Shown here: positions 1-56,976 of the stretch, piece by piece | Layout of the letters: each line of letters starts with the position of its first letter | Numbering within the stretch: position 1 is the stretch's first letter | Assembly: GCA_900318205.1 (NCBI GenBank) | Contig: ONJS01000020.1 | Location: forward strand, 1-56,976 | Direction: 5' to 3' | DNA length: 56,976 bases | Source of the DNA: an uncultured Prevotellaceae bacterium | Lineage (GTDB): Bacteria; Bacteroidota; Bacteroidia; Bacteroidales; Muribaculaceae | Notes under the pieces: model-generated | Database searches by the model: none | The model's input: only the letters and a program-made list of their open reading frames with translations | Told to the model about the DNA's origin: nothing | Program-made: the position numbers and the translations under genes

Positions 1-30
1 CGCAGCGGAATTCGTCTTAACTTTTGGCAT
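1..30 (-). CDS. rpmI: Large ribosomal subunit protein bL35, N-terminal fragment
   Basis: Only the first ten codons are inside the window; read on the minus strand they give M-P-K-V-K-T-N-S-A-A, the conserved start of bL35, a small basic protein of the large ribosomal subunit. The gene lies downstream of infC on the same strand, the classical infC-rpmI-rplT order, so rplT (bL20) is expected beyond the window edge. The identification rests on this short match plus the gene order. Confidence 0.85.
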   Translation of the reverse strand, partial: MPKVKTNSAA

Positions 31-134
31 TTTGTTTTAGTTTAAAAAATGTTATTAATTAATCGAGACCAGGCACTTACCAAGCCTGATGCTCTTCTTT
101 CTCTTTTTTTGTTTCGCAAGTTGTTCACTTGCAC

Positions 135-180
135 ACTGCATAAAGTTTAATGTTTAAAGTTTAATGACGGCTTCCCCAGT
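135..180. repeat. Short phrase-like tandem repeat (GTTTAA/AGTTTAATG)
   Basis: The spacer between infC and rpmI holds near-repeats of AAAGTTTAATG in series. Similar phrases occur at about 5577-5605 and 8645-8675. The pattern looks like slippage-generated low-complexity DNA in the leader of rpmI rather than a coding or clearly structured element. Confidence 0.5.
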
Positions 181-238
181 CTTTATCCATTAAACATTAT
201 CCTTTATCCATGGCGACAGCCATTTCTCAGTTATTTGT

Positions 239-916
239 TTACTCCTCGTCGGGAGTGTTGTCCTGCTGAGTGGCTCCGTCGGTAACGGGAGCGTCCTTAG
301 CCTCTTTCTTCTTGCTACCGGGCTTCTTGGGCGACAGCATGATGGTCATGCGCTTGCCTTCGAGAACGGGCATCTGATCGAGCTTTCCATACTCCTCCAG
401 GTCGTTGGCGAACCTGAGCAACAGCACCTCGCCCTGTTCCTTGAACAGGATGGAACGTCCCTTGAAGAACACATAGCTCTTCACCTTGGCACCTTCCTTG
501 AGGAAACCGATGGCATGCTTGAGCTTGAAGTTGTAGTCATGCTCGTCGGTCTGTGGTCCGAAACGAATTTCCTTGACCACGAGTTTGGTGGACTTGGCCT
601 TCTGTTCCTTAGCGTGTTTGCGCTGTTGGAACTTGAACTTCTGGTAGTCCATCACGCGGCAAACGGGAGGCTCGGCTTGGGGAGCGATGAGGATAAGGTC
701 AAGCTCTTGCTCCTCGGCGATTTTCAGGGCCTTTTCCAGCGGATAGATACCCTGCTCCACGTTGTCACCCACCAGGCGCACCTCGCTGGCACGAATTTCA
801 TCGTTGATCAGGTTGGTGTCTTTATCATTTTTGCCGCCCATCTGGCGATTACGGCCTTTGGGCCTGGTGGCATTGCTCGGGCGCTTAGGCCCTGGGCGAT
901 ACGGTTTTTTGTTCAT
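239..916 (-). CDS. infC: Translation initiation factor IF-3
   Basis: IF-3 binds the 30S subunit, keeps the subunits apart and checks the start codon-initiator tRNA pairing. The 225-residue product has the N-terminal domain (about residues 35-105, with [14 protein letters not shown] and [14 protein letters not shown]) and the C-terminal domain (about 110-195, with [17 protein letters not shown]). It is longer than the usual 170-180 residues because of a basic N-terminal arm rich in R, K, P and G and an acidic/KE-rich C-terminal tail, both common in Bacteroidota. The start is a plain ATG rather than the AUU used for autoregulation in Escherichia coli. It sits 75 bp downstream of thrS, so co-transcription is likely. 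Confidence 0.96.
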
Positions 917-991
917 TCAGCAGTTTTACAATTGTTATTAATATCGTGACAATCAAGCACTTCCATGCAGCATCAACCACACGGAAATGGC

Positions 992-2926
992 TTAAAAGTT
1001 GGTCATTTCTGCCACTTCGCGATTAATTTCGGCTGCAAAGGTAGTAATTTTTTTCGAACCTTGATCACCTTCGCCCTGTTTTCTTACAGAAATTTCTTCA
1101 TTACCAGCTTCTTTTTCACCGACAATGAGGAGGTAGGGGATGCGTTTGAGCTCGTTATCACGGATTTTGCGACCGATTTTCTCGTTGCGGTCATCGACGA
1201 TGGCGCGCACGTCGAGTTTGTTCAGCTCGTCAGCCACGTGGTGGGCATAGTCGTTGAACTTCTCGCTGATGGGGAGCACGACGCACTGGTCGGGAACCAA
1301 CCACAGCGGGAGCTTGCCGGCGGTGTGCTCGAGGAGCACGGCTACGAAGCGTTCCAGCGAGCCGAAGGGGGCGCGGTGGATCATGACGGGACGGTGCTTC
1401 TGGTTGTCGGCACCAGTGTACTCAAGCTGGAAGCGCTCGGGCAGGTTGTAGTCCACCTGGATGGTACCCAGCTGCCAGCGGCGGCCCAGGGCGTCCTTAA
1501 CCATGAAGTCGAGCTTGGGACCGTAGAAGGCGGCCTCGCCGGTCACCTGCTTGGCAACCAGGCCTTTCTCCTCACAGGCCTCGACGATAGCACGCTCGGC
1601 CTTCTCCCAATTCTCGTCAGTTCCCACATACTTCTCCTTGTTGTTGGGGTCACGCAACGAGATCTGAGCCTCATACTGGAAGCCGAACACGCGGAAGATG
1701 AACGAGATGATGTCCATCACACCGAGGAACTCCTGCTTCAACTGGTCGGGGGTGCAGAACAGGTGGGCATCGTCCTGGGTGAAGCTGCGCACGCGGGTCA
1801 GGCCGTGGAGCTCACCACTCTGCTCGTAGCGGTAAACGGTACCGAACTCGGCATAGCGGATGGGCAGGTCACGGTAGCTGCGGGGAGCGGTCTTGTAGAT
1901 CTCGCAGTGGTGGGGGCAGTTCATGGGTTTGAGCATGTACTCCTCACCCTCCTCGGGCGTGGTGATGGGACGGAAGGAGTCCTTACCGTACTTGGCATAG
2001 TGGCCACTGGTCACATAGAGCAGCTTGTTGCCGATGTGCGGCGTGATGACCTGCTGGTAGCCGTAGCGCTTCTGGATCTTGGCGAGCATATCCTGCAGGC
2101 GGTTGCGCAGGGCGGCACCCTTGGGGAGCCACAGGGGCAGGCCCTGGCCCACATTGGGCGAGAAGGCAAACAGCTCCATCTCCTTGCCGATCTTGCGGTG
2201 GTCGCGCTTCTTGGCTTCCTCGAGCAGCACGAGGTATTCCTCGAGCATCTTCTTCTTGGGGAAGGTGATACCATAGACGCGGGTCAATTGGGGGCGGGTC
2301 TCGTCACCGCGCCAGTAAGCGCCGGCGAGCGACATCACCTTGATGGCCTTGATCATGCCAGTCGAGGGGATGTGCGGGCCACGGCACAGGTCGGTGAAGT
2401 TGCCCTGGGTATAAGTAGTGATGTGACCGTCTTCCAGGTCATTGATGAGCTCGCACTTGAGGGTCTGTCCCTTGTCACCGAAGAACTTCAGGGCGTCGGC
2501 CTTGCTGATGTCGGCACGGACAACGGCCTCATTCTTCTGGGCGAGTTCTGTCATCTTTTTCTCAATCTTGGCGAAGTCTGCGTCGGTCAAGGGGTTGCCA
2601 CCGGTGTCGATGTCATAGTAGAAACCGTTCTCTACTGCCGGGCCGATACCGAACTGTACACCGGGGTACAGCTCCTGCAGTGCCTCGGCCAGCAGGTGAG
2701 CCGATGTGTGCCAGAAGGCGTGCTTGCCCTCGGCGTCCTCCCACTTGAAGAACTTGATATCGCCATCCATACAAATGGGGCGTGAGATATCCCATTCCTC
2801 GTCGTTTAATGATGCGGCCAGCACGTTGCGTGCGAAGCCTTCGCTAATACTCTTGGCAATGTCCAGAGGGGTTACTCCATCCTCGTATTGGCGTACATTG
2901 CCATCAGGAAACTTGATGTTAATCAT
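992..2926 (-). CDS. thrS: Threonine-tRNA ligase
   Basis: Charges tRNA-Thr with threonine and edits mis-attached serine. The 644-residue length is normal. Visible parts in order: TGS domain (about 1-62), editing domain with the HxxxH motif HTSAH (about residues 75-79) and a further Cys in DLCRGPH, the class II catalytic core with the zinc-ligand region [10 protein letters not shown], motif 2 around [16 protein letters not shown], motif 3 [13 protein letters not shown], and a C-terminal anticodon-binding domain ending near [14 protein letters not shown]. First gene of thrS-infC-rpmI; a TACCTTTG box lies about 63 bp upstream of the ATG. No T-box or other leader structure was recognised in the short leader. 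Confidence 0.98.
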
Positions 2927-2988
2927 ATTAAGTTATTAATAATTAAGTGTTTGCGTTGTACCCTACAACAGTACAACAATTCAAACTG

Positions 2989-2996
2989 CAAAGGTA
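2989..2996 (-). promoter_or_regulatory. TAnnTTTG promoter box for thrS-infC-rpmI
   Basis: The minus strand reads TACCTTTG, a perfect match to the Bacteroidota -7 box, 63 bp upstream of the thrS ATG. This gives a leader of roughly 55-60 nt. Rule-based call with no expression evidence. Confidence 0.7.
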
Positions 2997-3256
2997 ATAA
3001 AAAGGCTTTAGGTTTTAGGCATTAGGCATTAGTTTTTTTGCATCCGCGCCATTTTTTAAGACTAAAAGAACAACATTTGTAGTCATCCGTACTCTAAAAA
3101 TGAAAACAAGAAGTACAAGAAACACTATGCTATCCAGCACCATGTTTCAAACAACGGGGACAACATTTTTTACATAAATGACCTGTGGTTGCGTAAAGTG
3201 GGTGTAGAAGGCAACAGGCGGTTTACTCCGATGAAATGTCATCAAAAGAACAGTCC

Positions 3257-4207
3257 CTATTTTCCGCTTATGGTCGTTGTGAGTTTAGAGCATAATTCAT
3301 CTATTGATTTTTTGAAATAGGAATCGGATTTATGGTCATGAAATTGCAATTCTTGTATGAACTGTAAGTCTTTCGGGAAAAACTTAGGCCAACTGACCAC
3401 TTTGTTGTCAATGGTAATAGGTATAATATTCTTATGATACTTCGCTGCTGTTCTTAATTCATTTGCAACGGGATCACCTTTTTTGCGGCATCGTTTCATA
3501 GACCTTGGACTCAAGATCAGTATGAAGTCATTACATGAATAGATGGCGTCAATGATTTTTTTAGTAAATTCTCCTTTTTGTATTGAGTCATAATCAAAAA
3601 AAATTTTATAACCTTTAGCCTCTAATGCCAATTGGATGTTGCGCGCATGTTGTTGCCCGTCTTCACGCCGATAACTGATGAAAACGTCAAAATCCTCCTT
3701 TTGGGGGACGTATTGATTTAAGAGTACAGTATTATTGTCTGCATTAGAAGATAGATGATTGTTAATCCATGAATATATCTGATGTGTAATACTACTATTT
3801 TGGCCGTTTTTAAAGATATTGCCAGTCGTTGGGTTCTCTTTGTGTTGATTATATCCTGTCTTCCAGTTATAAGACAAAATATGTAGTAATAACATGCCAA
3901 CAAATATTATAATTGCACTAATTGGATCCGGATCACCGCATGCTAGAACAAGGGCTCCTAATAATTCCCCAAGAACAAGCAATAATTTTCCTGATTTTTT
4001 TGATTTTTCCAGCCTATATATTCCAACCAATGCGAGTAAAAAAAGAGGGAAAGCAAAAACCGAAAATGGATTTGCTGACCGCCCAATCAATAATCTCAGA
4101 ATGTCAATTCCAGAAAAAAGTGCGCCAATGCACAAAAAAAAACAATTAGCATATAGTATTATCTGATATACTTTACTCTTCATGTCAGTTTTGTTATTCA
4201 TAATCAC
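3257..4207 (-). CDS. Membrane-anchored TIR-domain protein
   Basis: The 316-residue product has three or four hydrophobic segments in the first 135 residues (one near IILYANCFFLCIGALF, one near FSVFAFPLFLLALVGIY, and one or two near LLLVLGELLGALVLAC and IIIFVGMLLLHIL), a polar linker of about 40 residues, then a TIR domain from about 173 to 300. TIR hallmarks are DVFISYRRED at the first strand, a D-x-D-S-I-Q-K-G-E region, and SPRSMKRC followed by NEL, where the Glu matches the NADase catalytic position. Bacterial TIR domains commonly cleave or cyclise NAD+ in anti-phage immunity or act as signalling adaptors. The gene is much AT-richer than its surroundings, suggesting transfer. It follows an unknown membrane protein by 134 bp on the same strand, probably a two-gene unit. 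NADase activity is inferred. Confidence 0.85.
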   Translation of the reverse strand: MIMNNKTDMKSKVYQIILYANCFFLCIGALFSGIDILRLLIGRSANPFSVFAFPLFLLALVGIYRLEKSKKSGKLLLVLGELLGALVLACGDPDPISAIIIFVGMLLLHILSYNWKTGYNQHKENPTTGNIFKNGQNSSITHQIYSWINNHLSSNADNNTVLLNQYVPQKEDFDVFISYRREDGQQHARNIQLALEAKGYKIFFDYDSIQKGEFTKKIIDAIYSCNDFILILSPRSMKRCRKKGDPVANELRTAAKYHKNIIPITIDNKVVSWPKFFPKDLQFIQELQFHDHKSDSYFKKSIDELCSKLTTTISGK

Positions 4208-4341
4208 TTAGATTTATATAGTCAAAATTATTTGGTCAAATACCCCATAGATATATTATCAATACATTGTTATTGCTGACTAAGTTGCCCTTAATTTAAT
4301 AATACCAGCCCGATTATTGCCTTATACACCAATAGAGCCAT

Positions 4342-5094
4342 TTATACCCATAAAAAGAAAAACGCTTGTGGCAACAATACAATAAACGTCTGTATGATAA
4401 GATATAAATAATACTTCAGCTTACTCTCATGCTCAAGTCTCATCAAGTAGTCCATACGGCTATGAACAAGCCGGGAATTTAACAATAGACCAAAAACCGT
4501 TAGTAATAACCAATAACCAATTGTTATCCATAATCCCACTTTATTAGTGAATCTATCGATCAGTCTTGTATTGTTCTCATTCCTGGTTTTTGAACGTGAA
4601 TATACTATTTTAGAGTTAGCAATATCGCGGTCATCAATACTTAACGCAGCAGCCGAGTCACCCTCACTCAAAATCGTAATCTCTATGTATTCATCATGCC
4701 TCCATTGAGAAATGTTGAGTTTATCGTCTTCTAAAGAAGCTTTACAATTCTGATCAGACATATCACAAGACAATAATTTCCTATAATTACTTATTCTTAA
4801 TTGAAGTGCATCATCTCTTAGGTTCTTTTCTGTGAAGCCTTTGCCATATATTGTTTCATTACCAGTATTCCTAATTAGATATACAGTCTGCCATATATTG
4901 CCAATTGGAGCAATGCCATTATATCTATAGAACACTTCTAAACCATCAACATTTAGTGGTTTATTAAGTAACGTTGCATTCGCTTGTTCAATATTCAGTA
5001 TAACTCTATTTGTTCTCATGTAACTAAAATAGAAAGTCAAGAACGCTAAAGAGAAAGTAAGAATATGAAGAATTAAGACTAAACGACTTTTCAT
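4342..5094 (-). CDS. Unknown membrane protein upstream of the TIR gene
   Basis: No family recognised. The 250-residue product has one N-terminal membrane helix (about 4-26), a polar soluble domain of about 150 residues, and two C-terminal helices (about 190-210 and 228-249), the last ending at the extreme C-terminus with FFFLWV. A Cys pair in LLSCDMSDQNCK inside the soluble domain could form a disulfide if it is extracytoplasmic. AT-rich like the TIR gene that follows it on the same strand, so the two probably arrived together. A sensor or effector partner of the TIR protein is possible but only guilt by association. Confidence 0.7.
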   Translation of the reverse strand: MKSRLVLILHILTFSLAFLTFYFSYMRTNRVILNIEQANATLLNKPLNVDGLEVFYRYNGIAPIGNIWQTVYLIRNTGNETIYGKGFTEKNLRDDALQLRISNYRKLLSCDMSDQNCKASLEDDKLNISQWRHDEYIEITILSEGDSAAALSIDDRDIANSKIVYSRSKTRNENNTRLIDRFTNKVGLWITIGYWLLLTVFGLLLNSRLVHSRMDYLMRLEHESKLKYYLYLIIQTFIVLLPQAFFFLWV

Positions 5095-5119
5095 AATTTA
5101 TTTATTATATTGTATCTTG

Positions 5120-5301
5120 TTAATAATCTGTGAGGCGGGAGTAGATGGTGAAGAGGCGGGCGACGATTTCAGGCTCGGTGATGGTGGCGGGGAAGCCGTA
5201 CCATAGGCAGCCATGACCTCGCCCTTCTCGTAGCCCTTGCCCTCCCAACGCTTGGCAAAGCGCTCAGCGGCCTATGCTATCTTTTTCTCACTCCTGTTCA
5301 T
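5120..5301 (-). pseudogene. Decayed gene, probably the two ends of a DNA methyltransferase
   Basis: On the minus strand a frame from an ATG at 5301 reads MNRSEKKIA, a TAG stop, then AAERFAKRWEGKGYEKGE. After a frame change it continues as LWYGFPATITEPEIVARLF and ends at TAA (5120-5122). The A-x-x-F-x-x-x-W-x-G-K-G-x-E-K-G-E pattern resembles the N-terminus of YeeA-like/type IIG SAM-dependent DNA methyltransferases, and the tail resembles the C-terminal end of the same kind of protein. The likely history is a large internal deletion plus point decay of a restriction-modification gene. The family assignment is from memory of the motif and is tentative. Confidence 0.5.
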
Positions 5302-5629
5302 CGAGATAAAATCGTTTGAATTGACAAAGATAGTGCAAGCCGAGCACAGAAAAAAAGAATTGATTCATTTTTTATGTAAAGGCGCCGCCTATCTTCGCCG
5401 AAGGCAAAGATAGTACAAGTTGAGCGAAATGCAAAAAGAAAACTTGTTTTCCTTTAGCATTTCCGAAACGTAGCCCATCTTCGACGCCAGCCAAAATTAG
5501 CGGTTTTCTCTTGAAAAACAACCTTTTCTTACACGAATGACCATAAATGCGAATAATAATGCTCGCTGCGCGAGCAGTTTAAAGTTTAGTGTTTAGAGTT
5601 TAATGGGGCTTGAGGCTATGTCATAAATA

Positions 5630-5847
5630 ACGTGAGTTCGACGAAAATAAGTTATTGATACTCAACTCATCCCCCGCCTGGGGGGAGGTGGCACGAAGTG
5701 CCGGAGGAGGGGGAGAGGGCGGAGGAGTATGATTTGCCCTCGTATCACTTCTTCTTGGGACATCAACGCCCCCTGACCCCCCTCTAATCTTAGAGGGGGA
5801 GTTGCTAACGCGCTGATTGATAATCAATAATTTCATCGAACTCACAT
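5630..5847. mobile_element. MITE-like inverted-repeat element, copy 1
   Basis: The left end reads ACGTGAGTTCGACGAAAATA and the right end is its imperfect inverted copy (GAACTCACAT with TTTCATC before it). Inside are the element's shared body segments: a CCTCC/GGAGG hairpin, CGGAGGAGTATGATTT, CATCAACGCCCC and a CCCCTCTAA/TTAGAGGGG hairpin followed by GTTGCTAACGC. The same architecture recurs at 8774-8975 and 25412-25615. It encodes no plausible protein. Most of the remaining 5302-6009 spacer is low-complexity sequence with no gene recognised. Confidence 0.75.
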
Positions 5848-6009
5848 TAAAAATGACATCAATCAATATCCGTGCTGCGCACGGAGAAATTAAGCAAAAT
5901 TTGTTTGATTTCTCGGCCGTAGGGCGATTAAAAATCCAGCAAAGGGAATTATAACACAGCCTTATGACTACTATAAAAACTGTGTGGCTTTGCGTGAGAT
6001 TTCGGCGGG

Positions 6010-6612
6010 TTAGTCCCAGACGGATTTTATTCTGAAGATGTACTCTGAGATGAGGCGCAGGGTGTTGAGCTGGCCGTTGAGGCGGAATCGGTGGTAGGAG
6101 ACTTCCACGCCATAGTAGTCTTCGATGAATGCCTTGAGCTCTTTTAATTGGCGATCATTCATTCCTACTTCACGAGTCAAGTCATTGTCAAGTGTAATGA
6201 TGAAACCTCTAGTATAGAAGTCTGTATCAAGCAGTATGGCGCAATATTCCAAGAGGCTCGCTTGAATCGTGTCTAATCCTTCCACCGCTTCAATTTCAAT
6301 GATAACAGGTTGTCGGGGCGGCACAGGGCTTTGTTGAGGACGTATCACACCATATCTTGATCCTCCAGAAGTTTGATGGCTAATCGTTGGACGCCCCTGC
6401 GAGTCGTCGCGTTGTTGCATGGCGTATAATTCGTCAAAACTATAAGTATTGCCGCCGATGGCGACCACCTGGGCAGCCGTTAATTCAATATTGGGAGCGG
6501 GAATGGGTACACATTGGGGAGTGGCGGCAACGATGCCTGGCGTGAGCCCGACAGCGACCACGGCACCCACCGCAGCGATTGACTTTTTTCCTTTATTTTT
6601 GTCCTTTTTCAT
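6010..6612 (-). CDS. Secreted protein sharing leader and RYG motif with its neighbour (candidate rSAM substrate)
   Basis: The 200-residue product begins with a Lys-rich stretch and a hydrophobic Ala/Val/Gly segment (about 11-31) resembling a signal peptide or anchor. Its first 66 residues are nearly the same as those of the upstream protein at 6696-7331: KNKGKK, AAVGAVVA, GLTPGIV, then VVAIGG, YSFDELYAMQ. A Pro/Gln/Ser-rich linker with GGSRYGV follows, then a C-terminal domain of about 95 residues (from IIEIEAVEG) that I do not recognise. It is the last gene of a minus-strand operon starting with a small peptide and a radical SAM enzyme. The shared N-terminus and RYG motif fit a leader/modification-site arrangement; this is inference. 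Confidence 0.7.
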   Translation of the reverse strand: MKKDKNKGKKSIAAVGAVVAVGLTPGIVAATPQCVPIPAPNIELTAAQVVAIGGNTYSFDELYAMQQRDDSQGRPTISHQTSGGSRYGVIRPQQSPVPPRQPVIIEIEAVEGLDTIQASLLEYCAILLDTDFYTRGFIITLDNDLTREVGMNDRQLKELKAFIEDYYGVEVSYHRFRLNGQLNTLRLISEYIFRIKSVWD

Positions 6613-6695
6613 AATTATGGCGTTCAGAGTATTATAATTATTAGACTAGAATAGGCCTTTAGGGTTTAATACCCTTTGGGTGGTTCCTATTTTGC

Positions 6696-7331
6696 TTATT
6701 TCAGCTTGAATGTGACAGGCAGCGTGTACCATACGCTCACCGCTTTACCATCTTGACGGCCAGGGGTGAAATTGGGCAGCGACTTGATAACGCGGATGGC
6801 CTCCTTGTCGAGGTCCTTATCCAGCGAGCGTACGACCTTTACCTCACCTATACTACCGTCTTTTTTCACAACAAACTGCACAATGACATGGCCTTCTATG
6901 TTGTTTTTGGCTGGCTCGGGTGGATAATTGATATGAGATTCAAGATACTTCACCAGTGCGGCCTCGCCACCAGGGAACCGGGGCATCTGCTCAACGCTAC
7001 GATAGACAGTGTTTTTATTTTCATCAGCCTTGTCAAAAGAGGGTGAAATTAAGAGAGCGCCATACCTTGTAGCATATGGTGATTCAACTTGGATTTCAGG
7101 CAGCCCTTCTTGCACATCCACAGTGTCCCCACGTTGCATGGCATATAATTCGTCAAAACTGTAAGCTGTGCCGCCGATGGCGACCACGTCGGCAGCGGTG
7201 ATTTCAGCATTGGTGCCCTGAATGGGTAGACCAGCGGCGCTGGCAACGACGATGCCTGGCGTGAGCCCGGCAGCGACCACGGCACCCACCGCGGCGAGCG
7301 TCTTTTTTCCTTTATTTTTGTCTTTCATCAT
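6696..7331 (-). CDS. TonB C-terminal-domain protein with shared leader and RYG motif (candidate rSAM substrate)
   Basis: The 211-residue product has the shared N-terminus (KNKGKK, hydrophobic AAVGAVVAAGLTPGIVVA, ADVVAIGG, YSFDELYAMQ), a short linker with ATRYGALL, and a complete TonB_C domain from about 112 to the end (MPRFPGGEAALVKYL, NYPPEPAKNNIEG, GSIGEVKVVRS, LPNFTPGRQDGK, LPVTFKLK). TonB C-terminal domains normally contact outer-membrane TonB-dependent receptors, but this protein lacks the long proline-rich span of a true energy transducer. It is 50 bp downstream of a radical SAM/SPASM gene and 83 bp upstream of its paralogue. The Tyr-Gly motif next to the leader could be the enzyme's target; not shown by sequence alone. 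Confidence 0.8.
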   Translation of the reverse strand: MMKDKNKGKKTLAAVGAVVAAGLTPGIVVASAAGLPIQGTNAEITAADVVAIGGTAYSFDELYAMQRGDTVDVQEGLPEIQVESPYATRYGALLISPSFDKADENKNTVYRSVEQMPRFPGGEAALVKYLESHINYPPEPAKNNIEGHVIVQFVVKKDGSIGEVKVVRSLDKDLDKEAIRVIKSLPNFTPGRQDGKAVSVWYTLPVTFKLK

Positions 7332-7381
7332 GCTAAAATGTTAAGTTTCTCAATAAATTATAAACTATAAACTTCAAGATT

Positions 7382-8482
7382 TCAAAGTGGTTTTTCCACA
7401 CTAGAATCTTGAATTCTGACATTCTTGAGTTGATTGTAGTGGCAGGTCATCATCAGGTCGCCATTGCCGTCACGCAGGTGGAAACCGTCGCCTTGACAAT
7501 AGCGGAAGGCCTCACAATCCTTGCACGCACCGCGTCTCATCCACTCGTGATCGCGGAATTGCTCAAAGCGGTTCTCCCACACGTCCCAGAAACTGTCACG
7601 GTAGATGTTGCCCTGGCTGTAGTCGCTGCGGATGCTCAGGCAGCCCGAGATGTCACCGTTAGCTCGCACGCTGGCGACGGTGAGTCCCGCCTGGCAGTAG
7701 AAGAAGTAGTCGCGAACAAGCCCCTCGTAGGCGCCCAGAAATCCGTCGCAGGCATAGCTCATGTTGATTTTGCCCTCGATGCGGGTGGCGACGATGAAGT
7801 TGAGCAAGTCGCGGAACTGTTCATCGTTGAGCAGCAGGCTCTTGTCCCGTGCGGCGCGTCCCATCGGGTCGATGGTAAAACAGCGCCAGTTGGTGACGCC
7901 AGCCTCGATGAGCAGCTGCTTGATTTCATTCAGCCGCGGCAGATTGCGGCCGTTTACACAGGTGATGACGTCCCAGGTGAGGTCTGGAATAGTCTGCACC
8001 GCCTCAATAGCCCGCATGGCGGCATCAAAGCTGACCGTTGAATTGCGGAGCCAGTTGTGCTCCTCACGCATGCCGTCCACGTCAAGGGCTATAGAATTGA
8101 TACCCGCTTGGGCCATCTCGCGGGCTAAGGATCGGTCCAAGATGAGGCCATTGGTGACAAGTCCCCACATGAAGCCACGCTCACGGATGGCACGTCCGCA
8201 ATCCATCAAGTCGGACCTGACCAGCGGCTCGCCACCCACGGTCTGCACCATCACTTGCCTGGGATCGCAATGGGCCGCCACCTCGTCCAGCACCGGCACG
8301 AAGTCGGCAAAGGGCATATCGGGCACCATGGATTCCTTGAGGCAGTCACTCCCGCAATGACGACAGGCCATGTTACAGCGCAGGGTGCATTCCCAAAACA
8401 GATCCTGCAAGGGGTACTCTCTCCTGAGGCGTTCCACGTAATCGCGGGTCTTCTCCAATTGTTGCTGTTGGTGCACGTTCAT
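7382..8482 (-). CDS. Radical SAM/SPASM protein-modifying enzyme, TIGR04133-like
   Basis: The 366-residue enzyme has the radical SAM [4Fe-4S] motif CNMACRHC (Cys 36, 40, 43), with nearby Cys 32 and Cys 47, a GGEP motif in TVGGEPLVR, and a C-terminal SPASM region with Cys in YCQAG, SGC, GACKDC, YCQGDG and MTCHY, enough for auxiliary iron-sulfur clusters. SPASM enzymes typically modify ribosomally made peptides or proteins. The WECTLRC-CRHCGSDC stretch resembles the Bacteroidetes family TIGR04133, described next to a lipoprotein (TIGR04134) with a Tyr-Gly motif; that resemblance is from memory. Here the downstream genes are two secreted proteins with a shared leader and an RYG motif. Its ATG overlaps the stop of a 29-codon frame (ATGA), suggesting translational coupling. 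Confidence 0.9.
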   Translation of the reverse strand: MNVHQQQQLEKTRDYVERLRREYPLQDLFWECTLRCNMACRHCGSDCLKESMVPDMPFADFVPVLDEVAAHCDPRQVMVQTVGGEPLVRSDLMDCGRAIRERGFMWGLVTNGLILDRSLAREMAQAGINSIALDVDGMREEHNWLRNSTVSFDAAMRAIEAVQTIPDLTWDVITCVNGRNLPRLNEIKQLLIEAGVTNWRCFTIDPMGRAARDKSLLLNDEQFRDLLNFIVATRIEGKINMSYACDGFLGAYEGLVRDYFFYCQAGLTVASVRANGDISGCLSIRSDYSQGNIYRDSFWDVWENRFEQFRDHEWMRRGACKDCEAFRYCQGDGFHLRDGNGDLMMTCHYNQLKNVRIQDSSVEKPL

Positions 8483-8568
8483 GATTGTGAAGTTTTAGTA
8501 TGATACTGAGTAGCTGTTCTGTTAATCACATAGCCGATAGCCAAAATAGTTGCAGAAAGAATAAGCAT
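8479..8568 (-). CDS. 29-residue hydrophobic peptide, first frame of the rSAM operon
   Basis: A short frame starts at ATG 8568 and ends in a TGA sharing the ATGA overlap with the radical SAM start. Residues 2-15 are hydrophobic (LILSATILAIGYVI) and the tail is polar (NRTATQYHTKTSQS), so it looks like a single-span membrane peptide. A TATATTTG promoter box ends 27 bp upstream of its ATG, so it is the first open frame on the inferred transcript. It contains no Cys and no obvious cleavage or core motif. It may be a real small protein or only a translational-coupling leader. Confidence 0.5.
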   Translation of the reverse strand: MLILSATILAIGYVINRTATQYHTKTSQS

Positions 8569-8594
8569 CAAGATGGCCAATTCATTTCCAACTG

Positions 8595-8602
8595 CAAATA
8601 TA
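8595..8602 (-). promoter_or_regulatory. TAnnTTTG promoter box of the rSAM operon
   Basis: The minus strand reads TATATTTG, a full match to the Bacteroidota -7 box. Transcription would begin a few bases downstream, leaving a leader of about 20 nt before the small peptide and about 105 nt before the radical SAM gene. Confidence 0.6.
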
Positions 8603-8639
8603 ATACAATCTTGCTAATGAACAATAAAATGCTCGCTTC

Positions 8640-8745
8640 TCTCGCAGTTTAACGTTTAAAGTTTAGAGTTTAATGAGGCATCCGCATTGATGCTCGCGTT
8701 GCTCGCTGATTAGAGATTAGTGGTTAGTGATTAGAGAAATAAAAA
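8640..8745. repeat. Phrase-like low-complexity repeats
   Basis: AGTTTAACGTTTAAAGTTTAGAG followed by GATTAGAGATTAGTGGTTAGTGATTAGAG: runs of near-identical 7-10 bp words. Similar phrases occur at other intergenic sites in the window. No coding potential or clear hairpin was seen. Confidence 0.5.
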
Positions 8746-8773
8746 GTTGTGAGACTCTTGTGAGCAATAAACA

Positions 8774-8975
8774 ACATGAGTTCGACGGAGGAGAAAAGTG
8801 CTGATGCTCAATTCCTCCCCTAAGATAGGGGAGGTGGCGCAGAGCGCCGGAGGAGTATGATTTACCCTCAAAACACTTCCTCTTGTAGCATCAACGCCCC
8901 CCAGCCCCCTCTTATCTAAGAGGGGGAGTTGCTAACGCACTGATTAACAATCGATAATTCCATTGAACTCACGTG
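8774..8975. mobile_element. MITE-like inverted-repeat element, copy 2
   Basis: The left end is ACATGAGTTCGACG and the right end is ATTGAACTCACGTG, an imperfect inverted pair. The body matches the other copies: CCTCCCCTAAGATAGGGG, CGCCGGAGGAGTATGATTTA, CATCAACGCCCC, then the TATCTAAGAGGGGGAGTTGC hairpin half. It lies in the divergent spacer between the rSAM operon and the M50-like gene; the rest of 8569-9113 is low-complexity repeats and the two promoters. Confidence 0.75.
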
Positions 8976-9073
8976 AAATAAAAGACTTGGCGACTTAGCG
9001 GCTTAGCGTGAGGCTAAATATTGCGGATACAAAAAACTAAAGCCTAACGCCTAAAACCTAAAGCCTTTTATAT

Positions 9074-9081
9074 TACCTTTG
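9074..9081 (+). promoter_or_regulatory. TAnnTTTG promoter box for the M50-like gene
   Basis: TACCTTTG, 32 bp upstream of the ATG at 9114. It directly follows a phrase-like CTAAAGCCTAACGCC repeat. Confidence 0.65.
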
Positions 9082-9113
9082 CAGATGGTAATTCATCAAA
9101 TATAATCAGGAAA

Positions 9114-10253
9114 ATGAAAACCATATTGAGACTCATCGGAGGAATGCTCGTCGGGGCCTGTTTCGGCCTGATTATTGTCATCCCACTTATTGCCGTCATT
9201 GAAGGCGAGTCAATCACGACGGTAGCGAAAACGATCTTCACCAAGTTTTCCCTGCAAGATGTGGCACAAATCATCTGGATGCTGATTGCCGTCATGATTG
9301 CCTTCATCTTGAGTGTCGTCCTCCACGAGGGCGGGCATCTGGTGGCGGGACTGCTGACGGGCTACCGCTTCGTCTCGTTCCGCTTCCTAAACTGGACGCT
9401 CATCCGCAAGGGCGGACGCCTGCAGTGGCGCAACTATGAACTGGCGGGCACGGGCGGCCAATGCCTGATGGCCCCACCCGACCGGTCCATCGACCAAATT
9501 GACACGCGCTGGTATAACGCTGGTGGCGTACTGGCCAATATCCTCATCCCCGTGATTTCAGCCCTAGTGCTGTGGGCCTTTGACCTGCCCTACTGGCTGG
9601 ATGTTCTGTTGGTGATGATGATTATCCTGGGCCTCTTTATCGGACTGGGGAACGGCATTCCCATGAAGATGGGCGGTGTCGCCAACGACGGTCTCAACCT
9701 GCTGCAACTGGAAAAGGACATCCCCACGAAACAGTGCTTCTGCAACATCCTTGAGGTCAATGCCCGCAGCCAAGAGGGAGAACTATATGCAGAGATGCCC
9801 GATCGCATCTTCGCCCTGCCGCAGCCCATCAACTGGGCCAACAGTATGCACGTGGGGACGTTATTGGGTGCCGTCACGAGAATGATGGCTGTCCACCAGT
9901 GGGAAGAGGCATACCAACTGCTGTCCGAAGCCCTTTACCACAAAGACAGCTATATGGAGTTGTACCAGCTGGAGATGGAAAACATGATGACCCAGGTGTG
10001 CATCCTCACCGGACGTGACGATGAGGCGCGACAGCACTACAGCGACAGACTGGCCAAGCACATTGCCCGCCACGCCCCCACCCAGAGCGACAAGCAGTTC
10101 ACGACCATGGCAATTGCCCTGGCGTTGGAAGGCGACCGTCCCAAGGCTGAAGCCCTGCTGCAGAAACTCGAGGCCAACCGAGAAAAATACATCCATCAGG
10201 GCGACGTGGCCATGAGCCTCGACCTCATGCGCTGGCTCCTCGACAACCGATAG
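9114..10253 (+). CDS. M50-like intramembrane metalloprotease with helical C-terminal domain
   Basis: The 379-residue product has a zinc-site motif HEGGH (residues 71-75) inside a hydrophobic segment, membrane helices at about 6-28, 52-80, 137-155 and 158-180, and NGIPMKMGGVANDG, which matches the second M50 signature (NxxP then DG). Site-2-protease-like M50 enzymes cut membrane proteins within the bilayer. From about residue 235 the protein is a soluble, helix-rich region with TPR-like periodicity (WEEAYQLLSEALYHKD, DDEARQHYSDRLAKH, KAEALLQKLEANREK) that may bind a substrate or adaptor. Own promoter, monocistronic in appearance; no PDZ domain is seen. The protease call rests on the two motifs; the substrate is unknown. 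Confidence 0.78.
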   Translation: MKTILRLIGGMLVGACFGLIIVIPLIAVIEGESITTVAKTIFTKFSLQDVAQIIWMLIAVMIAFILSVVLHEGGHLVAGLLTGYRFVSFRFLNWTLIRKGGRLQWRNYELAGTGGQCLMAPPDRSIDQIDTRWYNAGGVLANILIPVISALVLWAFDLPYWLDVLLVMMIILGLFIGLGNGIPMKMGGVANDGLNLLQLEKDIPTKQCFCNILEVNARSQEGELYAEMPDRIFALPQPINWANSMHVGTLLGAVTRMMAVHQWEEAYQLLSEALYHKDSYMELYQLEMENMMTQVCILTGRDDEARQHYSDRLAKHIARHAPTQSDKQFTTMAIALALEGDRPKAEALLQKLEANREKYIHQGDVAMSLDLMRWLLDNR

Positions 10254-10375
10254 GGACAACAATAGAATACCAATACGTGCAGGGGGGCCGTTCGGCTTCA
10301 CCTCACTTCACCACCTGCCTATACCCTTTGCAGCCCTAACGGGCTTTTGCATCCACTAATTAGAAAAATATATTG

Positions 10376-10383
10376 TACCTTTG
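10376..10383 (+). promoter_or_regulatory. TAnnTTTG promoter box for the SF1 helicase
   Basis: TACCTTTG, 21 bp upstream of the ATG at 10405. Confidence 0.65.
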
Positions 10384-10404
10384 TGGCTGAAAAGTCACGA
10401 ATAG

Positions 10405-12330
10405 ATGAGTCACGCGTCAGCCATAGTACAACTGCAACATCAGCGGCACCTGCTCCAAGTGGAATACCAGGAGGAGAAGGAGGCCTATCGCCTGCACAGC
10501 GAGTCGATGGGGCTGGCGCGCAAGGTGACACGCGGCGACGCCTGGTTCCCGCTGCATGTGGGGCGCACCTATTATAATTCACTCAACCAGTTCTGCATCG
10601 AAGTGACCCGCCGGGGCGACGAGGAGATAGACCACAATTTTGAGTACGGCAAGCCAGTGGTATTCTTCAACGCCGAAGCTCCTGCCGGCGACTTGAAGCA
10701 GGCAGGGCACATCCACTACTATGGTTTCACGGGGAGCGTCTCGTTTGTTGACGGCAACCGCATGGTCGTCGCTATCCCCGAGGGGCACACGCTGGAACTG
10801 CAAAACGCACAACAGCCCGTGGGCGTGCAGTTGTTCTTCGACGAGACGAGCTACCGCATGATGTTTGATGCCCTGGAGCGCGTCATGAACGCCAAGGGCA
10901 ACCGCCTCGCCTACCTGCGTGACCTGTTCTACTCGCACCAGCATGCCGAGGCTTTCGGCTTTGACGCGATACGCTTCCCGTGGCTCAACCCAAGCCAGGA
11001 GCGCGCCGTCAACGAGGTGCTCAGGGCCAAGGACGTGCACGTGCTGCATGGTCCGCCGGGCACTGGAAAAACGACGACGCTGGTCGAGGCCATCAACGAG
11101 ACGCTGATGCGTGAGACCCAGGTACTCGTGTGCGCACAGAGTAATACTGCAGTGGATTGGATCAGCGAGAAACTGGTGGACTGCGGCATCCCGGTCCTGC
11201 GCCTTGGCAATCCCACGCGCGTCAACGACAAGATGCTGAGTTTCACCTATGAGCACCGCTTTGCCGACCACCCCGACTATCCCAAGCTGTGGCAGGTGAG
11301 GCGCAACATCCGCGAGATGCGGCGACGTCGGCGTGAGTCAGGCGAGCATTTCCACCAGAAACTTAATCGCCTCAAGGAATTGGCGGTCGAACTCGAGGTG
11401 CGCATCAATGCCGACATCTTCGGGCAGGTGCGCGTCATCGCCTCGACGCTCGTGGGAGCAGGTAACAAGTTGCTGGACGGGAAACGCTTCAGCACCTTGT
11501 TTATTGACGAAGCTGCCCAAGCCCTGGAAGCGGCGTGCTGGATTCCCATCCGTCGTGCCAGCCGCGTAATCTTCGCTGGCGACCATTGCCAGTTGCCGCC
11601 CACGGTCAAGAGCCTCGAGGCGCTGAAGGGCGGTCTGGGCAAGACACTCATGGAACGTATCGTCGAGAACAAACCCGAGTGCGTCTCACTGCTCGAGGTG
11701 CAATACCGCATGAACGACGAGATCATGCAGTTCAGCAGCGACTATTTCTATCATGGCAAGATGAGGTCGGCTCCCGAGGTGGCACACCGCCTGATTCACG
11801 AGGGCGATGCGCCCATCCTGTGGTTTGACACCTCCGAGATTGAACTCGGCGAGGATGAGAAGGACAACTTCAAGGAACGATTTGTGGGGGAAACCTTCGG
11901 CCGTGTCAACAAGGGCGAGGCTGACCTGACCATCAGCCTGCTGCAGATCTATTTCCAGCGCATCGGCAAGCAACGCATCCTAGACAACTGCATCGACGTG
12001 GGCATCATCTCGCCCTACCGCGCACAGGTGCAATATCTCAAGCGCCTGATCAAGAAACGCACCTTCTTCAAGCCCTTCCGCCACCTGATTTCGGTCAACA
12101 CCGTCGATGGTTTCCAGGGCCAGGAGCGCGACGTCATCCTCATCTCGCTGGTGCGGGCCAATGACAAGGGTCAAATCGGCTTCCTGCGCGACCTGCGCCG
12201 CATGAACGTCGCCATCACCCGTGCCCGCATGAAACTCTTCATCCTGGGCGACGCCCCTACCCTAACGCGCCACCCCTTCTACAAACGACTCTACAACTAC
12301 ATCCAAACCGTCAGACAACAAAGACGATAA
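10405..12330 (+). CDS. Superfamily 1 helicase, Upf1/IGHMBP2-Dna2 type
   Basis: The 641-residue product has the SF1 motifs in order: Walker A GPPGTGKTTT (about 216-225), motif Ia region VCAQSNTAVDW, Walker B FIDEAAQALEA, motif III region GDHCQLPPTV, motif IV region LEVQYRMN, motif V NTVDGFQGQERDVI and motif VI MNVAITRARMKL. Q-Y-R-M and GFQGQE place it with Upf1-like 5'-3' RNA/DNA helicases. The N-terminal 195 residues carry the usual beta-rich accessory domain of bacterial members. Such proteins are widespread in Bacteroidota and probably act in nucleic-acid repair or turnover; the exact role is not known. Its 3' end converges on pnuC, separated by an inverted-repeat terminator. Confidence 0.93.
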   Translation: MSHASAIVQLQHQRHLLQVEYQEEKEAYRLHSESMGLARKVTRGDAWFPLHVGRTYYNSLNQFCIEVTRRGDEEIDHNFEYGKPVVFFNAEAPAGDLKQAGHIHYYGFTGSVSFVDGNRMVVAIPEGHTLELQNAQQPVGVQLFFDETSYRMMFDALERVMNAKGNRLAYLRDLFYSHQHAEAFGFDAIRFPWLNPSQERAVNEVLRAKDVHVLHGPPGTGKTTTLVEAINETLMRETQVLVCAQSNTAVDWISEKLVDCGIPVLRLGNPTRVNDKMLSFTYEHRFADHPDYPKLWQVRRNIREMRRRRRESGEHFHQKLNRLKELAVELEVRINADIFGQVRVIASTLVGAGNKLLDGKRFSTLFIDEAAQALEAACWIPIRRASRVIFAGDHCQLPPTVKSLEALKGGLGKTLMERIVENKPECVSLLEVQYRMNDEIMQFSSDYFYHGKMRSAPEVAHRLIHEGDAPILWFDTSEIELGEDEKDNFKERFVGETFGRVNKGEADLTISLLQIYFQRIGKQRILDNCIDVGIISPYRAQVQYLKRLIKKRTFFKPFRHLISVNTVDGFQGQERDVILISLVRANDKGQIGFLRDLRRMNVAITRARMKLFILGDAPTLTRHPFYKRLYNYIQTVRQQRR

Positions 12331-12368
12331 ACCCTGTTTATTTTTCAGACAAAATAGACAACCTTTTA

Positions 12369-12409
12369 GACAACACAGACAACATTAATTAAAAGTTGTC
12401 ATGGTTGTC
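12369..12409. terminator. Inverted repeat between convergent genes
   Basis: Two GACAAC units are mirrored by two GTTGTC units around an AT-rich loop (GACAACACAGACAAC ... GTTGTCATGGTTGTC). The position between the convergent helicase and pnuC genes suggests a bidirectional terminator. The T-tract is weak. Confidence 0.5.
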
Positions 12410-12446
12410 AATCTTGTTGTCACTGTTGGCTGAGAAAAAAGGGAGC

Positions 12447-13127
12447 CTATGTTGGTTGAGAAGAAGGGATTTTGCGGAGCCACTGGCGGTAGCCGAGGAC
12501 GGCCATGACGGTGTAGAAGGCATAGAGGCAGGCGGTGAAGGGTATCTGCTTGTAGATGTAGAGGACGGTGCACACGGCATCGACGACGAGCCACAGGAGC
12601 CACTGCTCGGCATACTTCTGGGCCAGCGCCCAAAGAGCAATCATGCTCAGGGATGTGGTGAAACTGTCGCACAGGGGGACACTGCTGTCGGTCCACGTGA
12701 TTAAAACCCAATAGATGACGGTCCAGAGCGCCAGGCCGACGATGGTGACTGGCAGGACTCGGCGCAGGGGGAAACGGGTGATGGGGCGCTCGCCATCGGA
12801 TGGAGAAAGATTATGAGTGACTTCATCACCATCCCCGGGAGACGCAAGATTTGGCGTTTCTACATTACGAGCCTTGGACCAGCGCCAAATGGCATAGCCG
12901 TAGATCGCGGCGAGGACGTAATAAACCTCCATACCGAAGTCGGCATACAGGCCTCGTTCCCAGTAGAGGTAACCGTGTACAATGGGCATGATGACACTCA
13001 CCAGCCACAGCCAGATGCTGGCCTTGAATTCCAGCCATAAATAAATGAGTCCCAGCACCAGGCCCGCCATGTCAATGGCTTTGACCCAGGTGAAATCACT
13101 GAAGTATTGCACAATCGTTTCCATCAT
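12447..13127 (-). CDS. pnuC: PnuC-family nicotinamide riboside transporter
   Basis: PnuC proteins carry nicotinamide riboside, or related vitamins, across the inner membrane for NAD salvage. The product has about seven hydrophobic segments and the family pattern: an N-terminal D-x-x-G-x-x-x-G-L region, WLWLVSVIMPIVHGYLYWE, a YYVLAAIYGYAIWRW helix, TDSSVPLCDSFTTSLS and a C-terminal WLVVDAVCTVLYIYK helix followed by TACLYAFYTVMAVLGYRQW. The frame is open to 13187, but the promoter box at 13157-13164 lies inside that extension, so the start is taken at the MM pair at 13127/13124 (226 residues). Residues 90-125 form a variable, charged loop. Substrate specificity within the PnuC/PnuT/PnuX group cannot be read safely. 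Confidence 0.88.
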   Translation of the reverse strand: MMETIVQYFSDFTWVKAIDMAGLVLGLIYLWLEFKASIWLWLVSVIMPIVHGYLYWERGLYADFGMEVYYVLAAIYGYAIWRWSKARNVETPNLASPGDGDEVTHNLSPSDGERPITRFPLRRVLPVTIVGLALWTVIYWVLITWTDSSVPLCDSFTTSLSMIALWALAQKYAEQWLLWLVVDAVCTVLYIYKQIPFTACLYAFYTVMAVLGYRQWLRKIPSSQPT

Positions 13128-13156
13128 TGCCGTCTGTTGTAAATATAAAGTCGTCA

Positions 13157-13164
13157 CAAAGGTA
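13157..13164 (-). promoter_or_regulatory. TAnnTTTG promoter box for pnuC
   Basis: The minus strand reads TACCTTTG, 30 bp upstream of the chosen pnuC start; it rules out the longer in-frame start at 13187. Confidence 0.6.
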
Positions 13165-13268
13165 ACGCCAATCTCTGATTTGTGCAAATTGTCAGCGAAC
13201 TATACCTAATTCACAATATTTAAACTTTACAAACTTGCAAAATGCTTGTATAATTCGGCAAAAATGAC

Positions 13269-13276
13269 TACCTTTG
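13269..13276 (+). promoter_or_regulatory. TAnnTTTG promoter box for mdh
   Basis: TACCTTTG, 54 bp upstream of the mdh ATG; divergent from the pnuC promoter about 105 bp away. Confidence 0.65.
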
Positions 13277-13330
13277 CGGTGGTAAAATTTCAAATAAACA
13301 ATTTGCAGTAATTTTAAAAGAGATAAAATC

Positions 13331-14320
13331 ATGGCATTAACAAACGACAAATTGGTCATCGTCGGCGCTGCCGGCATGATCGGTTCCAACATGGTACAAA
13401 GCGCCCTGATGATGGGCCTGACAACAGACATTTGCCTCTATGACGTGTTCTCGCCCGAGGGCGTGGCCGAAGAGATGCGCCAGAGCGGATTCGGTGACGT
13501 GAAGATCACAGCCACCACCGATGCCAAGGAAGCATTCACCAACGCAAAATATATCATCTCGAGCGGTGGTGCACCCCGCAAGGAGGGCATGACTCGTGAG
13601 GACCTGCTCAAGGGCAACTGCGAGATCGCTGAGGGCCTGGGCAAGGACATCAAGACCTACTGCCCCGACGTGAAGCACGTGGTCATCATCTTCAACCCCG
13701 CCGACCTGACGGGTCTGGTAACCCTGCTGTACAGTGGTTTGAAGCCTTGCCAGGTAACCACCTTGGCAGCCCTCGACACCACTCGCCTGCAGAGCGCTCT
13801 GGCCAAGAAGTTCAATGTGATGCAGAGCGACATCACCGGTTGCGCTACCTATGGTGGTCACGGTGAGCAGATGGCAGTGTTCGGCAGCCATGTTGAGATT
13901 GCCGGCCGCAAGCTGACTGACATCGTCGGTACCCCCGAGTTCCCCGCTGAGGAGTGGGAGCAGATGAAGGTTGACGTTACCAAGGGTGGCGCCCAGATCA
14001 TCAAGCTGCGTGGCCGCAGCTCGTTCCAGAGCCCCGCTTACCTGTCGGTAGAGATGATCCGCGCAGCCATGGGCGGCGAGAAGTTCCGCTTCCCCGTGGG
14101 CACCTACGTTTGTAACGACAAGTACAACCACATCATGATGGCAATGGACACCACCCTCGACGAGAATGGTGCCAGCTACAAGGTTCCGCAGGGTCTGCCC
14201 AGCGAGAACGAGAAACTCGATGCCAGCTACCACCACCTGTGCAAGATGCGCGACGAGCTGGTTGACCTGGGCATCGTTCCCCCCATCAGCGAGTGGAACA
14301 AGATCAATCCCAACCTGTAA
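13331..14320 (+). CDS. mdh: Malate dehydrogenase
   Basis: NAD-dependent interconversion of malate and oxaloacetate, used in Bacteroidales mainly in the reductive branch towards fumarate and succinate. The 329-residue protein has an N-terminal Rossmann motif (IVGAAGMIGSN), an acidic residue after the second strand (CLYDVF), the SSGGAPRKEGMTR loop containing substrate-binding Arg, the FNPADLTG segment, and the catalytic His region TYGGHGEQMAVFGSH. Strongly biased codon use (GGC/CTG/AAG) suggests high expression. Monocistronic, flanked by its own promoter and a palindromic terminator. Confidence 0.95.
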   Translation: MALTNDKLVIVGAAGMIGSNMVQSALMMGLTTDICLYDVFSPEGVAEEMRQSGFGDVKITATTDAKEAFTNAKYIISSGGAPRKEGMTREDLLKGNCEIAEGLGKDIKTYCPDVKHVVIIFNPADLTGLVTLLYSGLKPCQVTTLAALDTTRLQSALAKKFNVMQSDITGCATYGGHGEQMAVFGSHVEIAGRKLTDIVGTPEFPAEEWEQMKVDVTKGGAQIIKLRGRSSFQSPAYLSVEMIRAAMGGEKFRFPVGTYVCNDKYNHIMMAMDTTLDENGASYKVPQGLPSENEKLDASYHHLCKMRDELVDLGIVPPISEWNKINPNL

Positions 14321-14381
14321 TACCCTTAAGGCGTAAAGCAGCATTTATAGGGATTAGATTTAATTCATAGCAATTCGTGTG

Positions 14382-14403
14382 GAGACGCAAAGTTTTGCGT
14401 CTC
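14382..14403 (+). terminator. Palindromic terminator after mdh
   Basis: GGAGACGCAAA and TTTGCGTCTCT form an 11-bp stem followed by TACTTTTTCG. The same palindrome recurs near 21.0, 25.2-25.3 and 29.7 kb, so here a member of a repeat family serves as the likely mdh terminator. Confidence 0.7.
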
Positions 14404-14615
14404 TACTTTTTCGTTTCAATTCGTCATTATGGCATCTGCCACGCAGCATTGCTTTTCCACATCCCAGAGAGGTAATATTTTGTGGGGAATGACGTTAAGC
14501 TATTGATATCTTGAGGAAAAAGATGAGGTTTCCAAGATAAAATTTCTTAATTATTTGGGGAATCAAAAAGTTTGGAGTACTTTTGCAGTGCTTTTCGAGA
14601 GAGAAGCCCATTTCC

Positions 14616-14690
14616 GGGCAGTTAGCGCAGTTGGTTCAGAGCATCTGCCTTACAAGCAGAGGGTCGGGGGTTCGAATCCCTCACTGCCCA
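14616..14690 (+). tRNA. tRNA-Val (anticodon UAC)
   Basis: Complete cloverleaf: acceptor stem GGGCAGT paired with ACTGCCC, D-arm with GCGCAGTTGGTTCAGAGC, anticodon stem TCTGC/GCAGA around loop CTTACAA, and T-arm GGGGGTTCGAATCCC. The discriminator base is A; CCA is not encoded. 75 nt. Confidence 0.95.
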
Positions 14691-14806
14691 CAAGAGAAAG
14701 TCAAACAAAAGATTGTTCTACACTTATTTTATTATTTATTAATCAACGGCCGCGAGGCCAGAATTAACATCATTATTATTATCAATCTATTCAAAATCAG
14801 AAAACG

Positions 14807-16336
14807 ATGGACGAGAATTCGAAGAAACCAAAAAGGCCCAGAATCGGAGAAAGCAATGCCAATCTTGATGAGAATTTAGAGAATGGACGCTATGAAAAAG
14901 TAGAATATAGCGACCACGAACAGCGTCAGGGAGAAGAATCAACACCCGTCGAAGGTTACCAACAGCATGAAGGTTATCAGCCCCGCCAGGGCGGTTACCA
15001 GCCTCGTCAGGGCTATCAGCCCCGCCAGGGTGGTTATCAGCCTCGTCAGGGTGGATACCAGCAGCGTCAAGGCGGATACCAGCCCCGTCAGGGCGGTTAT
15101 CAGCCTCGTCAGGGTGGATACCAACAGCGCCAGGGCGGATACCAGCCCCGTTACCAACAGCCCCAGGTTGAGGGCGAACAGACCCCCACTAACGAAGGCA
15201 ACACCATTAATCCCGAACAGCAGCAACAGGGCGGTTACCAGCCTCGCCAGGGCTATCAGCCCCGCCAGGGCTATCAGCCTCGTCAAGGTGGTTATCAGCC
15301 CCGTCAGGGCGGATACCAGCAGCGTCAGGGTGGTTACCAGCAGCGCCAGGGCGGCTATCAGCAGCGCCAGGGCGGCTACCAGCAGCGCCAGCAGGGTGGT
15401 TACCAGCAGCGCCAGCAGGGTGGTTACCAGCAGCGCCAGCAGGGTGGTTACCAGCAGCGCCAGCAGGGTGGTTATCAGCAGCGCCAGCAGGGTGGTTACC
15501 AGCAGCGCCCCGGAGGATTCCAGCAGCGCCCCAAGCGCCAGCAGGGTCCCAAGCCCCAAATGCGCTTTACACCCAAGCCCCAGCGCGTCATCTATGAAGA
15601 GCCCGCTATCGATCCCAACATGGAGGTTCGCTTGAACAAGTTCATGGCCAATGCCGGCATCTGCTCACGCCGCGTAGCCGATGAATACATCCAGAAGGGT
15701 CTGGTAACGGTCAACGATGTTGTGGTTACCGAGCTCGGAATGAAAATCACACCTAAGGACATCGTGAAATATAACGGCGAGATCGTAACCACCGAGAAAA
15801 AGTGCTACATCTTGCTCAACAAACCCAAGGATTGTGTCACCACCAGCGACGATCCCAATGGCCGCAAGACCGTCATGGATCTCGTGAAGGGTGCCTGCGA
15901 GGAGCGCATCTATCCCGTTGGCCGTCTTGACCGCAACACCACTGGCGTGCTCTTGCTCACCAACGATGGCGATCTGGCTGCCAAACTCGCCCACCCGCAG
16001 TATGTGAAGAAGAAAATCTACCAGGTGTGGACCGACAAGCCCATCAGTGAGGAGGACATGCAGCACATCGCCGACGGCGTTGAGCTCGACGATGGTCCCA
16101 TCCATGCCGATGCTGTGAGCTACGTCTCCCCCACCGACCGCAAGCAGGCCGGTATCGAGATTCACTCGGGACGCAACCGCGTCGTACGCCGCATTTTTGA
16201 ATCGCTGGGCTATCACGTGGTGAAGCTCGACCGCGTCTATTTCGCTGGTCTCACCAAGAAGAACCTGCCCCGCGGTCGTTGGCGCTACCTCACCCAGGAA
16301 GAAGTCAACTTCTTGAAACAGAACTCATTTGAATAA
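14807..16336 (+). CDS. rRNA pseudouridine synthase (RluB/RsuA family) with giant GGYQ-repeat N-terminus
   Basis: The C-terminal 240 residues are a standard RsuA/RluB/RluE/RluF pseudouridine synthase: an S4 RNA-binding domain (about 272-320, VRLNKFMANAGICSRR) and the catalytic domain with the Asp in PVGRLDRNTTG (about 374). Family members isomerise specific uridines of 16S or 23S rRNA. The N-terminal 250 residues are highly unusual: about 27 tandem units of G-G-Y-Q-(P/Q)-R-Q in two blocks split by an acidic linker (about 113-142). The composition is almost only Gly, Tyr, Gln, Arg and Pro. Such Tyr/Arg-rich disordered repeats resemble condensate-forming RNA-binding proteins; function here is inference. 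Shorter Pro/Arg-rich extensions are known in Bacteroidota homologues. asnS follows in the same direction. Confidence 0.92.
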   Translation: MDENSKKPKRPRIGESNANLDENLENGRYEKVEYSDHEQRQGEESTPVEGYQQHEGYQPRQGGYQPRQGYQPRQGGYQPRQGGYQQRQGGYQPRQGGYQPRQGGYQQRQGGYQPRYQQPQVEGEQTPTNEGNTINPEQQQQGGYQPRQGYQPRQGYQPRQGGYQPRQGGYQQRQGGYQQRQGGYQQRQGGYQQRQQGGYQQRQQGGYQQRQQGGYQQRQQGGYQQRQQGGYQQRPGGFQQRPKRQQGPKPQMRFTPKPQRVIYEEPAIDPNMEVRLNKFMANAGICSRRVADEYIQKGLVTVNDVVVTELGMKITPKDIVKYNGEIVTTEKKCYILLNKPKDCVTTSDDPNGRKTVMDLVKGACEERIYPVGRLDRNTTGVLLLTNDGDLAAKLAHPQYVKKKIYQVWTDKPISEEDMQHIADGVELDDGPIHADAVSYVSPTDRKQAGIEIHSGRNRVVRRIFESLGYHVVKLDRVYFAGLTKKNLPRGRWRYLTQEEVNFLKQNSFE

Positions 16337-16338
16337 AT

Positions 16339-16372
16339 TAGACTTTAGGCTACAGACTTTAGACTTTAGGTT
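16339..16372. repeat. Phrase-like repeat (GACTTTAGGCTACA)
   Basis: TTAGACTTTAGGCTACAGACT-type words in series in the spacer between the pseudouridine synthase gene and asnS, related to the CTAAAGCC/CTTTAGG phrases at about 3003 and 9030. Confidence 0.45.
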
Positions 16373-16415
16373 GATAGCTGAAGGACAAAAACAATAAGAA
16401 CTTAAAGATACAATA

Positions 16416-17807
16416 ATGGCTTTAAAACGCACAAAAATCGTCGATATCTTTGATCCCGCTCTGGTGGGTCAACAAGTGTGTGTCAAGGGTTGGGTACGCA
16501 GCCGCCGTGGTAACAAGTTCGTTCAGTTCATTGCCTTGAACGACGGCTCGACCATCAACAACCTGCAGATTGTCGTAGACCTCGAGAAGTTCAGCGAGGA
16601 GGAATTACGTCCCATCACCACGGGCGCCAGCCTGCACGTTGAGGGACAGCTCGTCCAGTCGCAAGGCAAGGGGCAGACCGTTGAGGTACAGGCCCAGAGC
16701 ATTGAGATCTATGGCACTTGTGCCGACGACTATCCCATGCAGAAGAAAGGCCACACGCTGGAGTTCCTGCGCAGCAAGGCTCACCTGCGTATGCGCACCA
16801 ACACCTTCGGTGCCGTCTTCCGCATCCGCCACCATCTGGCTTTTGCCATCCACAAGTTCTTCAACGAGAAGGGCTTCTTCTACTTGCACACCCCGCTGAT
16901 CACTGCCAGTGACTGTGAGGGTGCCGGCGACATGTTCCAAGTGACGACTCTCGACCTGGGCGACCTGCCCAAGACCGAGGACGGCAAGACCGACTACTCG
17001 AAGGATTTCTTCGGCAAGTCAACGAGTCTGACCGTATCAGGTCAGCTTGAGGGCGAGCTGGGAGCCACCGCACTGGGTGCCATCTACACCTTCGGTCCCA
17101 CCTTCCGTGCCGAGAACAGCAACACGCCTCGCCACCTGGCCGAGTTCTGGATGATTGAGCCCGAGATGGCTTTCTATGACATCACCGACAACATGGACCT
17201 GGCCGAGGAGTTCATCAAGTACTGCGTGAACTATGCTCTGGATCACTGCCAGGACGATATCGCTTTCCTGAACGAGCACTTTGACAAGACGTTGATCGAG
17301 CGTCTGCACAGTGTTCTCAAGGAGCCGTTCGTTCGCCTGACCTACACCGAGGGCATCGAGATCCTGAAGGCTGCCAAGAAGAAGTTTGAGTTCCCCGTGG
17401 AATGGGGCGTGGACCTGCAGAGCGAGCATGAGCGCTACCTCGTTGAGGAGCACTTCAAGCGCCCTGTCATCCTCACCGACTATCCGCGTGAGATCAAGGC
17501 CTTCTACATGAAGCAGAACGAGGACGGCAAGACTGTTCGCGCCATGGACGTGCTGTTCCCCATGATCGGTGAGATCATCGGTGGTAGCGAGCGCGAGGCC
17601 GACTACGACAAGCTGATGAGCGAGATCGAGCGCCGCGGCATCCCCATGAAGGACATGTGGTGGTACCTCGACACGCGTCGCTTCGGCACCGTACCTCACA
17701 GCGGCTTCGGTCTGGGCTTCGAGCGCCTGATCCTGTTCGTGACGGGTATGGCCAACATCCGCGACGTCATCCCCTTCCCGCGCACGCCGAACAATGCTGA
17801 GTTCTAA
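16416..17807 (+). CDS. asnS: Asparagine-tRNA ligase
   Basis: Charges tRNA-Asn with asparagine. The 463-residue class IIb synthetase has an N-terminal OB-fold anticodon-binding domain ([22 protein letters not shown]) and a class II core with motif 2 [21 protein letters not shown] and motif 3 [15 protein letters not shown] followed by the [11 protein letters not shown] end typical of AsnRS rather than AspRS. Strong codon bias. Followed by a strong hairpin terminator. Confidence 0.97.
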
Positions 17808-17820
17808 TTAATCAGATACT

Positions 17821-17854
17821 AAGCCAGCCGCGGCAGACAGCTAGCGGCTGGCTT
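17821..17854 (+). terminator. Intrinsic terminator after asnS
   Basis: AAGCCAGCCGC pairs with GCGGCTGGCTT (11 bp) around a 12-nt loop, followed by GGTTATCT. A sister hairpin lies at 19066-19102 after the next gene. Confidence 0.75.
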
Positions 17855-17948
17855 GGTTATCTAATACTTCTGCAACGTTTTCTATTTAGAAGAGCTGATT
17901 TTCATTGAATTATTACTTGTTTTAATTGCATAATAGAATCTCAAACCT

Positions 17949-19049
17949 ATGACAAACGATACCCAGCCAAAGAGTATAGTCGAAAAAACCGCTGTGACAT
18001 CTTCATTGCTAAGCCGTTCTGAATGCAACATCATGCGAGGCTTCGCCATCCTTTACATCATAATCGACAATCTCACCCGTTTATTCAACGGCGTTTTTCC
18101 TGACAATGAGTTTGTCTATTTACGGAGTTCTGTTGAGGGGTTTCTTAACAATTTATCTCACCCCAACAGTATGCTCACATTCAATTTCATATCATTCTAC
18201 TGTCCATACGGTGTGATGTTATTTATATTCCTTAGCGGATATGGCTTAACTTTAAAATATGAGAAAGGTAATGGCCAAAGTACATCACATAAAGATTTTA
18301 TAGTAAGTCATTACAAAAAGATGTTTATTATGCATGCTAAAGGCTTAGCACTATTTTTAAGCGTCTTTCTGATTCTTAACCCCAATTATATTGTTGGAGG
18401 TCTATATACTATACTTCAAGTTCTCCTTATTGGCAATCTCAATCCGCTTCAAAGAATCTTACCTGGTCCATATTGGTTCTTTGGTATGATTATGGAAATG
18501 TATATTATTTACCGTTTGATTATTTACAATCGAAAAGACAGTATTGCCATAATTTTAACCATTTTATCATTAGTTGTTATGGCATTCACCAATCCTGAGG
18601 GCGGAATGATGAGATATTTACGCTACAACTGTTTCTTTGCAATCTTACCTTTCTGCATGGGAGTGCTTGCTGCTCGTCATCTGAATAATAAAACATTATC
18701 TATCCATAAGCCCGTTGTCTGCGTTGGATGGCTTATCTTATTTTTCATTCTTTTGACTTTATCTAAATTTAATTTCTACTCTTGGCTGATCATGCCCATC
18801 TTTGTTGTCTCAACAGCTGTGTGCATTGTAAAACTGATTTGTAAAGTAAAATTATTTGACAATATCTTCAGTTGGCTAGGAGCTTTGTCTGGTGTACTGT
18901 TTGTCGTTCATCCTACTGTACGAGTTATGTTACTTGACAGAGCCAATGAAAGTGGGACTTATTATCATACAGTATTAATTTATCTTTTCTTATCGATAGT
19001 TTTAAGCATTATACTGAAACCTGTTTTCAGCGGAAAGAAGAATAAATAA
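17949..19049 (+). CDS. Membrane acyltransferase, acyltransferase-3 family
   Basis: The 366-residue product has about ten hydrophobic segments and the acyltransferase-3 layout: an early MRGFAILYIIIDN segment (the usual R-G-x-A/F-I-x-x-V-x-x-H site has Asn-Leu here instead of His), YGVMLFIFLSGYGLTLKYE in the second helix pair, and a C-terminal VLFVVHPTVR helix. The family moves acyl groups onto exported polysaccharides or lipids. The usual His of helix 1 is not obvious, so activity is uncertain. AT-rich compared with the flanking asnS and TPR-AraC genes, suggesting acquisition by transfer. It has its own terminator. Confidence 0.8.
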   Translation: MTNDTQPKSIVEKTAVTSSLLSRSECNIMRGFAILYIIIDNLTRLFNGVFPDNEFVYLRSSVEGFLNNLSHPNSMLTFNFISFYCPYGVMLFIFLSGYGLTLKYEKGNGQSTSHKDFIVSHYKKMFIMHAKGLALFLSVFLILNPNYIVGGLYTILQVLLIGNLNPLQRILPGPYWFFGMIMEMYIIYRLIIYNRKDSIAIILTILSLVVMAFTNPEGGMMRYLRYNCFFAILPFCMGVLAARHLNNKTLSIHKPVVCVGWLILFFILLTLSKFNFYSWLIMPIFVVSTAVCIVKLICKVKLFDNIFSWLGALSGVLFVVHPTVRVMLLDRANESGTYYHTVLIYLFLSIVLSIILKPVFSGKKNK

Positions 19050-19065
19050 CATTATATCCCAATTG

Positions 19066-19102
19066 AGTCAGCCGTGACAGATATATGCTGTTGCGGCTGG
19101 CT
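19066..19102 (+). terminator. Intrinsic terminator after the acyltransferase gene
   Basis: AGTCAGCCG plus ACAG pairs with CTGT plus CGGCTGGCT, followed by TGTTTTATTG. The stem resembles the asnS terminator in sequence. Confidence 0.65.
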
Positions 19103-19157
19103 TGTTTTATTGTCTAAAAAATGTTGCGATTGTCATCCTTGATTAAGGGAAAAACAG

Positions 19158-19165
19158 TATATTTG
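19158..19165 (+). promoter_or_regulatory. TAnnTTTG promoter box for the TPR-AraC regulator
   Basis: TATATTTG, 46 bp upstream of the ATG at 19212. Confidence 0.6.
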
Positions 19166-19211
19166 CATCACCATTTGACTTTGTCTATCAGGAATGCCTG
19201 GTTGACAACTC

Positions 19212-20912
19212 ATGAGACAGAAACTACCGATGTATAAGATTATTATCCTTTTTGCCATTCTGATGGCGATATGCCCGATGACTTCTCTGGCTCAGTCCGA
19301 AGCCGTTGAGAAGGCTCTTGACCAGTATAACCGTGCGCTGACGGTAGATGCCGCCAACCAGTTCTTTGCCCTGCTTGACCGGGAGCAGTTCACCGAGGAA
19401 AAGATACAGTTCTCATCCAAAGTGCCTGCCGACTCGGTGCGCCAGCAAGTGTGGTACTGGGCCAGCGAGTGGTTCTATGACCAGCAGGATTACAATCAGG
19501 GCAAGGATTATGGCCTCAAGGCCCTCAAGTTCTATCATGGCGACAGCGAGAGCAAGGCTGACTGCCTGAACCTGCTGGGATGCATCTATGTCAGGTTGGG
19601 CGACTTCCAGAATGCTGCCACCTATGCCAAGCAATGCCTCAACATCGACATGGCCAGCGGTGACCACGACCGTATCTCATCGAGCATGAATACGTTGGCG
19701 GGCATCTATATGGCCGCTCATCAGGCCGACGAAGCCGAAAAGCTTATCGTTCAGGCCATCGAGCACGCCGACCTCGCCCAGAATCCTGCCCGTAAGGCCG
19801 TGCTGCTGGGTATGGCATCCGAGATTTACCACACACTGACAAAGGAGGAGAAAGCCCTGGACTATGCACAACAAGCCTATGACCTGGAGCAGAAACTGGG
19901 ACGCAGCTTGCCTGCTGCCTACCGTCTGGACCAGAAGGCATCGGCACTCATGGGACTGAAGCGCTATCAGGAAGCAGAGAAGGCCCTGCGTGAAGCCATC
20001 CCCGTGATGCGTGAGCACGGCGACCTGCACTCGCTCGCTATTGCCTGCAACCACCTGGGCACCTGCCTGATCTGGCAGAAACGCAACGACGAGGCGTTCC
20101 CGTTCTTCCGCGAAGCCGCCGACCTGCTGGTCAAGATGGGCGACCCTGTCAACGAGATATATTCCCGTCGCGGCCTGTGCCTGAGCCTGTGGGAGAGCAA
20201 CCCCGACAGTGCCCGCAGCGAGTTGAACCGTTTCAATCTCCTCAAGGACTCGCTCTACTCCAGCGAGTCGGCCGAGGCGCTGGCACGCCTCAATGCCGAG
20301 TTTGGCAACGACCAGTTGACGATGGAGAATGAGCAGGTGCGCAACGCCCGCACCCGCGACCGCATCATTGCTGTTGCCCTGCTGCTGTTGCTTGCCGCTG
20401 CCGCGTGGTGGATCATCAGGCGCCAGCGCCGCAATCAGCAACAGCACATCAACAAGCTGATGCACGAAATTGAGCGATTGAAGGCCGAGAGCGAGGCGGC
20501 ACGTGCAGCTATGGCCAGCAGCCAGCCGGACATCACCGATGTTGAAGAAACCTGGCCCGACGACGAACCAATCCCAACGATTGTCGGTGTCACCGAGAAT
20601 GAGTTTCTGACACGCGTCATCGACTTTGTCAACGACCATCTGGAGGAGGGAGACTTCGGGCTGGAGAATATGGCAGACCACTTCGCTATGAGTGTCTCCA
20701 CCCTGCGCCGCCGTCTGCAGGATGCTACCGGCGTTTCGCCCAAGTCCTACATCCAGGCGATACAGATGCAGCGGGCCTGCAACCTACTCGACAGCGGCCT
20801 GCAGATTGCCGATGTGGCGATGCAATGCGGCTTCACCGAGCCAGGCAGCTTCACCCGCACCTTCAAGCGCGTCCTGGGTCTCACCCCGTCACAATACCGC
20901 ACCCGAGCCTGA
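19212..20912 (+). CDS. Membrane-bound TPR-AraC transcriptional regulator
   Basis: The 566-residue product has a signal peptide (cleavage near SLAQS, residues 26-28), a periplasmic TPR superhelix (about 35-370; e.g. DYGLKALKFYHGDSESKADCLNLLGCIYVRLGD-like repeats), a membrane helix (about 384-400, IIAVALLLLLAAAAWWII), a cytoplasmic coiled-coil stretch, and a C-terminal AraC-type double HTH (about 462-565) with FAMSVSTLRRRLQDATGVSPKSY and IADVAMQCGFTEPGSFTRTFKR. It thus resembles the Bacteroidota one-component sensors in which a periplasmic or membrane signal controls DNA binding directly. The second Met (codon 7) is an alternative start. It precedes the two large secreted-protein genes but is separated by palindrome repeats; a regulatory link is only a possibility. 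Confidence 0.9.
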   Translation: MRQKLPMYKIIILFAILMAICPMTSLAQSEAVEKALDQYNRALTVDAANQFFALLDREQFTEEKIQFSSKVPADSVRQQVWYWASEWFYDQQDYNQGKDYGLKALKFYHGDSESKADCLNLLGCIYVRLGDFQNAATYAKQCLNIDMASGDHDRISSSMNTLAGIYMAAHQADEAEKLIVQAIEHADLAQNPARKAVLLGMASEIYHTLTKEEKALDYAQQAYDLEQKLGRSLPAAYRLDQKASALMGLKRYQEAEKALREAIPVMREHGDLHSLAIACNHLGTCLIWQKRNDEAFPFFREAADLLVKMGDPVNEIYSRRGLCLSLWESNPDSARSELNRFNLLKDSLYSSESAEALARLNAEFGNDQLTMENEQVRNARTRDRIIAVALLLLLAAAAWWIIRRQRRNQQQHINKLMHEIERLKAESEAARAAMASSQPDITDVEETWPDDEPIPTIVGVTENEFLTRVIDFVNDHLEEGDFGLENMADHFAMSVSTLRRRLQDATGVSPKSYIQAIQMQRACNLLDSGLQIADVAMQCGFTEPGSFTRTFKRVLGLTPSQYRTRA

Positions 20913-20967
20913 CGCCACATAGTTTAGGCGGAAACAATGAATTGACATGCGGCGCGACGGCCCTGTA

Positions 20968-21152
20968 GAGACGCAAAATTTTGCGTCTCCATTCGTGAGG
21001 CATTACAACAGGCTAGCACCGAGACATTACAACAGGCCTACTCAGAGACGCAAGATTTTGCGTCTCTACATTTTTTGGTTCCGCGCACGTGCTTGACTTA
21101 TTATAATGTAACCGTCAGCAGGCCGGCACCGAGACGCAGGATTTTGCGTCTC
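20968..21152. repeat. Three palindrome repeats (GAGACGCAAAA/TTTTGCGTCTC family)
   Basis: Near-perfect 22-bp palindromes at 20968-20989, 21045-21066 and 21131-21152, each followed or flanked by TCTACA/TCTACTTTT. Between them are direct repeats of CATTACAACAGGC (about 21001 and 21025). They fill the 450-bp spacer after the TPR-AraC gene. One or more may act as its terminator. Confidence 0.7.
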
Positions 21153-21253
21153 TACTTTTGAGGCAAGGAGTTGTCATGCATAAATGCCGGAAATGCGGAA
21201 ATCGCATTATTTTTACTGATTTTTGAAAGAAAATTGCGTTTTGCATTGTTTTT

Positions 21254-21290
21254 GGTCAAAAATGTTCAGTTTTTTGACTAAAAATGTTCA
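21254..21290 (+). promoter_or_regulatory. Two direct operator-like repeats, copy A
   Basis: GGTCAAAAATGTTCA at 21254 and GACTAAAAATGTTCA at 21276: 22 bp start to start, about two helical turns, with the second repeat ending 21 bp before the TAAATTTG box. Paired direct repeats with this spacing upstream of the promoter fit an activator such as a LytTR-type dimer; the regulator identity is inference. Confidence 0.55.
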
Positions 21291-21311
21291 TTGTATTCAA
21301 TAATAATGTTG

Positions 21312-21319
21312 TAAATTTG
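21312..21319 (+). promoter_or_regulatory. TAnnTTTG promoter box, copy A
   Basis: TAAATTTG, 47 bp upstream of the ATG at 21367. Confidence 0.7.
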
Positions 21320-21366
21320 CGATATCAAAACAACAATTTTTATTAACTTTAAAATCCACTTGAGCT

Positions 21367-24300
21367 ATGAAAAAGATTTTACTAACCCTATTGATGGCAG
21401 TGGCCTTTGTGTCACTCTGCCCGAGTGTGGCCCATGCCACGCAGACAATCTCGGGAACCGTGTATGTCGGTTCGCTCACCGACACCAGAATCGCGCTGGG
21501 CGGTAACACGACACTTATCGTTAATCAGGATTACTACCTGCGTGAAATTTCGGGTATTAACTATAAGTTGACGCTCGTCCTCAACGGTGATTACACCCTC
21601 ACTGTGGACCAGGACAAGAAGAATTTGGGAGCTATCGATGTCGCAAGCCTGGAAATCAGGGGTACCGGTAACCTGCTGAGTACCGGCAGGAACTTTGGCG
21701 CCTACATTCGTGGCGGCGAATTGTTAATCGACAACTACACCGGCACAGCAGCATTCCATGGTCGCGACGGCGACTGGGCACATGCAATCTCGATAATAGA
21801 CAATGCGACTGTTAATATCAATAGTGGTACCGTTGAATGCCAGACCACCGATGGCTGGGGTATCGGAGGTAAAGGAAAGGTAAATATTACGGGCAGTAAC
21901 ACGGTGGTCAACATCAGCTCCGACCAGGATGGTATCCACATCTACAGCGGCACCGGCACCGACGACTACGGTACTCTGACTATGAACGGAGCCACGCTCA
22001 ACGTCTATGGTCAGCGCAAAGCCATTGAATGCTCTTCACTTTACCTTGACTCCGGTGCCAGTATTAATGCCTACAATGACGATAGGTATGCCGGTATCGA
22101 TGTCGTCTGGCTTGAGGCCAACGAGAGTTCAATTTCTGTCACCAGCGTTGGCAATGGTATCGAGGTAACTTACCTCAGAGCCATGAACACCTATTTCTAT
22201 GCCTATGGCGGTACCAAAGCCCATGGCATCTACGGAAGGGACAAGCCTGCCGGTTCAACTGGTATGAGCGGTTTTCTTATTTTCAATGGCTATAGCACCC
22301 GCAGTCAGGTCTTTGCCAATGGCGACTATAGCGGCATCCACGGCGATGCCAATATCCGGATTGCCAATCGATACCTCTATGCCGTGGCGCGCCGCAGTAA
22401 CTGCCGAGCTGTCGAGTCAATGGCTGAACTGAGTATTGAGAACAATCCCTATAGCATCTATGATGCCTATTCGCCCAATTGTCCTTTCTATGCCCAGGGC
22501 GGAATCCGCATGTACCAGCCCTTCAACGACCGCTTCAATCAGGATTATTCCATGCTGACGGACGTCAATCGTTTTGACATCTCGAGCGATCAGCGCTACT
22601 TTGTCGTCTATGCCGGCAGCGGTCCATCGACCAACACGACGGCTACTCCAGGACGTGTAACCATCAAGGGCGTCTCGATCACCGAGGCCGGAGTGAACAT
22701 GGACGAGACGCTGCAGGCCGAATACAACGGTTATTACCAGACCCGCCCGGTGGCAGCCTACAAGGGCGAACATGTCAAGTTCGTCGAGCCCCAACTCCTG
22801 GCCGATTATGTGCTTCATAATCCCACCAACAACCCGGTGACCTATTTTCCCAACCCGCAACCTGTGCGCACCGTTGAATGGTATCGCGTCAATAACACCG
22901 GTAACATAACAAAAGTGGGAACGGGTGACACCTACATACCCACTGCAGCCGACGTGGGCTACAAGATAAAGGCAATGGTTTTCTACAGTTCTCACCAGGG
23001 TGCCGTTTACAGCAACGAGTTACCTGTCGTGGTCAAGCAGAACAACAATGAGCCTAATCGACCCACCCTACAGATCAGTACACCCAGCGGATCATCGACC
23101 CGGTATGTGTATGTCTCGGCCTACCCCACTCAGGAGTATATCGTGATGACCACCCCAAAGGCAGTCGATGCCTTGACCGAAGCCGACTGGGCCAACGCCA
23201 TGAGCCGTAGCAGTATCGGGCTCTTGCAGCTCTGCCAGGCCAATTATGACCAAGTCTATTATGTCTATACCCGCTTCAAGGAGACCGCTACCCATGCTCC
23301 GGGCACACAGGTGCTCTATTCCTCTATCTCGGGCGGCACATCGGTGAATTACACGGGTATCTCTATGACCGCAACGCCCATGAATGGCGCGACGCTAATT
23401 CCTGATGATCATGGCTATTGCTGCCTGAAGAACACCGTCGTGAAACTCACCCTGTCGCCAGTGCCCTCCAACGCCACCAACTTCAATGGTGTATTGGGTA
23501 GCGGCATGTCCATTTCCAAGCCATCCGGTAGCACCGGCACCTATTGGGATAACGAGTGTGGAACCCTCTATGCCGATGCTGCCTGCACCCAGTCACTTGT
23601 GTCAGGCCAATACTACAAGACAGTGTATGCCAAACTCAAGGCCAACAGGGACAATGATGTTTTTGGAAATGCTAACATCCGTGCCTACCTTGCAGGATTC
23701 ACCTCCGACCTTTATTTTCAGGTAGCTAACGACGACGGCACCTGGGACCTCTGGGGACTTAACATGAGGGCTTATTACACTTTCCACGTGACGAAAGGCT
23801 GTTCAGTCATAGAGCCCATTGTTCCAATTCCCGCCATGGCTGATATCTCCAACGTGACCGTGGAGTACGCTGGTTATAGGGGCTCCTTATCCAACCCCAT
23901 CCCACCGACAGTGACCGTCAACACCCAGGCAAAGACCTTCACGGTCAGTACCTATGACGCGACAGCCGACGACAATGGCTATTACACCTTTTACTTCATG
24001 GATGGCGACCGCAATTTAGCCTATACAAATATTTACGTTGACAAACGTCCTGTCGAGGGCGTCATCATCACGCCCGAAGAAGTGACGCTTGATCCCGTGG
24101 TGGGTCAACTGCAACTGCAGGCCGCAATCTATCCCGAGTATGCCGAGGGCGACGTGGTGTGGACCTCCAGCAAGCCAAACTACCTCTCGGTCGATGAGAA
24201 TGGTCTGGTGACCTTGACCAATCTTAGTAACACATTAGGCGAGACCTATTACATCACAGCCCAAGTCGAGGACTTTATCGACACCTGCGTGGTTCATGTC

Positions 24301-25074
24301 GGCGGCGAGAAGTACGATCTGACGGTAGGTGGCACCCGTGTGACCAGCCTCAACAAGTTTGACATCCTGGGCCATGGTGAAGCCTCTTACGATAATGGTA
24401 CGCTCTACTTGAACGGTGGAACAGTGGGAACTGCAACCTCCACACGTCCTGCTATCGCTAGTGATATGAAAACACTGATAATCAAAACGTTACAACAAAC
24501 AAGAGTACAATCGAACTGCAATACAGCAACAATCTATTCAACGGGACGTGTGGTATTTGATGGCACTGGAACCCTGCTGGTTAGTAACCGCAATGCCTAC
24601 ACGGGTCTCGCAGCAAGGGATATCGTCGTCCGTGACGGTGCAAATGTCGATGTGACATGTCGAAATATTGGCACGGCCGCCGCCAATGGCGTGAGTGTAA
24701 TCGGTACTGGAGTATTGACATCCAACGGCACTAATGTATCCTTGCAGGCCAAAAACTACCTATCTGGCTACATCACCGAGCCAGCCGGAGCCTTCTGGCT
24801 ATCCACTCGAGGAGATGTGGTATTAAACGGTATAACTGTGGCTGGTCAAGATGTTGTCGTCACTGGCATACCCATCGAGCCCTCCTTCATCCGTGGCGAC
24901 GTTGACAACAACGGCGAGGTGAAGATTGGCGACGTGACTGCCCTGATCAGCTATCTGTTCAGCGGTGATGAGTCGGCTATCAACCCGCAGGCTGCCGACT
25001 GCGACCAGAACGGCGAGATCAAGATTGGCGACGTGACGGCTCTCATCAACTATCTGCTGTCAGGCACTTGGTAA
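21367..25074 (+). CDS. Large secreted beta-helix-like protein with Big_2 and dockerin-like C-terminus
   Basis: The 1235-residue product has a signal peptide (MKKILLTLLMAVAFVSL, cleavage near AHA-T), an N-terminal region (about 25-450) of short beta-strand repeats with Asn/Gly/Ile periodicity (SIIDNATVNINSGTVEC, TMNGATLNVYGQ) typical of carbohydrate-binding or beta-helix surface proteins, Ig-like middle domains, a Big_2-like domain around 905-975 (GVIITPEEVTLDPVVG, DVVWTSSKPNYLSVDENG), a second beta-repeat block (about 985-1170), and a 60-residue dockerin-type tail with two Ca-binding-like loops (GDVDNNGEVKIGDVTALISY, ADCDQNGEIKIGDVTALINY). The C-terminal third resembles that of the protein at 25909-29451. 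Ligand and role unknown; no sorting signal other than the dockerin-like tail was recognised. Confidence 0.85.
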   Translation: MKKILLTLLMAVAFVSLCPSVAHATQTISGTVYVGSLTDTRIALGGNTTLIVNQDYYLREISGINYKLTLVLNGDYTLTVDQDKKNLGAIDVASLEIRGTGNLLSTGRNFGAYIRGGELLIDNYTGTAAFHGRDGDWAHAISIIDNATVNINSGTVECQTTDGWGIGGKGKVNITGSNTVVNISSDQDGIHIYSGTGTDDYGTLTMNGATLNVYGQRKAIECSSLYLDSGASINAYNDDRYAGIDVVWLEANESSISVTSVGNGIEVTYLRAMNTYFYAYGGTKAHGIYGRDKPAGSTGMSGFLIFNGYSTRSQVFANGDYSGIHGDANIRIANRYLYAVARRSNCRAVESMAELSIENNPYSIYDAYSPNCPFYAQGGIRMYQPFNDRFNQDYSMLTDVNRFDISSDQRYFVVYAGSGPSTNTTATPGRVTIKGVSITEAGVNMDETLQAEYNGYYQTRPVAAYKGEHVKFVEPQLLADYVLHNPTNNPVTYFPNPQPVRTVEWYRVNNTGNITKVGTGDTYIPTAADVGYKIKAMVFYSSHQGAVYSNELPVVVKQNNNEPNRPTLQISTPSGSSTRYVYVSAYPTQEYIVMTTPKAVDALTEADWANAMSRSSIGLLQLCQANYDQVYYVYTRFKETATHAPGTQVLYSSISGGTSVNYTGISMTATPMNGATLIPDDHGYCCLKNTVVKLTLSPVPSNATNFNGVLGSGMSISKPSGSTGTYWDNECGTLYADAACTQSLVSGQYYKTVYAKLKANRDNDVFGNANIRAYLAGFTSDLYFQVANDDGTWDLWGLNMRAYYTFHVTKGCSVIEPIVPIPAMADISNVTVEYAGYRGSLSNPIPPTVTVNTQAKTFTVSTYDATADDNGYYTFYFMDGDRNLAYTNIYVDKRPVEGVIITPEEVTLDPVVGQLQLQAAIYPEYAEGDVVWTSSKPNYLSVDENGLVTLTNLSNTLGETYYITAQVEDFIDTCVVHVGGEKYDLTVGGTRVTSLNKFDILGHGEASYDNGTLYLNGGTVGTATSTRPAIASDMKTLIIKTLQQTRVQSNCNTATIYSTGRVVFDGTGTLLVSNRNAYTGLAARDIVVRDGANVDVTCRNIGTAAANGVSVIGTGVLTSNGTNVSLQAKNYLSGYITEPAGAFWLSTRGDVVLNGITVAGQDVVVTGIPIEPSFIRGDVDNNGEVKIGDVTALISYLFSGDESAINPQAADCDQNGEIKIGDVTALINYLLSGTW

Positions 25075-25322
25075 CTAAGTGGGCGATGCCCACTGATTAG
25101 TGATTAGTGATTAGTGAGGCATCCGCTTTCCTTGGTCTCACGCTAAGACGCTAAGTCGCTAAGATTTCATGAATTGGCATCCGCGCTCCTGTCAAATGGA
25201 GCGCGGATGTCTCTTTTCTTTGATACCTATAGAGACGCAAAATGTTGCGTCTCGTTTCAAGAGACTATGTATTGTCAAGCGGCGCGACTGACCGGGAGAC
25301 GCAAAATTTTGCGTCTCTACAT
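25075..25322 (+). repeat. Duplicated downstream region, copy A
   Basis: From the stop codon on, this region and 29452-29701 share CTAAGTGGGCGATGCCCACT, GATTAGTGATTAGTG phrases, GGCATCCGCTTTCCTTGG, CTAAGACGCTAAGTCGCTAAG, CATCCGCGCTCCTGTCAAA and paired GAGACGCAAAA palindromes (25232-25253 and 25296-25317). GTGGGCGATGCCCAC just after the stop is a small hairpin; the palindromes could serve as terminators. Confidence 0.85.
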
Positions 25323-25411
25323 TGACACCCATGCCAGTACCGCACCAGAGCATAATTCAATTGCTAGAATTATAACCGCCCTGCGGGCGGGAAATTAAGC
25401 AAATTTTTGAA

Positions 25412-25615
25412 TTAACGTGAGTTCGACGAAAATAAGTTGCTGATAATCAACTCCTCCCCTAAGATAGGGGAGGTGCCCGTTAGGGCGGAGGAGTATGATT
25501 TACCCTCGAATCACTTCCTTTTGGGACATCAACGCCCCCTGACCCCCTCTAATCTTAGAGGGGGAATTGCTAATGCGCTGATTGACAATCAATAATTTCG
25601 TCGAACTCACGTTAA
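25412..25615. mobile_element. MITE-like inverted-repeat element, copy 3 (best preserved)
   Basis: The ends are a perfect 20-bp inverted repeat: TTAACGTGAGTTCGACGAAA at 25412-25431 mirrored at 25596-25615, continuing imperfectly inward. The body contains CCTCCCCTAAGATAGGGG, GGCGGAGGAGTATGATTTA, CATCAACGCCCC and CCCCCTCTAATCTTAGAGG. 204 bp, no open frame. The outermost TTAA on both sides could be the target site or the element's own end. Confidence 0.8.
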
Positions 25616-25682
25616 TTAAAATTGCTGGTGGCCGAGAGACAATTATGGCACCTATCAACATACCGGCCTGAGACACCTATCA

Positions 25683-25722
25683 ACGCCCCAGCCCCCTAAT
25701 TTTAGAGGGGGAGTTGACATGC
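25683..25722. repeat. Partial copy of the MITE-like element body
   Basis: CAACGCCCCAGCCCCCTAA followed by TTTTAGAGGGGGAGTTGACA matches only the right-hand hairpin of the element. It directly abuts the duplicated upstream region at 25711. A similar lone fragment (CCCCTCCTCTAAGATTTGAG) lies at about 39125-39150. Confidence 0.6.
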
Positions 25723-25908
25723 ATTCATTCCGGAAATGCGAAGAATGTATTATTTTTACTGATTTTTGAACGAAAATAGCGTTTCTCGTTGTTTTGGTCA
25801 AAAATGTTCATTATTCTGGTCAAAAATGTTCATTGTATTCAATAACAATGTTGTAAATTTGCGATATCAAAACAACAATTTTTATTAACTTTAAAATCCA
25901 CTTGAGTT
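25711..25908 (+). repeat. Duplicated 198-bp upstream region, copy B, with operators
   Basis: Near copy of 21169-21366. The operator-like repeats are two exact GGTCAAAAATGTTCA units at 25796 and 25818, again 22 bp apart and 21 bp upstream of the TAAATTTG box at 25854-25861. Confidence 0.85.
25854..25861 (+). promoter_or_regulatory. TAnnTTTG promoter box, copy B
   Basis: TAAATTTG, 47 bp upstream of the ATG at 25909, the same spacing as in copy A. Confidence 0.7.
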
Positions 25909-28900
25909 ATGAAAAAGATTCTACTCACGCTATCATTTGCATTGGTGACAATGTACGCCAGTGCCTATTTCAAGGTGGGCAACATTTATTATCAGCCCGA
26001 CGAACAGGCCGACGACGGCACCTGCTGGGTGCGCGATAGCCCCTATTATGGCGGCTATGATGGCTTGACCGACATCACGATTCCTGGCCGAGTGACCTAC
26101 AACGGCAGGGAATATCGCGTGACCGCAATCAGCAACAATGCCTTCCAGAACGTGACTACGCTGCAGCGTGTGCGCCTGGGCTGGGGAGTGGAGGAGATCT
26201 CCCCCTATGCCTTCGCGGGCTGCACAGGCCTGAAGTATGTGTTCTTGCCCAGCACGCTGACGAACATCTACAACTATGCCTTCCAGAATTGCTCGTCAAT
26301 GACCCAGATGGGTGTGGCAGCACCGACACCGCCCACGCTGTCGACCTATGCCTTGTCGGGCATGAAGAAATGTGATATCGTCACGGCGATACAGACTAAC
26401 GCCAGCAGCTACAATGCTGTGACCGCATGGAAGAATGCCGACAGCGACGGCTCGGTCTCCTATAGCGGCACCAAGGCCAACGACTTTGTCGAGAACAACA
26501 TGTGCTATGTCATCACCAGTCCCGCTACAACGAGCAACAACGTCGACGTCACTCTGGTGGGCATCTCGTCAGGTGTGACCTATCTGCCTATGGCCTCTTC
26601 GGTCAATGACTATACCAACAGCACCTACGGTGGCGGCTCTTACATCTTTTGTAACTGGACCGAAATTGCCCCCTATGCTGCCTATGGCCACTCGACCTTG
26701 AAAACGATTGGCCGCAGCGACCTGGGCTCATACTTCCGTCTCAAGAAGGTAGGCGCTTATGCCTTCAACAGCTGCCACGCACTGACCGAGGTCAATATCT
26801 CGGCCCAGGAAATTGACAACTTTGCCTTCTACAATTGTTCCAACCTTGCTACCGTCAACCTGTACCTCAAGGGCAACGAGAGCTATGGTACAAAGAAGCT
26901 GGGCGAGCGCTGCTTTGCCCGCACCGCTGTCTCCTATCAATATATCCCGCAGTCGTTGACTGACTATGGAGATGGAGCCTTTGCCATGTGCAGCAACCTG
27001 GAGAACTTCGGTGTCAGCAGCAACAACACGCTCTTTGAGACCTTTGCCGGCTGGCTGTGCAGCCAGGACTACGAGACCATCTATCAGGTGGGCGCTGCCA
27101 ACACCAGGGTGGGCAACGGCGGCTTCTACGGCATCACTAGGACCATCAAGCCTTGGTGCTTTGCCGGTTGCACCGCGACCGATATGCTGAAGATTCCCTA
27201 TGGCGTCACGACGATTGGCAATTATGCATTCTATGATGCCAATATCACAAGTATGCTCATTCCCAGTTCAGTAACGTCGGTTGACAGCTATGCGTTCTGC
27301 TATATGAGCTATCTTGAACATCTCTACTACAATAAGCCCACTCCCACCTCGGGACTGTCATTCACTGGACTGAAAAGCGGGTGCGTACTGAGCGTTCCCT
27401 ACCAAAGCAGGAGTAACTATTCCAGCAATTCGACTTGGTCCAGCGCCTTCACTGGGGGCATCGACGGCAAAGCCTATGACCTGTCCAAGCTTGACGATGC
27501 GAGCAACACAAGGCTGTATTATACCGTGACCAGTGTAGGCTCTTATACCGACCCGGCGGTCACCAACCTCACGATGAATGGTCAAGTGAAAATCGTCCGC
27601 GGCGAAATGTCGGACACCTACAGCGGAACGATAGATATTCCCATGCGGTATTACTCCGACAATTTTAATGACTTCGCAATTACCGAGATTGATTATAGAG
27701 CATTCTATGTCTTTACCAGCCTGAAACAAATTTATGGTGGTGACTGCTTGAAAACGATTGGCGAAGAGGCCTTCTCGACATGTTTGTCGCTGACGACGGT
27801 AAACTTCCACAACCTGGTGAGTATCGGCAAGGATGCGTTCGAAGACTGCACGGCGCTGAGTTCGTTCAATATGGGTAACCGTCTTGAAAGCATTGGTGTC
27901 TCCTCATTCATCAACTGCAAGGCATTGACTGGAGAGATTTCATTGCCTGCGACGGTGACCAACATCGGCGCCTCAGCATTTGTCAATTGCACCGGTCTGC
28001 AAAGCATATTCGTGAACAGGACCGAAGCCACCACGTTTGGCAGGGATTTCTATCCCTCCAGCGTTGAAGGATTTGCATGCTATGTGCCTCTCAACCAATT
28101 CTACGATTTCTACTCCAAGATGAAGACAAACACTTATTCCTCGTCACCCACCATCGCACCCAAGAAACTCTTGCCCTGGGTGAAGCCCACCACCCAGTGG
28201 ACCCCCATCTCGGTGCCTGTCGATGACGATGTGCTGCTGCCTGCCACCGGCGAGTTCTATATCGCCACAGACTACAGCAGGCCCCATAGTTCGCTGGGCA
28301 AGACCCTACTGAACAACAACAAGGGCATCAAGGGCTATGAGGGCATGTTGCTCAAGGGCACGGTGGGAACCATCTACCGCTTCCGCCGCAAGACGGACGT
28401 CAGCAACTACACCTATGTAGCACCTTCCAACAACATTCTGAAAGGCGTGACTGGTGCAAGCCAGACGCTGACCTATACCTCAGCGGGACCGTGGTACTAC
28501 ACATTCAACGGCTCAGACAGGTTCGCCAAAGTGACCTCGTCTAAAACGCTGAACAGCGGCTCGGCCTATGTGCAGCTGGCATCCGACGTCATCGGCCCAG
28601 TATCGTCAGTGCCCGCCGTCTATATCGAGAACACTGCCACGCTCTACAACTTGTGGATCAACGGTGTGATGGTGACGAGCCTGAACTGCAGCAACCTGTC
28701 TGTCATTGACGGTGTGAGCGGCACGGTGACCTATACCCCTGGCACCAACACGTTGAAACTGAGCAACGCCACCATTGTCTCCACCACGTCAACCGATTTG
28801 GCAGCTAACATCATCAATCAAATCAGCGACTTGAAGATCAACGTTATCGGAACCAACACGCTCCGAGATACATCAGGAAGTTCTGCTTCACTCGTGGCCA

Positions 28901-29451
28901 GCGAGTCGACCTCGATAACGGGAACGGGAGAAGTGAATTTCATCAGCACACAAAAAACCGGTTGCCGCGTGGGCGATGGCAAGACGCTGACCATCAGTGG
29001 CGGAGCTAAAGTCAACATCTCGGGCCTTAACTACGGCCTCTTTGGTAGCGGCACCACGAGCAAACTGGTCGTGAGCGGAGCAACGACCAAACTAACAGCA
29101 AAGGGTACCAACAACGCTTCGATCTATCGCATGAAGGCCACATTGAACAATGGCCTTGCTATCACCGAACCTGCAGGAGCCTACTTCAACAGTGCGGGCA
29201 CTGTGGTGTCAAGCGGCGGTATGGTAATTTCAGGCACCAATGTCGTCATCAGCAAGCCCTCCGCGATGCGTGGCGACGTGAACGGTGACGGCAGCGTGAC
29301 CATCAGCGACGTGACAGCACTTATCAACTACTTGTTGAACAGCAATTCTACGGGTGTTAACGTCAGCGCTGCCGACTGTGACCAAAACGGCAGCGTCGCC
29401 ATCAGTGACGTGACAGCCCTCATCAACTATCTGCTCAGCAGCACTTGGTAA
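25909..29451 (+). CDS. BspA-type leucine-rich-repeat surface protein with dockerin-like C-terminus
   Basis: The 1180-residue product has a signal peptide (MKKILLTLSFALVTMYASA), then LRR_5/BspA-type repeats in the N-terminal part (FQNVTTLQRVRLGWGVEEI, AFAGCTGLKYVFLPSTLTNI) and again at about 610-720 (AFEDCTALSSFNMGNRLESI, SLPATVTNIGASAFVNCTGL). A roughly 150-residue domain follows, then a beta-strand repeat block (about 925-1110) like the C-terminal block of the protein at 21367-25074, and a dockerin-type tail (GDVNGDGSVTISDVTALINY, ADCDQNGSVAISDVTALINY). BspA proteins in Bacteroidota bind host or microbial ligands; here the ligand is unknown. It shares promoter and downstream regions with the preceding gene although most of the bodies are unrelated. 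Confidence 0.9.
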   Translation: MKKILLTLSFALVTMYASAYFKVGNIYYQPDEQADDGTCWVRDSPYYGGYDGLTDITIPGRVTYNGREYRVTAISNNAFQNVTTLQRVRLGWGVEEISPYAFAGCTGLKYVFLPSTLTNIYNYAFQNCSSMTQMGVAAPTPPTLSTYALSGMKKCDIVTAIQTNASSYNAVTAWKNADSDGSVSYSGTKANDFVENNMCYVITSPATTSNNVDVTLVGISSGVTYLPMASSVNDYTNSTYGGGSYIFCNWTEIAPYAAYGHSTLKTIGRSDLGSYFRLKKVGAYAFNSCHALTEVNISAQEIDNFAFYNCSNLATVNLYLKGNESYGTKKLGERCFARTAVSYQYIPQSLTDYGDGAFAMCSNLENFGVSSNNTLFETFAGWLCSQDYETIYQVGAANTRVGNGGFYGITRTIKPWCFAGCTATDMLKIPYGVTTIGNYAFYDANITSMLIPSSVTSVDSYAFCYMSYLEHLYYNKPTPTSGLSFTGLKSGCVLSVPYQSRSNYSSNSTWSSAFTGGIDGKAYDLSKLDDASNTRLYYTVTSVGSYTDPAVTNLTMNGQVKIVRGEMSDTYSGTIDIPMRYYSDNFNDFAITEIDYRAFYVFTSLKQIYGGDCLKTIGEEAFSTCLSLTTVNFHNLVSIGKDAFEDCTALSSFNMGNRLESIGVSSFINCKALTGEISLPATVTNIGASAFVNCTGLQSIFVNRTEATTFGRDFYPSSVEGFACYVPLNQFYDFYSKMKTNTYSSSPTIAPKKLLPWVKPTTQWTPISVPVDDDVLLPATGEFYIATDYSRPHSSLGKTLLNNNKGIKGYEGMLLKGTVGTIYRFRRKTDVSNYTYVAPSNNILKGVTGASQTLTYTSAGPWYYTFNGSDRFAKVTSSKTLNSGSAYVQLASDVIGPVSSVPAVYIENTATLYNLWINGVMVTSLNCSNLSVIDGVSGTVTYTPGTNTLKLSNATIVSTTSTDLAANIINQISDLKINVIGTNTLRDTSGSSASLVASESTSITGTGEVNFISTQKTGCRVGDGKTLTISGGAKVNISGLNYGLFGSGTTSKLVVSGATTKLTAKGTNNASIYRMKATLNNGLAITEPAGAYFNSAGTVVSSGGMVISGTNVVISKPSAMRGDVNGDGSVTISDVTALINYLLNSNSTGVNVSAADCDQNGSVAISDVTALINYLLSSTW

Positions 29452-29701
29452 CTAAGTGGGCGATGCCCACTGATTAGAGATTAGTGGTTAGTGATTAGTG
29501 AGGCATCCGCTTTCCTTGGTCTCACACTAAGACGCTAAGTCGCTAAGATTTCAGGAATTGACATCCGCGCTCCTGTCAAACGGAGTGCGGATGTCTCTTT
29601 CTATGATACCTGTACGCAAAATGTTGCGTCTCGTTACTCGAGACCATGAATTGTCAAGCGGCGCGACTGCCCGGGAGACGCAAAATTTTGCGTCTCTACA
29701 T
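29452..29701 (+). repeat. Duplicated downstream region, copy B
   Basis: Near copy of 25075-25322 with the same order of motifs. The first palindrome is worn (about 29613-29632, left arm TACGCAAAA), the second intact (29675-29696). Confidence 0.85.
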
Positions 29702-29893
29702 AGCTGTCAACCTGACTTGACCTGATTTAACTTTCTTTCTATTGATGATGCCAAATTCTTGCACACAGTTGTTGTTATTTTGCAGCGTGAAAAGATTGAA
29801 AGGCGTCCAAGGCCTATATGGTCCTTAAAGTCTTTGAGATCTTTAACGACAGCGACAACTACAAAAACTAACAACTTAAAACTTATAACGACT

Positions 29894-31000
29894 ATGACTG
29901 AGCAGATTTTGAAACAAGAAGTGATGATTGACGGGCAACAGGTATTGAGCATCGCCACACCCGACATCGTGAGCAACCAAGTAGCCGAGAGTGCACCCCA
30001 CACTCCGCGCACCGTCGAGGTGGACCCCATGAAACTGCAGGTGATGCAGAACGCCGTTGCCAAGATTGAGAAGGCCTTCGGGACCTGTGCCATCATGCGT
30101 ATGAACGACGAGAGCGTTGAGGACGTTGACGTCATCCCCACCGGCTCCATCGGGCTGGACCGTGCTCTGGGCGTGGGTGGCTATCCCCGAGGACGCATCG
30201 TCGAGATCTACGGCCCCGAGTCGTCGGGCAAGACCACGCTCGCGCTACATGCCATCGCCCAGGCGCAGCAGATGGGCGGCATCGCTGCCTATATTGATGC
30301 CGAGCACGCCTTTGACCGCTCCTATGCCGAAGCCGTCGGCGTGAACACGCGCAACCTGTGGATCTCGCAACCCGACAACGGCGAGCAGGCCCTGGAGATT
30401 GCCGACCAACTTATCCGCAGCGCCGCCATCGACGTCATCGTCATTGACAGCGTCGCCGCCCTTACCCCCAAGGCCGAAATCGAGGGCGAGATGGGCGAAA
30501 GCAAGATGGGCCTGCAGGCCCGCCTGATGAGCCAGGCGCTGAGGAAACTCACTGCCACCATCTCCAAGACCCGCACCTGCTGCATCTTCATCAACCAGCT
30601 GCGCGAGAAGTTGGGCGTGATGTTCGGCAACCCCGAGACGACGACCGGCGGCAATGCGCTGAAGTTCTACAGCAGCGTGCGCCTCGACATCCGCCGCCTG
30701 GCACATATCAAGGACGGCGAACGCGTCCTGGGGGCCCAGACGCGCGTCAAGGTGGTGAAGAATAAGGTCGCCCCACCCTTCCGCAAGGCCGAGTTTGACG
30801 TCATCTACGGCACGGGCATCAGTCGCGAGAGCGAGATCCTGGACATGGGCGTCGAGGCGGGCATCGTCAAGAAGAGCGGAGCCTGGTTCAGCTGGCAAGA
30901 CATGCGCCTGGGCCAAGGCCGCGAGGCTGCCAAGCAGTACCTCATCGACAACCCCGACACCGCCGACGCCATCGCCGCCCTGCTGCAAGCCACCACATGA
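29894..31000 (+). CDS. recA: Recombinase A
   Basis: ATP-dependent strand exchange in homologous recombination and SOS co-protease. The chosen start (ATG 29894, MTEQILKQE) gives 368 residues; the frame is open to an ATG at 29759, but that stretch is basic, low-complexity and partly overlaps a likely promoter (TTATTTTG near 29776-29783). Visible: Walker [13 protein letters not shown]-type motif, Walker [11 protein letters not shown], loop L2 region [16 protein letters not shown]. The first 45 residues are an atypical acidic N-terminal extension compared with 345-residue family members. The acidic C-terminal tail is reduced (ends LLQATT). Confidence 0.95.
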
Positions 31001-31045
31001 ACCTTACCCAACATACCATGAAAAGCACACTTTGATTATTAAGAC

Positions 31046-31085
31046 AAGCCCTATGTTTGACTTTGGCAGTACAAACATAGGGCTT
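31046..31085 (+). terminator. Perfect 14-bp inverted repeat after recA
   Basis: AAGCCCTATGTTTG is mirrored by CAAACATAGGGCTT around a 12-nt loop, 45 bp after the recA stop. No T-run follows directly, so it could be a terminator with a weak tail or another structured element. Confidence 0.55.
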
Positions 31086-31135
31086 GACCCGTTGGTGGAA
31101 TAAAAAAATGCTATTAGTGTTCGGGAAAAAAACTT

Positions 31136-31182
31136 CGTAGGGAACGACAGAAATGCCAACAGACCATCTGTCGCTCCCTACG
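31136..31182 (-). terminator. Intrinsic terminator of the ABC operon
   Basis: On the minus strand CGTAGGGAGCGACAGA pairs with TCTGTCGTTCCCTACG (one mismatch) and is followed by AAGTTTTTTTCCC. It lies 18 bp after the stop of the ABC ATPase gene. Confidence 0.8.
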
Positions 31183-31200
31183 GAGCTTATTCTTTGATTC

Positions 31201-31929
31201 CTATTCCTGGGCAGGAGGCATGGGGTCCTGCTGCTGGAAGTAGGCCTTGAGTATGCCCTCTGCCATGCCCTCGCGGTTGTCCAGGTCCTTGACGACAACG
31301 CCTTTCTCCAAGAGCAGGATGCGGGAGGAGATGTCGGTGACGAAACTGAGGTTGTGGCTGGAGATGAGCACGGTGGAACCCAACTCACGGTTCTGCTGTT
31401 CGATGAGGCGGGACACGATAATCTGCGACGACGGATCCAGGTAGTTGAAGGGCTCATCGAGGATAAGCACCTTGGGCTGAATCATCATCGCCCCGATGAT
31501 GCCGACTTTCTGACGGTTGCCCTGTGAGAAGTCCTTCAGGAATTTACTTGTGCCCATGATTTCGCCGTGCATCAGCGGTTCGAAGGGCTTCAGCCGCTGC
31601 TCCAGCGTGTCCTTGTCAATGCCGTAGATGCGTCCGATGAAGGAGAAATATTCCTCGGGCGTGAAGAAGTCGATGAGGAAATTGCCGTCAATAAACGAAC
31701 CCGTATAGGTCTTCCACAATTCGTCCTCATCTACCCGACGGCCGTCACTCTCCACATAGCCCGAGCTGGCACCGATCACATCGAGAATGAGACGCATCAG
31801 CGTGGTCTTGCCCGCACCGTTATTACCTACCAGGCCAATCAGTTCGCCCGAGGCCAAGGTCAGATCGGGGATGTCGAGCACCGTGACCCAGTCATACACT
31901 TTCTTGAGGTTTGTTATCTTGATATCCAT
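31201..31929 (-). CDS. ABC transporter ATP-binding protein
   Basis: The 242-residue nucleotide-binding subunit has Walker A GNNGAGKTT, a Q-loop region near SFIDGNFLIDF, signature FSQGNRQKVG (a non-canonical form of LSGGQ), Walker B VLILDEPFNYLDP and an H-loop in LISSHNLSF. It lies 25 bp downstream of the permease gene and should power it. The substrate is unknown. The C-terminal tail (FQQQDPMPPAQE) is unstructured. Confidence 0.92.
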   Translation of the reverse strand: MDIKITNLKKVYDWVTVLDIPDLTLASGELIGLVGNNGAGKTTLMRLILDVIGASSGYVESDGRRVDEDELWKTYTGSFIDGNFLIDFFTPEEYFSFIGRIYGIDKDTLEQRLKPFEPLMHGEIMGTSKFLKDFSQGNRQKVGIIGAMMIQPKVLILDEPFNYLDPSSQIIVSRLIEQQNRELGSTVLISSHNLSFVTDISSRILLLEKGVVVKDLDNREGMAEGILKAYFQQQDPMPPAQE

Positions 31930-31954
31930 CTGCTCTAAATATTAAAACTCTAAA

Positions 31955-33358
31955 TTATTTCAAATACCTCTCCATGTTGTCATACCGATTGTTCTTCCAC
32001 TTCTGCGCCAGCAGGCGGATGCAGGGACGGTGAATAGCCAGTGCGGCAAGGCCGATGGCTGCCATCACGGCATCCCCCCAGAGCGGTGGCAACGCGAGGG
32101 TACAAAATACATAAATAGCCAGCGGGATTATAATAATGAACGAATATACGGTCACGCGCATACTTGCTCCCTGATAGTTGAAGAAGGACGACGTGAACAA
32201 GTCCACGCGGGTGGAGAATAGGCATGTGGGCATCATCAACAGACTTTGACCGCAACCCAAGAACAGGATCAGGGCCAAGAGCGTGGTTGGCCGCATCCCC
32301 ATGAAGAAAATGGCCGGGATAAGCAATACCGCCATGCCCAACGTGAGCAGGATGAAGAACTTGTACTTGTTCAGTAACAAGTGCTCAATGGAATAAGGCT
32401 TGGTCCACAAGCCGTGGAAGTAGTTGCCCTCGATGCCGAACACCCATTGACCTAAGAACATCGACGGCCAGGCTATAAGGAAATACAGATAGAGGAGCAC
32501 ATGACCTGTCTCGTTACTCGGCATCATATAGGCCTCCAGAAGAAACAGGACCGTTAATATGAGCATCGGGACGCGGAAGCGCTTGCTGCGCCACACGCTC
32601 AGGTATTCGGTAGAGAAGAGCGTCACGTCGCCCACCGAGCGAACGGTGTTGGCATGCTGCTCATGCTCGTCATAGGAGCGCATGCGACTGAAGTAGAGGT
32701 AGAGCACCGCCATCAGCACAATGTCCAGCACGATGAACAACACCAGCTCGGTCCACGGTGAACCGGGCAATTGCAGGACCATTCCAGATCTCATGGCCAA
32801 CACGATCAGGATACTGCCCAAGCCCGCCATTCCCAAGTAATAAACCACCGCTCCAATCCACAACGGCAGCGAGTGTTCGATGTCAGGGGCCTTGTGGATA
32901 TCAGCCACCAGCCACGACAGCATCAGCGTCTGCACCAAGGCCGCCACAACGGCCAGGACCGTCACTCCGGCGGGCAACAGCCATGCTCCCACCAAGGCTA
33001 TGAACATCGGTATCACCAAGTTCCAAGGGTCGGCCGCGAGCAAGATGGCTATGAATCGGTTCCACACACGGGAGGAAATGGGCTTGGTGCGTAGGAAGTC
33101 ATCCATCACCACTGCATCGGTGTCCCACATCATTTTCAGCATGAAGTCGGGCAGGGCCATCGTCGCCACCAGCGCGATAGCCAAACCTGCAGGCGGCAAC
33201 TCGTCCAGCAGATCGGCCAACAGATCGTGACTTGCAAAGAGCACGGACACAATCATCAGCAGCATGACACCAGCGAGATAAAGCACCACCAGGAATTTCC
33301 TCCAACTGAAGTTGCGGCGCCACTGGATATACCTTAAGGATAATAATTGCTTCAACAT
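31955..33358 (-). CDS. ABC transporter permease, DUF5687-like
   Basis: The 467-residue protein has about ten to twelve hydrophobic segments and starts with MLKQLLSLRYIQWRRNFSWRK, as in the Bacteroidota ABC-2-like permease family DUF5687 (name given from memory of the N-terminal pattern). It contains the conserved-looking FGIEGNYFHGLWTKPY segment, typical of these permeases. It forms a two-gene operon with the ATPase. The promoter box TATCTTTG is only 5 bp upstream of the ATG, so the mRNA would have essentially no leader. Confidence 0.78.
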   Translation of the reverse strand: MLKQLLSLRYIQWRRNFSWRKFLVVLYLAGVMLLMIVSVLFASHDLLADLLDELPPAGLAIALVATMALPDFMLKMMWDTDAVVMDDFLRTKPISSRVWNRFIAILLAADPWNLVIPMFIALVGAWLLPAGVTVLAVVAALVQTLMLSWLVADIHKAPDIEHSLPLWIGAVVYYLGMAGLGSILIVLAMRSGMVLQLPGSPWTELVLFIVLDIVLMAVLYLYFSRMRSYDEHEQHANTVRSVGDVTLFSTEYLSVWRSKRFRVPMLILTVLFLLEAYMMPSNETGHVLLYLYFLIAWPSMFLGQWVFGIEGNYFHGLWTKPYSIEHLLLNKYKFFILLTLGMAVLLIPAIFFMGMRPTTLLALILFLGCGQSLLMMPTCLFSTRVDLFTSSFFNYQGASMRVTVYSFIIIIPLAIYVFCTLALPPLWGDAVMAAIGLAALAIHRPCIRLLAQKWKNNRYDNMERYLK

Positions 33359-33363
33359 GGCTA

Positions 33364-33371
33364 CAAAGATA
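33364..33371 (-). promoter_or_regulatory. TAnnTTTG promoter box of the ABC operon, leaderless
   Basis: The minus strand reads TATCTTTG, followed by TAGCC and the ATG. The usual distance from box to transcription start puts the start at or next to the ATG. Confidence 0.6.
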
Positions 33372-33541
33372 TATAAAAAAAATCGAAGGTTGAAAATGAC
33401 CCTTTAAATCCGTGGGGAAAAGGCGGAGTCAAGTCGTGGAAATAGCGCCGAGCATACCCAGCACGGACTCCAGGCGCCATTTGCGGTCACCGCGGACGCC
33501 AACGGGTGGCTTGTCTTTGATGTTGTCCCTATTGTCCGATT

Positions 33542-34255
33542 TTAAGTGTGGCGGGTGAGACGCGCGAGGTAGTCGTAGTGGGGACCACGCATGAGGATGT
33601 CGCAGTGGAAGCTATGGGCAGCAGCCTGCTCGCGCAAGGTCTCGGCATCGATGAAGAGCCAAGGGAACGGTTCGCCCTTGATAGACTTGTACTGCATCTG
33701 GTAGGAGAGCTCTCCATAATACCCTTCCACGCCCGTGAGGTCGATAATGCCGTCCTCGTCCTCAAAGATGTAGCAGATGTCGCTCGAGTCACACAGCAGC
33801 TGTCCGCCAGGAGCCAAGAGATGGTCCACCTGCATGAAGAAGGCCGGCAGACGGGATATGGTGCCCACGATGCCGATACCGTTCATCAGCATGAGAATCG
33901 TGTCATACTTGCCATCAAGGGTAAAAAAGTCCTGCTCGAGCACGTCACGGACACCGCGCTGGCGCATAGTCTCGACTGCCAACGGTGAGATGTCAATGGC
34001 TGTCACGCGCTTTTCCATCGCCTGCAATGCCAGCGTGTGGCAACCGGCACCGGCTCCCACGTCAAGGATATGGCCACTGGCCACCTTGAGCGCCTCCTGC
34101 TCGATAGCAGGCATCTCGTCAATCGTGCGGAAAAGTGTGGCGACAGGTATCTCGTCCTCGTCAAACATCGGCGAGAACACGCGCAGCCTCGACGCCTTGC
34201 CCGTGGCATGATAGTCGGCGATGGCTTGGCCCATCGGATCCTGATCACTTCTCAT
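33542..34255 (-). CDS. Class I SAM-dependent methyltransferase
   Basis: The 237-residue protein has a Rossmann-type SAM site: motif I ILDVGAGAGCHTLAL, motif II acidic end in VTAIDIS, then YDTILMLMNGIGIVG and PGGQLLCDSSDI. The C-terminal part (YFEDEDGI- and YGELSYQMQYK-like region) is substrate-specific and unrecognised. The substrate is unknown; small molecule or lipid is likely given the fold. It follows the hypothetical gene by 20 bp and ends the operon that starts with the CapD-like gene. Confidence 0.85.
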   Translation of the reverse strand: MRSDQDPMGQAIADYHATGKASRLRVFSPMFDEDEIPVATLFRTIDEMPAIEQEALKVASGHILDVGAGAGCHTLALQAMEKRVTAIDISPLAVETMRQRGVRDVLEQDFFTLDGKYDTILMLMNGIGIVGTISRLPAFFMQVDHLLAPGGQLLCDSSDICYIFEDEDGIIDLTGVEGYYGELSYQMQYKSIKGEPFPWLFIDAETLREQAAAHSFHCDILMRGPHYDYLARLTRHT

Positions 34256-34275
34256 GATTGCCTATTTTATAGTGG

Positions 34276-34878
34276 CTATAGAGTTGTATCTTCACTTTTT
34301 ACCATGTGGTAGCCCATCGCCTTGAGTTGGATGGCGATACCCATCTGGTACATGACCTGCAGACAGGTGACATAGGCCCTGAACGCCTCGACAGTGCCCG
34401 GCTCGATGTCCCGAGCAAACAAGGCACGCTTCACGCACTCGGCACAGTCGCCCACCAGGTTCTGCATCTGTTCGGCGGCATCACCATGCAGATCCAGCAC
34501 CTCGTCAAGGATATACTCGTCGAGGTTGTCATATCCCCGCTTGTCGCGCAACATCAGGTAGAGGTCGTCCACCTTGTCATATCGCTCCCAGTCCACATCC
34601 CAGAACTTGGTAACAGCCATGGCAACAAACATCATCCAGCCCAAGGATGCTACCGGATAGTTGGCAAATTCACGGGCGCCATCGGGCAAGTAGGCCTCGG
34701 CGATAGCAGTCCACTTCCCCTCCACGTCAGGGCACTCGGGCAGACGCTCGTCAACAGCATCACGCTCCATGAGGAAGCGATGCAGGTCTTCCATTAATTT
34801 ATCGGCAAAATCTTCCATATCACTTTCTATCGGTTTTTCGCACAAGGGGGGATGGTTCTTCCCTATACGGAAAGTCAC
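34276..34878 (-). CDS. Conserved hypothetical, helix-rich acidic protein
   Basis: No domain recognised. The longest form starts at a GTG (34878) overlapping the TGA of the upstream CapD-like gene by 4 bp; an ATG at codon 21 (34818, MEDFADKLMED) is the better start by composition. About 200 residues, acidic, mostly helical, with one moderately hydrophobic segment (ASLGWMMFVAMAVTKFW). No Cys cluster or catalytic motif is visible. Operon context: between a nucleotide-sugar dehydratase gene and a methyltransferase gene. Confidence 0.7.
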   Translation of the reverse strand: MTFRIGKNHPPLCEKPIESDMEDFADKLMEDLHRFLMERDAVDERLPECPDVEGKWTAIAEAYLPDGAREFANYPVASLGWMMFVAMAVTKFWDVDWERYDKVDDLYLMLRDKRGYDNLDEYILDEVLDLHGDAAEQMQNLVGDCAECVKRALFARDIEPGTVEAFRAYVTCLQVMYQMGIAIQLKAMGYHMVKSEDTTL

Positions 34879-36884
34879 TCGGCTGTCAGTTGCAGCTTGT
34901 CGGGAGCAGGATTGGCGTTCTCGCCCTCAATTTCCCTGTCGATCTGCTCAAACTTACTGTGCTGGCTCTTGTACTCAGGGACAAATTCCTTCATGGCATA
35001 GATCATTCCGTGGGTGTCACCCTTGGCAGCCAGTTTGATGATCTGTTCTACATTGGCACAGACGTCCTTGTAGTTATAGGTCTTGACCTTGGCAATCATG
35101 ATCTTCTTGTTGACGGTAGCCGTGGTCTTCTCCTTGTCGTTGAGCAGTTCCTCGTAGAGTTTCTCACCTGGGCGCAGACCAATCTCCTCGATCTTGATAT
35201 CGACATCGGGTTTGAGTCCTGCCAGCGAAATCATGCGACGCGCCAGGTCATAGATCTTGACCGGCTCACCCATGTCAAAGATATAAATCTCGCCACCCGA
35301 GCCCATGCAACCAGCCTCAAGCACCAGTGAGCAGGCCTCGGGGATGGTCATGAAGTAACGGATGATTTCCTTGTGTGTAACGGTAACGGGGCCACCTGAG
35401 GCAATCTGCTTGCGGAACAGCGGAATCACCGATCCGTTGCTGCCCAGCACGTTGCCGAAGCGGGTGGTGATGAACTGGGTCTTCTTTCCCTCCTTTTGGG
35501 CGTGATAGAAGAGCGACTGGCAATAAATCTCGGCAATGCGCTTGGTGCAACCCATGACATTGGTGGGATTAACCGCCTTGTCGGTCGAAATCATCACAAA
35601 CTTATAGACGTTGTACTTCAATGCCAGGTCAGCCACGTTGCGGGTTCCCATCACGTTGGCAAGGATTGCCTCGGTGGGGTTGATTTCCATCATGGGAACG
35701 TGCTTGTAGGCCGCTGCGTGGAAGACATATCGCGGACGGAACTTGACGAACGCTTCCTCCAAACGGGCACGATTGCGCACATCACCCATGAAGAGTTCGA
35801 TGTGGGCATTGGGGTGACTCTTCTTCATCTCCAAGGAGATGTCGTGCATGGGCGTCTCGGCCTGGTCAAACAGGACAATCTTGCTTGCCCCGTAGTTGGC
35901 GACCTGACGCACGATCTCACTGCCGATAGAGCCGCACGCACCCGTAATCATCACGCAAGAACCCTTGATGTGCTCACTCACCAGCGGGTTGTTGAGCACG
36001 ATGGGATCACGCCCAAGGAGGTCCTCAATCTGGACTTCCTTGATGTAGGTGGAGATACCGGTATTGGTTTCCTTGTCCCCTGACTGTTCAAACTCTGCCA
36101 CCCTGTTCATGGAGAGCAGGGCGATATCGTTCTTGATGAAGAAGTCGGCAAAGCCGCTGCTCATCAGGTTGGTGCTCTTGGAGTCAAAGATCAAGGCATC
36201 AATATTTTCCTCGGTAAAGAGGTCGGTCATCTTGGTCGGGTCAAAGCGATAGACCTTGAAGCCGTTAATCTCGGAGTTTTCCGGTCCCGCCTTGATACTG
36301 AGCAGTCCCACAGGCAGGTACTTACCGCCGATCTCACCCTTGAGGGCGTTAGCGAGGAAGACCGAAGAGAACGACGTGCCCAGCACGAGGACGCGTTTTC
36401 GTCCCTCGGTAGCGCTGTTCATGCGCATATATAAATACTTGATACACAGTCGCTCAATCATCATTATTGAGAACGACAGTGCACCGATGATGAGGATATC
36501 CCAGAACTTCATGAAAGGCATCCCGGTGAGCGCCAATTTGCCCACATTGATGCCGAAGAGCACCAATGTAGAAATGACGATGACCATGAAGATACGGTAC
36601 AGGTCCTCAATCACCGACAAGCGGATAACACAAGTATAACTCTTTGATAAATAAGTGATTGCGAAATAAACAATCAGTACAATAGATGCATTCAGCAGAA
36701 TCGTCTGTGACGGCAGGACGGTGTGCAGGGAGTACATATCGGCAACCACTGTCGCGATATAGCACGCCAAGACTATAAGCATATCAAGCAGCAGGATTAT
36801 CCATCGAGGGGTTGTCCTGACCCTAAAGGCCCTGAAAATCCTCAAATCCAGCAGTTTATTTAGTAAAATCTCCATTATGTGCAA
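34875..36884 (-). CDS. Membrane-bound nucleotide-sugar 4,6-dehydratase, CapD/WbpM/PglF-like
   Basis: Likely acts on UDP-GlcNAc or a similar sugar in capsule, O-antigen or glycoprotein glycan synthesis. The 669-residue protein has four N-terminal membrane helices (to about residue 145), a first Rossmann domain (VLVLGTSFSSVFLANAL, about 165-290), and a catalytic SDR domain with GACGSIGSE (NAD binding), FHAAAYKHVPMMEINP, STDKAVNPTNVMGCTKR and FGNVLGSNGSVIPLF. In N-V-M-G-C-T-K-R, Met replaces the canonical SDR Tyr while the Lys is kept, the hallmark of the long membrane-bound WbpM/PglF group. The N-terminal membrane part suggests work near lipid-linked precursors. TACTTTTG promoter box at 36969-36976. 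Confidence 0.92.
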   Translation of the reverse strand: MHIMEILLNKLLDLRIFRAFRVRTTPRWIILLLDMLIVLACYIATVVADMYSLHTVLPSQTILLNASIVLIVYFAITYLSKSYTCVIRLSVIEDLYRIFMVIVISTLVLFGINVGKLALTGMPFMKFWDILIIGALSFSIMMIERLCIKYLYMRMNSATEGRKRVLVLGTSFSSVFLANALKGEIGGKYLPVGLLSIKAGPENSEINGFKVYRFDPTKMTDLFTEENIDALIFDSKSTNLMSSGFADFFIKNDIALLSMNRVAEFEQSGDKETNTGISTYIKEVQIEDLLGRDPIVLNNPLVSEHIKGSCVMITGACGSIGSEIVRQVANYGASKIVLFDQAETPMHDISLEMKKSHPNAHIELFMGDVRNRARLEEAFVKFRPRYVFHAAAYKHVPMMEINPTEAILANVMGTRNVADLALKYNVYKFVMISTDKAVNPTNVMGCTKRIAEIYCQSLFYHAQKEGKKTQFITTRFGNVLGSNGSVIPLFRKQIASGGPVTVTHKEIIRYFMTIPEACSLVLEAGCMGSGGEIYIFDMGEPVKIYDLARRMISLAGLKPDVDIKIEEIGLRPGEKLYEELLNDKEKTTATVNKKIMIAKVKTYNYKDVCANVEQIIKLAAKGDTHGMIYAMKEFVPEYKSQHSKFEQIDREIEGENANPAPDKLQLTAE

Positions 36885-36968
36885 ATACTAATTCAAGTGC
36901 TCATGATGACCGTGACGCCTAAATGATCGCCACACGGTCATTACATCAGATCACCAAGGTTCAAGCCA

Positions 36969-36976
36969 CAAAAGTA
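36969..36976 (-). promoter_or_regulatory. TAnnTTTG promoter box of the CapD-like operon
   Basis: The minus strand reads TACTTTTG, about 85 bp upstream of the ATG at 36884. Confidence 0.55.
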
Positions 36977-37070
36977 ATGATTTTATTTCAACAAACAATA
37001 ATATCCCCCAAAAATCATCGCTATAATAAAAAATGTGGCCGCAAACCACTTGTATTCGGGAATATTTTTC

Positions 37071-37078
37071 TAATTTTG
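37071..37078 (+). promoter_or_regulatory. TAnnTTTG promoter box for the PCMD lipoprotein
   Basis: TAATTTTG, 25 bp upstream of the ATG at 37104. Confidence 0.6.
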
Positions 37079-37103
37079 TCAGTTTGAAAAAAAGAAGATA
37101 GCA

Positions 37104-38273
37104 ATGAAACTCAATTCGTTTAGATACACACCCCTCGTACTCGCACTAACATGCATGGTAGCCCTGTCGCTCACCTCATGCTTCGGTGAAGAGCCTGATT
37201 ATTGTGAGGCCGACATCGAGACGGCAACGCTCCATGTCGATGATCCCTCGCAGTTCTTCTTTCAGGCTACCGACTCGATGCAGACCGTGTTCTCGACCGA
37301 CAGCGTCATCACCTTTTCAGTGCGTGGCGATGCCGACGTGAGTGCGCTGGCTCCTGTTTTCAAGTTGTCACCCGGTGCGACCGTGAGTCCGGAGAGCGGC
37401 AGTGTCCACGACTTCACGGGCGGTCCCGTGCGTTACACGGTAACTTCCCAGGACGGCAAGTGGCAACGCCATTACCGCGTGAGCGTGGTGCCGACGATGA
37501 TCACTGTCGCCGACACGCTGTACTACAACTTTGAGCACTACGAACTGGAGCCCACCTATCATCGTTACTACATGTGGCACAACACGCTGCCCGACGGCAC
37601 CCTGGGTAATGACTGGGCTACTGCCAACGACGGTTACCGCATCTCGATGGGCAGTGCAGCCGCTATGGACTATCCCACGACACCGCTTGCCAACGGATAT
37701 GAAGGCTCTGCAGTTTGCCTGACGACCCGTGACACGGGTCCCTTCGGCAGGATGGCCAACAAGCGTCTTGCTGCCGGTAACATGTTCCTGGGGACATTTG
37801 ACATCAAGATTGCGATGAGCGACCACCTGCACGCCACACGCTTCGGCCTGCCGTTCACGAGCAAGCCCGACCGCTTTACCGGCTACTACACCTTTGAGCC
37901 GGGCCAAACCGTGCAGGACTTCTACGGCAACCCCATCGCCGGCAGAGTGGATTCGGCCGACGTCTATGCCGTGTTCTACCGCAACCACGATGCTGCCGGC
38001 AACGAGGTGGTGCTCTATGGTGACAATGTGCTCTCCAGCGACTTGATCGTTGCTGTCGCCGAAATGGAATATGTCGTCCCCACGAGCCAATGGACGCCAT
38101 GGGACCTCAAGTTTGTGTATCGCGAGGAGGTGGACGAGCAGTTGCTTGCCAACCGTGGTTACAGCCTTGCCATCGTGTTCTCGTCGAGCTCGGCTGGCGG
38201 TGAATTCATCGGCGCTATCGGCAGCCGTCTGTGCGTTGATAAGGTACGGCTCATCTGCACCCACGAGGAATAG
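37104..38273 (+). CDS. PCMD-domain surface lipoprotein
   Basis: The 389-residue product has a lipoprotein signal (hydrophobic segment ending LTSCFG, lipobox Cys about residue 27), an N-terminal Ig-like domain (about 35-130, like the DUF5018-type domains of Bacteroidota lipoproteins: ITFSVRGDADVSALAPVFKLSPGATVSPESG), and a C-terminal PCMD-type carbohydrate-metabolism domain (about 135-388) with FGRMANKRLAAGNMFLG, FTSKPDRFTGYY and WTPWDLKFVYRE and the closing IGSRLCVDKVRLI. PCMD domains are jelly-roll-like, found in outer-membrane lipoproteins near glycan-use or cell-surface genes. Probably first of a run with the OMP and PCMD-dockerin genes. Confidence 0.85.
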   Translation: MKLNSFRYTPLVLALTCMVALSLTSCFGEEPDYCEADIETATLHVDDPSQFFFQATDSMQTVFSTDSVITFSVRGDADVSALAPVFKLSPGATVSPESGSVHDFTGGPVRYTVTSQDGKWQRHYRVSVVPTMITVADTLYYNFEHYELEPTYHRYYMWHNTLPDGTLGNDWATANDGYRISMGSAAAMDYPTTPLANGYEGSAVCLTTRDTGPFGRMANKRLAAGNMFLGTFDIKIAMSDHLHATRFGLPFTSKPDRFTGYYTFEPGQTVQDFYGNPIAGRVDSADVYAVFYRNHDAAGNEVVLYGDNVLSSDLIVAVAEMEYVVPTSQWTPWDLKFVYREEVDEQLLANRGYSLAIVFSSSSAGGEFIGAIGSRLCVDKVRLICTHEE

Positions 38274-38318
38274 TTACTAAGTTTATAGATAAAGTTAGAT
38301 TCTGATTTGTTGACAAAC

Positions 38319-39074
38319 ATGAGGATTCATATCAAACATATATTGTTCATCGCCTTGATGCTCGCCACAACGCTTGGCGCCAACGCATCGGTGCTGGACA
38401 GCCTGAGTTATGACGCACGTCTGGGCTATACCGTGGGCGGCACTATACCCACCCACATCGGCAAGGAGATACGTGGCATCAACAGTTTTAATCCCGGCTT
38501 GAACTTCGCACTGTCGGCCGAGGTGACCCTGCCGCTCAAGGGCCACTGGTCCTTACATTCAGGACTGCGCCTGGAACTGGGCAGCATGGACGTGGACAGC
38601 CGCGTCAAGAACTATGATATCGAGGTCGTCAGGGGTGACGAGTCACTCAACGGCATTTTCATAGGCAATGTGCGCATCAAGACGACCCAGCGCCGCCTCT
38701 CGCTGCCCTTGCAGGCACAATACGACTTCAGCCCGGAGTTCAGCCTGCGCGGCGGCTTGTTCATGGGCTGGCTCTTCAGCCGCAAGTTCTGGGGATGGGC
38801 CTACGACGGTTACCTGCGCGAGGGCTCTCCCGTGGGTGCCAAAATCGAGATGGGGCGTGAGCCTGGCGATCGTGGCGACTTTGAATTCAACAAGAACATG
38901 CGCCACATGCAGTGGGGCCTGGATGTGGGTGCCGACTGGCACTTCACCCGCCGTTGGGGACTGTTCGCCGAGTTGACCTACGGTTTCGGTGGCCTGTTCA
39001 AGAGTGACTTCCACTCGGTACAGACGCTGCGCCCGATGTACGGTACCCTGGGCATCTCTTACCGCCTCAAGTAA
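38319..39074 (+). CDS. Outer-membrane beta-barrel protein
   Basis: The product has a signal peptide (MRIHIKHILFIALMLATTLGANA) followed by alternating amphipathic strands (LGYTVGGTIPT, LNFALSAEVTLPL, GHWSLHSGLRLELGSM, RLSLPLQAQYDFSPEFSLRGGLFMGWLF) and ends with GTLGISYRLK, a typical last strand. It matches the PorT/OmpA-barrel-like small beta-barrels of Bacteroidota. A TTG start 12 bp upstream is possible, but the ATG at 38319 fits a signal peptide better. 45 bp after the PCMD lipoprotein gene, so the two may share a transcript and work together at the surface. Confidence 0.8.
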   Translation: MRIHIKHILFIALMLATTLGANASVLDSLSYDARLGYTVGGTIPTHIGKEIRGINSFNPGLNFALSAEVTLPLKGHWSLHSGLRLELGSMDVDSRVKNYDIEVVRGDESLNGIFIGNVRIKTTQRRLSLPLQAQYDFSPEFSLRGGLFMGWLFSRKFWGWAYDGYLREGSPVGAKIEMGREPGDRGDFEFNKNMRHMQWGLDVGADWHFTRRWGLFAELTYGFGGLFKSDFHSVQTLRPMYGTLGISYRLK

Positions 39075-39209
39075 AAAGCAAAGAATCGATGACACCCAGT
39101 CCAAATATGGAGATTTCTAAAAATCCCCTCCTCTAAGATTTGAGGGGGAACTATCTCAAGTAAAGAATAACTAAAGTTTTTAATAATAGTAATAGTATTT
39201 AGATTTAAA

Positions 39210-40691
39210 ATGAAGAAATTATTTTTGACTATTTGTTTGGCTGTGACGGCCGTGCTGGCCCTCCAAGCCGAGACATTCAGCGGCAACATCGTTGTTAACA
39301 GAAACGGACAGACCAATAACGCTAACGTCACAGTGAACGTGACCCAGCAAGCCAATGGTTTGTACACCCTCGTGCTTCAAGTCCCCACTTTTGGCACTAT
39401 GACAATGACAGACGTACATTCTGCCTATCGCAAAGGGTTTACCGTCTATAGCGCAGAGCGCGAAGTGGCTACCAACTTTGGCACCATGCGCACTATCCTG
39501 TTTGCCCGCACCATCGACGGCATGATGACCGCCGATGTTGCTATCCCCGCCCAGAACACCACCATGCGCTTCAACACGGTGGGTGACCACTTCCAGATGC
39601 CCAACAGCGACCTTGAGGACTGGAACAGCAGCTATACCAACGAGCCTAACCGCTGGCACGGTTTCAAGAGCGCCGGTGGCACTTTTGCCGGCACATCGGC
39701 TAACATTGCCAGCCTTGGCTCCAGTACTGACGTTCGTCCCGGTGCAACTGGCCACAGTGCAGTCCTTACCGCCGGCTCTTTCATTGGTATCGTTGCCAAT
39801 GGCACCATGACCAACGGTAAACTTATGGCCGGTTCATATGATGCCAACAGTCCCGACAACCATGCCGAGATGGATATGGCCAATGGCACCAACGACTTTT
39901 ACATGCCGCTGTATGCCAAGCCTGATAAGTTCAACGTATGGTTGAAATACACCCAGGGTTCTGCCAATGCCAACAACAAGGCCAGCGTCAGTGTAAAGAC
40001 CTTTGACGGCACCTACTATCAGGAACCCGTCGACAAGACCTATACCAACCTCTCGGGTAGCATCGTGGGCGGTGCAATCTCGGTGTGTGACTGGACACAT
40101 TTCTCATTTGACTTTGACTACGACAGTTATGCAGCCAATGGTGCCAACACCAATGCCATCTTTGTGACTTTCTCGACCAATGGCAATCCTGGCTCGGGCA
40201 GCAAGAATGATGCTGTCTATGTTGATGACATGGAGCTGGTTTATCTGGGCAACATGACTGACCTGCGCTATCAGGGTACCACCATCGCTGGCTGGAATCC
40301 CGCTGTCACTGAATACAGCATGGAGATCGACGGCGAGCCCAACCTGGACGACTTTGATGGCACCTTCGAGGGCGTGAGCGCCGTGCTCACCAAGTCGATG
40401 GAACAGAACGCCGACGGCAGCTACCGCATCGCCATCAGCGTTGTTTCGGCCGACCTGCAGAACGCAACCTGCTACATCATCAACGTGACCAAGCCCGCAC
40501 AGCAATTCATTCCCGGCGACGTGGACAATAGCGGTGCAGCAGCCATCAGCGATGTCACCACTCTGATCAACTACCTGTTGAGCAGCAACCCCGAGGGTAT
40601 CAACCTCCAGGCCGCTGACGTTGACGGTGATTCCAAGATTGCCATCGGTGATGTAACCGCCTTGATCAACCTGTTGCTGTCAGGCCATTGA
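39210..40691 (+). CDS. Calycin-like/PCMD protein with dockerin-like C-terminus
   Basis: The 493-residue secreted protein (signal MKKLFLTICLAVTAVLALQA) has an N-terminal small beta-barrel domain (about 20-125; FSGNIVVNRNGQTNNANV, GLYTLVLQVPTFG) resembling calycin-like domains, a PCMD-like central domain (about 130-430; HFQMPNSDLEDWNS, WHGFKSAGGTFAG, KPDKFNVWLKY, DDMELVYLG) and a dockerin-type tail of 60 residues with two loops (GDVDNSGAAAISDVTTLINY, ADVDGDSKIAIGDVTALINL). It is one of four proteins in the window with such a tail. Probably a surface or outer-membrane-vesicle glycan-binding factor; no catalytic motif seen. Confidence 0.82.
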   Translation: MKKLFLTICLAVTAVLALQAETFSGNIVVNRNGQTNNANVTVNVTQQANGLYTLVLQVPTFGTMTMTDVHSAYRKGFTVYSAEREVATNFGTMRTILFARTIDGMMTADVAIPAQNTTMRFNTVGDHFQMPNSDLEDWNSSYTNEPNRWHGFKSAGGTFAGTSANIASLGSSTDVRPGATGHSAVLTAGSFIGIVANGTMTNGKLMAGSYDANSPDNHAEMDMANGTNDFYMPLYAKPDKFNVWLKYTQGSANANNKASVSVKTFDGTYYQEPVDKTYTNLSGSIVGGAISVCDWTHFSFDFDYDSYAANGANTNAIFVTFSTNGNPGSGSKNDAVYVDDMELVYLGNMTDLRYQGTTIAGWNPAVTEYSMEIDGEPNLDDFDGTFEGVSAVLTKSMEQNADGSYRIAISVVSADLQNATCYIINVTKPAQQFIPGDVDNSGAAAISDVTTLINYLLSSNPEGINLQAADVDGDSKIAIGDVTALINLLLSGH

Positions 40692-40735
40692 TTCTGTTTG
40701 AATAACAATTAATTGAAATTATACTTTTTATCACA

Positions 40736-41290
40736 ATGAAGAAGTTTTTATCAGTTATGGCAGCCGCGTGCTGCGCTATGGCACTGAATGCCACTATCTA
40801 CACCTGCCACGTCAAGGTCACCATCAACGGTACCGTCAGCGAGCAGGAGCAAGTGCAAGTGGAGGTCAATGAGAACAATGGAGCCTATGACCTGAACTTG
40901 AAGAACTTTGTCCTCGTTTCCGAGGGTGTCGCCATGCCCGTGGGTAATGTTACCGTGACGGGTGTTGAAGGCGTCGATGAGTATGGATTTACCAAGCTCA
41001 ACTTTAATGGCACCATCTTCATCACCGAGGGCGATGATCCCCAGTATGACTTCTGGATGGGCCCGATGCTGGGTCCCGTTCCTACCGTGGCAACAGCCCG
41101 CTTTATTGACACAGCCATCAGCGGCGACCTGTTCATTGACTTGAGTTCGACGATGAACCAGGTCATCACCGTGTCGATCTTTGGTATCGCTCCCGGCGAA
41201 GCTGGAGGTATTGACGGCGACGTGAACAAGGACAGTGAGGTCAATGTAGCTGACGTGAATGCTGTCGTTGACATCATCCTGAACAAGTAA
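40736..41290 (+). CDS. Calycin-like secreted protein with half dockerin
   Basis: The 184-residue product has a signal peptide (MKKFLSVMAAACCAMALNA), a lipocalin/calycin-like beta domain (about 20-150; YTCHVKVTINGTVSEQEQVQ, YDLNLKNFVLVSEG, GFTKLNFNGTIFI) and a single dockerin-like loop at the C-terminus (GDVNKDSEVNVADVNAVVDI) instead of the usual pair. Its N-terminal domain resembles that of the preceding gene product, so the pair may stem from a shared module. Function unknown. Confidence 0.8.
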   Translation: MKKFLSVMAAACCAMALNATIYTCHVKVTINGTVSEQEQVQVEVNENNGAYDLNLKNFVLVSEGVAMPVGNVTVTGVEGVDEYGFTKLNFNGTIFITEGDDPQYDFWMGPMLGPVPTVATARFIDTAISGDLFIDLSSTMNQVITVSIFGIAPGEAGGIDGDVNKDSEVNVADVNAVVDIILNK

Positions 41291-41316
41291 GTTGAACTCT
41301 TAATGGGATTTTCACG

Positions 41317-41823
41317 ATGAAAAGATTCTTTTACATGGCAGTTCTCTTGATGGCAGCACTGACATTCAACTCATGCGGCAGCGATGAGCCCAAAGAGAAG
41401 ACCACAGCCACCGCTACTTACAACATGACTTTCTCTCAGGACCTGCTCGATGCCTGCAACGTGTTCATTACCTACAAGGCCGAGAACGGACGCAACGTCA
41501 TGGAGGCAGTCACCACCCCCTGGTGGACCAAGTCGGTCACCAGCGACAAGTTCCCTGCCGAATTTGGCGTGATGTACAAGTTCAGCACCAAATCGGATGC
41601 CGAACTGGTTAAAGAGAAGTATGACCTTGAGGCTTCCATCATGTTCAGAATCATGACTTCCAAAGGGGCCAGTTACTCTAACACGGTAACCATCATCGAT
41701 AGCAAGGGCGTTGCCAAGGACAAGGTGGTCAGCACACTCAACAAGCTGAGTGGCAAGTCCACCGGCTATAGAGTGACCATCAACGGCGATGCTTCACCTG
41801 CCAACAATTTGGATTACGATTAA
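41317..41823 (+). CDS. Small lipoprotein of unknown function
   Basis: 168 residues with a lipobox (LTFNSCGSD, Cys about residue 20) and a beta-rich body. No family recognised. It lies 26 bp after the calycin-like gene and ends at a terminator hairpin, so it closes the secreted-protein run from 39210. Confidence 0.75.
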   Translation: MKRFFYMAVLLMAALTFNSCGSDEPKEKTTATATYNMTFSQDLLDACNVFITYKAENGRNVMEAVTTPWWTKSVTSDKFPAEFGVMYKFSTKSDAELVKEKYDLEASIMFRIMTSKGASYSNTVTIIDSKGVAKDKVVSTLNKLSGKSTGYRVTINGDASPANNLDYD

Positions 41824-41853
41824 GTGTTTTTAAGAACATAGGATCATGAGCAG

Positions 41854-41873
41854 AGGCGCAAGATTTTGCGCCT
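41854..41873. terminator. Palindromic terminator after the lipoprotein gene
   Basis: AGGCGCAA and TTGCGCCT form an 8-bp stem followed by TTGCTTTTT. It is a variant of the GAGACGCAAAA palindrome family. Its position between convergent genes suits bidirectional use. Confidence 0.75.
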
Positions 41874-41891
41874 TTGCTTTTTATCTGGCCC

Positions 41892-42776
41892 TTACTTCAC
41901 GGGCTCCATGTGGATGGTGACATGAGTCTGGGGACCAAAGCGCTTCCTGATTTGCTGCTCTATGGCTGTGGCGCGGTCATGGGCGACCGAGAGAGGCAGG
42001 TTACCGTCCATACGCACATGGGCCTCGATGGCAAAGCGGTTGCCGATGCGGCGAGTACGCAGGTTGTGAGGCTCGCTCACGTCGGGGAATGAACAGATGA
42101 TGTCCTCGATTTCCTTCTCAATATCTCCGGAGAGCGAAGACTCGGTGAGTTCACCCACGCTGGAGCGCAGCAAGCCAACAGACACCTTGACCAGCAATGC
42201 GCCTACAAATACCGATGCCAACGGGTCAAGCACCGTCCAGCGGTTGCCCAACAGGATGGCACCGCCGATGCCCACAGTGGTCCCAATAGACGAAAGGGCG
42301 TCGCTGCGATGGTGCCAAGCATTGGCGACAAGTGCCTGGGAGTCAAGTTTCTTACCGCGAATGACAGTATAACGATAGAGGATTTCCTTAACAAGTATCG
42401 AAATAACGGCAGCTGCCAGAGCGAGCCAACCCGGTGCAGGGAGTTCCTTACCTCCAGCCCAGTCGATGAGTTTAGCAAGGCCCGACACGATGATGCCCGT
42501 CGCGGCTGCCAGCAATGCCAAGCCGATGATAAACGAGGCAAAAGTCTCGTATTTGCCGTGCCCGTAGTCATGGTCCGCATCCTGGGGCTTGGCGCTCACG
42601 TGGACAAAGGCCAGCACGATGACGTCAGTAATAAAGTCAGAGAGCGAGTGAACAGCATCGGCGATCATCGCCGAGCTGTGTCCCATCACACCAGCAATGA
42701 ACTTAAAGGTCAGCAGCGCTACATTGCCCGCACTGCCCACCAGCGTCACTTTATATATTTCCTTCTCGCGACTCAT
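41892..42776 (-). CDS. Cation diffusion facilitator transporter
   Basis: Exports divalent metal ions (typically Zn2+, Fe2+, Co2+) in exchange for protons. 294 residues from the chosen start, about six membrane helices, metal-site pattern MIADAVHSLSDFITD in helix 2, DADHDYGHGKYE in the loop and HHRSDALSS in helix 5, and a C-terminal cytoplasmic CDF domain (HNLRTRRIGNRFAIEAHV). The frame is open to 42809, but the promoter box at 42787-42794 lies inside that extension, so MSREKEIYK (42776) is preferred, giving almost no leader. Metal specificity cannot be read. Confidence 0.92.
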   Translation of the reverse strand: MSREKEIYKVTLVGSAGNVALLTFKFIAGVMGHSSAMIADAVHSLSDFITDVIVLAFVHVSAKPQDADHDYGHGKYETFASFIIGLALLAAATGIIVSGLAKLIDWAGGKELPAPGWLALAAAVISILVKEILYRYTVIRGKKLDSQALVANAWHHRSDALSSIGTTVGIGGAILLGNRWTVLDPLASVFVGALLVKVSVGLLRSSVGELTESSLSGDIEKEIEDIICSFPDVSEPHNLRTRRIGNRFAIEAHVRMDGNLPLSVAHDRATAIEQQIRKRFGPQTHVTIHMEPVK

Positions 42777-42786
42777 AACATCGCGG

Positions 42787-42794
42787 CAAAGATA
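42787..42794 (-). promoter_or_regulatory. TAnnTTTG promoter box for the CDF gene, near-leaderless
   Basis: The minus strand reads TATCTTTG with its last base 10 bp before the ATG at 42776. Confidence 0.6.
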
Positions 42795-42837
42795 AACCTT
42801 TTTCCTCACCCCACCATTGTCCGCATCTAAAAAAACA

Positions 42838-42867
42838 TGTCCCCACCGACGGACATCGGCAGGGACA
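42838..42867 (-). terminator. Intrinsic terminator of the lipoprotein genes
   Basis: TGTCCC-CA-CCGA pairs with TCGG-CA-GGGACA around CGGACA; on the minus strand it is followed by TGTTTTTTTAG. It sits 28 bp after the stop of the gene at 42895 and upstream of the CDF promoter. Confidence 0.78.
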
Positions 42868-42894
42868 CGCTATAATGATAAAATTATCTACGGA

Positions 42895-43317
42895 TTACAA
42901 GTACTTCTCAATGACGCTGTCCTTAACGCGAACAAAAGTAACTGCAACGGGATAATCATCGTAAGTAAGCATCAATTTGTCGTTCTTTACTTCAAAACCA
43001 AATGATTCGCTATAGGTTTTACCGTCCTCAGTGTAATTTACGGTAATCCTATTACCAGAAACGGTATATGTACCACGCTCAACTTCGATGTCAATCTCAG
43101 AGTCGTCGTTGTAAATCTCCACTGAATTCCACTGGCCGTTCTTGGTGAATTGAACCAGAGACTCATAGGAAGCGCCATCCTCATCGATAGCTTTAAGCTG
43201 CCAAGTGCCAACGAGATCAGAACTCTTGGGCTCATCCTTATCATCACCACATGAAACAAAACCAACTGAAACCAAAGTCAGCATCATGACTGACAGGAAT
43301 AAATAAAACTTTTTCAT
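42895..43317 (-). CDS. Lipocalin-like lipoprotein A
   Basis: 140 residues with a lipobox (VGFVSCGDDK, Cys 23) and a small lipocalin-like beta-barrel: LVGTWQLKAIDEDG, YESLVQFTKNGQWN, GTYTVSGNRITVNY. Typical Bacteroidota lipocalin_4-type surface lipoprotein; ligand unknown. A clear paralogue of the next gene, which lies 87 bp upstream in transcription order. Confidence 0.82.
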   Translation of the reverse strand: MKKFYLFLSVMMLTLVSVGFVSCGDDKDEPKSSDLVGTWQLKAIDEDGASYESLVQFTKNGQWNSVEIYNDDSEIDIEVERGTYTVSGNRITVNYTEDGKTYSESFGFEVKNDKLMLTYDDYPVAVTFVRVKDSVIEKYL

Positions 43318-43404
43318 AAATGATAAATGTTAATTAAAAAATAGTTAGTAAAAATTTACTTCAAAATTCCGTGAATAAACATATTCTTGTATTGCTATGA
43401 AGCG

Positions 43405-43836
43405 CTACAAATAGGGTTCAATAGCGCTGGCATTGACACGCTTGAGAGTGATCGTTTCCCCATTGGAGAGAAGCTCTAATTTGTCACCCTCTACACTATA
43501 GCTGAATTCAATGGTTTCACTCTCATCATTGAATAAGGGAGTGGGATCAATAGTGACAATCAATTTATAACCCTTCACGGTATATGTTCCATGAAAAGCG
43601 AAGTAATCAGGCGTGCCTTCTGCCCCGATGTATTTTGCCACTTGATGAAACTTTCTGTCCTTGGTAAATTGAAACAGCAGTATAGCATCATCGAACATCT
43701 CAGGGTTATCGTATTGCCATGTCCCAACAATTAGAGCAATCTCAAGGTCGGAATCGTCGTTGCCGCAAGCAGCAAAACCGACAGAAACCAGGGCCATCAA
43801 CATGACCATCAATGCATAATAGCACTTCTTCACCAT
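43405..43836 (-). CDS. Lipocalin-like lipoprotein B
   Basis: 143 residues with a lipobox (VGFAACGNDD) and the same fold pattern as its neighbour (LIVGTWQYDNPEMFDD, LLFQFTKDRKFHQ, GTYTVKGYKLIVTI, and a C-terminus AIEPYL matching VIEKYL of the neighbour). Tandem duplication followed by divergence is likely. Starts 16 bp downstream of the acyl-CoA dehydrogenase stop, so it may also be read from the etf operon. Confidence 0.8.
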   Translation of the reverse strand: MVKKCYYALMVMLMALVSVGFAACGNDDSDLEIALIVGTWQYDNPEMFDDAILLFQFTKDRKFHQVAKYIGAEGTPDYFAFHGTYTVKGYKLIVTIDPTPLFNDESETIEFSYSVEGDKLELLSNGETITLKRVNASAIEPYL

Positions 43837-43852
43837 AAAGAGAATTAGAATC

Positions 43853-45559
43853 TTAATTCCTCATATAGGCGGCCTGATCGGCAGGATTGAAGCTGCCGAT
43901 GAAGCGTGCGTGGCGTGCCACCTCGGCCTCACCCATATTGACATAGACCTTGGCGCTGTCCATGAACAGGTCGGGCTCGTTGCTGGCGTCACCGATAAGC
44001 AGGTAGCCCATGATGATGTGACCCAGCATCTCGACCAGACGACGGGCATGGAAGGTGATGTACTCGGGATCCTCAACAGCCTGTACCTTAGCGAAGGTTT
44101 CCTCATAGAGAGCAGTCATGGCCTCGAGCTTGGCGCGCATGGGAGCAACGGCCTCGCTGTACTCGCGGGTAGCATACTCCTTGATCTGGTTCAGATAGGT
44201 ACCCGTGGTGACGTGGCGGATGGCGGCAACCACCTGCAACTGGGTCGTACCCTCGTAGATGCTGGTGATGCGGGCATCACGGTAGATGCGCTCACAAGCG
44301 TAGTCACGCATGAAACCGCTACCGCCGTGAATCTGCACGCAGTCATAAGCGTTCTGGTTACAGAACTCACTGGTCATTCCCTTGGCCAGCGGCGTGAAGG
44401 CATCGGCCAGGCGGTTGTAGGCCTTCATGGTCTTGCGCTCCTCGGGGGCGAGGGTGCGCTCACGGCTGATGGCCTCCAGCGACTTGTACATGTCCACAAA
44501 GCGGGTGCACTCATACAGCAGGGTGCGTGATGCATCCAACTTAGCCTTGATGTTCGAGATCATCTCGCTCACGGCGGGGAAGTTGATGATGGCCTTGCCA
44601 AACTGCTCACGGCTGCGGGCATAGGCGATGGCTTCCTGGTAGGCTGCCTCGCTCACGCCGACGCTCTGGGCAGCGATACCCAAGCGTGCGCCGTTCATCA
44701 GCGACATCACATACTTGATGAGACCCAACTTGCGGTCACCGCACAGCTCGGCCTTGGCATTCTTGAACACGAGCTCGCACGTGGGGCTGCCGTGGATACC
44801 CATCTTGTCCTCGATGCGGCGCACGGTCATGCCACCGTCGCGCTTGTCGTAGATGAACATCGACAGGCCGCGACCGTCGCGGGTGCCTTCCTCACTGCGG
44901 GCGAGTACCAGCGAAATGTCGCCGTCGCCGTTGGTGATGAAACGCTTCACGCCATTGAGGCGCCAAGTGCCGTCCTCGTCCTGGGTAGCCTTGAGCATCA
45001 CGGACTGCAGGTCACTGCCGGCATCGGGCTCGGTCAGGTCCATCGCCAGGGTCTCACCCTTGCAGGTGCGGGGCAGGAAACGCTCCTTCTGATCCTCGCT
45101 GGCAAACTCGTTGATGGTCTCGGCGCAATCCTGAAGACCCCACACGTTGACGAAGCCAGCATCGGCACGGCTCACCATGTCGGCAGCCATGATGTAGGGG
45201 ATCGACGACATGTTCAAGCCACCATACTGGCGGGGCAAGGTGATGCCCATCAGGCCAGCCTGGTTCAGGGCCTTGAGGTTCTCCTCGGTGCCCTTGGCAT
45301 AGCGCACGCGGCCGTTCTCGTGATGGGGACCCTCAAGGTCAACATCCTTGGCATTGGGGGCGATGATGTCACCGCACACCTCGCCGATGATGTCCAGCAC
45401 GCGCTCGTAGGAGTCCATGGCGTCCTCGAAGTCGAGGGGCGCATAGTCGAATTTCTCGCTCTGGGTATAGTCGCGCTCACGCAATGCGACGATCTGCTTC
45501 ATCAGCGGGTGACGCAGGTGATACTGGAGCGCTTTATTGTCGGTATAAAAGTTAGCCAT
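43853..45559 (-). CDS. Acyl-CoA dehydrogenase
   Basis: FAD enzyme that oxidises (or, with bifurcating Etf, reduces) acyl-CoA. 568 residues, longer than the 380-residue classical members because of an N-terminal extension and a C-terminal helical part, as in the long Bacteroidales form. Visible: AMDLTEPDAGSDLQ (flavin/substrate contact), the QVVAAIRHVTTG region, GARLGIAAQSVGVSEAAYQEAIAYARSREQFGK-type core split over adjacent helices, and YEGTTQLQ. Third gene after etfB-etfA. Substrate chain length is not evident; a short-chain (butyryl-like) role fits the operon. Confidence 0.93.
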   Translation of the reverse strand: MANFYTDNKALQYHLRHPLMKQIVALRERDYTQSEKFDYAPLDFEDAMDSYERVLDIIGEVCGDIIAPNAKDVDLEGPHHENGRVRYAKGTEENLKALNQAGLMGITLPRQYGGLNMSSIPYIMAADMVSRADAGFVNVWGLQDCAETINEFASEDQKERFLPRTCKGETLAMDLTEPDAGSDLQSVMLKATQDEDGTWRLNGVKRFITNGDGDISLVLARSEEGTRDGRGLSMFIYDKRDGGMTVRRIEDKMGIHGSPTCELVFKNAKAELCGDRKLGLIKYVMSLMNGARLGIAAQSVGVSEAAYQEAIAYARSREQFGKAIINFPAVSEMISNIKAKLDASRTLLYECTRFVDMYKSLEAISRERTLAPEERKTMKAYNRLADAFTPLAKGMTSEFCNQNAYDCVQIHGGSGFMRDYACERIYRDARITSIYEGTTQLQVVAAIRHVTTGTYLNQIKEYATREYSEAVAPMRAKLEAMTALYEETFAKVQAVEDPEYITFHARRLVEMLGHIIMGYLLIGDASNEPDLFMDSAKVYVNMGEAEVARHARFIGSFNPADQAAYMRN

Positions 45560-45565
45560 TTCTGT

Positions 45566-45640
45566 TTGAGTTTTCAGTTTTCAGTCTTCAGTTTTCAGTT
45601 GAATGCGGATGCTGCTGACAACTGAAAACCGACAACTTTG
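45566..45640. repeat. Phrase-like repeat inside the etf operon (CAGTTTTCAGTTT)
   Basis: TTTCAGTTTTCAGTCTTCAG followed by CAACTGAAAACCGACAACT: the two halves are partly complementary, so the spacer can form an imperfect hairpin on the transcript. A related CAGTTTTCAGTTTTAAGTTG repeat is at 46680-46755 between etfB and etfA. Confidence 0.5.
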
Positions 45641-45645
45641 AACTA

Positions 45646-46674
45646 TTATTTTGAATTCTTCTTGTAATGCTTGATCAGACGGGGAATCACATCCTCGACA
45701 CTGCCCGTGATGACATAGTCGGCAATCGCGTTGATGGGAGCATCGGGGTCGGTGTTGATGCTGATGATGATAGAGCTCTCGTTCATGCCGGCGATGTGCT
45801 GGATCTGACCCGAGATACCGCAGGCAATGTACAGTTTGGGACGCACGGTGACACCAGTCTGGCCGATCTGGCGGTCATGGTCGGTGAAACCGGCATCGAC
45901 GGCAGCGCGCGAGGCACCCACCTCACCGCCGAGCACGTCGGCCAACTCAAAGAGCATGTCGAAATTCTCCTTGCTGCCCACGCCGTAGCCACCAGCCACG
46001 ATGATGTGGGCATTCTTGATGTTGACCTTGCTCTGCTCAATCTCGCGGTCGATAATCTTTACCACGAGGCTGGCAGGGTCGATATACTTGTCGGGGTCGA
46101 GGTTGATGACTTCGCCCTTGTAACCCTCGTCAAAGATTTCCTTCTTCATCACGCCCTCGCGCACGGTAGCCATCTGGGGACGGCACTCGGGATTGACGAT
46201 GGTAGCGACGATGTTGCCACCGAAGGCGGGACGGATCTGGTACAGCAGGTCCTTGTACTCCTTGCCCTTGGCTGCGTCGGTGTGGTCACCAATCTCCAGC
46301 GAGGTGCAGTCGGCGGTCAGACCGCTATGCAGGCACGATGAAACGCGGGGACCCAGGTCACGGCCGATGGTGGTGGCACCCATGAGGCACACCTGCGGCT
46401 CAATCTCCTTGAACAGCGTGGTCACTACGCTCGAGTGAGGCAGCGACGTGTAGGGGAACAGGCGGTCATCCTGCACCTTATAAACCACGTCAACGCCGTA
46501 GGGGAACAGCTCCTTCTCGATGCCGTCGAGCTTGTCGCCCAGCACCAGCGCCTCGAGGCGGCAGCCCAGACGGGTAGCCAGCTGGCGGCCCTTGGTCAAC
46601 AGTTCGAGGCTGACGTCGGCGATGCGGCCCTCGTCATACTCGCAATAGACTATCAGATTATTCTTGTCTTCCAT
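45646..46674 (-). CDS. etfA: Electron transfer flavoprotein, alpha subunit
   Basis: 342 residues. The C-terminal FAD domain has GVTVRPKLYIACGISGQIQH, SSIIISINTDPDAPINAIADY, and the middle region GGYGVGSKENFDML and VGASRAAVDAGFTDHDRQIGQTG. Forms the heterodimer with EtfB and passes electrons between the acyl-CoA dehydrogenase and a redox partner. Whether it is electron-bifurcating cannot be settled by eye. Lies between etfB and the dehydrogenase gene; the spacers on both sides contain CAGTTTTCAGTTT-type phrase repeats (45566-45640 and 46680-46755). Confidence 0.94.
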   Translation of the reverse strand: MEDKNNLIVYCEYDEGRIADVSLELLTKGRQLATRLGCRLEALVLGDKLDGIEKELFPYGVDVVYKVQDDRLFPYTSLPHSSVVTTLFKEIEPQVCLMGATTIGRDLGPRVSSCLHSGLTADCTSLEIGDHTDAAKGKEYKDLLYQIRPAFGGNIVATIVNPECRPQMATVREGVMKKEIFDEGYKGEVINLDPDKYIDPASLVVKIIDREIEQSKVNIKNAHIIVAGGYGVGSKENFDMLFELADVLGGEVGASRAAVDAGFTDHDRQIGQTGVTVRPKLYIACGISGQIQHIAGMNESSIIISINTDPDAPINAIADYVITGSVEDVIPRLIKHYKKNSK

Positions 46675-46776
46675 TTTATTCAGTTTTCAGTTTTAAGTTG
46701 TCAGTTGTCAGAGTCCCTAAAGTCTTTGGCCTCTAATCACTAATCATTAATCACAACTAGCTTTATCGCAAGTTGT

Positions 46777-47649
46777 TTATCCGATAATGTGGTCGGCAAT
46801 GAGTTCCTTCACAAGACCCTCGAGCTCGGCATCGGCGGCAGCGTCGATGCGACGGGCTTCCTTGGCCTGGAATGCCACGTTGACGATGGTCTTCACCTTA
46901 GTGGGAGAGCCGGCCATACCGATCTGCTCGGGGTCGGCCTCAATCTCCTTCACGCCCCACTCCTTGATGGCAAGGTAGGGACGGGCATTCACGAGCGCCT
47001 GGCGGTCGGCGGGCAGAGCGGCCTTCTCGCTGGGCGTCACGGCATATTTGTACTTCTGGATGAGGCGAGCGTTGCGGGGACGGCAAGCGTCGGCGCTGCC
47101 GTTCACGGTCACCACCAGGGGCAGCGGGCACTCCACGGTCTCGAAACCGCGCTCGATGCGACGCTTGATGGTTGCCTTACCGTCTGCGACCTGGATGCTC
47201 TCGGCATAGGTCACCTGGGGCAAACCCAACTTCTCGGCGATCTGCGGTCCCACCTGGGCGGTATCGCCGTCGATGGCCTGGCGGCCACCCACGATAATGT
47301 CAAACTCGCCCATGTGCCTGATGGCCTGGGCCAACGAGTAGCTCGTAGCCAGCGTGTCGGCGCCACCCAAAGGGCGGTCGGTCAATACCACGCCGTCATC
47401 ACCACCACGGTACAGGCTCTCGCGCACCATCTCGGCACTGCGAGGCAAGCCCATTGTCAGCAGCGTGATGGTCGAGCCGGGATGAGCATCCTTGAGCTGC
47501 AACGCCTGTTCCAGGGCGTTCAGGTCCTCGGGGTTGAAAATTGCGGGCAGAGCGGCACGATTGATGGTGCCGTCCTCCTTCATCGCATCTTTACCCACAT
47601 TGCGGGTGTCTGGCACTTGCTTGGCCAGAACAATGATTCTTAAACCCAT
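46777..47649 (-). CDS. etfB: Electron transfer flavoprotein, beta subunit
   Basis: 290 residues with the EtfB pattern: KQVPDTRNVG near the start, AIFNPEDLNALEQALQLK, DIIVGGRQAIDGDTAQVGPQIAEKLGLP, and PLVVTVNGSADACRPRNARL. First gene of etfB-etfA-acyl-CoA dehydrogenase, preceded by a TACCTTTG box about 84 bp upstream. Residue comparison with characterised bifurcating EtfB proteins would be needed to say more. Confidence 0.94.
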   Translation of the reverse strand: MGLRIIVLAKQVPDTRNVGKDAMKEDGTINRAALPAIFNPEDLNALEQALQLKDAHPGSTITLLTMGLPRSAEMVRESLYRGGDDGVVLTDRPLGGADTLATSYSLAQAIRHMGEFDIIVGGRQAIDGDTAQVGPQIAEKLGLPQVTYAESIQVADGKATIKRRIERGFETVECPLPLVVTVNGSADACRPRNARLIQKYKYAVTPSEKAALPADRQALVNARPYLAIKEWGVKEIEADPEQIGMAGSPTKVKTIVNVAFQAKEARRIDAAADAELEGLVKELIADHIIG

Positions 47650-47732
47650 AGTTTCTTTTTACAATTTATGGTTGTTACGTTGATATGTCATTTATTTACA
47701 GTCACTTGTGCCGTTTTTGCACAAAAACGCCG

Positions 47733-47740
47733 CAAAGGTA
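47733..47740 (-). promoter_or_regulatory. TAnnTTTG promoter box of the etf operon
   Basis: The minus strand reads TACCTTTG, 83 bp upstream of the etfB ATG. Confidence 0.65.
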
Positions 47741-47825
47741 CAAAAAATCCCGCAAACTCACCCATCCCAACCCCTTAAAGTATATTAATAATGTGGATTT
47801 ACCTTCCCATTTCCGATAATATGGC

Positions 47826-47833
47826 TATCTTTG
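47826..47833 (+). promoter_or_regulatory. TAnnTTTG promoter box for the thioesterase
   Basis: TATCTTTG, 30 bp upstream of the ATG at 47864; divergent from the etf operon. Confidence 0.65.
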
Positions 47834-47863
47834 CACCTCATTTAACTACCATCAAAAAAGACT

Positions 47864-48568
47864 ATGTACACACTCAATTACAAAGTGACTACCAGTTGCT
47901 GCGACAGCGAGGGAAAACTGAAACTCTACTCGGCCCTGCAGATGATGCAGGACTGCTCCGAGATGTGGATTGACAGCGAGCCAACGGCGCGTAAGTTCTT
48001 CAACGACAAAAACATGACGCAACTGCTCGCCACACGCCAGGTTGAGGTTGTGCGCGTGCCGCGCTTCAAGGAGGACTTGGCGGTGACGACGTCCATCTAT
48101 GAGGTATTGCCGATGTACGGCTTCCGCAACACCTTCATCCGCGACGCCCAAGGCCAGCCCTGTTACCGCACGTGGAGTATGGGAGCCTTTGTCGATCTCG
48201 CTACGGGCAAACTCGCCAGGCTCTCCGAAGAAACCATCGCCTCGCTCACCCTCGAAGACAAACAGGAGATGAACTACCGCGGCCGCCGCATCATCCTGCC
48301 CAAGCAGGACGGCACCGTGCTGGAGCCCGTCGAGGTCATGTGCGCCGACATCGACTACAACCGCCACATGAACAACGCCAACTACGTGCGCATCGCGATG
48401 GAACTGCTGCCCGAGGGCTTTGAGGTCCACGACATGCGCGTCGAGTACCGCATCGCCGCCAAGCAGGGCGACCTGCTCACCCCCACCCTCTACCCCATCG
48501 ACGGCGGCTATATCGTCTCCCTCGCCATCGACAACCAGCCCAGCGCCATCATCGAGTTCCTCGAGTAA
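47864..48568 (+). CDS. Acyl-ACP thioesterase
   Basis: Releases fatty acids from acyl carrier protein, or hydrolyses acyl-CoA. 234 residues with a double hot-dog fold: N-terminal YKVTTSCCDSEGKLKLYSALQMMQDCSE, TRQVEVVRVPRFKEDLAVTTSI, and the second repeat DIDYNRHMNNANYVRIAMELLP containing the D-x-N-x-H-x-N-N catalytic-type pattern of FatA/FatB-like enzymes. Divergently transcribed from the etf operon, a fitting neighbour for acyl metabolism. Chain-length specificity unknown. Confidence 0.9.
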   Translation: MYTLNYKVTTSCCDSEGKLKLYSALQMMQDCSEMWIDSEPTARKFFNDKNMTQLLATRQVEVVRVPRFKEDLAVTTSIYEVLPMYGFRNTFIRDAQGQPCYRTWSMGAFVDLATGKLARLSEETIASLTLEDKQEMNYRGRRIILPKQDGTVLEPVEVMCADIDYNRHMNNANYVRIAMELLPEGFEVHDMRVEYRIAAKQGDLLTPTLYPIDGGYIVSLAIDNQPSAIIEFLE

Positions 48569-48664
48569 CCCTGAAATATTTAAAATAGTTGTTGAGGTTG
48601 TTTATTGTTGCTCCTGTTGTTTGATAATTCCAAAACTGTTGTTTGACGTTTCGGGAAAACATTG

Positions 48665-48672
48665 TAACTTTG
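48665..48672 (+). promoter_or_regulatory. TAnnTTTG promoter box for the TIR-Sel1 gene
   Basis: TAACTTTG, 22 bp upstream of the ATG at 48695. Confidence 0.65.
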
Positions 48673-48694
48673 CGATACTCTAAATTGGCCCAAT

Positions 48695-49537
48695 ATGGAA
48701 TACGACGTTTTCATCAGTTACTCAAGGAAAGATACAACCATCGTTGACCAGTTCGTGAAACGGCTAACCGAAGCCGGCTACCGTGTTTGGATTGACCGCG
48801 ACGGCATCTACAGCGGCGACCAGTTTGCTACCAATATTGTTGAAGCCATTGAAAACTCCAAGATATTACTGTTTTTCTCGTCAGCCAGCTCTAATAAGTC
48901 TGAGTGGACAGTCAGAGAAATCTATTACGCCCTGTCTGAACACAAAACCATCATTCCAATCAAGATTGACACGGCAAAATACGACAAGAGAATCGCTTTA
49001 AATCTCATCTTGGTCGATTTCATTCAATATCAACAAAATAATTTCTCCTCAGCTGCAGGTCGATTGGTCGCTTCAGTTGCTAAGCATCTCGGAAAACCAG
49101 AAGTCACTGCTGAATCAAGTTCTTCAACAACCACTACTACCAGCACAGCCCCAGAGTCTGGAATGTCTCCCGAAGAGCTATACACACTCGGTGAGGAGCA
49201 TTCTGAGAATAAAGAATATGGTCAAGCATTAAAATACTTTCGACAAGCTGCCAAACTAGGCCATGCTGGCGCACAATACACCTTGGGCCTTTGGTACGAC
49301 AGTGGTCAAGGTGTACAAAAAGATTTACAGCAAGCAATTTATTGGTACCGAAAAGCCGCTGAGAAAGGACACGATGACTCACAAAATATGCTGGGCTTTC
49401 ATTATGAGATAGGCTTAGGAGTAGAAGAGCAAGATGACTACCAGTTAGCAGTTTACTGGTATCAAAAAGCTGCCGAACAAGGAAATGAATATGCCATCAG
49501 AAATTTGGAGAGACTAAAGAAATTGAAAAAGATTTAA
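48695..49537 (+). CDS. TIR-Sel1 repeat protein
   Basis: 280 residues: TIR domain (about 1-130; MEYDVFISYSRKDTTIVDQF, GYRVWIDRDGIYSGDQF, SSASSNKSEWTVREI with the catalytic-position Glu), a Ser/Thr linker (about 138-155), then Sel1-like repeats (about 160-272; EYGQALKYFRQAAKLGHAGA, AIYWYRKAAEKGHDDSQNML, AVYWYQKAAEQGNEYAIRNL). TIR NADase effectors fused to protein-protein repeats are frequent in bacterial immunity and signalling, with the repeats acting as sensor or scaffold. No adjacent sensor gene is seen; it stands alone between a thioesterase and tpiA. AT-richer than both neighbours. Defence role is inference. Confidence 0.88.
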   Translation: MEYDVFISYSRKDTTIVDQFVKRLTEAGYRVWIDRDGIYSGDQFATNIVEAIENSKILLFFSSASSNKSEWTVREIYYALSEHKTIIPIKIDTAKYDKRIALNLILVDFIQYQQNNFSSAAGRLVASVAKHLGKPEVTAESSSSTTTTTSTAPESGMSPEELYTLGEEHSENKEYGQALKYFRQAAKLGHAGAQYTLGLWYDSGQGVQKDLQQAIYWYRKAAEKGHDDSQNMLGFHYEIGLGVEEQDDYQLAVYWYQKAAEQGNEYAIRNLERLKKLKKI

Positions 49538-49661
49538 TTATATAGTTACTTGGTAGCGGAACTTTTGTCATTATTGTATTTCTTGTTTTCATTTTATAGT
49601 TACCGATAGTTGTGTGGCACATTTTCATGTAAAGTGTCGCTCGGGTTTCGGGAAAAGGTTG

Positions 49662-49669
49662 TACCTTTG
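49662..49669 (+). promoter_or_regulatory. TAnnTTTG promoter box for tpiA
   Basis: TACCTTTG, 48 bp upstream of the ATG at 49718. Confidence 0.65.
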
Positions 49670-49717
49670 TGGCATTGAATGAAATCACTTTTATTGTTTT
49701 AACCGAATAAGAGAAAA

Positions 49718-50476
49718 ATGAGAAAGAACATTGTTGCGGGCAACTGGAAGATGAATACCACCGTGCCCGAGGGCGTACAGCTCGCCAAGGACGTGTGTGC
49801 CGCTGTTGCTGCAGAGGCTAACCTGAAGTGTGAGGTTATTATGGGCGTTCCCTTTACCCACCTGATGGCCGTGAAAGAGGTCATCGGCGATGCCAACGTG
49901 GGCCTGGCTGCACAGAACTGCGCCGACCACACCAGCGGCGCCTACACCGGTGAGGTTTCCGCCGCTATGGTAGCTTCGACAGGTGCCAACTACGTGATCC
50001 TGGGTCACAGCGAGCGTCGCGGTTACTACAACGAGAGCTATGAGATGCTCAAGACCAAGGTTGACCTGGCGCTGGAGAACGGCCTGAAGGTGATCTTCTG
50101 CTGCGGCGAGAGCCTGGAGGAACGCGAGAACGGTTCGTTCAAGGAGGTCATCGGTGCTGAGATCCGCGACTCCTTGTTCCACCTGACCGCTGAGCAGATG
50201 GCCAACATCGTCATCGCCTATGAGCCCATCTGGGCCATCGGTACCGGCAAGACCGCCACGAGCGACCAGGCACAGGAGATCCACGCCTTCATCCGCGGCC
50301 TGCTGGCTGACCAGTATGGCGCACAGGTAGCCAACGATACGACTATCCTCTACGGCGGCAGCTGCAAGCCCAGCAACGCCCCCGAATTGTTTGCCAAGCC
50401 CGACATCGATGGCGGCCTCATCGGCGGCGCATCATTGAAGGCCGGCGACTTCATGGGCATCGTCACCGCTTTCTAA
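49718..50476 (+). CDS. tpiA: Triosephosphate isomerase
   Basis: Glycolytic interconversion of dihydroxyacetone phosphate and glyceraldehyde 3-phosphate. 252 residues, normal length. GNWKMN (Lys 11 region), catalytic His in ILGHSERR, catalytic Glu in [14 protein letters not shown], loop 7/8 [14 protein letters not shown] and [10 protein letters not shown]. Strong codon bias. Followed by a long inverted repeat. Confidence 0.98.
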
Positions 50477-50500
50477 GCCGCATCCAAAGGCGCATCATAC

Positions 50501-50576
50501 TGTCGGCGAATTATTTGAATTATACGAATTTAACTTCAATCTCACATAATCGTATAGACCAGGTAATTCGCCGGCA
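50501..50576 (+). terminator. Long inverted repeat after tpiA
   Basis: TGTCGGCGAATTA pairs with TAATTCGCCGGCA (one G-T), with an inner ATACGA/TCGTAT helix, followed by TTTTAATT. Likely terminator; the size (76 nt) is unusual. Confidence 0.7.
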
Positions 50577-50609
50577 TTTTAATTATGCAACAACAATAAG
50601 ACACCTTGT

Positions 50610-51014
50610 ATGAATAAAGTTGAGATTTTATATAAAGAGGAATCATTCAATATTGTTGGGGCAGCCATGGAAGTACACCGTATTATTGGCTGTGGTTTCA
50701 CTGAGCCCATATATCAAGAAGCACTGGAAGAAGAATTCAAACTTCGTGGCATACCATATCAACGAGAGAAAACCATATACGTAACTTATAAAGGCAAAGT
50801 GCTATCCAGAGATTTCAGACCCGACTTTATCTGTTACGATAAAATCATTGTTGAGCTTAAAGCGGTCGATAGTTTTGTTGATGAGCATTTTTCACAAGTC
50901 TATAATTATCTCAAAGCTACAGGTCTACAACTTGGACTACTCATTAATTTCGGAAAAAAATCACTAGATTACAAACGAGTACCCTGCAGCAACAAGTGGA
51001 AGAACAATTCGTAA
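50610..51014 (+). CDS. GxxExxY protein
   Basis: 134 residues with the family signature G-F-T-E-P-I-Y (GxxExxY) after AAMEVHRIIGCG, and RDFRPDFICYDKIIVELKAV, a D...E-x-K arrangement as in PD-(D/E)xK nucleases. Such proteins are widespread in Bacteroidota and often occur as stand-alone genes; no biochemical role is established to my knowledge. The start is the ATG at 50610. AT-rich. Confidence 0.88.
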   Translation: MNKVEILYKEESFNIVGAAMEVHRIIGCGFTEPIYQEALEEEFKLRGIPYQREKTIYVTYKGKVLSRDFRPDFICYDKIIVELKAVDSFVDEHFSQVYNYLKATGLQLGLLINFGKKSLDYKRVPCSNKWKNNS

Positions 51015-51126
51015 AATTCGCAAAATTTGCCGATAAGAAAATAAACAGCAGATAGAATTCAATGCAATTTCGAGAGCGATATTGTATAATTCGTCTAGAA
51101 ATGCTCGCCGTTACGGAAAAATGCAC

Positions 51127-51134
51127 TATCTTTG
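51127..51134 (+). promoter_or_regulatory. TAnnTTTG promoter box for the SPOR gene
   Basis: TATCTTTG, 35 bp upstream of the ATG at 51170; it rules out the longer in-frame start at 51062. Confidence 0.65.
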
Positions 51135-51169
51135 CGGCAAAATTTGACAACAACACATTTATAGCTATA

Positions 51170-51826
51170 ATGTTCAAGAGATTACACATCCGCGTCTTGA
51201 GCCTGTGCATGATGCTCGTCATCGCATTGGCTGCCAGCGCACAGCGTCCCCAAATCACCGACCGTCTGAACCAGAACGGCCAGGTCACCGTTGATGCACC
51301 CAAGGAACTCGTCAAGCGCAATAACGCCGACCTGGGCAAGCAACAGCAGACCAACAGCAAGGACAAGAAGGTCAAGGAAAAAGACAAGAAGAAAGAGAAA
51401 GCCGAGGAAGAAAAACTCAACGAACTCGACGAGGACGACAATACCACCAAGAAGGAAGAGGAGAAGAAAAAGGACGAAGAGAAGAAGAAAGAGGAAGTGA
51501 CGCCCAAGAAGCCCAAGCGCCAGCACACCTCACAACAGACAATCGAGAACCGCGGCGTTGGGTACCGCATCCAAGCCTATACCGACAACAATCCCCGCAC
51601 CGCCAAGGCTGCCGCACAGCAGCGCGCTCGCGACATCGCCATGAAGTTCCCGCAGTACCGCTCCTACATCTCCTATAAGGCTCCCTCCTGGAGACTGCGC
51701 ATCGGCGACTTCAAGTCACAGCATGAAGCCAAGGCTGCGCTGAACCGCATCAAGAGCGTTTATCCCAAGTTCGCACGTGAAATGGTCATCGTCCGTGACC
51801 GCATCAACATCTGGAGTAATGATTAA
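51170..51826 (+). CDS. SPOR-domain secreted protein with charged linker
   Basis: 218 residues from the chosen start: signal peptide (MFKRLHIRVLSLCMMLVIALAASA), short N-terminal segment, a long Lys/Glu/Asp-rich linker (about 50-125) of almost pure charge, and a C-terminal SPOR-like domain (about 140-217; GVGYRIQAYTDNNPRTAKAAA, SWRLRIGDFKSQHEAKAALN). SPOR domains bind denuded peptidoglycan, often at division sites. Its stop overlaps or abuts the folE start, so the two are co-translated although functionally unrelated. Confidence 0.85.
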   Translation: MFKRLHIRVLSLCMMLVIALAASAQRPQITDRLNQNGQVTVDAPKELVKRNNADLGKQQQTNSKDKKVKEKDKKKEKAEEEKLNELDEDDNTTKKEEEKKKDEEKKKEEVTPKKPKRQHTSQQTIENRGVGYRIQAYTDNNPRTAKAAAQQRARDIAMKFPQYRSYISYKAPSWRLRIGDFKSQHEAKAALNRIKSVYPKFAREMVIVRDRINIWSND

Positions 51827-51827
51827 A

Positions 51828-52412
51828 ATGAAATTCAGCGACGAGGATCTGAAACTCGCCGAAAAAATAGCCGAACACTACCGCGCCATCATCGAGCTCA
51901 TCGGTGAAGACCCAGACCGTGAAGGCCTGGCCAAGACCCCCATGCGTGCCGCCAAGGCGCTCATCGAGAACACGCGCGGCTATAGCGAGGACGCCGACGC
52001 CATCGTCCACAGTGCCATCTTTGAGCACGAGGGCAGCGAGATCGTCATCGTCAAGGACATCGAGTTCTACTCCCTGTGCGAGCACCACGTGCTGCCCTTC
52101 TTCGGCAAAGTCTCCATCGGCTACATTCCCGCCGGAGGCATTGTCGGCCTGAGCAAGCTCGCCCGCATCGTTGACACCTTCTCCCGTCGCCTGCAGGTCC
52201 AGGAGCGCATGACACACGACATCTGCGAACTCCTCACCCGCGTGCTGCCCAACCGCGGCGTCATCGTTTATGCCGAGGCACAGCACATGTGCATGAAAAT
52301 GCGCGGCGTCGAGAAACAAGACTCAACCACCATCACATTTGAGTATAGTGGTGAGTTTGAGGACATTCACCGTCAGAATGAGTTCTTCACTCTGCTCGGC
52401 GTAAAAAAATAA
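51828..52412 (+). CDS. folE: GTP cyclohydrolase I, FolE type
   Basis: First step of tetrahydrofolate/pterin synthesis, GTP to dihydroneopterin triphosphate. 194 residues from MKFSDEDLK (an ATG 9 bp upstream overlaps the SPOR stop). Zinc ligands: Cys and His in YSLCEHHVLPFFG and Cys in QHMCMKMRG; GLSKLARIVDTFSRRLQVQER is the family core, and the RVLPNRGVIVYAEAQH segment is typical. Translationally coupled to the SPOR gene. Confidence 0.96.
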   Translation: MKFSDEDLKLAEKIAEHYRAIIELIGEDPDREGLAKTPMRAAKALIENTRGYSEDADAIVHSAIFEHEGSEIVIVKDIEFYSLCEHHVLPFFGKVSIGYIPAGGIVGLSKLARIVDTFSRRLQVQERMTHDICELLTRVLPNRGVIVYAEAQHMCMKMRGVEKQDSTTITFEYSGEFEDIHRQNEFFTLLGVKK

Positions 52413-52468
52413 TTTCAAAAAAAAGTGATTTTTTTGGCAAAATATTTTGCCAGTTCAAAAAGTCGCTA

Positions 52469-52476
52469 TATCTTTG
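52469..52476 (+). promoter_or_regulatory. TAnnTTTG promoter box of the tRNA cluster
   Basis: TATCTTTG, 46 bp before the first tRNA-Gly. Confidence 0.65.
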
Positions 52477-52522
52477 CACCGCAATTCACGAAAGCACCCC
52501 TTTAAGGGGGTCAGAATTGACT

Positions 52523-52595
<73 letters not shown>

Positions 52596-52647
52596 CACGT
52601 TCTTTGAACTTCACCAGAGTCGGTACTGGAAACAGTACCATAGTAAT

Positions 52648-52720
<73 letters not shown>

Positions 52721-52730
52721 CTCTCTTTTT

Positions 52731-52814
52731 GTCCAGGTGGCGGAATTGGTAGACGCGCTACTTTGAGGGGGTAGTGCCCAATTGGGCGTGTGAGTTCGAC
52801 TCTCATCTTGGACA
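52731..52814 (+). tRNA. tRNA-Leu (anticodon GAG)
   Basis: 84 nt with a long variable arm (TGCCCAATTGGGCGT region). Acceptor GTCCAGG with CTTGGAC, anticodon loop TTTGAGG, T-arm GTGAGTTCGACTCTCAT. The integrated element starts just beyond, so the tRNA 3' end is a probable attachment site. Confidence 0.95.
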
Positions 52815-52820
52815 CCTTTT

Positions 52821-52860
52821 GAAGGCGGCAACAAGTTGAATTTCAACGAGTTGCCGCTTC
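52821..52860 (+). terminator. Hairpin after the tRNA cluster
   Basis: GAAG-G-CGGCAAC pairs with GTTGCCG-CTTC, followed by TTCTTTTCTGG. Likely terminator of the tRNA transcript and the first sequence of the presumed integrated region. From 52861 to 53131 no gene or clear structure was seen. Confidence 0.65.
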
Positions 52861-53131
52861 TTCTTTTCTGGAAGCCCCATATAAACCCCCATATGACATA
52901 AAAAGTTATCAACATTTGAGTGATGTCTTGCCAAAATTTGGAACTTTCTTCGGCAATGTGAAAAATAGTGATTGTTTGTCTCCTTAATTACAGACCAATC
53001 TATTCTAGTTTTCGTCTCACTCCTAGTCATTCAAATGGACTCTAGTTGCATAATAGCCCCCTTCAGGGACGACCCAATAACAACAATACCCTATCACTAT
53101 ATCACCCGTCCATTTACTCATAAACAAAAAG

Positions 53132-53293
53132 AATGTTAAAACCCTTAGAAAAAGTCAACGACTTAGACCCCCTAAAAAAAACGAGTGTTAACCAGTGTAA
53201 CCCAAAAAATGTTAAAACCCCATAGAAAAGTCTACTACATCGAGGGCCAAAAAATAATCAGTGTCCCACAGTGTCCCACAGTGTCCTCGATGT
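53132..53293. repeat. 76-bp imperfect tandem repeat with inverted-repeat-flanked 10-bp iterons
   Basis: Two units start AATGTTAAAACCC at 53132 and 53208. Each continues AGAAAA(A)GTC and ends in a GTGTTAACC/GTGTCCCAC-type tail. The second tail holds 2.7 copies of the 10-mer GTGTCCCACA (53261-53286), enclosed by ACATCGAGG (53237-53245) and CCTCGATGT (53285-53293). Position between tRNA-Leu and the first element gene fits recombinase arm sites or a transfer/replication site; not decided. Confidence 0.65.
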
Positions 53294-53365
53294 TGGAAAA
53301 TTCGTAAAAGTCGTATTTACCAGAAAAAAAGATCAGCTACTCATTGGGCAATGATTCTCGCAGAA

Positions 53366-54214
53366 TTAATTGTTTTTGGTCATCTCTCGGATGAGGCAGT
53401 CAAAGTATCTCCAGTAATTATGTCGACGATTGTAACGAAAGTGGAACTCATCTAGAAAGCCTTGCAAATAACTCGAAGTATAATGACCATACTCTTTGCC
53501 TATCCAATCCTGGACAGCAAGAAAGTGCCCATATAGTAAAGTAAACCTTTCCCATTCAATAAATGAAAGGTTTTTGAATCTTTTCTTCATGGCCGTTTTA
53601 TAACCATACTGCTCAGTTGTAAGTATTGTTGCATCAGGATGGACATAGCGTTCTATAATTGGAATAAGCTCAGTTTGTTTGTCCTCATTTACAACTATAG
53701 CAAACGCTCTTCCTGAATGGCCATCACTAACCTCTATAGCAATGGCAATATATCGTTCAGGATCTTTGACCCACCAGGGATCTTGAGCTCGATGTTTAGC
53801 GATGTTGACTATATCAATTTCAACAGTTCCTGTTAAGCGTTTCTGTTGCATTGAGCCCATTGCTTGCTGAACTTTGCGTTTAAATGTTTGGCAGGTCTTC
53901 CGCTGAATACCATGCGTTTCAGCAAGTTCTACTGAAGAGTTCCCCTTATCCATCGCCACCATACTAAAGACAATTTTGAATGCAATCAAAATCGAGAACT
54001 TCAATTTATTGAACATAGTTCCAGCCGTTACACTCTCGTCATGCTTACAACGGTTGCATCTGCGCGAGTAAGGAGAACGTCCCTTATGATATGTCGTATT
54101 GCCACATTTAGCACATGCAAATCGCTCGTCTGGCCATTTTATTTCAGACAAGAATTTATAGCAATCTTCATCAGTTTTGAACCGATTAACAAATATTGAC
54201 ATCACATTTCTCAT
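53366..54214 (-). CDS. IS1595-family-like transposase protein, catalytic site probably degenerate
   Basis: 282 residues: N-terminal zinc ribbon (FACAKCGNTTYHKG and RRCNRCKH), a helical region, and a DDE-type domain (about 145-275) ending with YLQGFLDEFHFRYNRR, the IS1595/ISXO2-like end. The first acidic site is in GTVEIDIV. The second, usually T-D in a motif like HTDGWxGY, reads ILTTEQYGYK, so the catalytic Asp appears replaced by Thr (a following Glu is one residue off). The usual VGGK after the first Asp is also absent. It has a TACTTTTG box on its own strand at 54242-54249. It may be an inactive relic or a protein reused by the host element. Confidence 0.8.
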   Translation of the reverse strand: MRNVMSIFVNRFKTDEDCYKFLSEIKWPDERFACAKCGNTTYHKGRSPYSRRCNRCKHDESVTAGTMFNKLKFSILIAFKIVFSMVAMDKGNSSVELAETHGIQRKTCQTFKRKVQQAMGSMQQKRLTGTVEIDIVNIAKHRAQDPWWVKDPERYIAIAIEVSDGHSGRAFAIVVNEDKQTELIPIIERYVHPDATILTTEQYGYKTAMKKRFKNLSFIEWERFTLLYGHFLAVQDWIGKEYGHYTSSYLQGFLDEFHFRYNRRHNYWRYFDCLIREMTKNN

Positions 54215-54241
54215 ATCATTTCATCATGTAATAAGATGATA

Positions 54242-54249
54242 CAAAAGTA
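54242..54249 (-). promoter_or_regulatory. TAnnTTTG promoter box for the IS1595-like gene
   Basis: The minus strand reads TACTTTTG, 27 bp upstream of the ATG at 54214. Confidence 0.5.
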
Positions 54250-54322
54250 ATAAGAAAATTTATCTTGGGCGCACTAAATATCCATGAAAAAAGTTGTCTT
54301 TTATTTTCCTACTATCACACCA

Positions 54323-54330
54323 TACTTTTG
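54323..54330 (+). promoter_or_regulatory. TAnnTTTG promoter box for the excisionase-like gene
   Basis: TACTTTTG, 77 bp upstream of the ATG at 54408. The leader contains CACATTT and AAATGTG 40 bp apart, a possible weak hairpin. Confidence 0.5.
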
Positions 54331-54407
54331 CGGCGTCACATTTGACAACGCACTGGAGGCGCCAACCTACCAAAGACGTAGTAAATGTGAACGTACGCTC
54401 GCAGTAG

Positions 54408-54776
54408 ATGGCCTACCGAGTGGAGCGAGTTATTCAAATGTATTCACCTAATATTCAAAACATTATTAAGATGTTTCAAAACTCTGAAAATCCCAACATT
54501 ATTCTCCAAGTCTCCCTGGAGGATCTTAAGAAGTTCGCCGAGGAGATTCTTCTCGGTGCCAAGTCCATTGCCATGATTGAGGCAGAAGCCGCTGCTTCTG
54601 GTAGCCAGTTGATCAGTGTTGACGATGCTGCCAAACTTTTGGCGGTATCAAAGATGACACTCTATCGATGGGACAAAAACGGTGTGCTTAAGAAAGTAGA
54701 AATTGGTGGCAAACGCCGGTATCGCAAGAGTGATATCGACCACCTTATTGGTAGTAAGAGGTCAAATCTATTATGA
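54408..54776 (+). CDS. Excisionase/MerR-like helix-turn-helix protein
   Basis: 122 residues: helical N-terminal half and a C-terminal winged-helix DNA-binding domain (about 68-117; ISVDDAAKLLAVSKMTLYRWDKNGVLKKVEIGGKRRYRKSDIDHLI), the excisionase-like HTH_17 form common at the start of Bacteroidales mobile-element operons. Internal ATG at 54438 is an alternative start. Overlaps the next gene by 4 bp (ATGA). Confidence 0.88.
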   Translation: MAYRVERVIQMYSPNIQNIIKMFQNSENPNIILQVSLEDLKKFAEEILLGAKSIAMIEAEAAASGSQLISVDDAAKLLAVSKMTLYRWDKNGVLKKVEIGGKRRYRKSDIDHLIGSKRSNLL

Positions 54777-56059
54777 GAAACACCAATAAAGACAATCAGA
54801 ACGGCAAGTTCAGCCTCCACAGGGAGGTTGAACTGCCGATTGATGGACTGCCGCAAAGAGTTCAGCTATATATCAAGGAAGTTGTAAGGGTCTTTCAATG
54901 CCCTATTGAGTTTCCTATCGTAGCTGTACTGGCAGCCTTTGCCACCGCGATAGGCAAACGAGTAAGGGTCACTGACGGCAAGTATTCTAACCAACTTATG
55001 CTCTGGTTTGTCAACATTGCAATAAGCGGCTCAAACAAGACAATGCCCATCAAACAGGTACTCAAGCCTCTGAGTGAAATCAACAGTGAAAACTATGACA
55101 GGTTTAATGCTGAGTATGCTGCTTGGAAAGCGGACAAAGAACGAGATGAGAGCCACCCGCCTGTATTTGATCAGGTTCTTATAGGTGACTGCACTGATGA
55201 AGCACGCAATCAGATCTTTCTAAGCAGTCGCACCGGAGGCTTGGGACACTATCCTGAGATCAAGGGATACTTTGAAGATATGGAGAGATATACCAAAGGT
55301 GGTTCCGAAGACAAACTCCTCCGTCTATATGATAATGATGAAATCTACATCAATCGTAAAGGAGACGAACGGCCTATCGTCATCAAAGACGCATTCATGT
55401 GCATTGTGGGCGATATTCAGCCAGGTTTGTTGGTGGAAGCGTTCGGGAAGCCACGGTATATGCAAAATGGTTTAGACACCAGGTTTAATTTCACGATGCC
55501 TAAAATCGTTGAGTTTCCCGACAGAGAGAAAGAATCCATGGATCAATCTCTTGTCGACGCTTGGCGCGATATCATCAGAAGGGCCTACCATGAAAATTAT
55601 AGCCAGAATCAAACCATTCTTTTTTCCCCTGAATGTGATGAACTCTACAACTTCTATTTCAATTCACTCCAGCGGAAGAAAGAGCAGATAGCAAGTACAA
55701 CAGGCGATAGTTACCTGATGTCCTTGTATAGCAAGCTGCAGATACAGGCTATGCGTTTGGCAGGTATCGTTCACATGATGAATGCCATCTGTTGCAAAAT
55801 AGGATATGATGATGGTCTGATACCGGCCAATGTGATGGAATACACCATCCGTTGCATGGCGTACTTTGAGCAATCAGCAATGGCTGTCTATGATCTTCTT
55901 CGTGGTGCAGCACCAGGCGGTGTAAAGCCCATGACACAAGCTGATCTCATCCGTTCATTAAACGAGGTGAAAGGCATCAAGAATCAAGCTGCCTTTGCTG
56001 AAGGGCTGGGCGTATCACCAGCGTATATCTCTACAGTGTTGAAAGCAGGATCAAAATGA
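54773..56059 (+). CDS. DUF3987 protein (mobile-element primase/helicase-like)
   Basis: 428 residues with the DUF3987 pattern: FPIVAVLAAFATAIGKRVRV, LWFVNIAISGSNKTMPIKQVL (degenerate P-loop-like GSNKT), GYFEDMERYTKGGSEDKLL, FMCIVGDIQPGLL, GLDTRFNFTMP. A C-terminal Cro-like HTH tail (LNEVKGIKNQAAFAEGLGVSPAYISTVLKAG) is present. Members accompany VirE_N proteins in Bacteroidales integrative and mobilisable elements and probably aid element replication. Coupled to the excisionase-like gene. Confidence 0.88.
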   Translation: MRNTNKDNQNGKFSLHREVELPIDGLPQRVQLYIKEVVRVFQCPIEFPIVAVLAAFATAIGKRVRVTDGKYSNQLMLWFVNIAISGSNKTMPIKQVLKPLSEINSENYDRFNAEYAAWKADKERDESHPPVFDQVLIGDCTDEARNQIFLSSRTGGLGHYPEIKGYFEDMERYTKGGSEDKLLRLYDNDEIYINRKGDERPIVIKDAFMCIVGDIQPGLLVEAFGKPRYMQNGLDTRFNFTMPKIVEFPDREKESMDQSLVDAWRDIIRRAYHENYSQNQTILFSPECDELYNFYFNSLQRKKEQIASTTGDSYLMSLYSKLQIQAMRLAGIVHMMNAICCKIGYDDGLIPANVMEYTIRCMAYFEQSAMAVYDLLRGAAPGGVKPMTQADLIRSLNEVKGIKNQAAFAEGLGVSPAYISTVLKAGSK

Positions 56060-56070
56060 AAAGTAAGTTA

Positions 56071-56307
56071 AGGTTAATGCTGGAAAGTGTCTCAATTGGC
56101 TGTAATCAAGGCGTTTCAAACACAATTCAGCATTAACCTCTACTAAAAACACATGCTGATAGTCAATGATTTACATAGAATGTAAAATGTTGACTGATTA
56201 ACTTCTAGTTCAATTGTCTACTATGGCTGAGGTTAATTCAAAATATGCACATTAAACCCTGTTGTTCAATGAGTTAAACTACATTTTGAGGTTAATTAAT
56301 TAACCTC
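56071..56307. repeat. AGGTTAAT iteron-like repeats with two inverted pairs
   Basis: AGGTTAAT or its complement occurs at 56071, 56132, 56230, 56289 and 56299. AGGTTAATGCTG (56071-56082) is mirrored by CAGCATTAACCT (56128-56139), and 56288-56307 is a perfect 20-bp palindrome of GAGGTTAATT/AATTAACCTC. The repeats fill the spacer between the DUF3987 and VirE_N genes and look like binding sites for a replication initiator or repressor. Confidence 0.65.
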
Positions 56308-56329
56308 GACAAAAACTTTTCACACAAAT

Positions 56330-56976
56330 ATGAAAACAAACCAAACTATACCTATTTTTGACAGAGTTGTGAGCGTTTTCAGCAATGTTCGCGACACAGA
56401 ACCGCTGGAAATGAAGCTCATCGAGTTTCTTGCCCTGGGACATCTGTATAAGGAGCAGATTAAACGCTTGCGTTATTGTTCAGATAAAGAAGTGAGGAAC
56501 TATTACAAGAAGCAGCTGCCCATGATGACCACTAGCGGTGTGTTCCGTGGTGGTCGTAAGGCAGACTGCCTTGTTGCTCATAGCGGATTAATCTGTATCG
56601 ACATCGATGAGGACGACAACACAGGAATTCCCGACTTCGAGTATCTCAAAGAGAATGTATTGAGCCGGATAGAAGAAGTCGCATACGCAGCCCGCTCTGT
56701 AGGTGGCGCTGGTTACTTCGCTATTATCCCGCTCAAATACCCAAGTCAGCACAAGCGGCAGTTTAAGAAGCTTCAGGAGCAATTTGCAGAGCTTGGTATC
56801 ACTATCGATGCTGCCTGCAGTGACGTGTGTAGGTTGCGCTGCCTCAGTTATGATGAAGCGCCCTATATTAATGAGGGCGCAGTCGCTTACACTGGAGTCT
56901 ATAAAGAGCCCAGGCAGCCGCAATGGCAGTCGTGGCAGCGAAATGGTTTCGCTGACGATACCGACGAGCGGGTGTA
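56330..56976 (+). CDS. VirE_N/BT4734-like protein, N-terminal part (cut by window end)
   Basis: Open from ATG 56330 (MKTNQTIPIFDRVVSVFSN) to the window end, 215 codons so far. LVAHSGLICIDIDEDDN and YAARSVGGAGYFAIIPLKYP, followed by FAELGITIDAACSDVCRLRCLSYD, match the BT4734/VirE N-terminal domain, a primase-like fold (acidic D-x-D in CIDIDED) seen in Bacteroidales mobile elements, often fused to a C-terminal VirE/DUF5906-type helicase. The rest is outside the window. Confidence 0.85.
   Translation, partial: MKTNQTIPIFDRVVSVFSNVRDTEPLEMKLIEFLALGHLYKEQIKRLRYCSDKEVRNYYKKQLPMMTTSGVFRGGRKADCLVAHSGLICIDIDEDDNTGIPDFEYLKENVLSRIEEVAYAARSVGGAGYFAIIPLKYPSQHKRQFKKLQEQFAELGITIDAACSDVCRLRCLSYDEAPYINEGAVAYTGVYKEPRQPQWQSWQRNGFADDTDERV

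Follow-up and report, generated by a model that had tools for sequence, protein, structure and literature searches.

ORF translation and family searches of the window (the whole stretch of 56,976 nucleotides analysed here) confirmed an operon of minus-strand frames, and all four of the consecutive frames claimed in an earlier note on this DNA were present. In the order of transcription, the enzyme gene (7382-8482) lies ahead of the two genes for exported proteins. The host is a rumen-type gut bacterium. The features of the locus are as follows.

8595..8624, minus strand: promoter-like element, presumably of the Bacteroidota type, TTG (8624-8622), 19 bases and TATATTTG (8602-8595), read by eye
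8479-8580, minus strand: 33-codon TTG-start frame containing the 29-residue ATG frame, from ORF reading
7382..8482, minus strand: radical SAM/SPASM enzyme of family TIGR04133, predicted splicease, 366 aa (490.2 bits, tree, residues common with TIGR04103, AlphaFold model)
6696..7331, minus strand: exported substrate 1, 211 aa, with leader, RYG site and C-terminal TonB_C (PF03544, 80.1 bits)
7116..7331, minus strand: leader of substrate 1, 72 codons, an export-signal-like part and then TAADVVAIGGTAYSFDELYAMQ (alignment and leader search)
7059..7067, minus strand: predicted splice site of substrate 1 at its RYG codons (residues 89-91; position from the residue number, Tyr 90)
6010..6612, minus strand: exported substrate 2, 200 aa, with leader, RYG site and a C-terminal acyl-carrier-protein-like (ACP-like) domain without the phosphopantetheine Ser
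6397..6612, minus strand: leader of substrate 2, 72 codons (alignment and leader search)
6349..6357, minus strand: predicted splice site of substrate 2 at its RYG codons (residues 86-88; position from the residue number, Tyr 87)

The 29-residue membrane peptide had been counted as a part of the operon. When 184 loci were searched by tblastn, it recurred, with 91% identity, only in the sister locus of genome G032 (L055 and the loci that overlap it), and the next best match had an E-value of 1.0. Because of this single further occurrence, a role of the peptide as a component of the system is unsupported, and we rejected it.

The claimed radical SAM/SPASM gene was borne out by a TIGR04133 score of 490.2 bits (cut-off 425) and by Pfam Radical_SAM and SPASM matches above cut-off. 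In NCBIfam, TIGR04133 is of the kind 'hypoth_equivalog' and its reaction has no name. After its own family, the window enzyme scored best in NCBIfam against TIGR04103, which we take to be the PlpX family, at 127.9 bits, far below the cut-off of 725 and ahead of AhbD by only 7 bits; over 26 members, the best E-value of AhbD beats that of TIGR04103. In a 43-row tree, TIGR04133 joined the TIGR04103/GDL/Agathobacter rows at 96/93; the splicease side consists of 5 rows, and both long branches and residue composition were flagged as a concern for this tree. Five residues were found in all 19 TIGR04133 rows and in all 5 TIGR04103/GDL/Agathobacter rows, namely G44 and S45 (0/18 and 3/18 in the other rows) together with G247, E253 (0/18 others) and R257 of GxxGxYExxxR; L122 is in the tree and absent from this residue comparison, and alignment A5 omits L095. 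In the tree, TIGR04133 is a branch related to but separate from TIGR04103. The AlphaFold model of the enzyme reached a pLDDT of 87.7. Among the matches listed by Foldseek (best 50), its closest solved fold was SuiB, a Lys-Trp crosslinking enzyme; anSME and further members of the SPASM group were also listed, but none that we recognised as a splicease.

The near-identical N-termini reported for the two secreted proteins were confirmed, with 68% identity over the first 72 residues in the protein alignment and 82% over 199 nt at the DNA level. The first part of this leader looks like an export signal, and neither window leader has a lipobox, which is found in 3/34 leader-type proteins. When same-genus genomes were searched with a leader profile, 50 matches were found in 27 of 61 genomes; every one of these 27 genomes has TIGR04133 above cut-off. 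Of the 50 matches, 49 are located no farther than 3 kb from a TIGR04133 gene, the exception being an 18-residue fragment (E 5.5e-4, genome G010). The leader also covaries with the enzyme, as the enzymes of leader-type loci are 64-97% identical to that of the window, whereas those of loci with VYGPP lipoproteins are 52-57% identical. The conserved segment TAADVVAIxGxxYSFDEL is probably what the enzyme recognises. On a separate point, gene conversion was rejected as the main reason for the common leader because the within-genome excess is only slight: in a comparison of 8 loci, leaders of TonB type and ACP type had a mean DNA identity of 74% within a genome (12 pairs) and 70% between genomes (93 pairs), and leaders of the same type had 75% between genomes (117 pairs).

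Behind the leader, both window proteins carry RYG, with the Tyr at residue 90 in substrate 1 and residue 87 in substrate 2. Tyr-Gly follows the leader in all 34 leader-type relatives, and the first X of the resulting XYG varies (R15, M6, K6, L5, V1, S1). Since Arg stands there in only 15/34, RYG is not the motif; the Tyr-Gly of the motif given earlier is conserved and its Arg is not. In the BLAST clustering, the leader cluster had 42 members, and the three without YG are two unrelated proteins and one leaderless TonB_C fragment. Pro often follows the site (XYGxP). The premise that TIGR04133 enzymes stand beside Tyr-Gly lipoproteins also held: in a BLAST cluster of lipoproteins beside TIGR04133 genes (46 loci), built without regard to the motif, 65/65 hold YG and 63/65 hold YG.?P. 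Adjacent partners carried YG.?P in 66/83 loci, against 50/668 other ORFs of the same loci, in a count in which each distinct enzyme sequence was represented by a single locus, and from which distant enzymes shorter than 250 aa and loci whose two flanks were both shorter than 300 bases were omitted. The control with distant radical SAM genes was not clean (partners with YG.?P in 5/14 loci), and therefore we give greater weight to the motif-blind cluster. By eye, an XYG candidate was seen in 82/88 loci, and within 2.6 kb none was seen in 6/88. A survey of X and spacing, which says nothing on YG conservation because YG was itself a criterion in picking the frames, along with lipobox and hydrophobic stretch, showed the lipobox Cys itself as X in 17 of 82 lipoprotein-type frames, which include some probable non-partners (e.g., L095, 175 aa; L097, 228 aa; L121, 180 aa).

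Varied C-terminal domains behind a common leader, as had been predicted, alternate among the 34 leader-type proteins, with TonB_C in 15 and the ACP-like domain in 19. In substrate 1, TonB_C occupies residues 133-210 (80.1 bits; cut-off 24.6), in agreement with the earlier assignment; the end of substrate 2, described as unknown, matches no Pfam or NCBIfam family above cut-off but appears to belong to an ACP-like family. The profile of the 19-row family matched acyl carrier proteins of the PDB at 4.7e-16, and it is by alignment with one another that all 19 rows are classed as ACP-like. On its own, the window-type subgroup profile reached 0.059, with 6/6 matches being ACPs, the window domain reached 0.0045 against AmcB, below cut-off, and hhalign of the subgroup against one relative gave a probability of 18. 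Pfam PP-binding matches 6/34 substrates and NCBIfam TIGR00517 matches 7/19 ACP-type rows. The phosphopantetheine Ser is kept in 4/19 relatives and is absent in substrate 2, which reads GMNDRQL; the structure model of this protein, from a 3-row alignment (3 of the 19 ACP-type rows), was too poor for use (pLDDT 40.5). The pairing with TonB_C had been singled out as the novelty, but TonB_C is usual among the substrates of the genus, and the more unusual partner is the ACP-like domain.

Two described systems and one group of peptides are closest to this arrangement. As in TIGR04133/TIGR04134 of NCBIfam (rSAM_w_lipo and putative lipoprotein), a TIGR04133 enzyme stands next to an exported XYG partner; however, the window partners lack a lipobox Cys, end in TonB_C or an ACP-like domain rather than a CarboxypepD_reg-like one, and give no TIGR04134 match even with an E-value limit of 1. 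With the PlpA/PlpX/PlpY spliceotides, the window system shares the XYG site, in which X varies and after which Pro is frequent, and a related enzyme with common residues; a Nostoc TIGR04103 gene adjoins a Nif11 precursor ending in LYGLPPELF. On the other hand, no Nif11 or NHLP leader family of Pfam or NCBIfam was found in the window substrates, whose leader is of the signal-peptide type and which are kept as multi-domain proteins, and the enzyme is far below the TIGR04103 cut-off. A PlpY-like partner near the operon was rejected, as no third component recurs within 3 kb in 88 loci; the only neighbours recurring across families are XYG proteins. The TIGR03913 enzymes that accompany GDL/DUF1843 peptides show about 48% identity to the TIGR04103 protein of Nostoc. 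Some of these peptides hold RPYGP or QPYGA, but they have only about 55-70 residues and not all have YG.

Gene linkage, motif conservation, the relationship of the enzyme and the domain make-up of the substrates are established here. With moderate confidence, we consider that the TIGR04133 system is a post-translational splicease of exported proteins, by which the Tyr would be excised rather than decorated and the Arg would become a backbone alpha-ketoamide residue. In the cytoplasm, the enzyme would bind the precursor, probably through the leader segment, and cut part of the Tyr from the backbone at XYG, with a predicted loss of tyramine (135.08 Da), to leave the reactive residue. The spliced protein would then be exported by its own signal peptide, and the folded end (TonB_C or ACP-like) would stay attached and place the electrophilic site in the cell envelope. 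In PMC10533398, PMC11002830 and PMC10373908, PlpXY is described as removing tyramine at XYG and tolerating several X. PMC10533398 also describes PlpXY as working without a leader and on tags within proteins, and splicing of larger proteins is therefore feasible. Of the earlier idea that the leader guides the enzyme to the Tyr of RYG, the linkage of leader and enzyme stands (27/27 genomes), while a decorated or tethered Tyr gives way, as the site fits the splicease motif XYG better.

Several SPASM peptide maturases make crosslinks, and an enzyme that modifies the Tyr of XYG with the backbone uncut, through an ether, a three-residue cyclophane in which the Tyr ring is joined to the residue behind Gly, or some other crosslink, is an unlikely alternative to splicing. 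SPASM maturases of such chemistry (WgkB, PapB, DynA and others) match the enzyme, more weakly, and SuiB is the closest solved fold among the matches listed. A triceptide cyclophane requires that the residue two places beyond the aromatic one has a side-chain carbon; Ala and Val at this position in the window proteins would allow it, but the residue is Gly in 4/129 lipoprotein sites and 3/55 genus sites, which counts against a crosslink because Gly has no side chain. The Gly after Tyr and the variable X suit splicing better, and the special residues are common to TIGR04133 and TIGR04103. We give little credence to a different reaction at XYG, for example one that cleaves or decarboxylates the chain or attaches a lipid or another group covalently through the Tyr, and by which the C-terminal domain is set free or tethered. 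MftC, a decarboxylase of a C-terminal Tyr according to PMC8326336, matches the window enzyme, and the site touches the lipidated Cys in the 17 frames above; however, XYG is internal with folded domains after it, and MftC groups elsewhere in the tree, though on a long branch. Still more improbable is that Tyr-Gly has a structural or binding role in these envelope proteins and that the enzyme acts elsewhere, e.g., on a heme-like cofactor, as the near-equal scores of the AhbD and NirJ families to TIGR04103 might suggest, since XYG proteins are the only neighbours recurring across families, XYG sits in otherwise variable linkers beside the enzyme, and tree and residues set TIGR04133 apart from the rows that we label NirJ/AhbD-like.

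In the open literature, we found no paper naming TIGR04133, TIGR04134 or TIGR04103 and none on an exported-protein XYG system; the main splicease survey (Scott 2022), which was outside the search and for which PMC10533398 quotes 27 characterised and 939 predicted systems, may already include TIGR04133. It is conceivable, although we would not count on it, that TIGR04133 is a large, unrecognised splicease family with envelope proteins as natural substrates, one subgroup of which converts the lipidated N-terminal Cys itself. In this case, a backbone alpha-ketoamide would be present in lipoproteins, TonB_C proteins and exported ACP-like proteins of Bacteroidota and some spirochaetes, and conversion of the lipidated Cys would give a lipoprotein N-terminus of a new kind; we know of no such N-terminus. 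A use of the site as a covalent trap for proteases or amines is a rather speculative suggestion. Spliceotide ketoamides are reported as protease inhibitors in PMC10373908 and PMC11117315; accordingly, if splicing occurs, proteins in which YG is preceded by Arg or Lys would be candidate traps for trypsin-like or Arg-specific proteases. If the splicing reading is true, TIGR04133, catalogued without a named reaction, would gain a reaction of definite mass shift, and ribosomal beta-amino acids would occur beyond small secreted peptides, also in the envelope of Bacteroidota from gut and rumen.

The operon combines the gene of a radical SAM/SPASM enzyme with the genes of two putative substrates.

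8624-8595, TTG-19-TATATTTG box, read from sequence
7382-8482, minus strand, radical SAM/SPASM gene, TIGR04133 (490.2 bits against a cut-off of 425)
6696-7331, minus strand, substrate 1, 211 aa, C-terminal TonB_C, 50 bases past the radical SAM/SPASM gene
6010-6612, minus strand, substrate 2, 200 aa, 83 bases past substrate 1

The first 72 residues of the two substrates are 68% identical and are followed in both by RYG; substrate 2 has no family match over cut-off. The source genome comprises 3.6 Mb in 53 contigs, and among the matches listed, the best named ones of the enzyme come from two MAGs, one of Muribaculaceae from water-buffalo omasum (88%) and one of Prevotellaceae (87%). The small upstream frame (8479-8580, minus strand), which contains a 29-residue peptide that the earlier note had placed in the operon, was dropped as a component of the system, because tblastn of its 33 residues against 184 loci matched only its own place in the window and the sister genome G032 (91%), with the next match at E 1.0.

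A dispersed intergenic repeat flanks the operon on both sides, with a copy just behind it (5558-5851) and another just before it (8628-8978), in pieces of 28-82 nt with 82-86% identity; a 76-nt piece has 13 matches in its own genome, some partial. The arms of a 39-nt inverted repeat (3000-3038 and 9031-9069, 5992 nt apart, 95% complementary) enclose the operon and the gene of a TIR-domain protein (PF13676; 3257-4207, minus strand), whose similarity to TIR proteins of anti-phage systems (Thoeris ThcB4, retron TIR) is weak and stays below their cut-offs. A type I dockerin domain forms the end of each of two large proteins (21367-25074 and 25909-29451, plus strand), and the latter also has BspA-type leucine-rich repeats.

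TIGR04133 exceeded its cut-off in 28 of the 61 genomes of the first set (23/37 of the genus, its own included, and 5/24 from other families of the order) and did so in 15 of another 24 genomes from the genus. Regions were fetched around 33 hits, and a scan of genome contigs gave at least 80 named loci. Among 61 genomes of the genus, 27 had matches to a profile of 32 leaders, 50 in all. Each of these 27 has TIGR04133 over cut-off, and 49 of the matches are no more than 3 kb away from it, which upholds the proposed tie between leader and radical SAM gene; the sole match elsewhere covers residues 3-20 (E 5.5e-4, genome G010). The co-variation check suggested in the earlier note agreed with this, as enzymes were 64-97% identical to that of the window at leader-type loci versus 52-57% at VYGPP-lipoprotein loci. 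A lipobox Cys occurs in 3/34 leaders, which speaks for leader-type proteins being exported. Because a partner without the hydrophobic stretch (L041:1494-1949, minus strand) still keeps ITAADEVQID and LYGPP, we infer that the TAADxVxI segment is a candidate for enzyme recognition. The same partner has a Cys-rich tail after LYGPP, with no TonB_C and no evident ACP-like end. At locus L066 (same place as L050:4868-5905, minus strand), a 345-aa leader-type protein has two TonB_C-like stretches, one as an insertion ahead of TAANAVTIDG and the other at its end, and looks like a recombined pair.

The earlier claim of RYG after the leader stands for Tyr-Gly, which all 34 leader-type proteins have at this XYG site, and fails for Arg, since the first residue is R in 15, M in 6, K in 6, L in 5, V in 1 and S in 1. 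Partners outside this leader type are mostly lipoproteins. In their cluster, built by BLAST with the motif ignored (65 members from 46 loci), YG occurs in 65/65 and YG.?P in 63/65. Adjacent partners carried YG.?P at 66/83 loci versus 50/668 other ORFs of the same loci; in a weak control, distant radical SAM genes had such partners at 5/14 loci. By eye, no XYG candidate was found at 6 of 88 loci (L056, L077, L080, L089, L096 and L099). TIGR04134 matched all nine lipoproteins scanned (seven over cut-off), and a CarboxypepD_reg-like domain follows the site in these nine (two over the Pfam cut-off). The X is the lipobox Cys itself in 17/82 lipoprotein-type frames and likewise in a Treponema plasmid copy. 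In a Clostridia MAG, a TIGR04133-like enzyme (34%) adjoins a protein of 85 aa that contains QVAYGVPA and lacks an evident lipobox (L118:3300-4331 and upstream).

TonB_C matched 15 of the 34 leader-type proteins. A profile from an alignment of the other 19 matched acyl carrier proteins of solved structure at 4.7e-16; with just the 11 window-type rows the value was no better than 0.059, with acyl carrier proteins as 6/6 hits up to E 1. The phosphopantetheine Ser is kept in 4/19; the window copy has a different residue in its place (GMNDRQL). On these grounds, substrate 2 probably ends in a degenerate ACP-like domain on an exported protein; its structure model is too poor for use on this fold. 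Thus, the C-terminal domains differ as described earlier, TonB_C included, and the end once called unknown is probably ACP-like.

TIGR04103, which we take to be the PlpX family, is the best NCBIfam match of the enzyme after TIGR04133. Scores alone are undecisive, because AhbD lies 7 bits lower and has the better best E-value over 26 members. In a tree of 43 enzymes, TIGR04133 groups with one TIGR04103, three GDL-type and one Agathobacter row (support 96/93). In CxHCGS, G44 and S45 occur in 19/19 TIGR04133 and 5/5 of these rows, against 0/18 and 3/18 others. In GxxGxYExxxR, the respective counts are 18/19, 5/5 and 1/18 for G247, 19/19, 4/5 and 0/18 for E253, and 19/19, 4/5 and 2/18 for R257. 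On a Nostoc plasmid, TIGR04103 lies beside a 71-aa protein and a Nif11 precursor that has LYGLPPELF at its end. In Tropicibacter oceani, a TIGR04103/GDL relative (47% to Nostoc) overlaps a gene with a trypsin-like peptidase domain (L183:1674-4482). PlpX belongs to IPR026482 (PMC10533398, PMC11002830, PMC10373908). From sequence comparison, we moderately favor splicing, the excision of part of Tyr from the backbone, as the most likely reaction. Against it count that no PlpY-like gene was found near the operon and that, in contrast to spliceotide systems, the substrates have no classical leader. In the model of the enzyme (pLDDT 87.7), a helix at the N-terminus (residues 3-22) comes ahead of the barrel; the title of Richter et al. 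2024 suggested the speculative idea that this helix might take the place of PlpY.

The pairing of TIGR04133 with TIGR04134 is already catalogued by NCBI, and no paper in the open literature searched names TIGR04133, TIGR04134 or TIGR04103. Spliceases are known, and 939 systems were predicted in work quoted by PMC10533398, apparently that of Scott et al. 2022. TIGR04133 may be among them. As far as could be seen, the new points are the TonB_C substrates, as the earlier note supposed, the ACP-like ones, the putative splicease assignment of TIGR04133 along with the residues it shares, and the lipoprotein subgroup with Cys as X. Spliceotide products are reported to inhibit proteases (PMC10373908 and PMC11117315), and sites with Arg or Lys ahead of YG would match the preference of trypsin-like or Arg-specific enzymes. 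Alternatively, the spliced site might serve in bonding to envelope amines.
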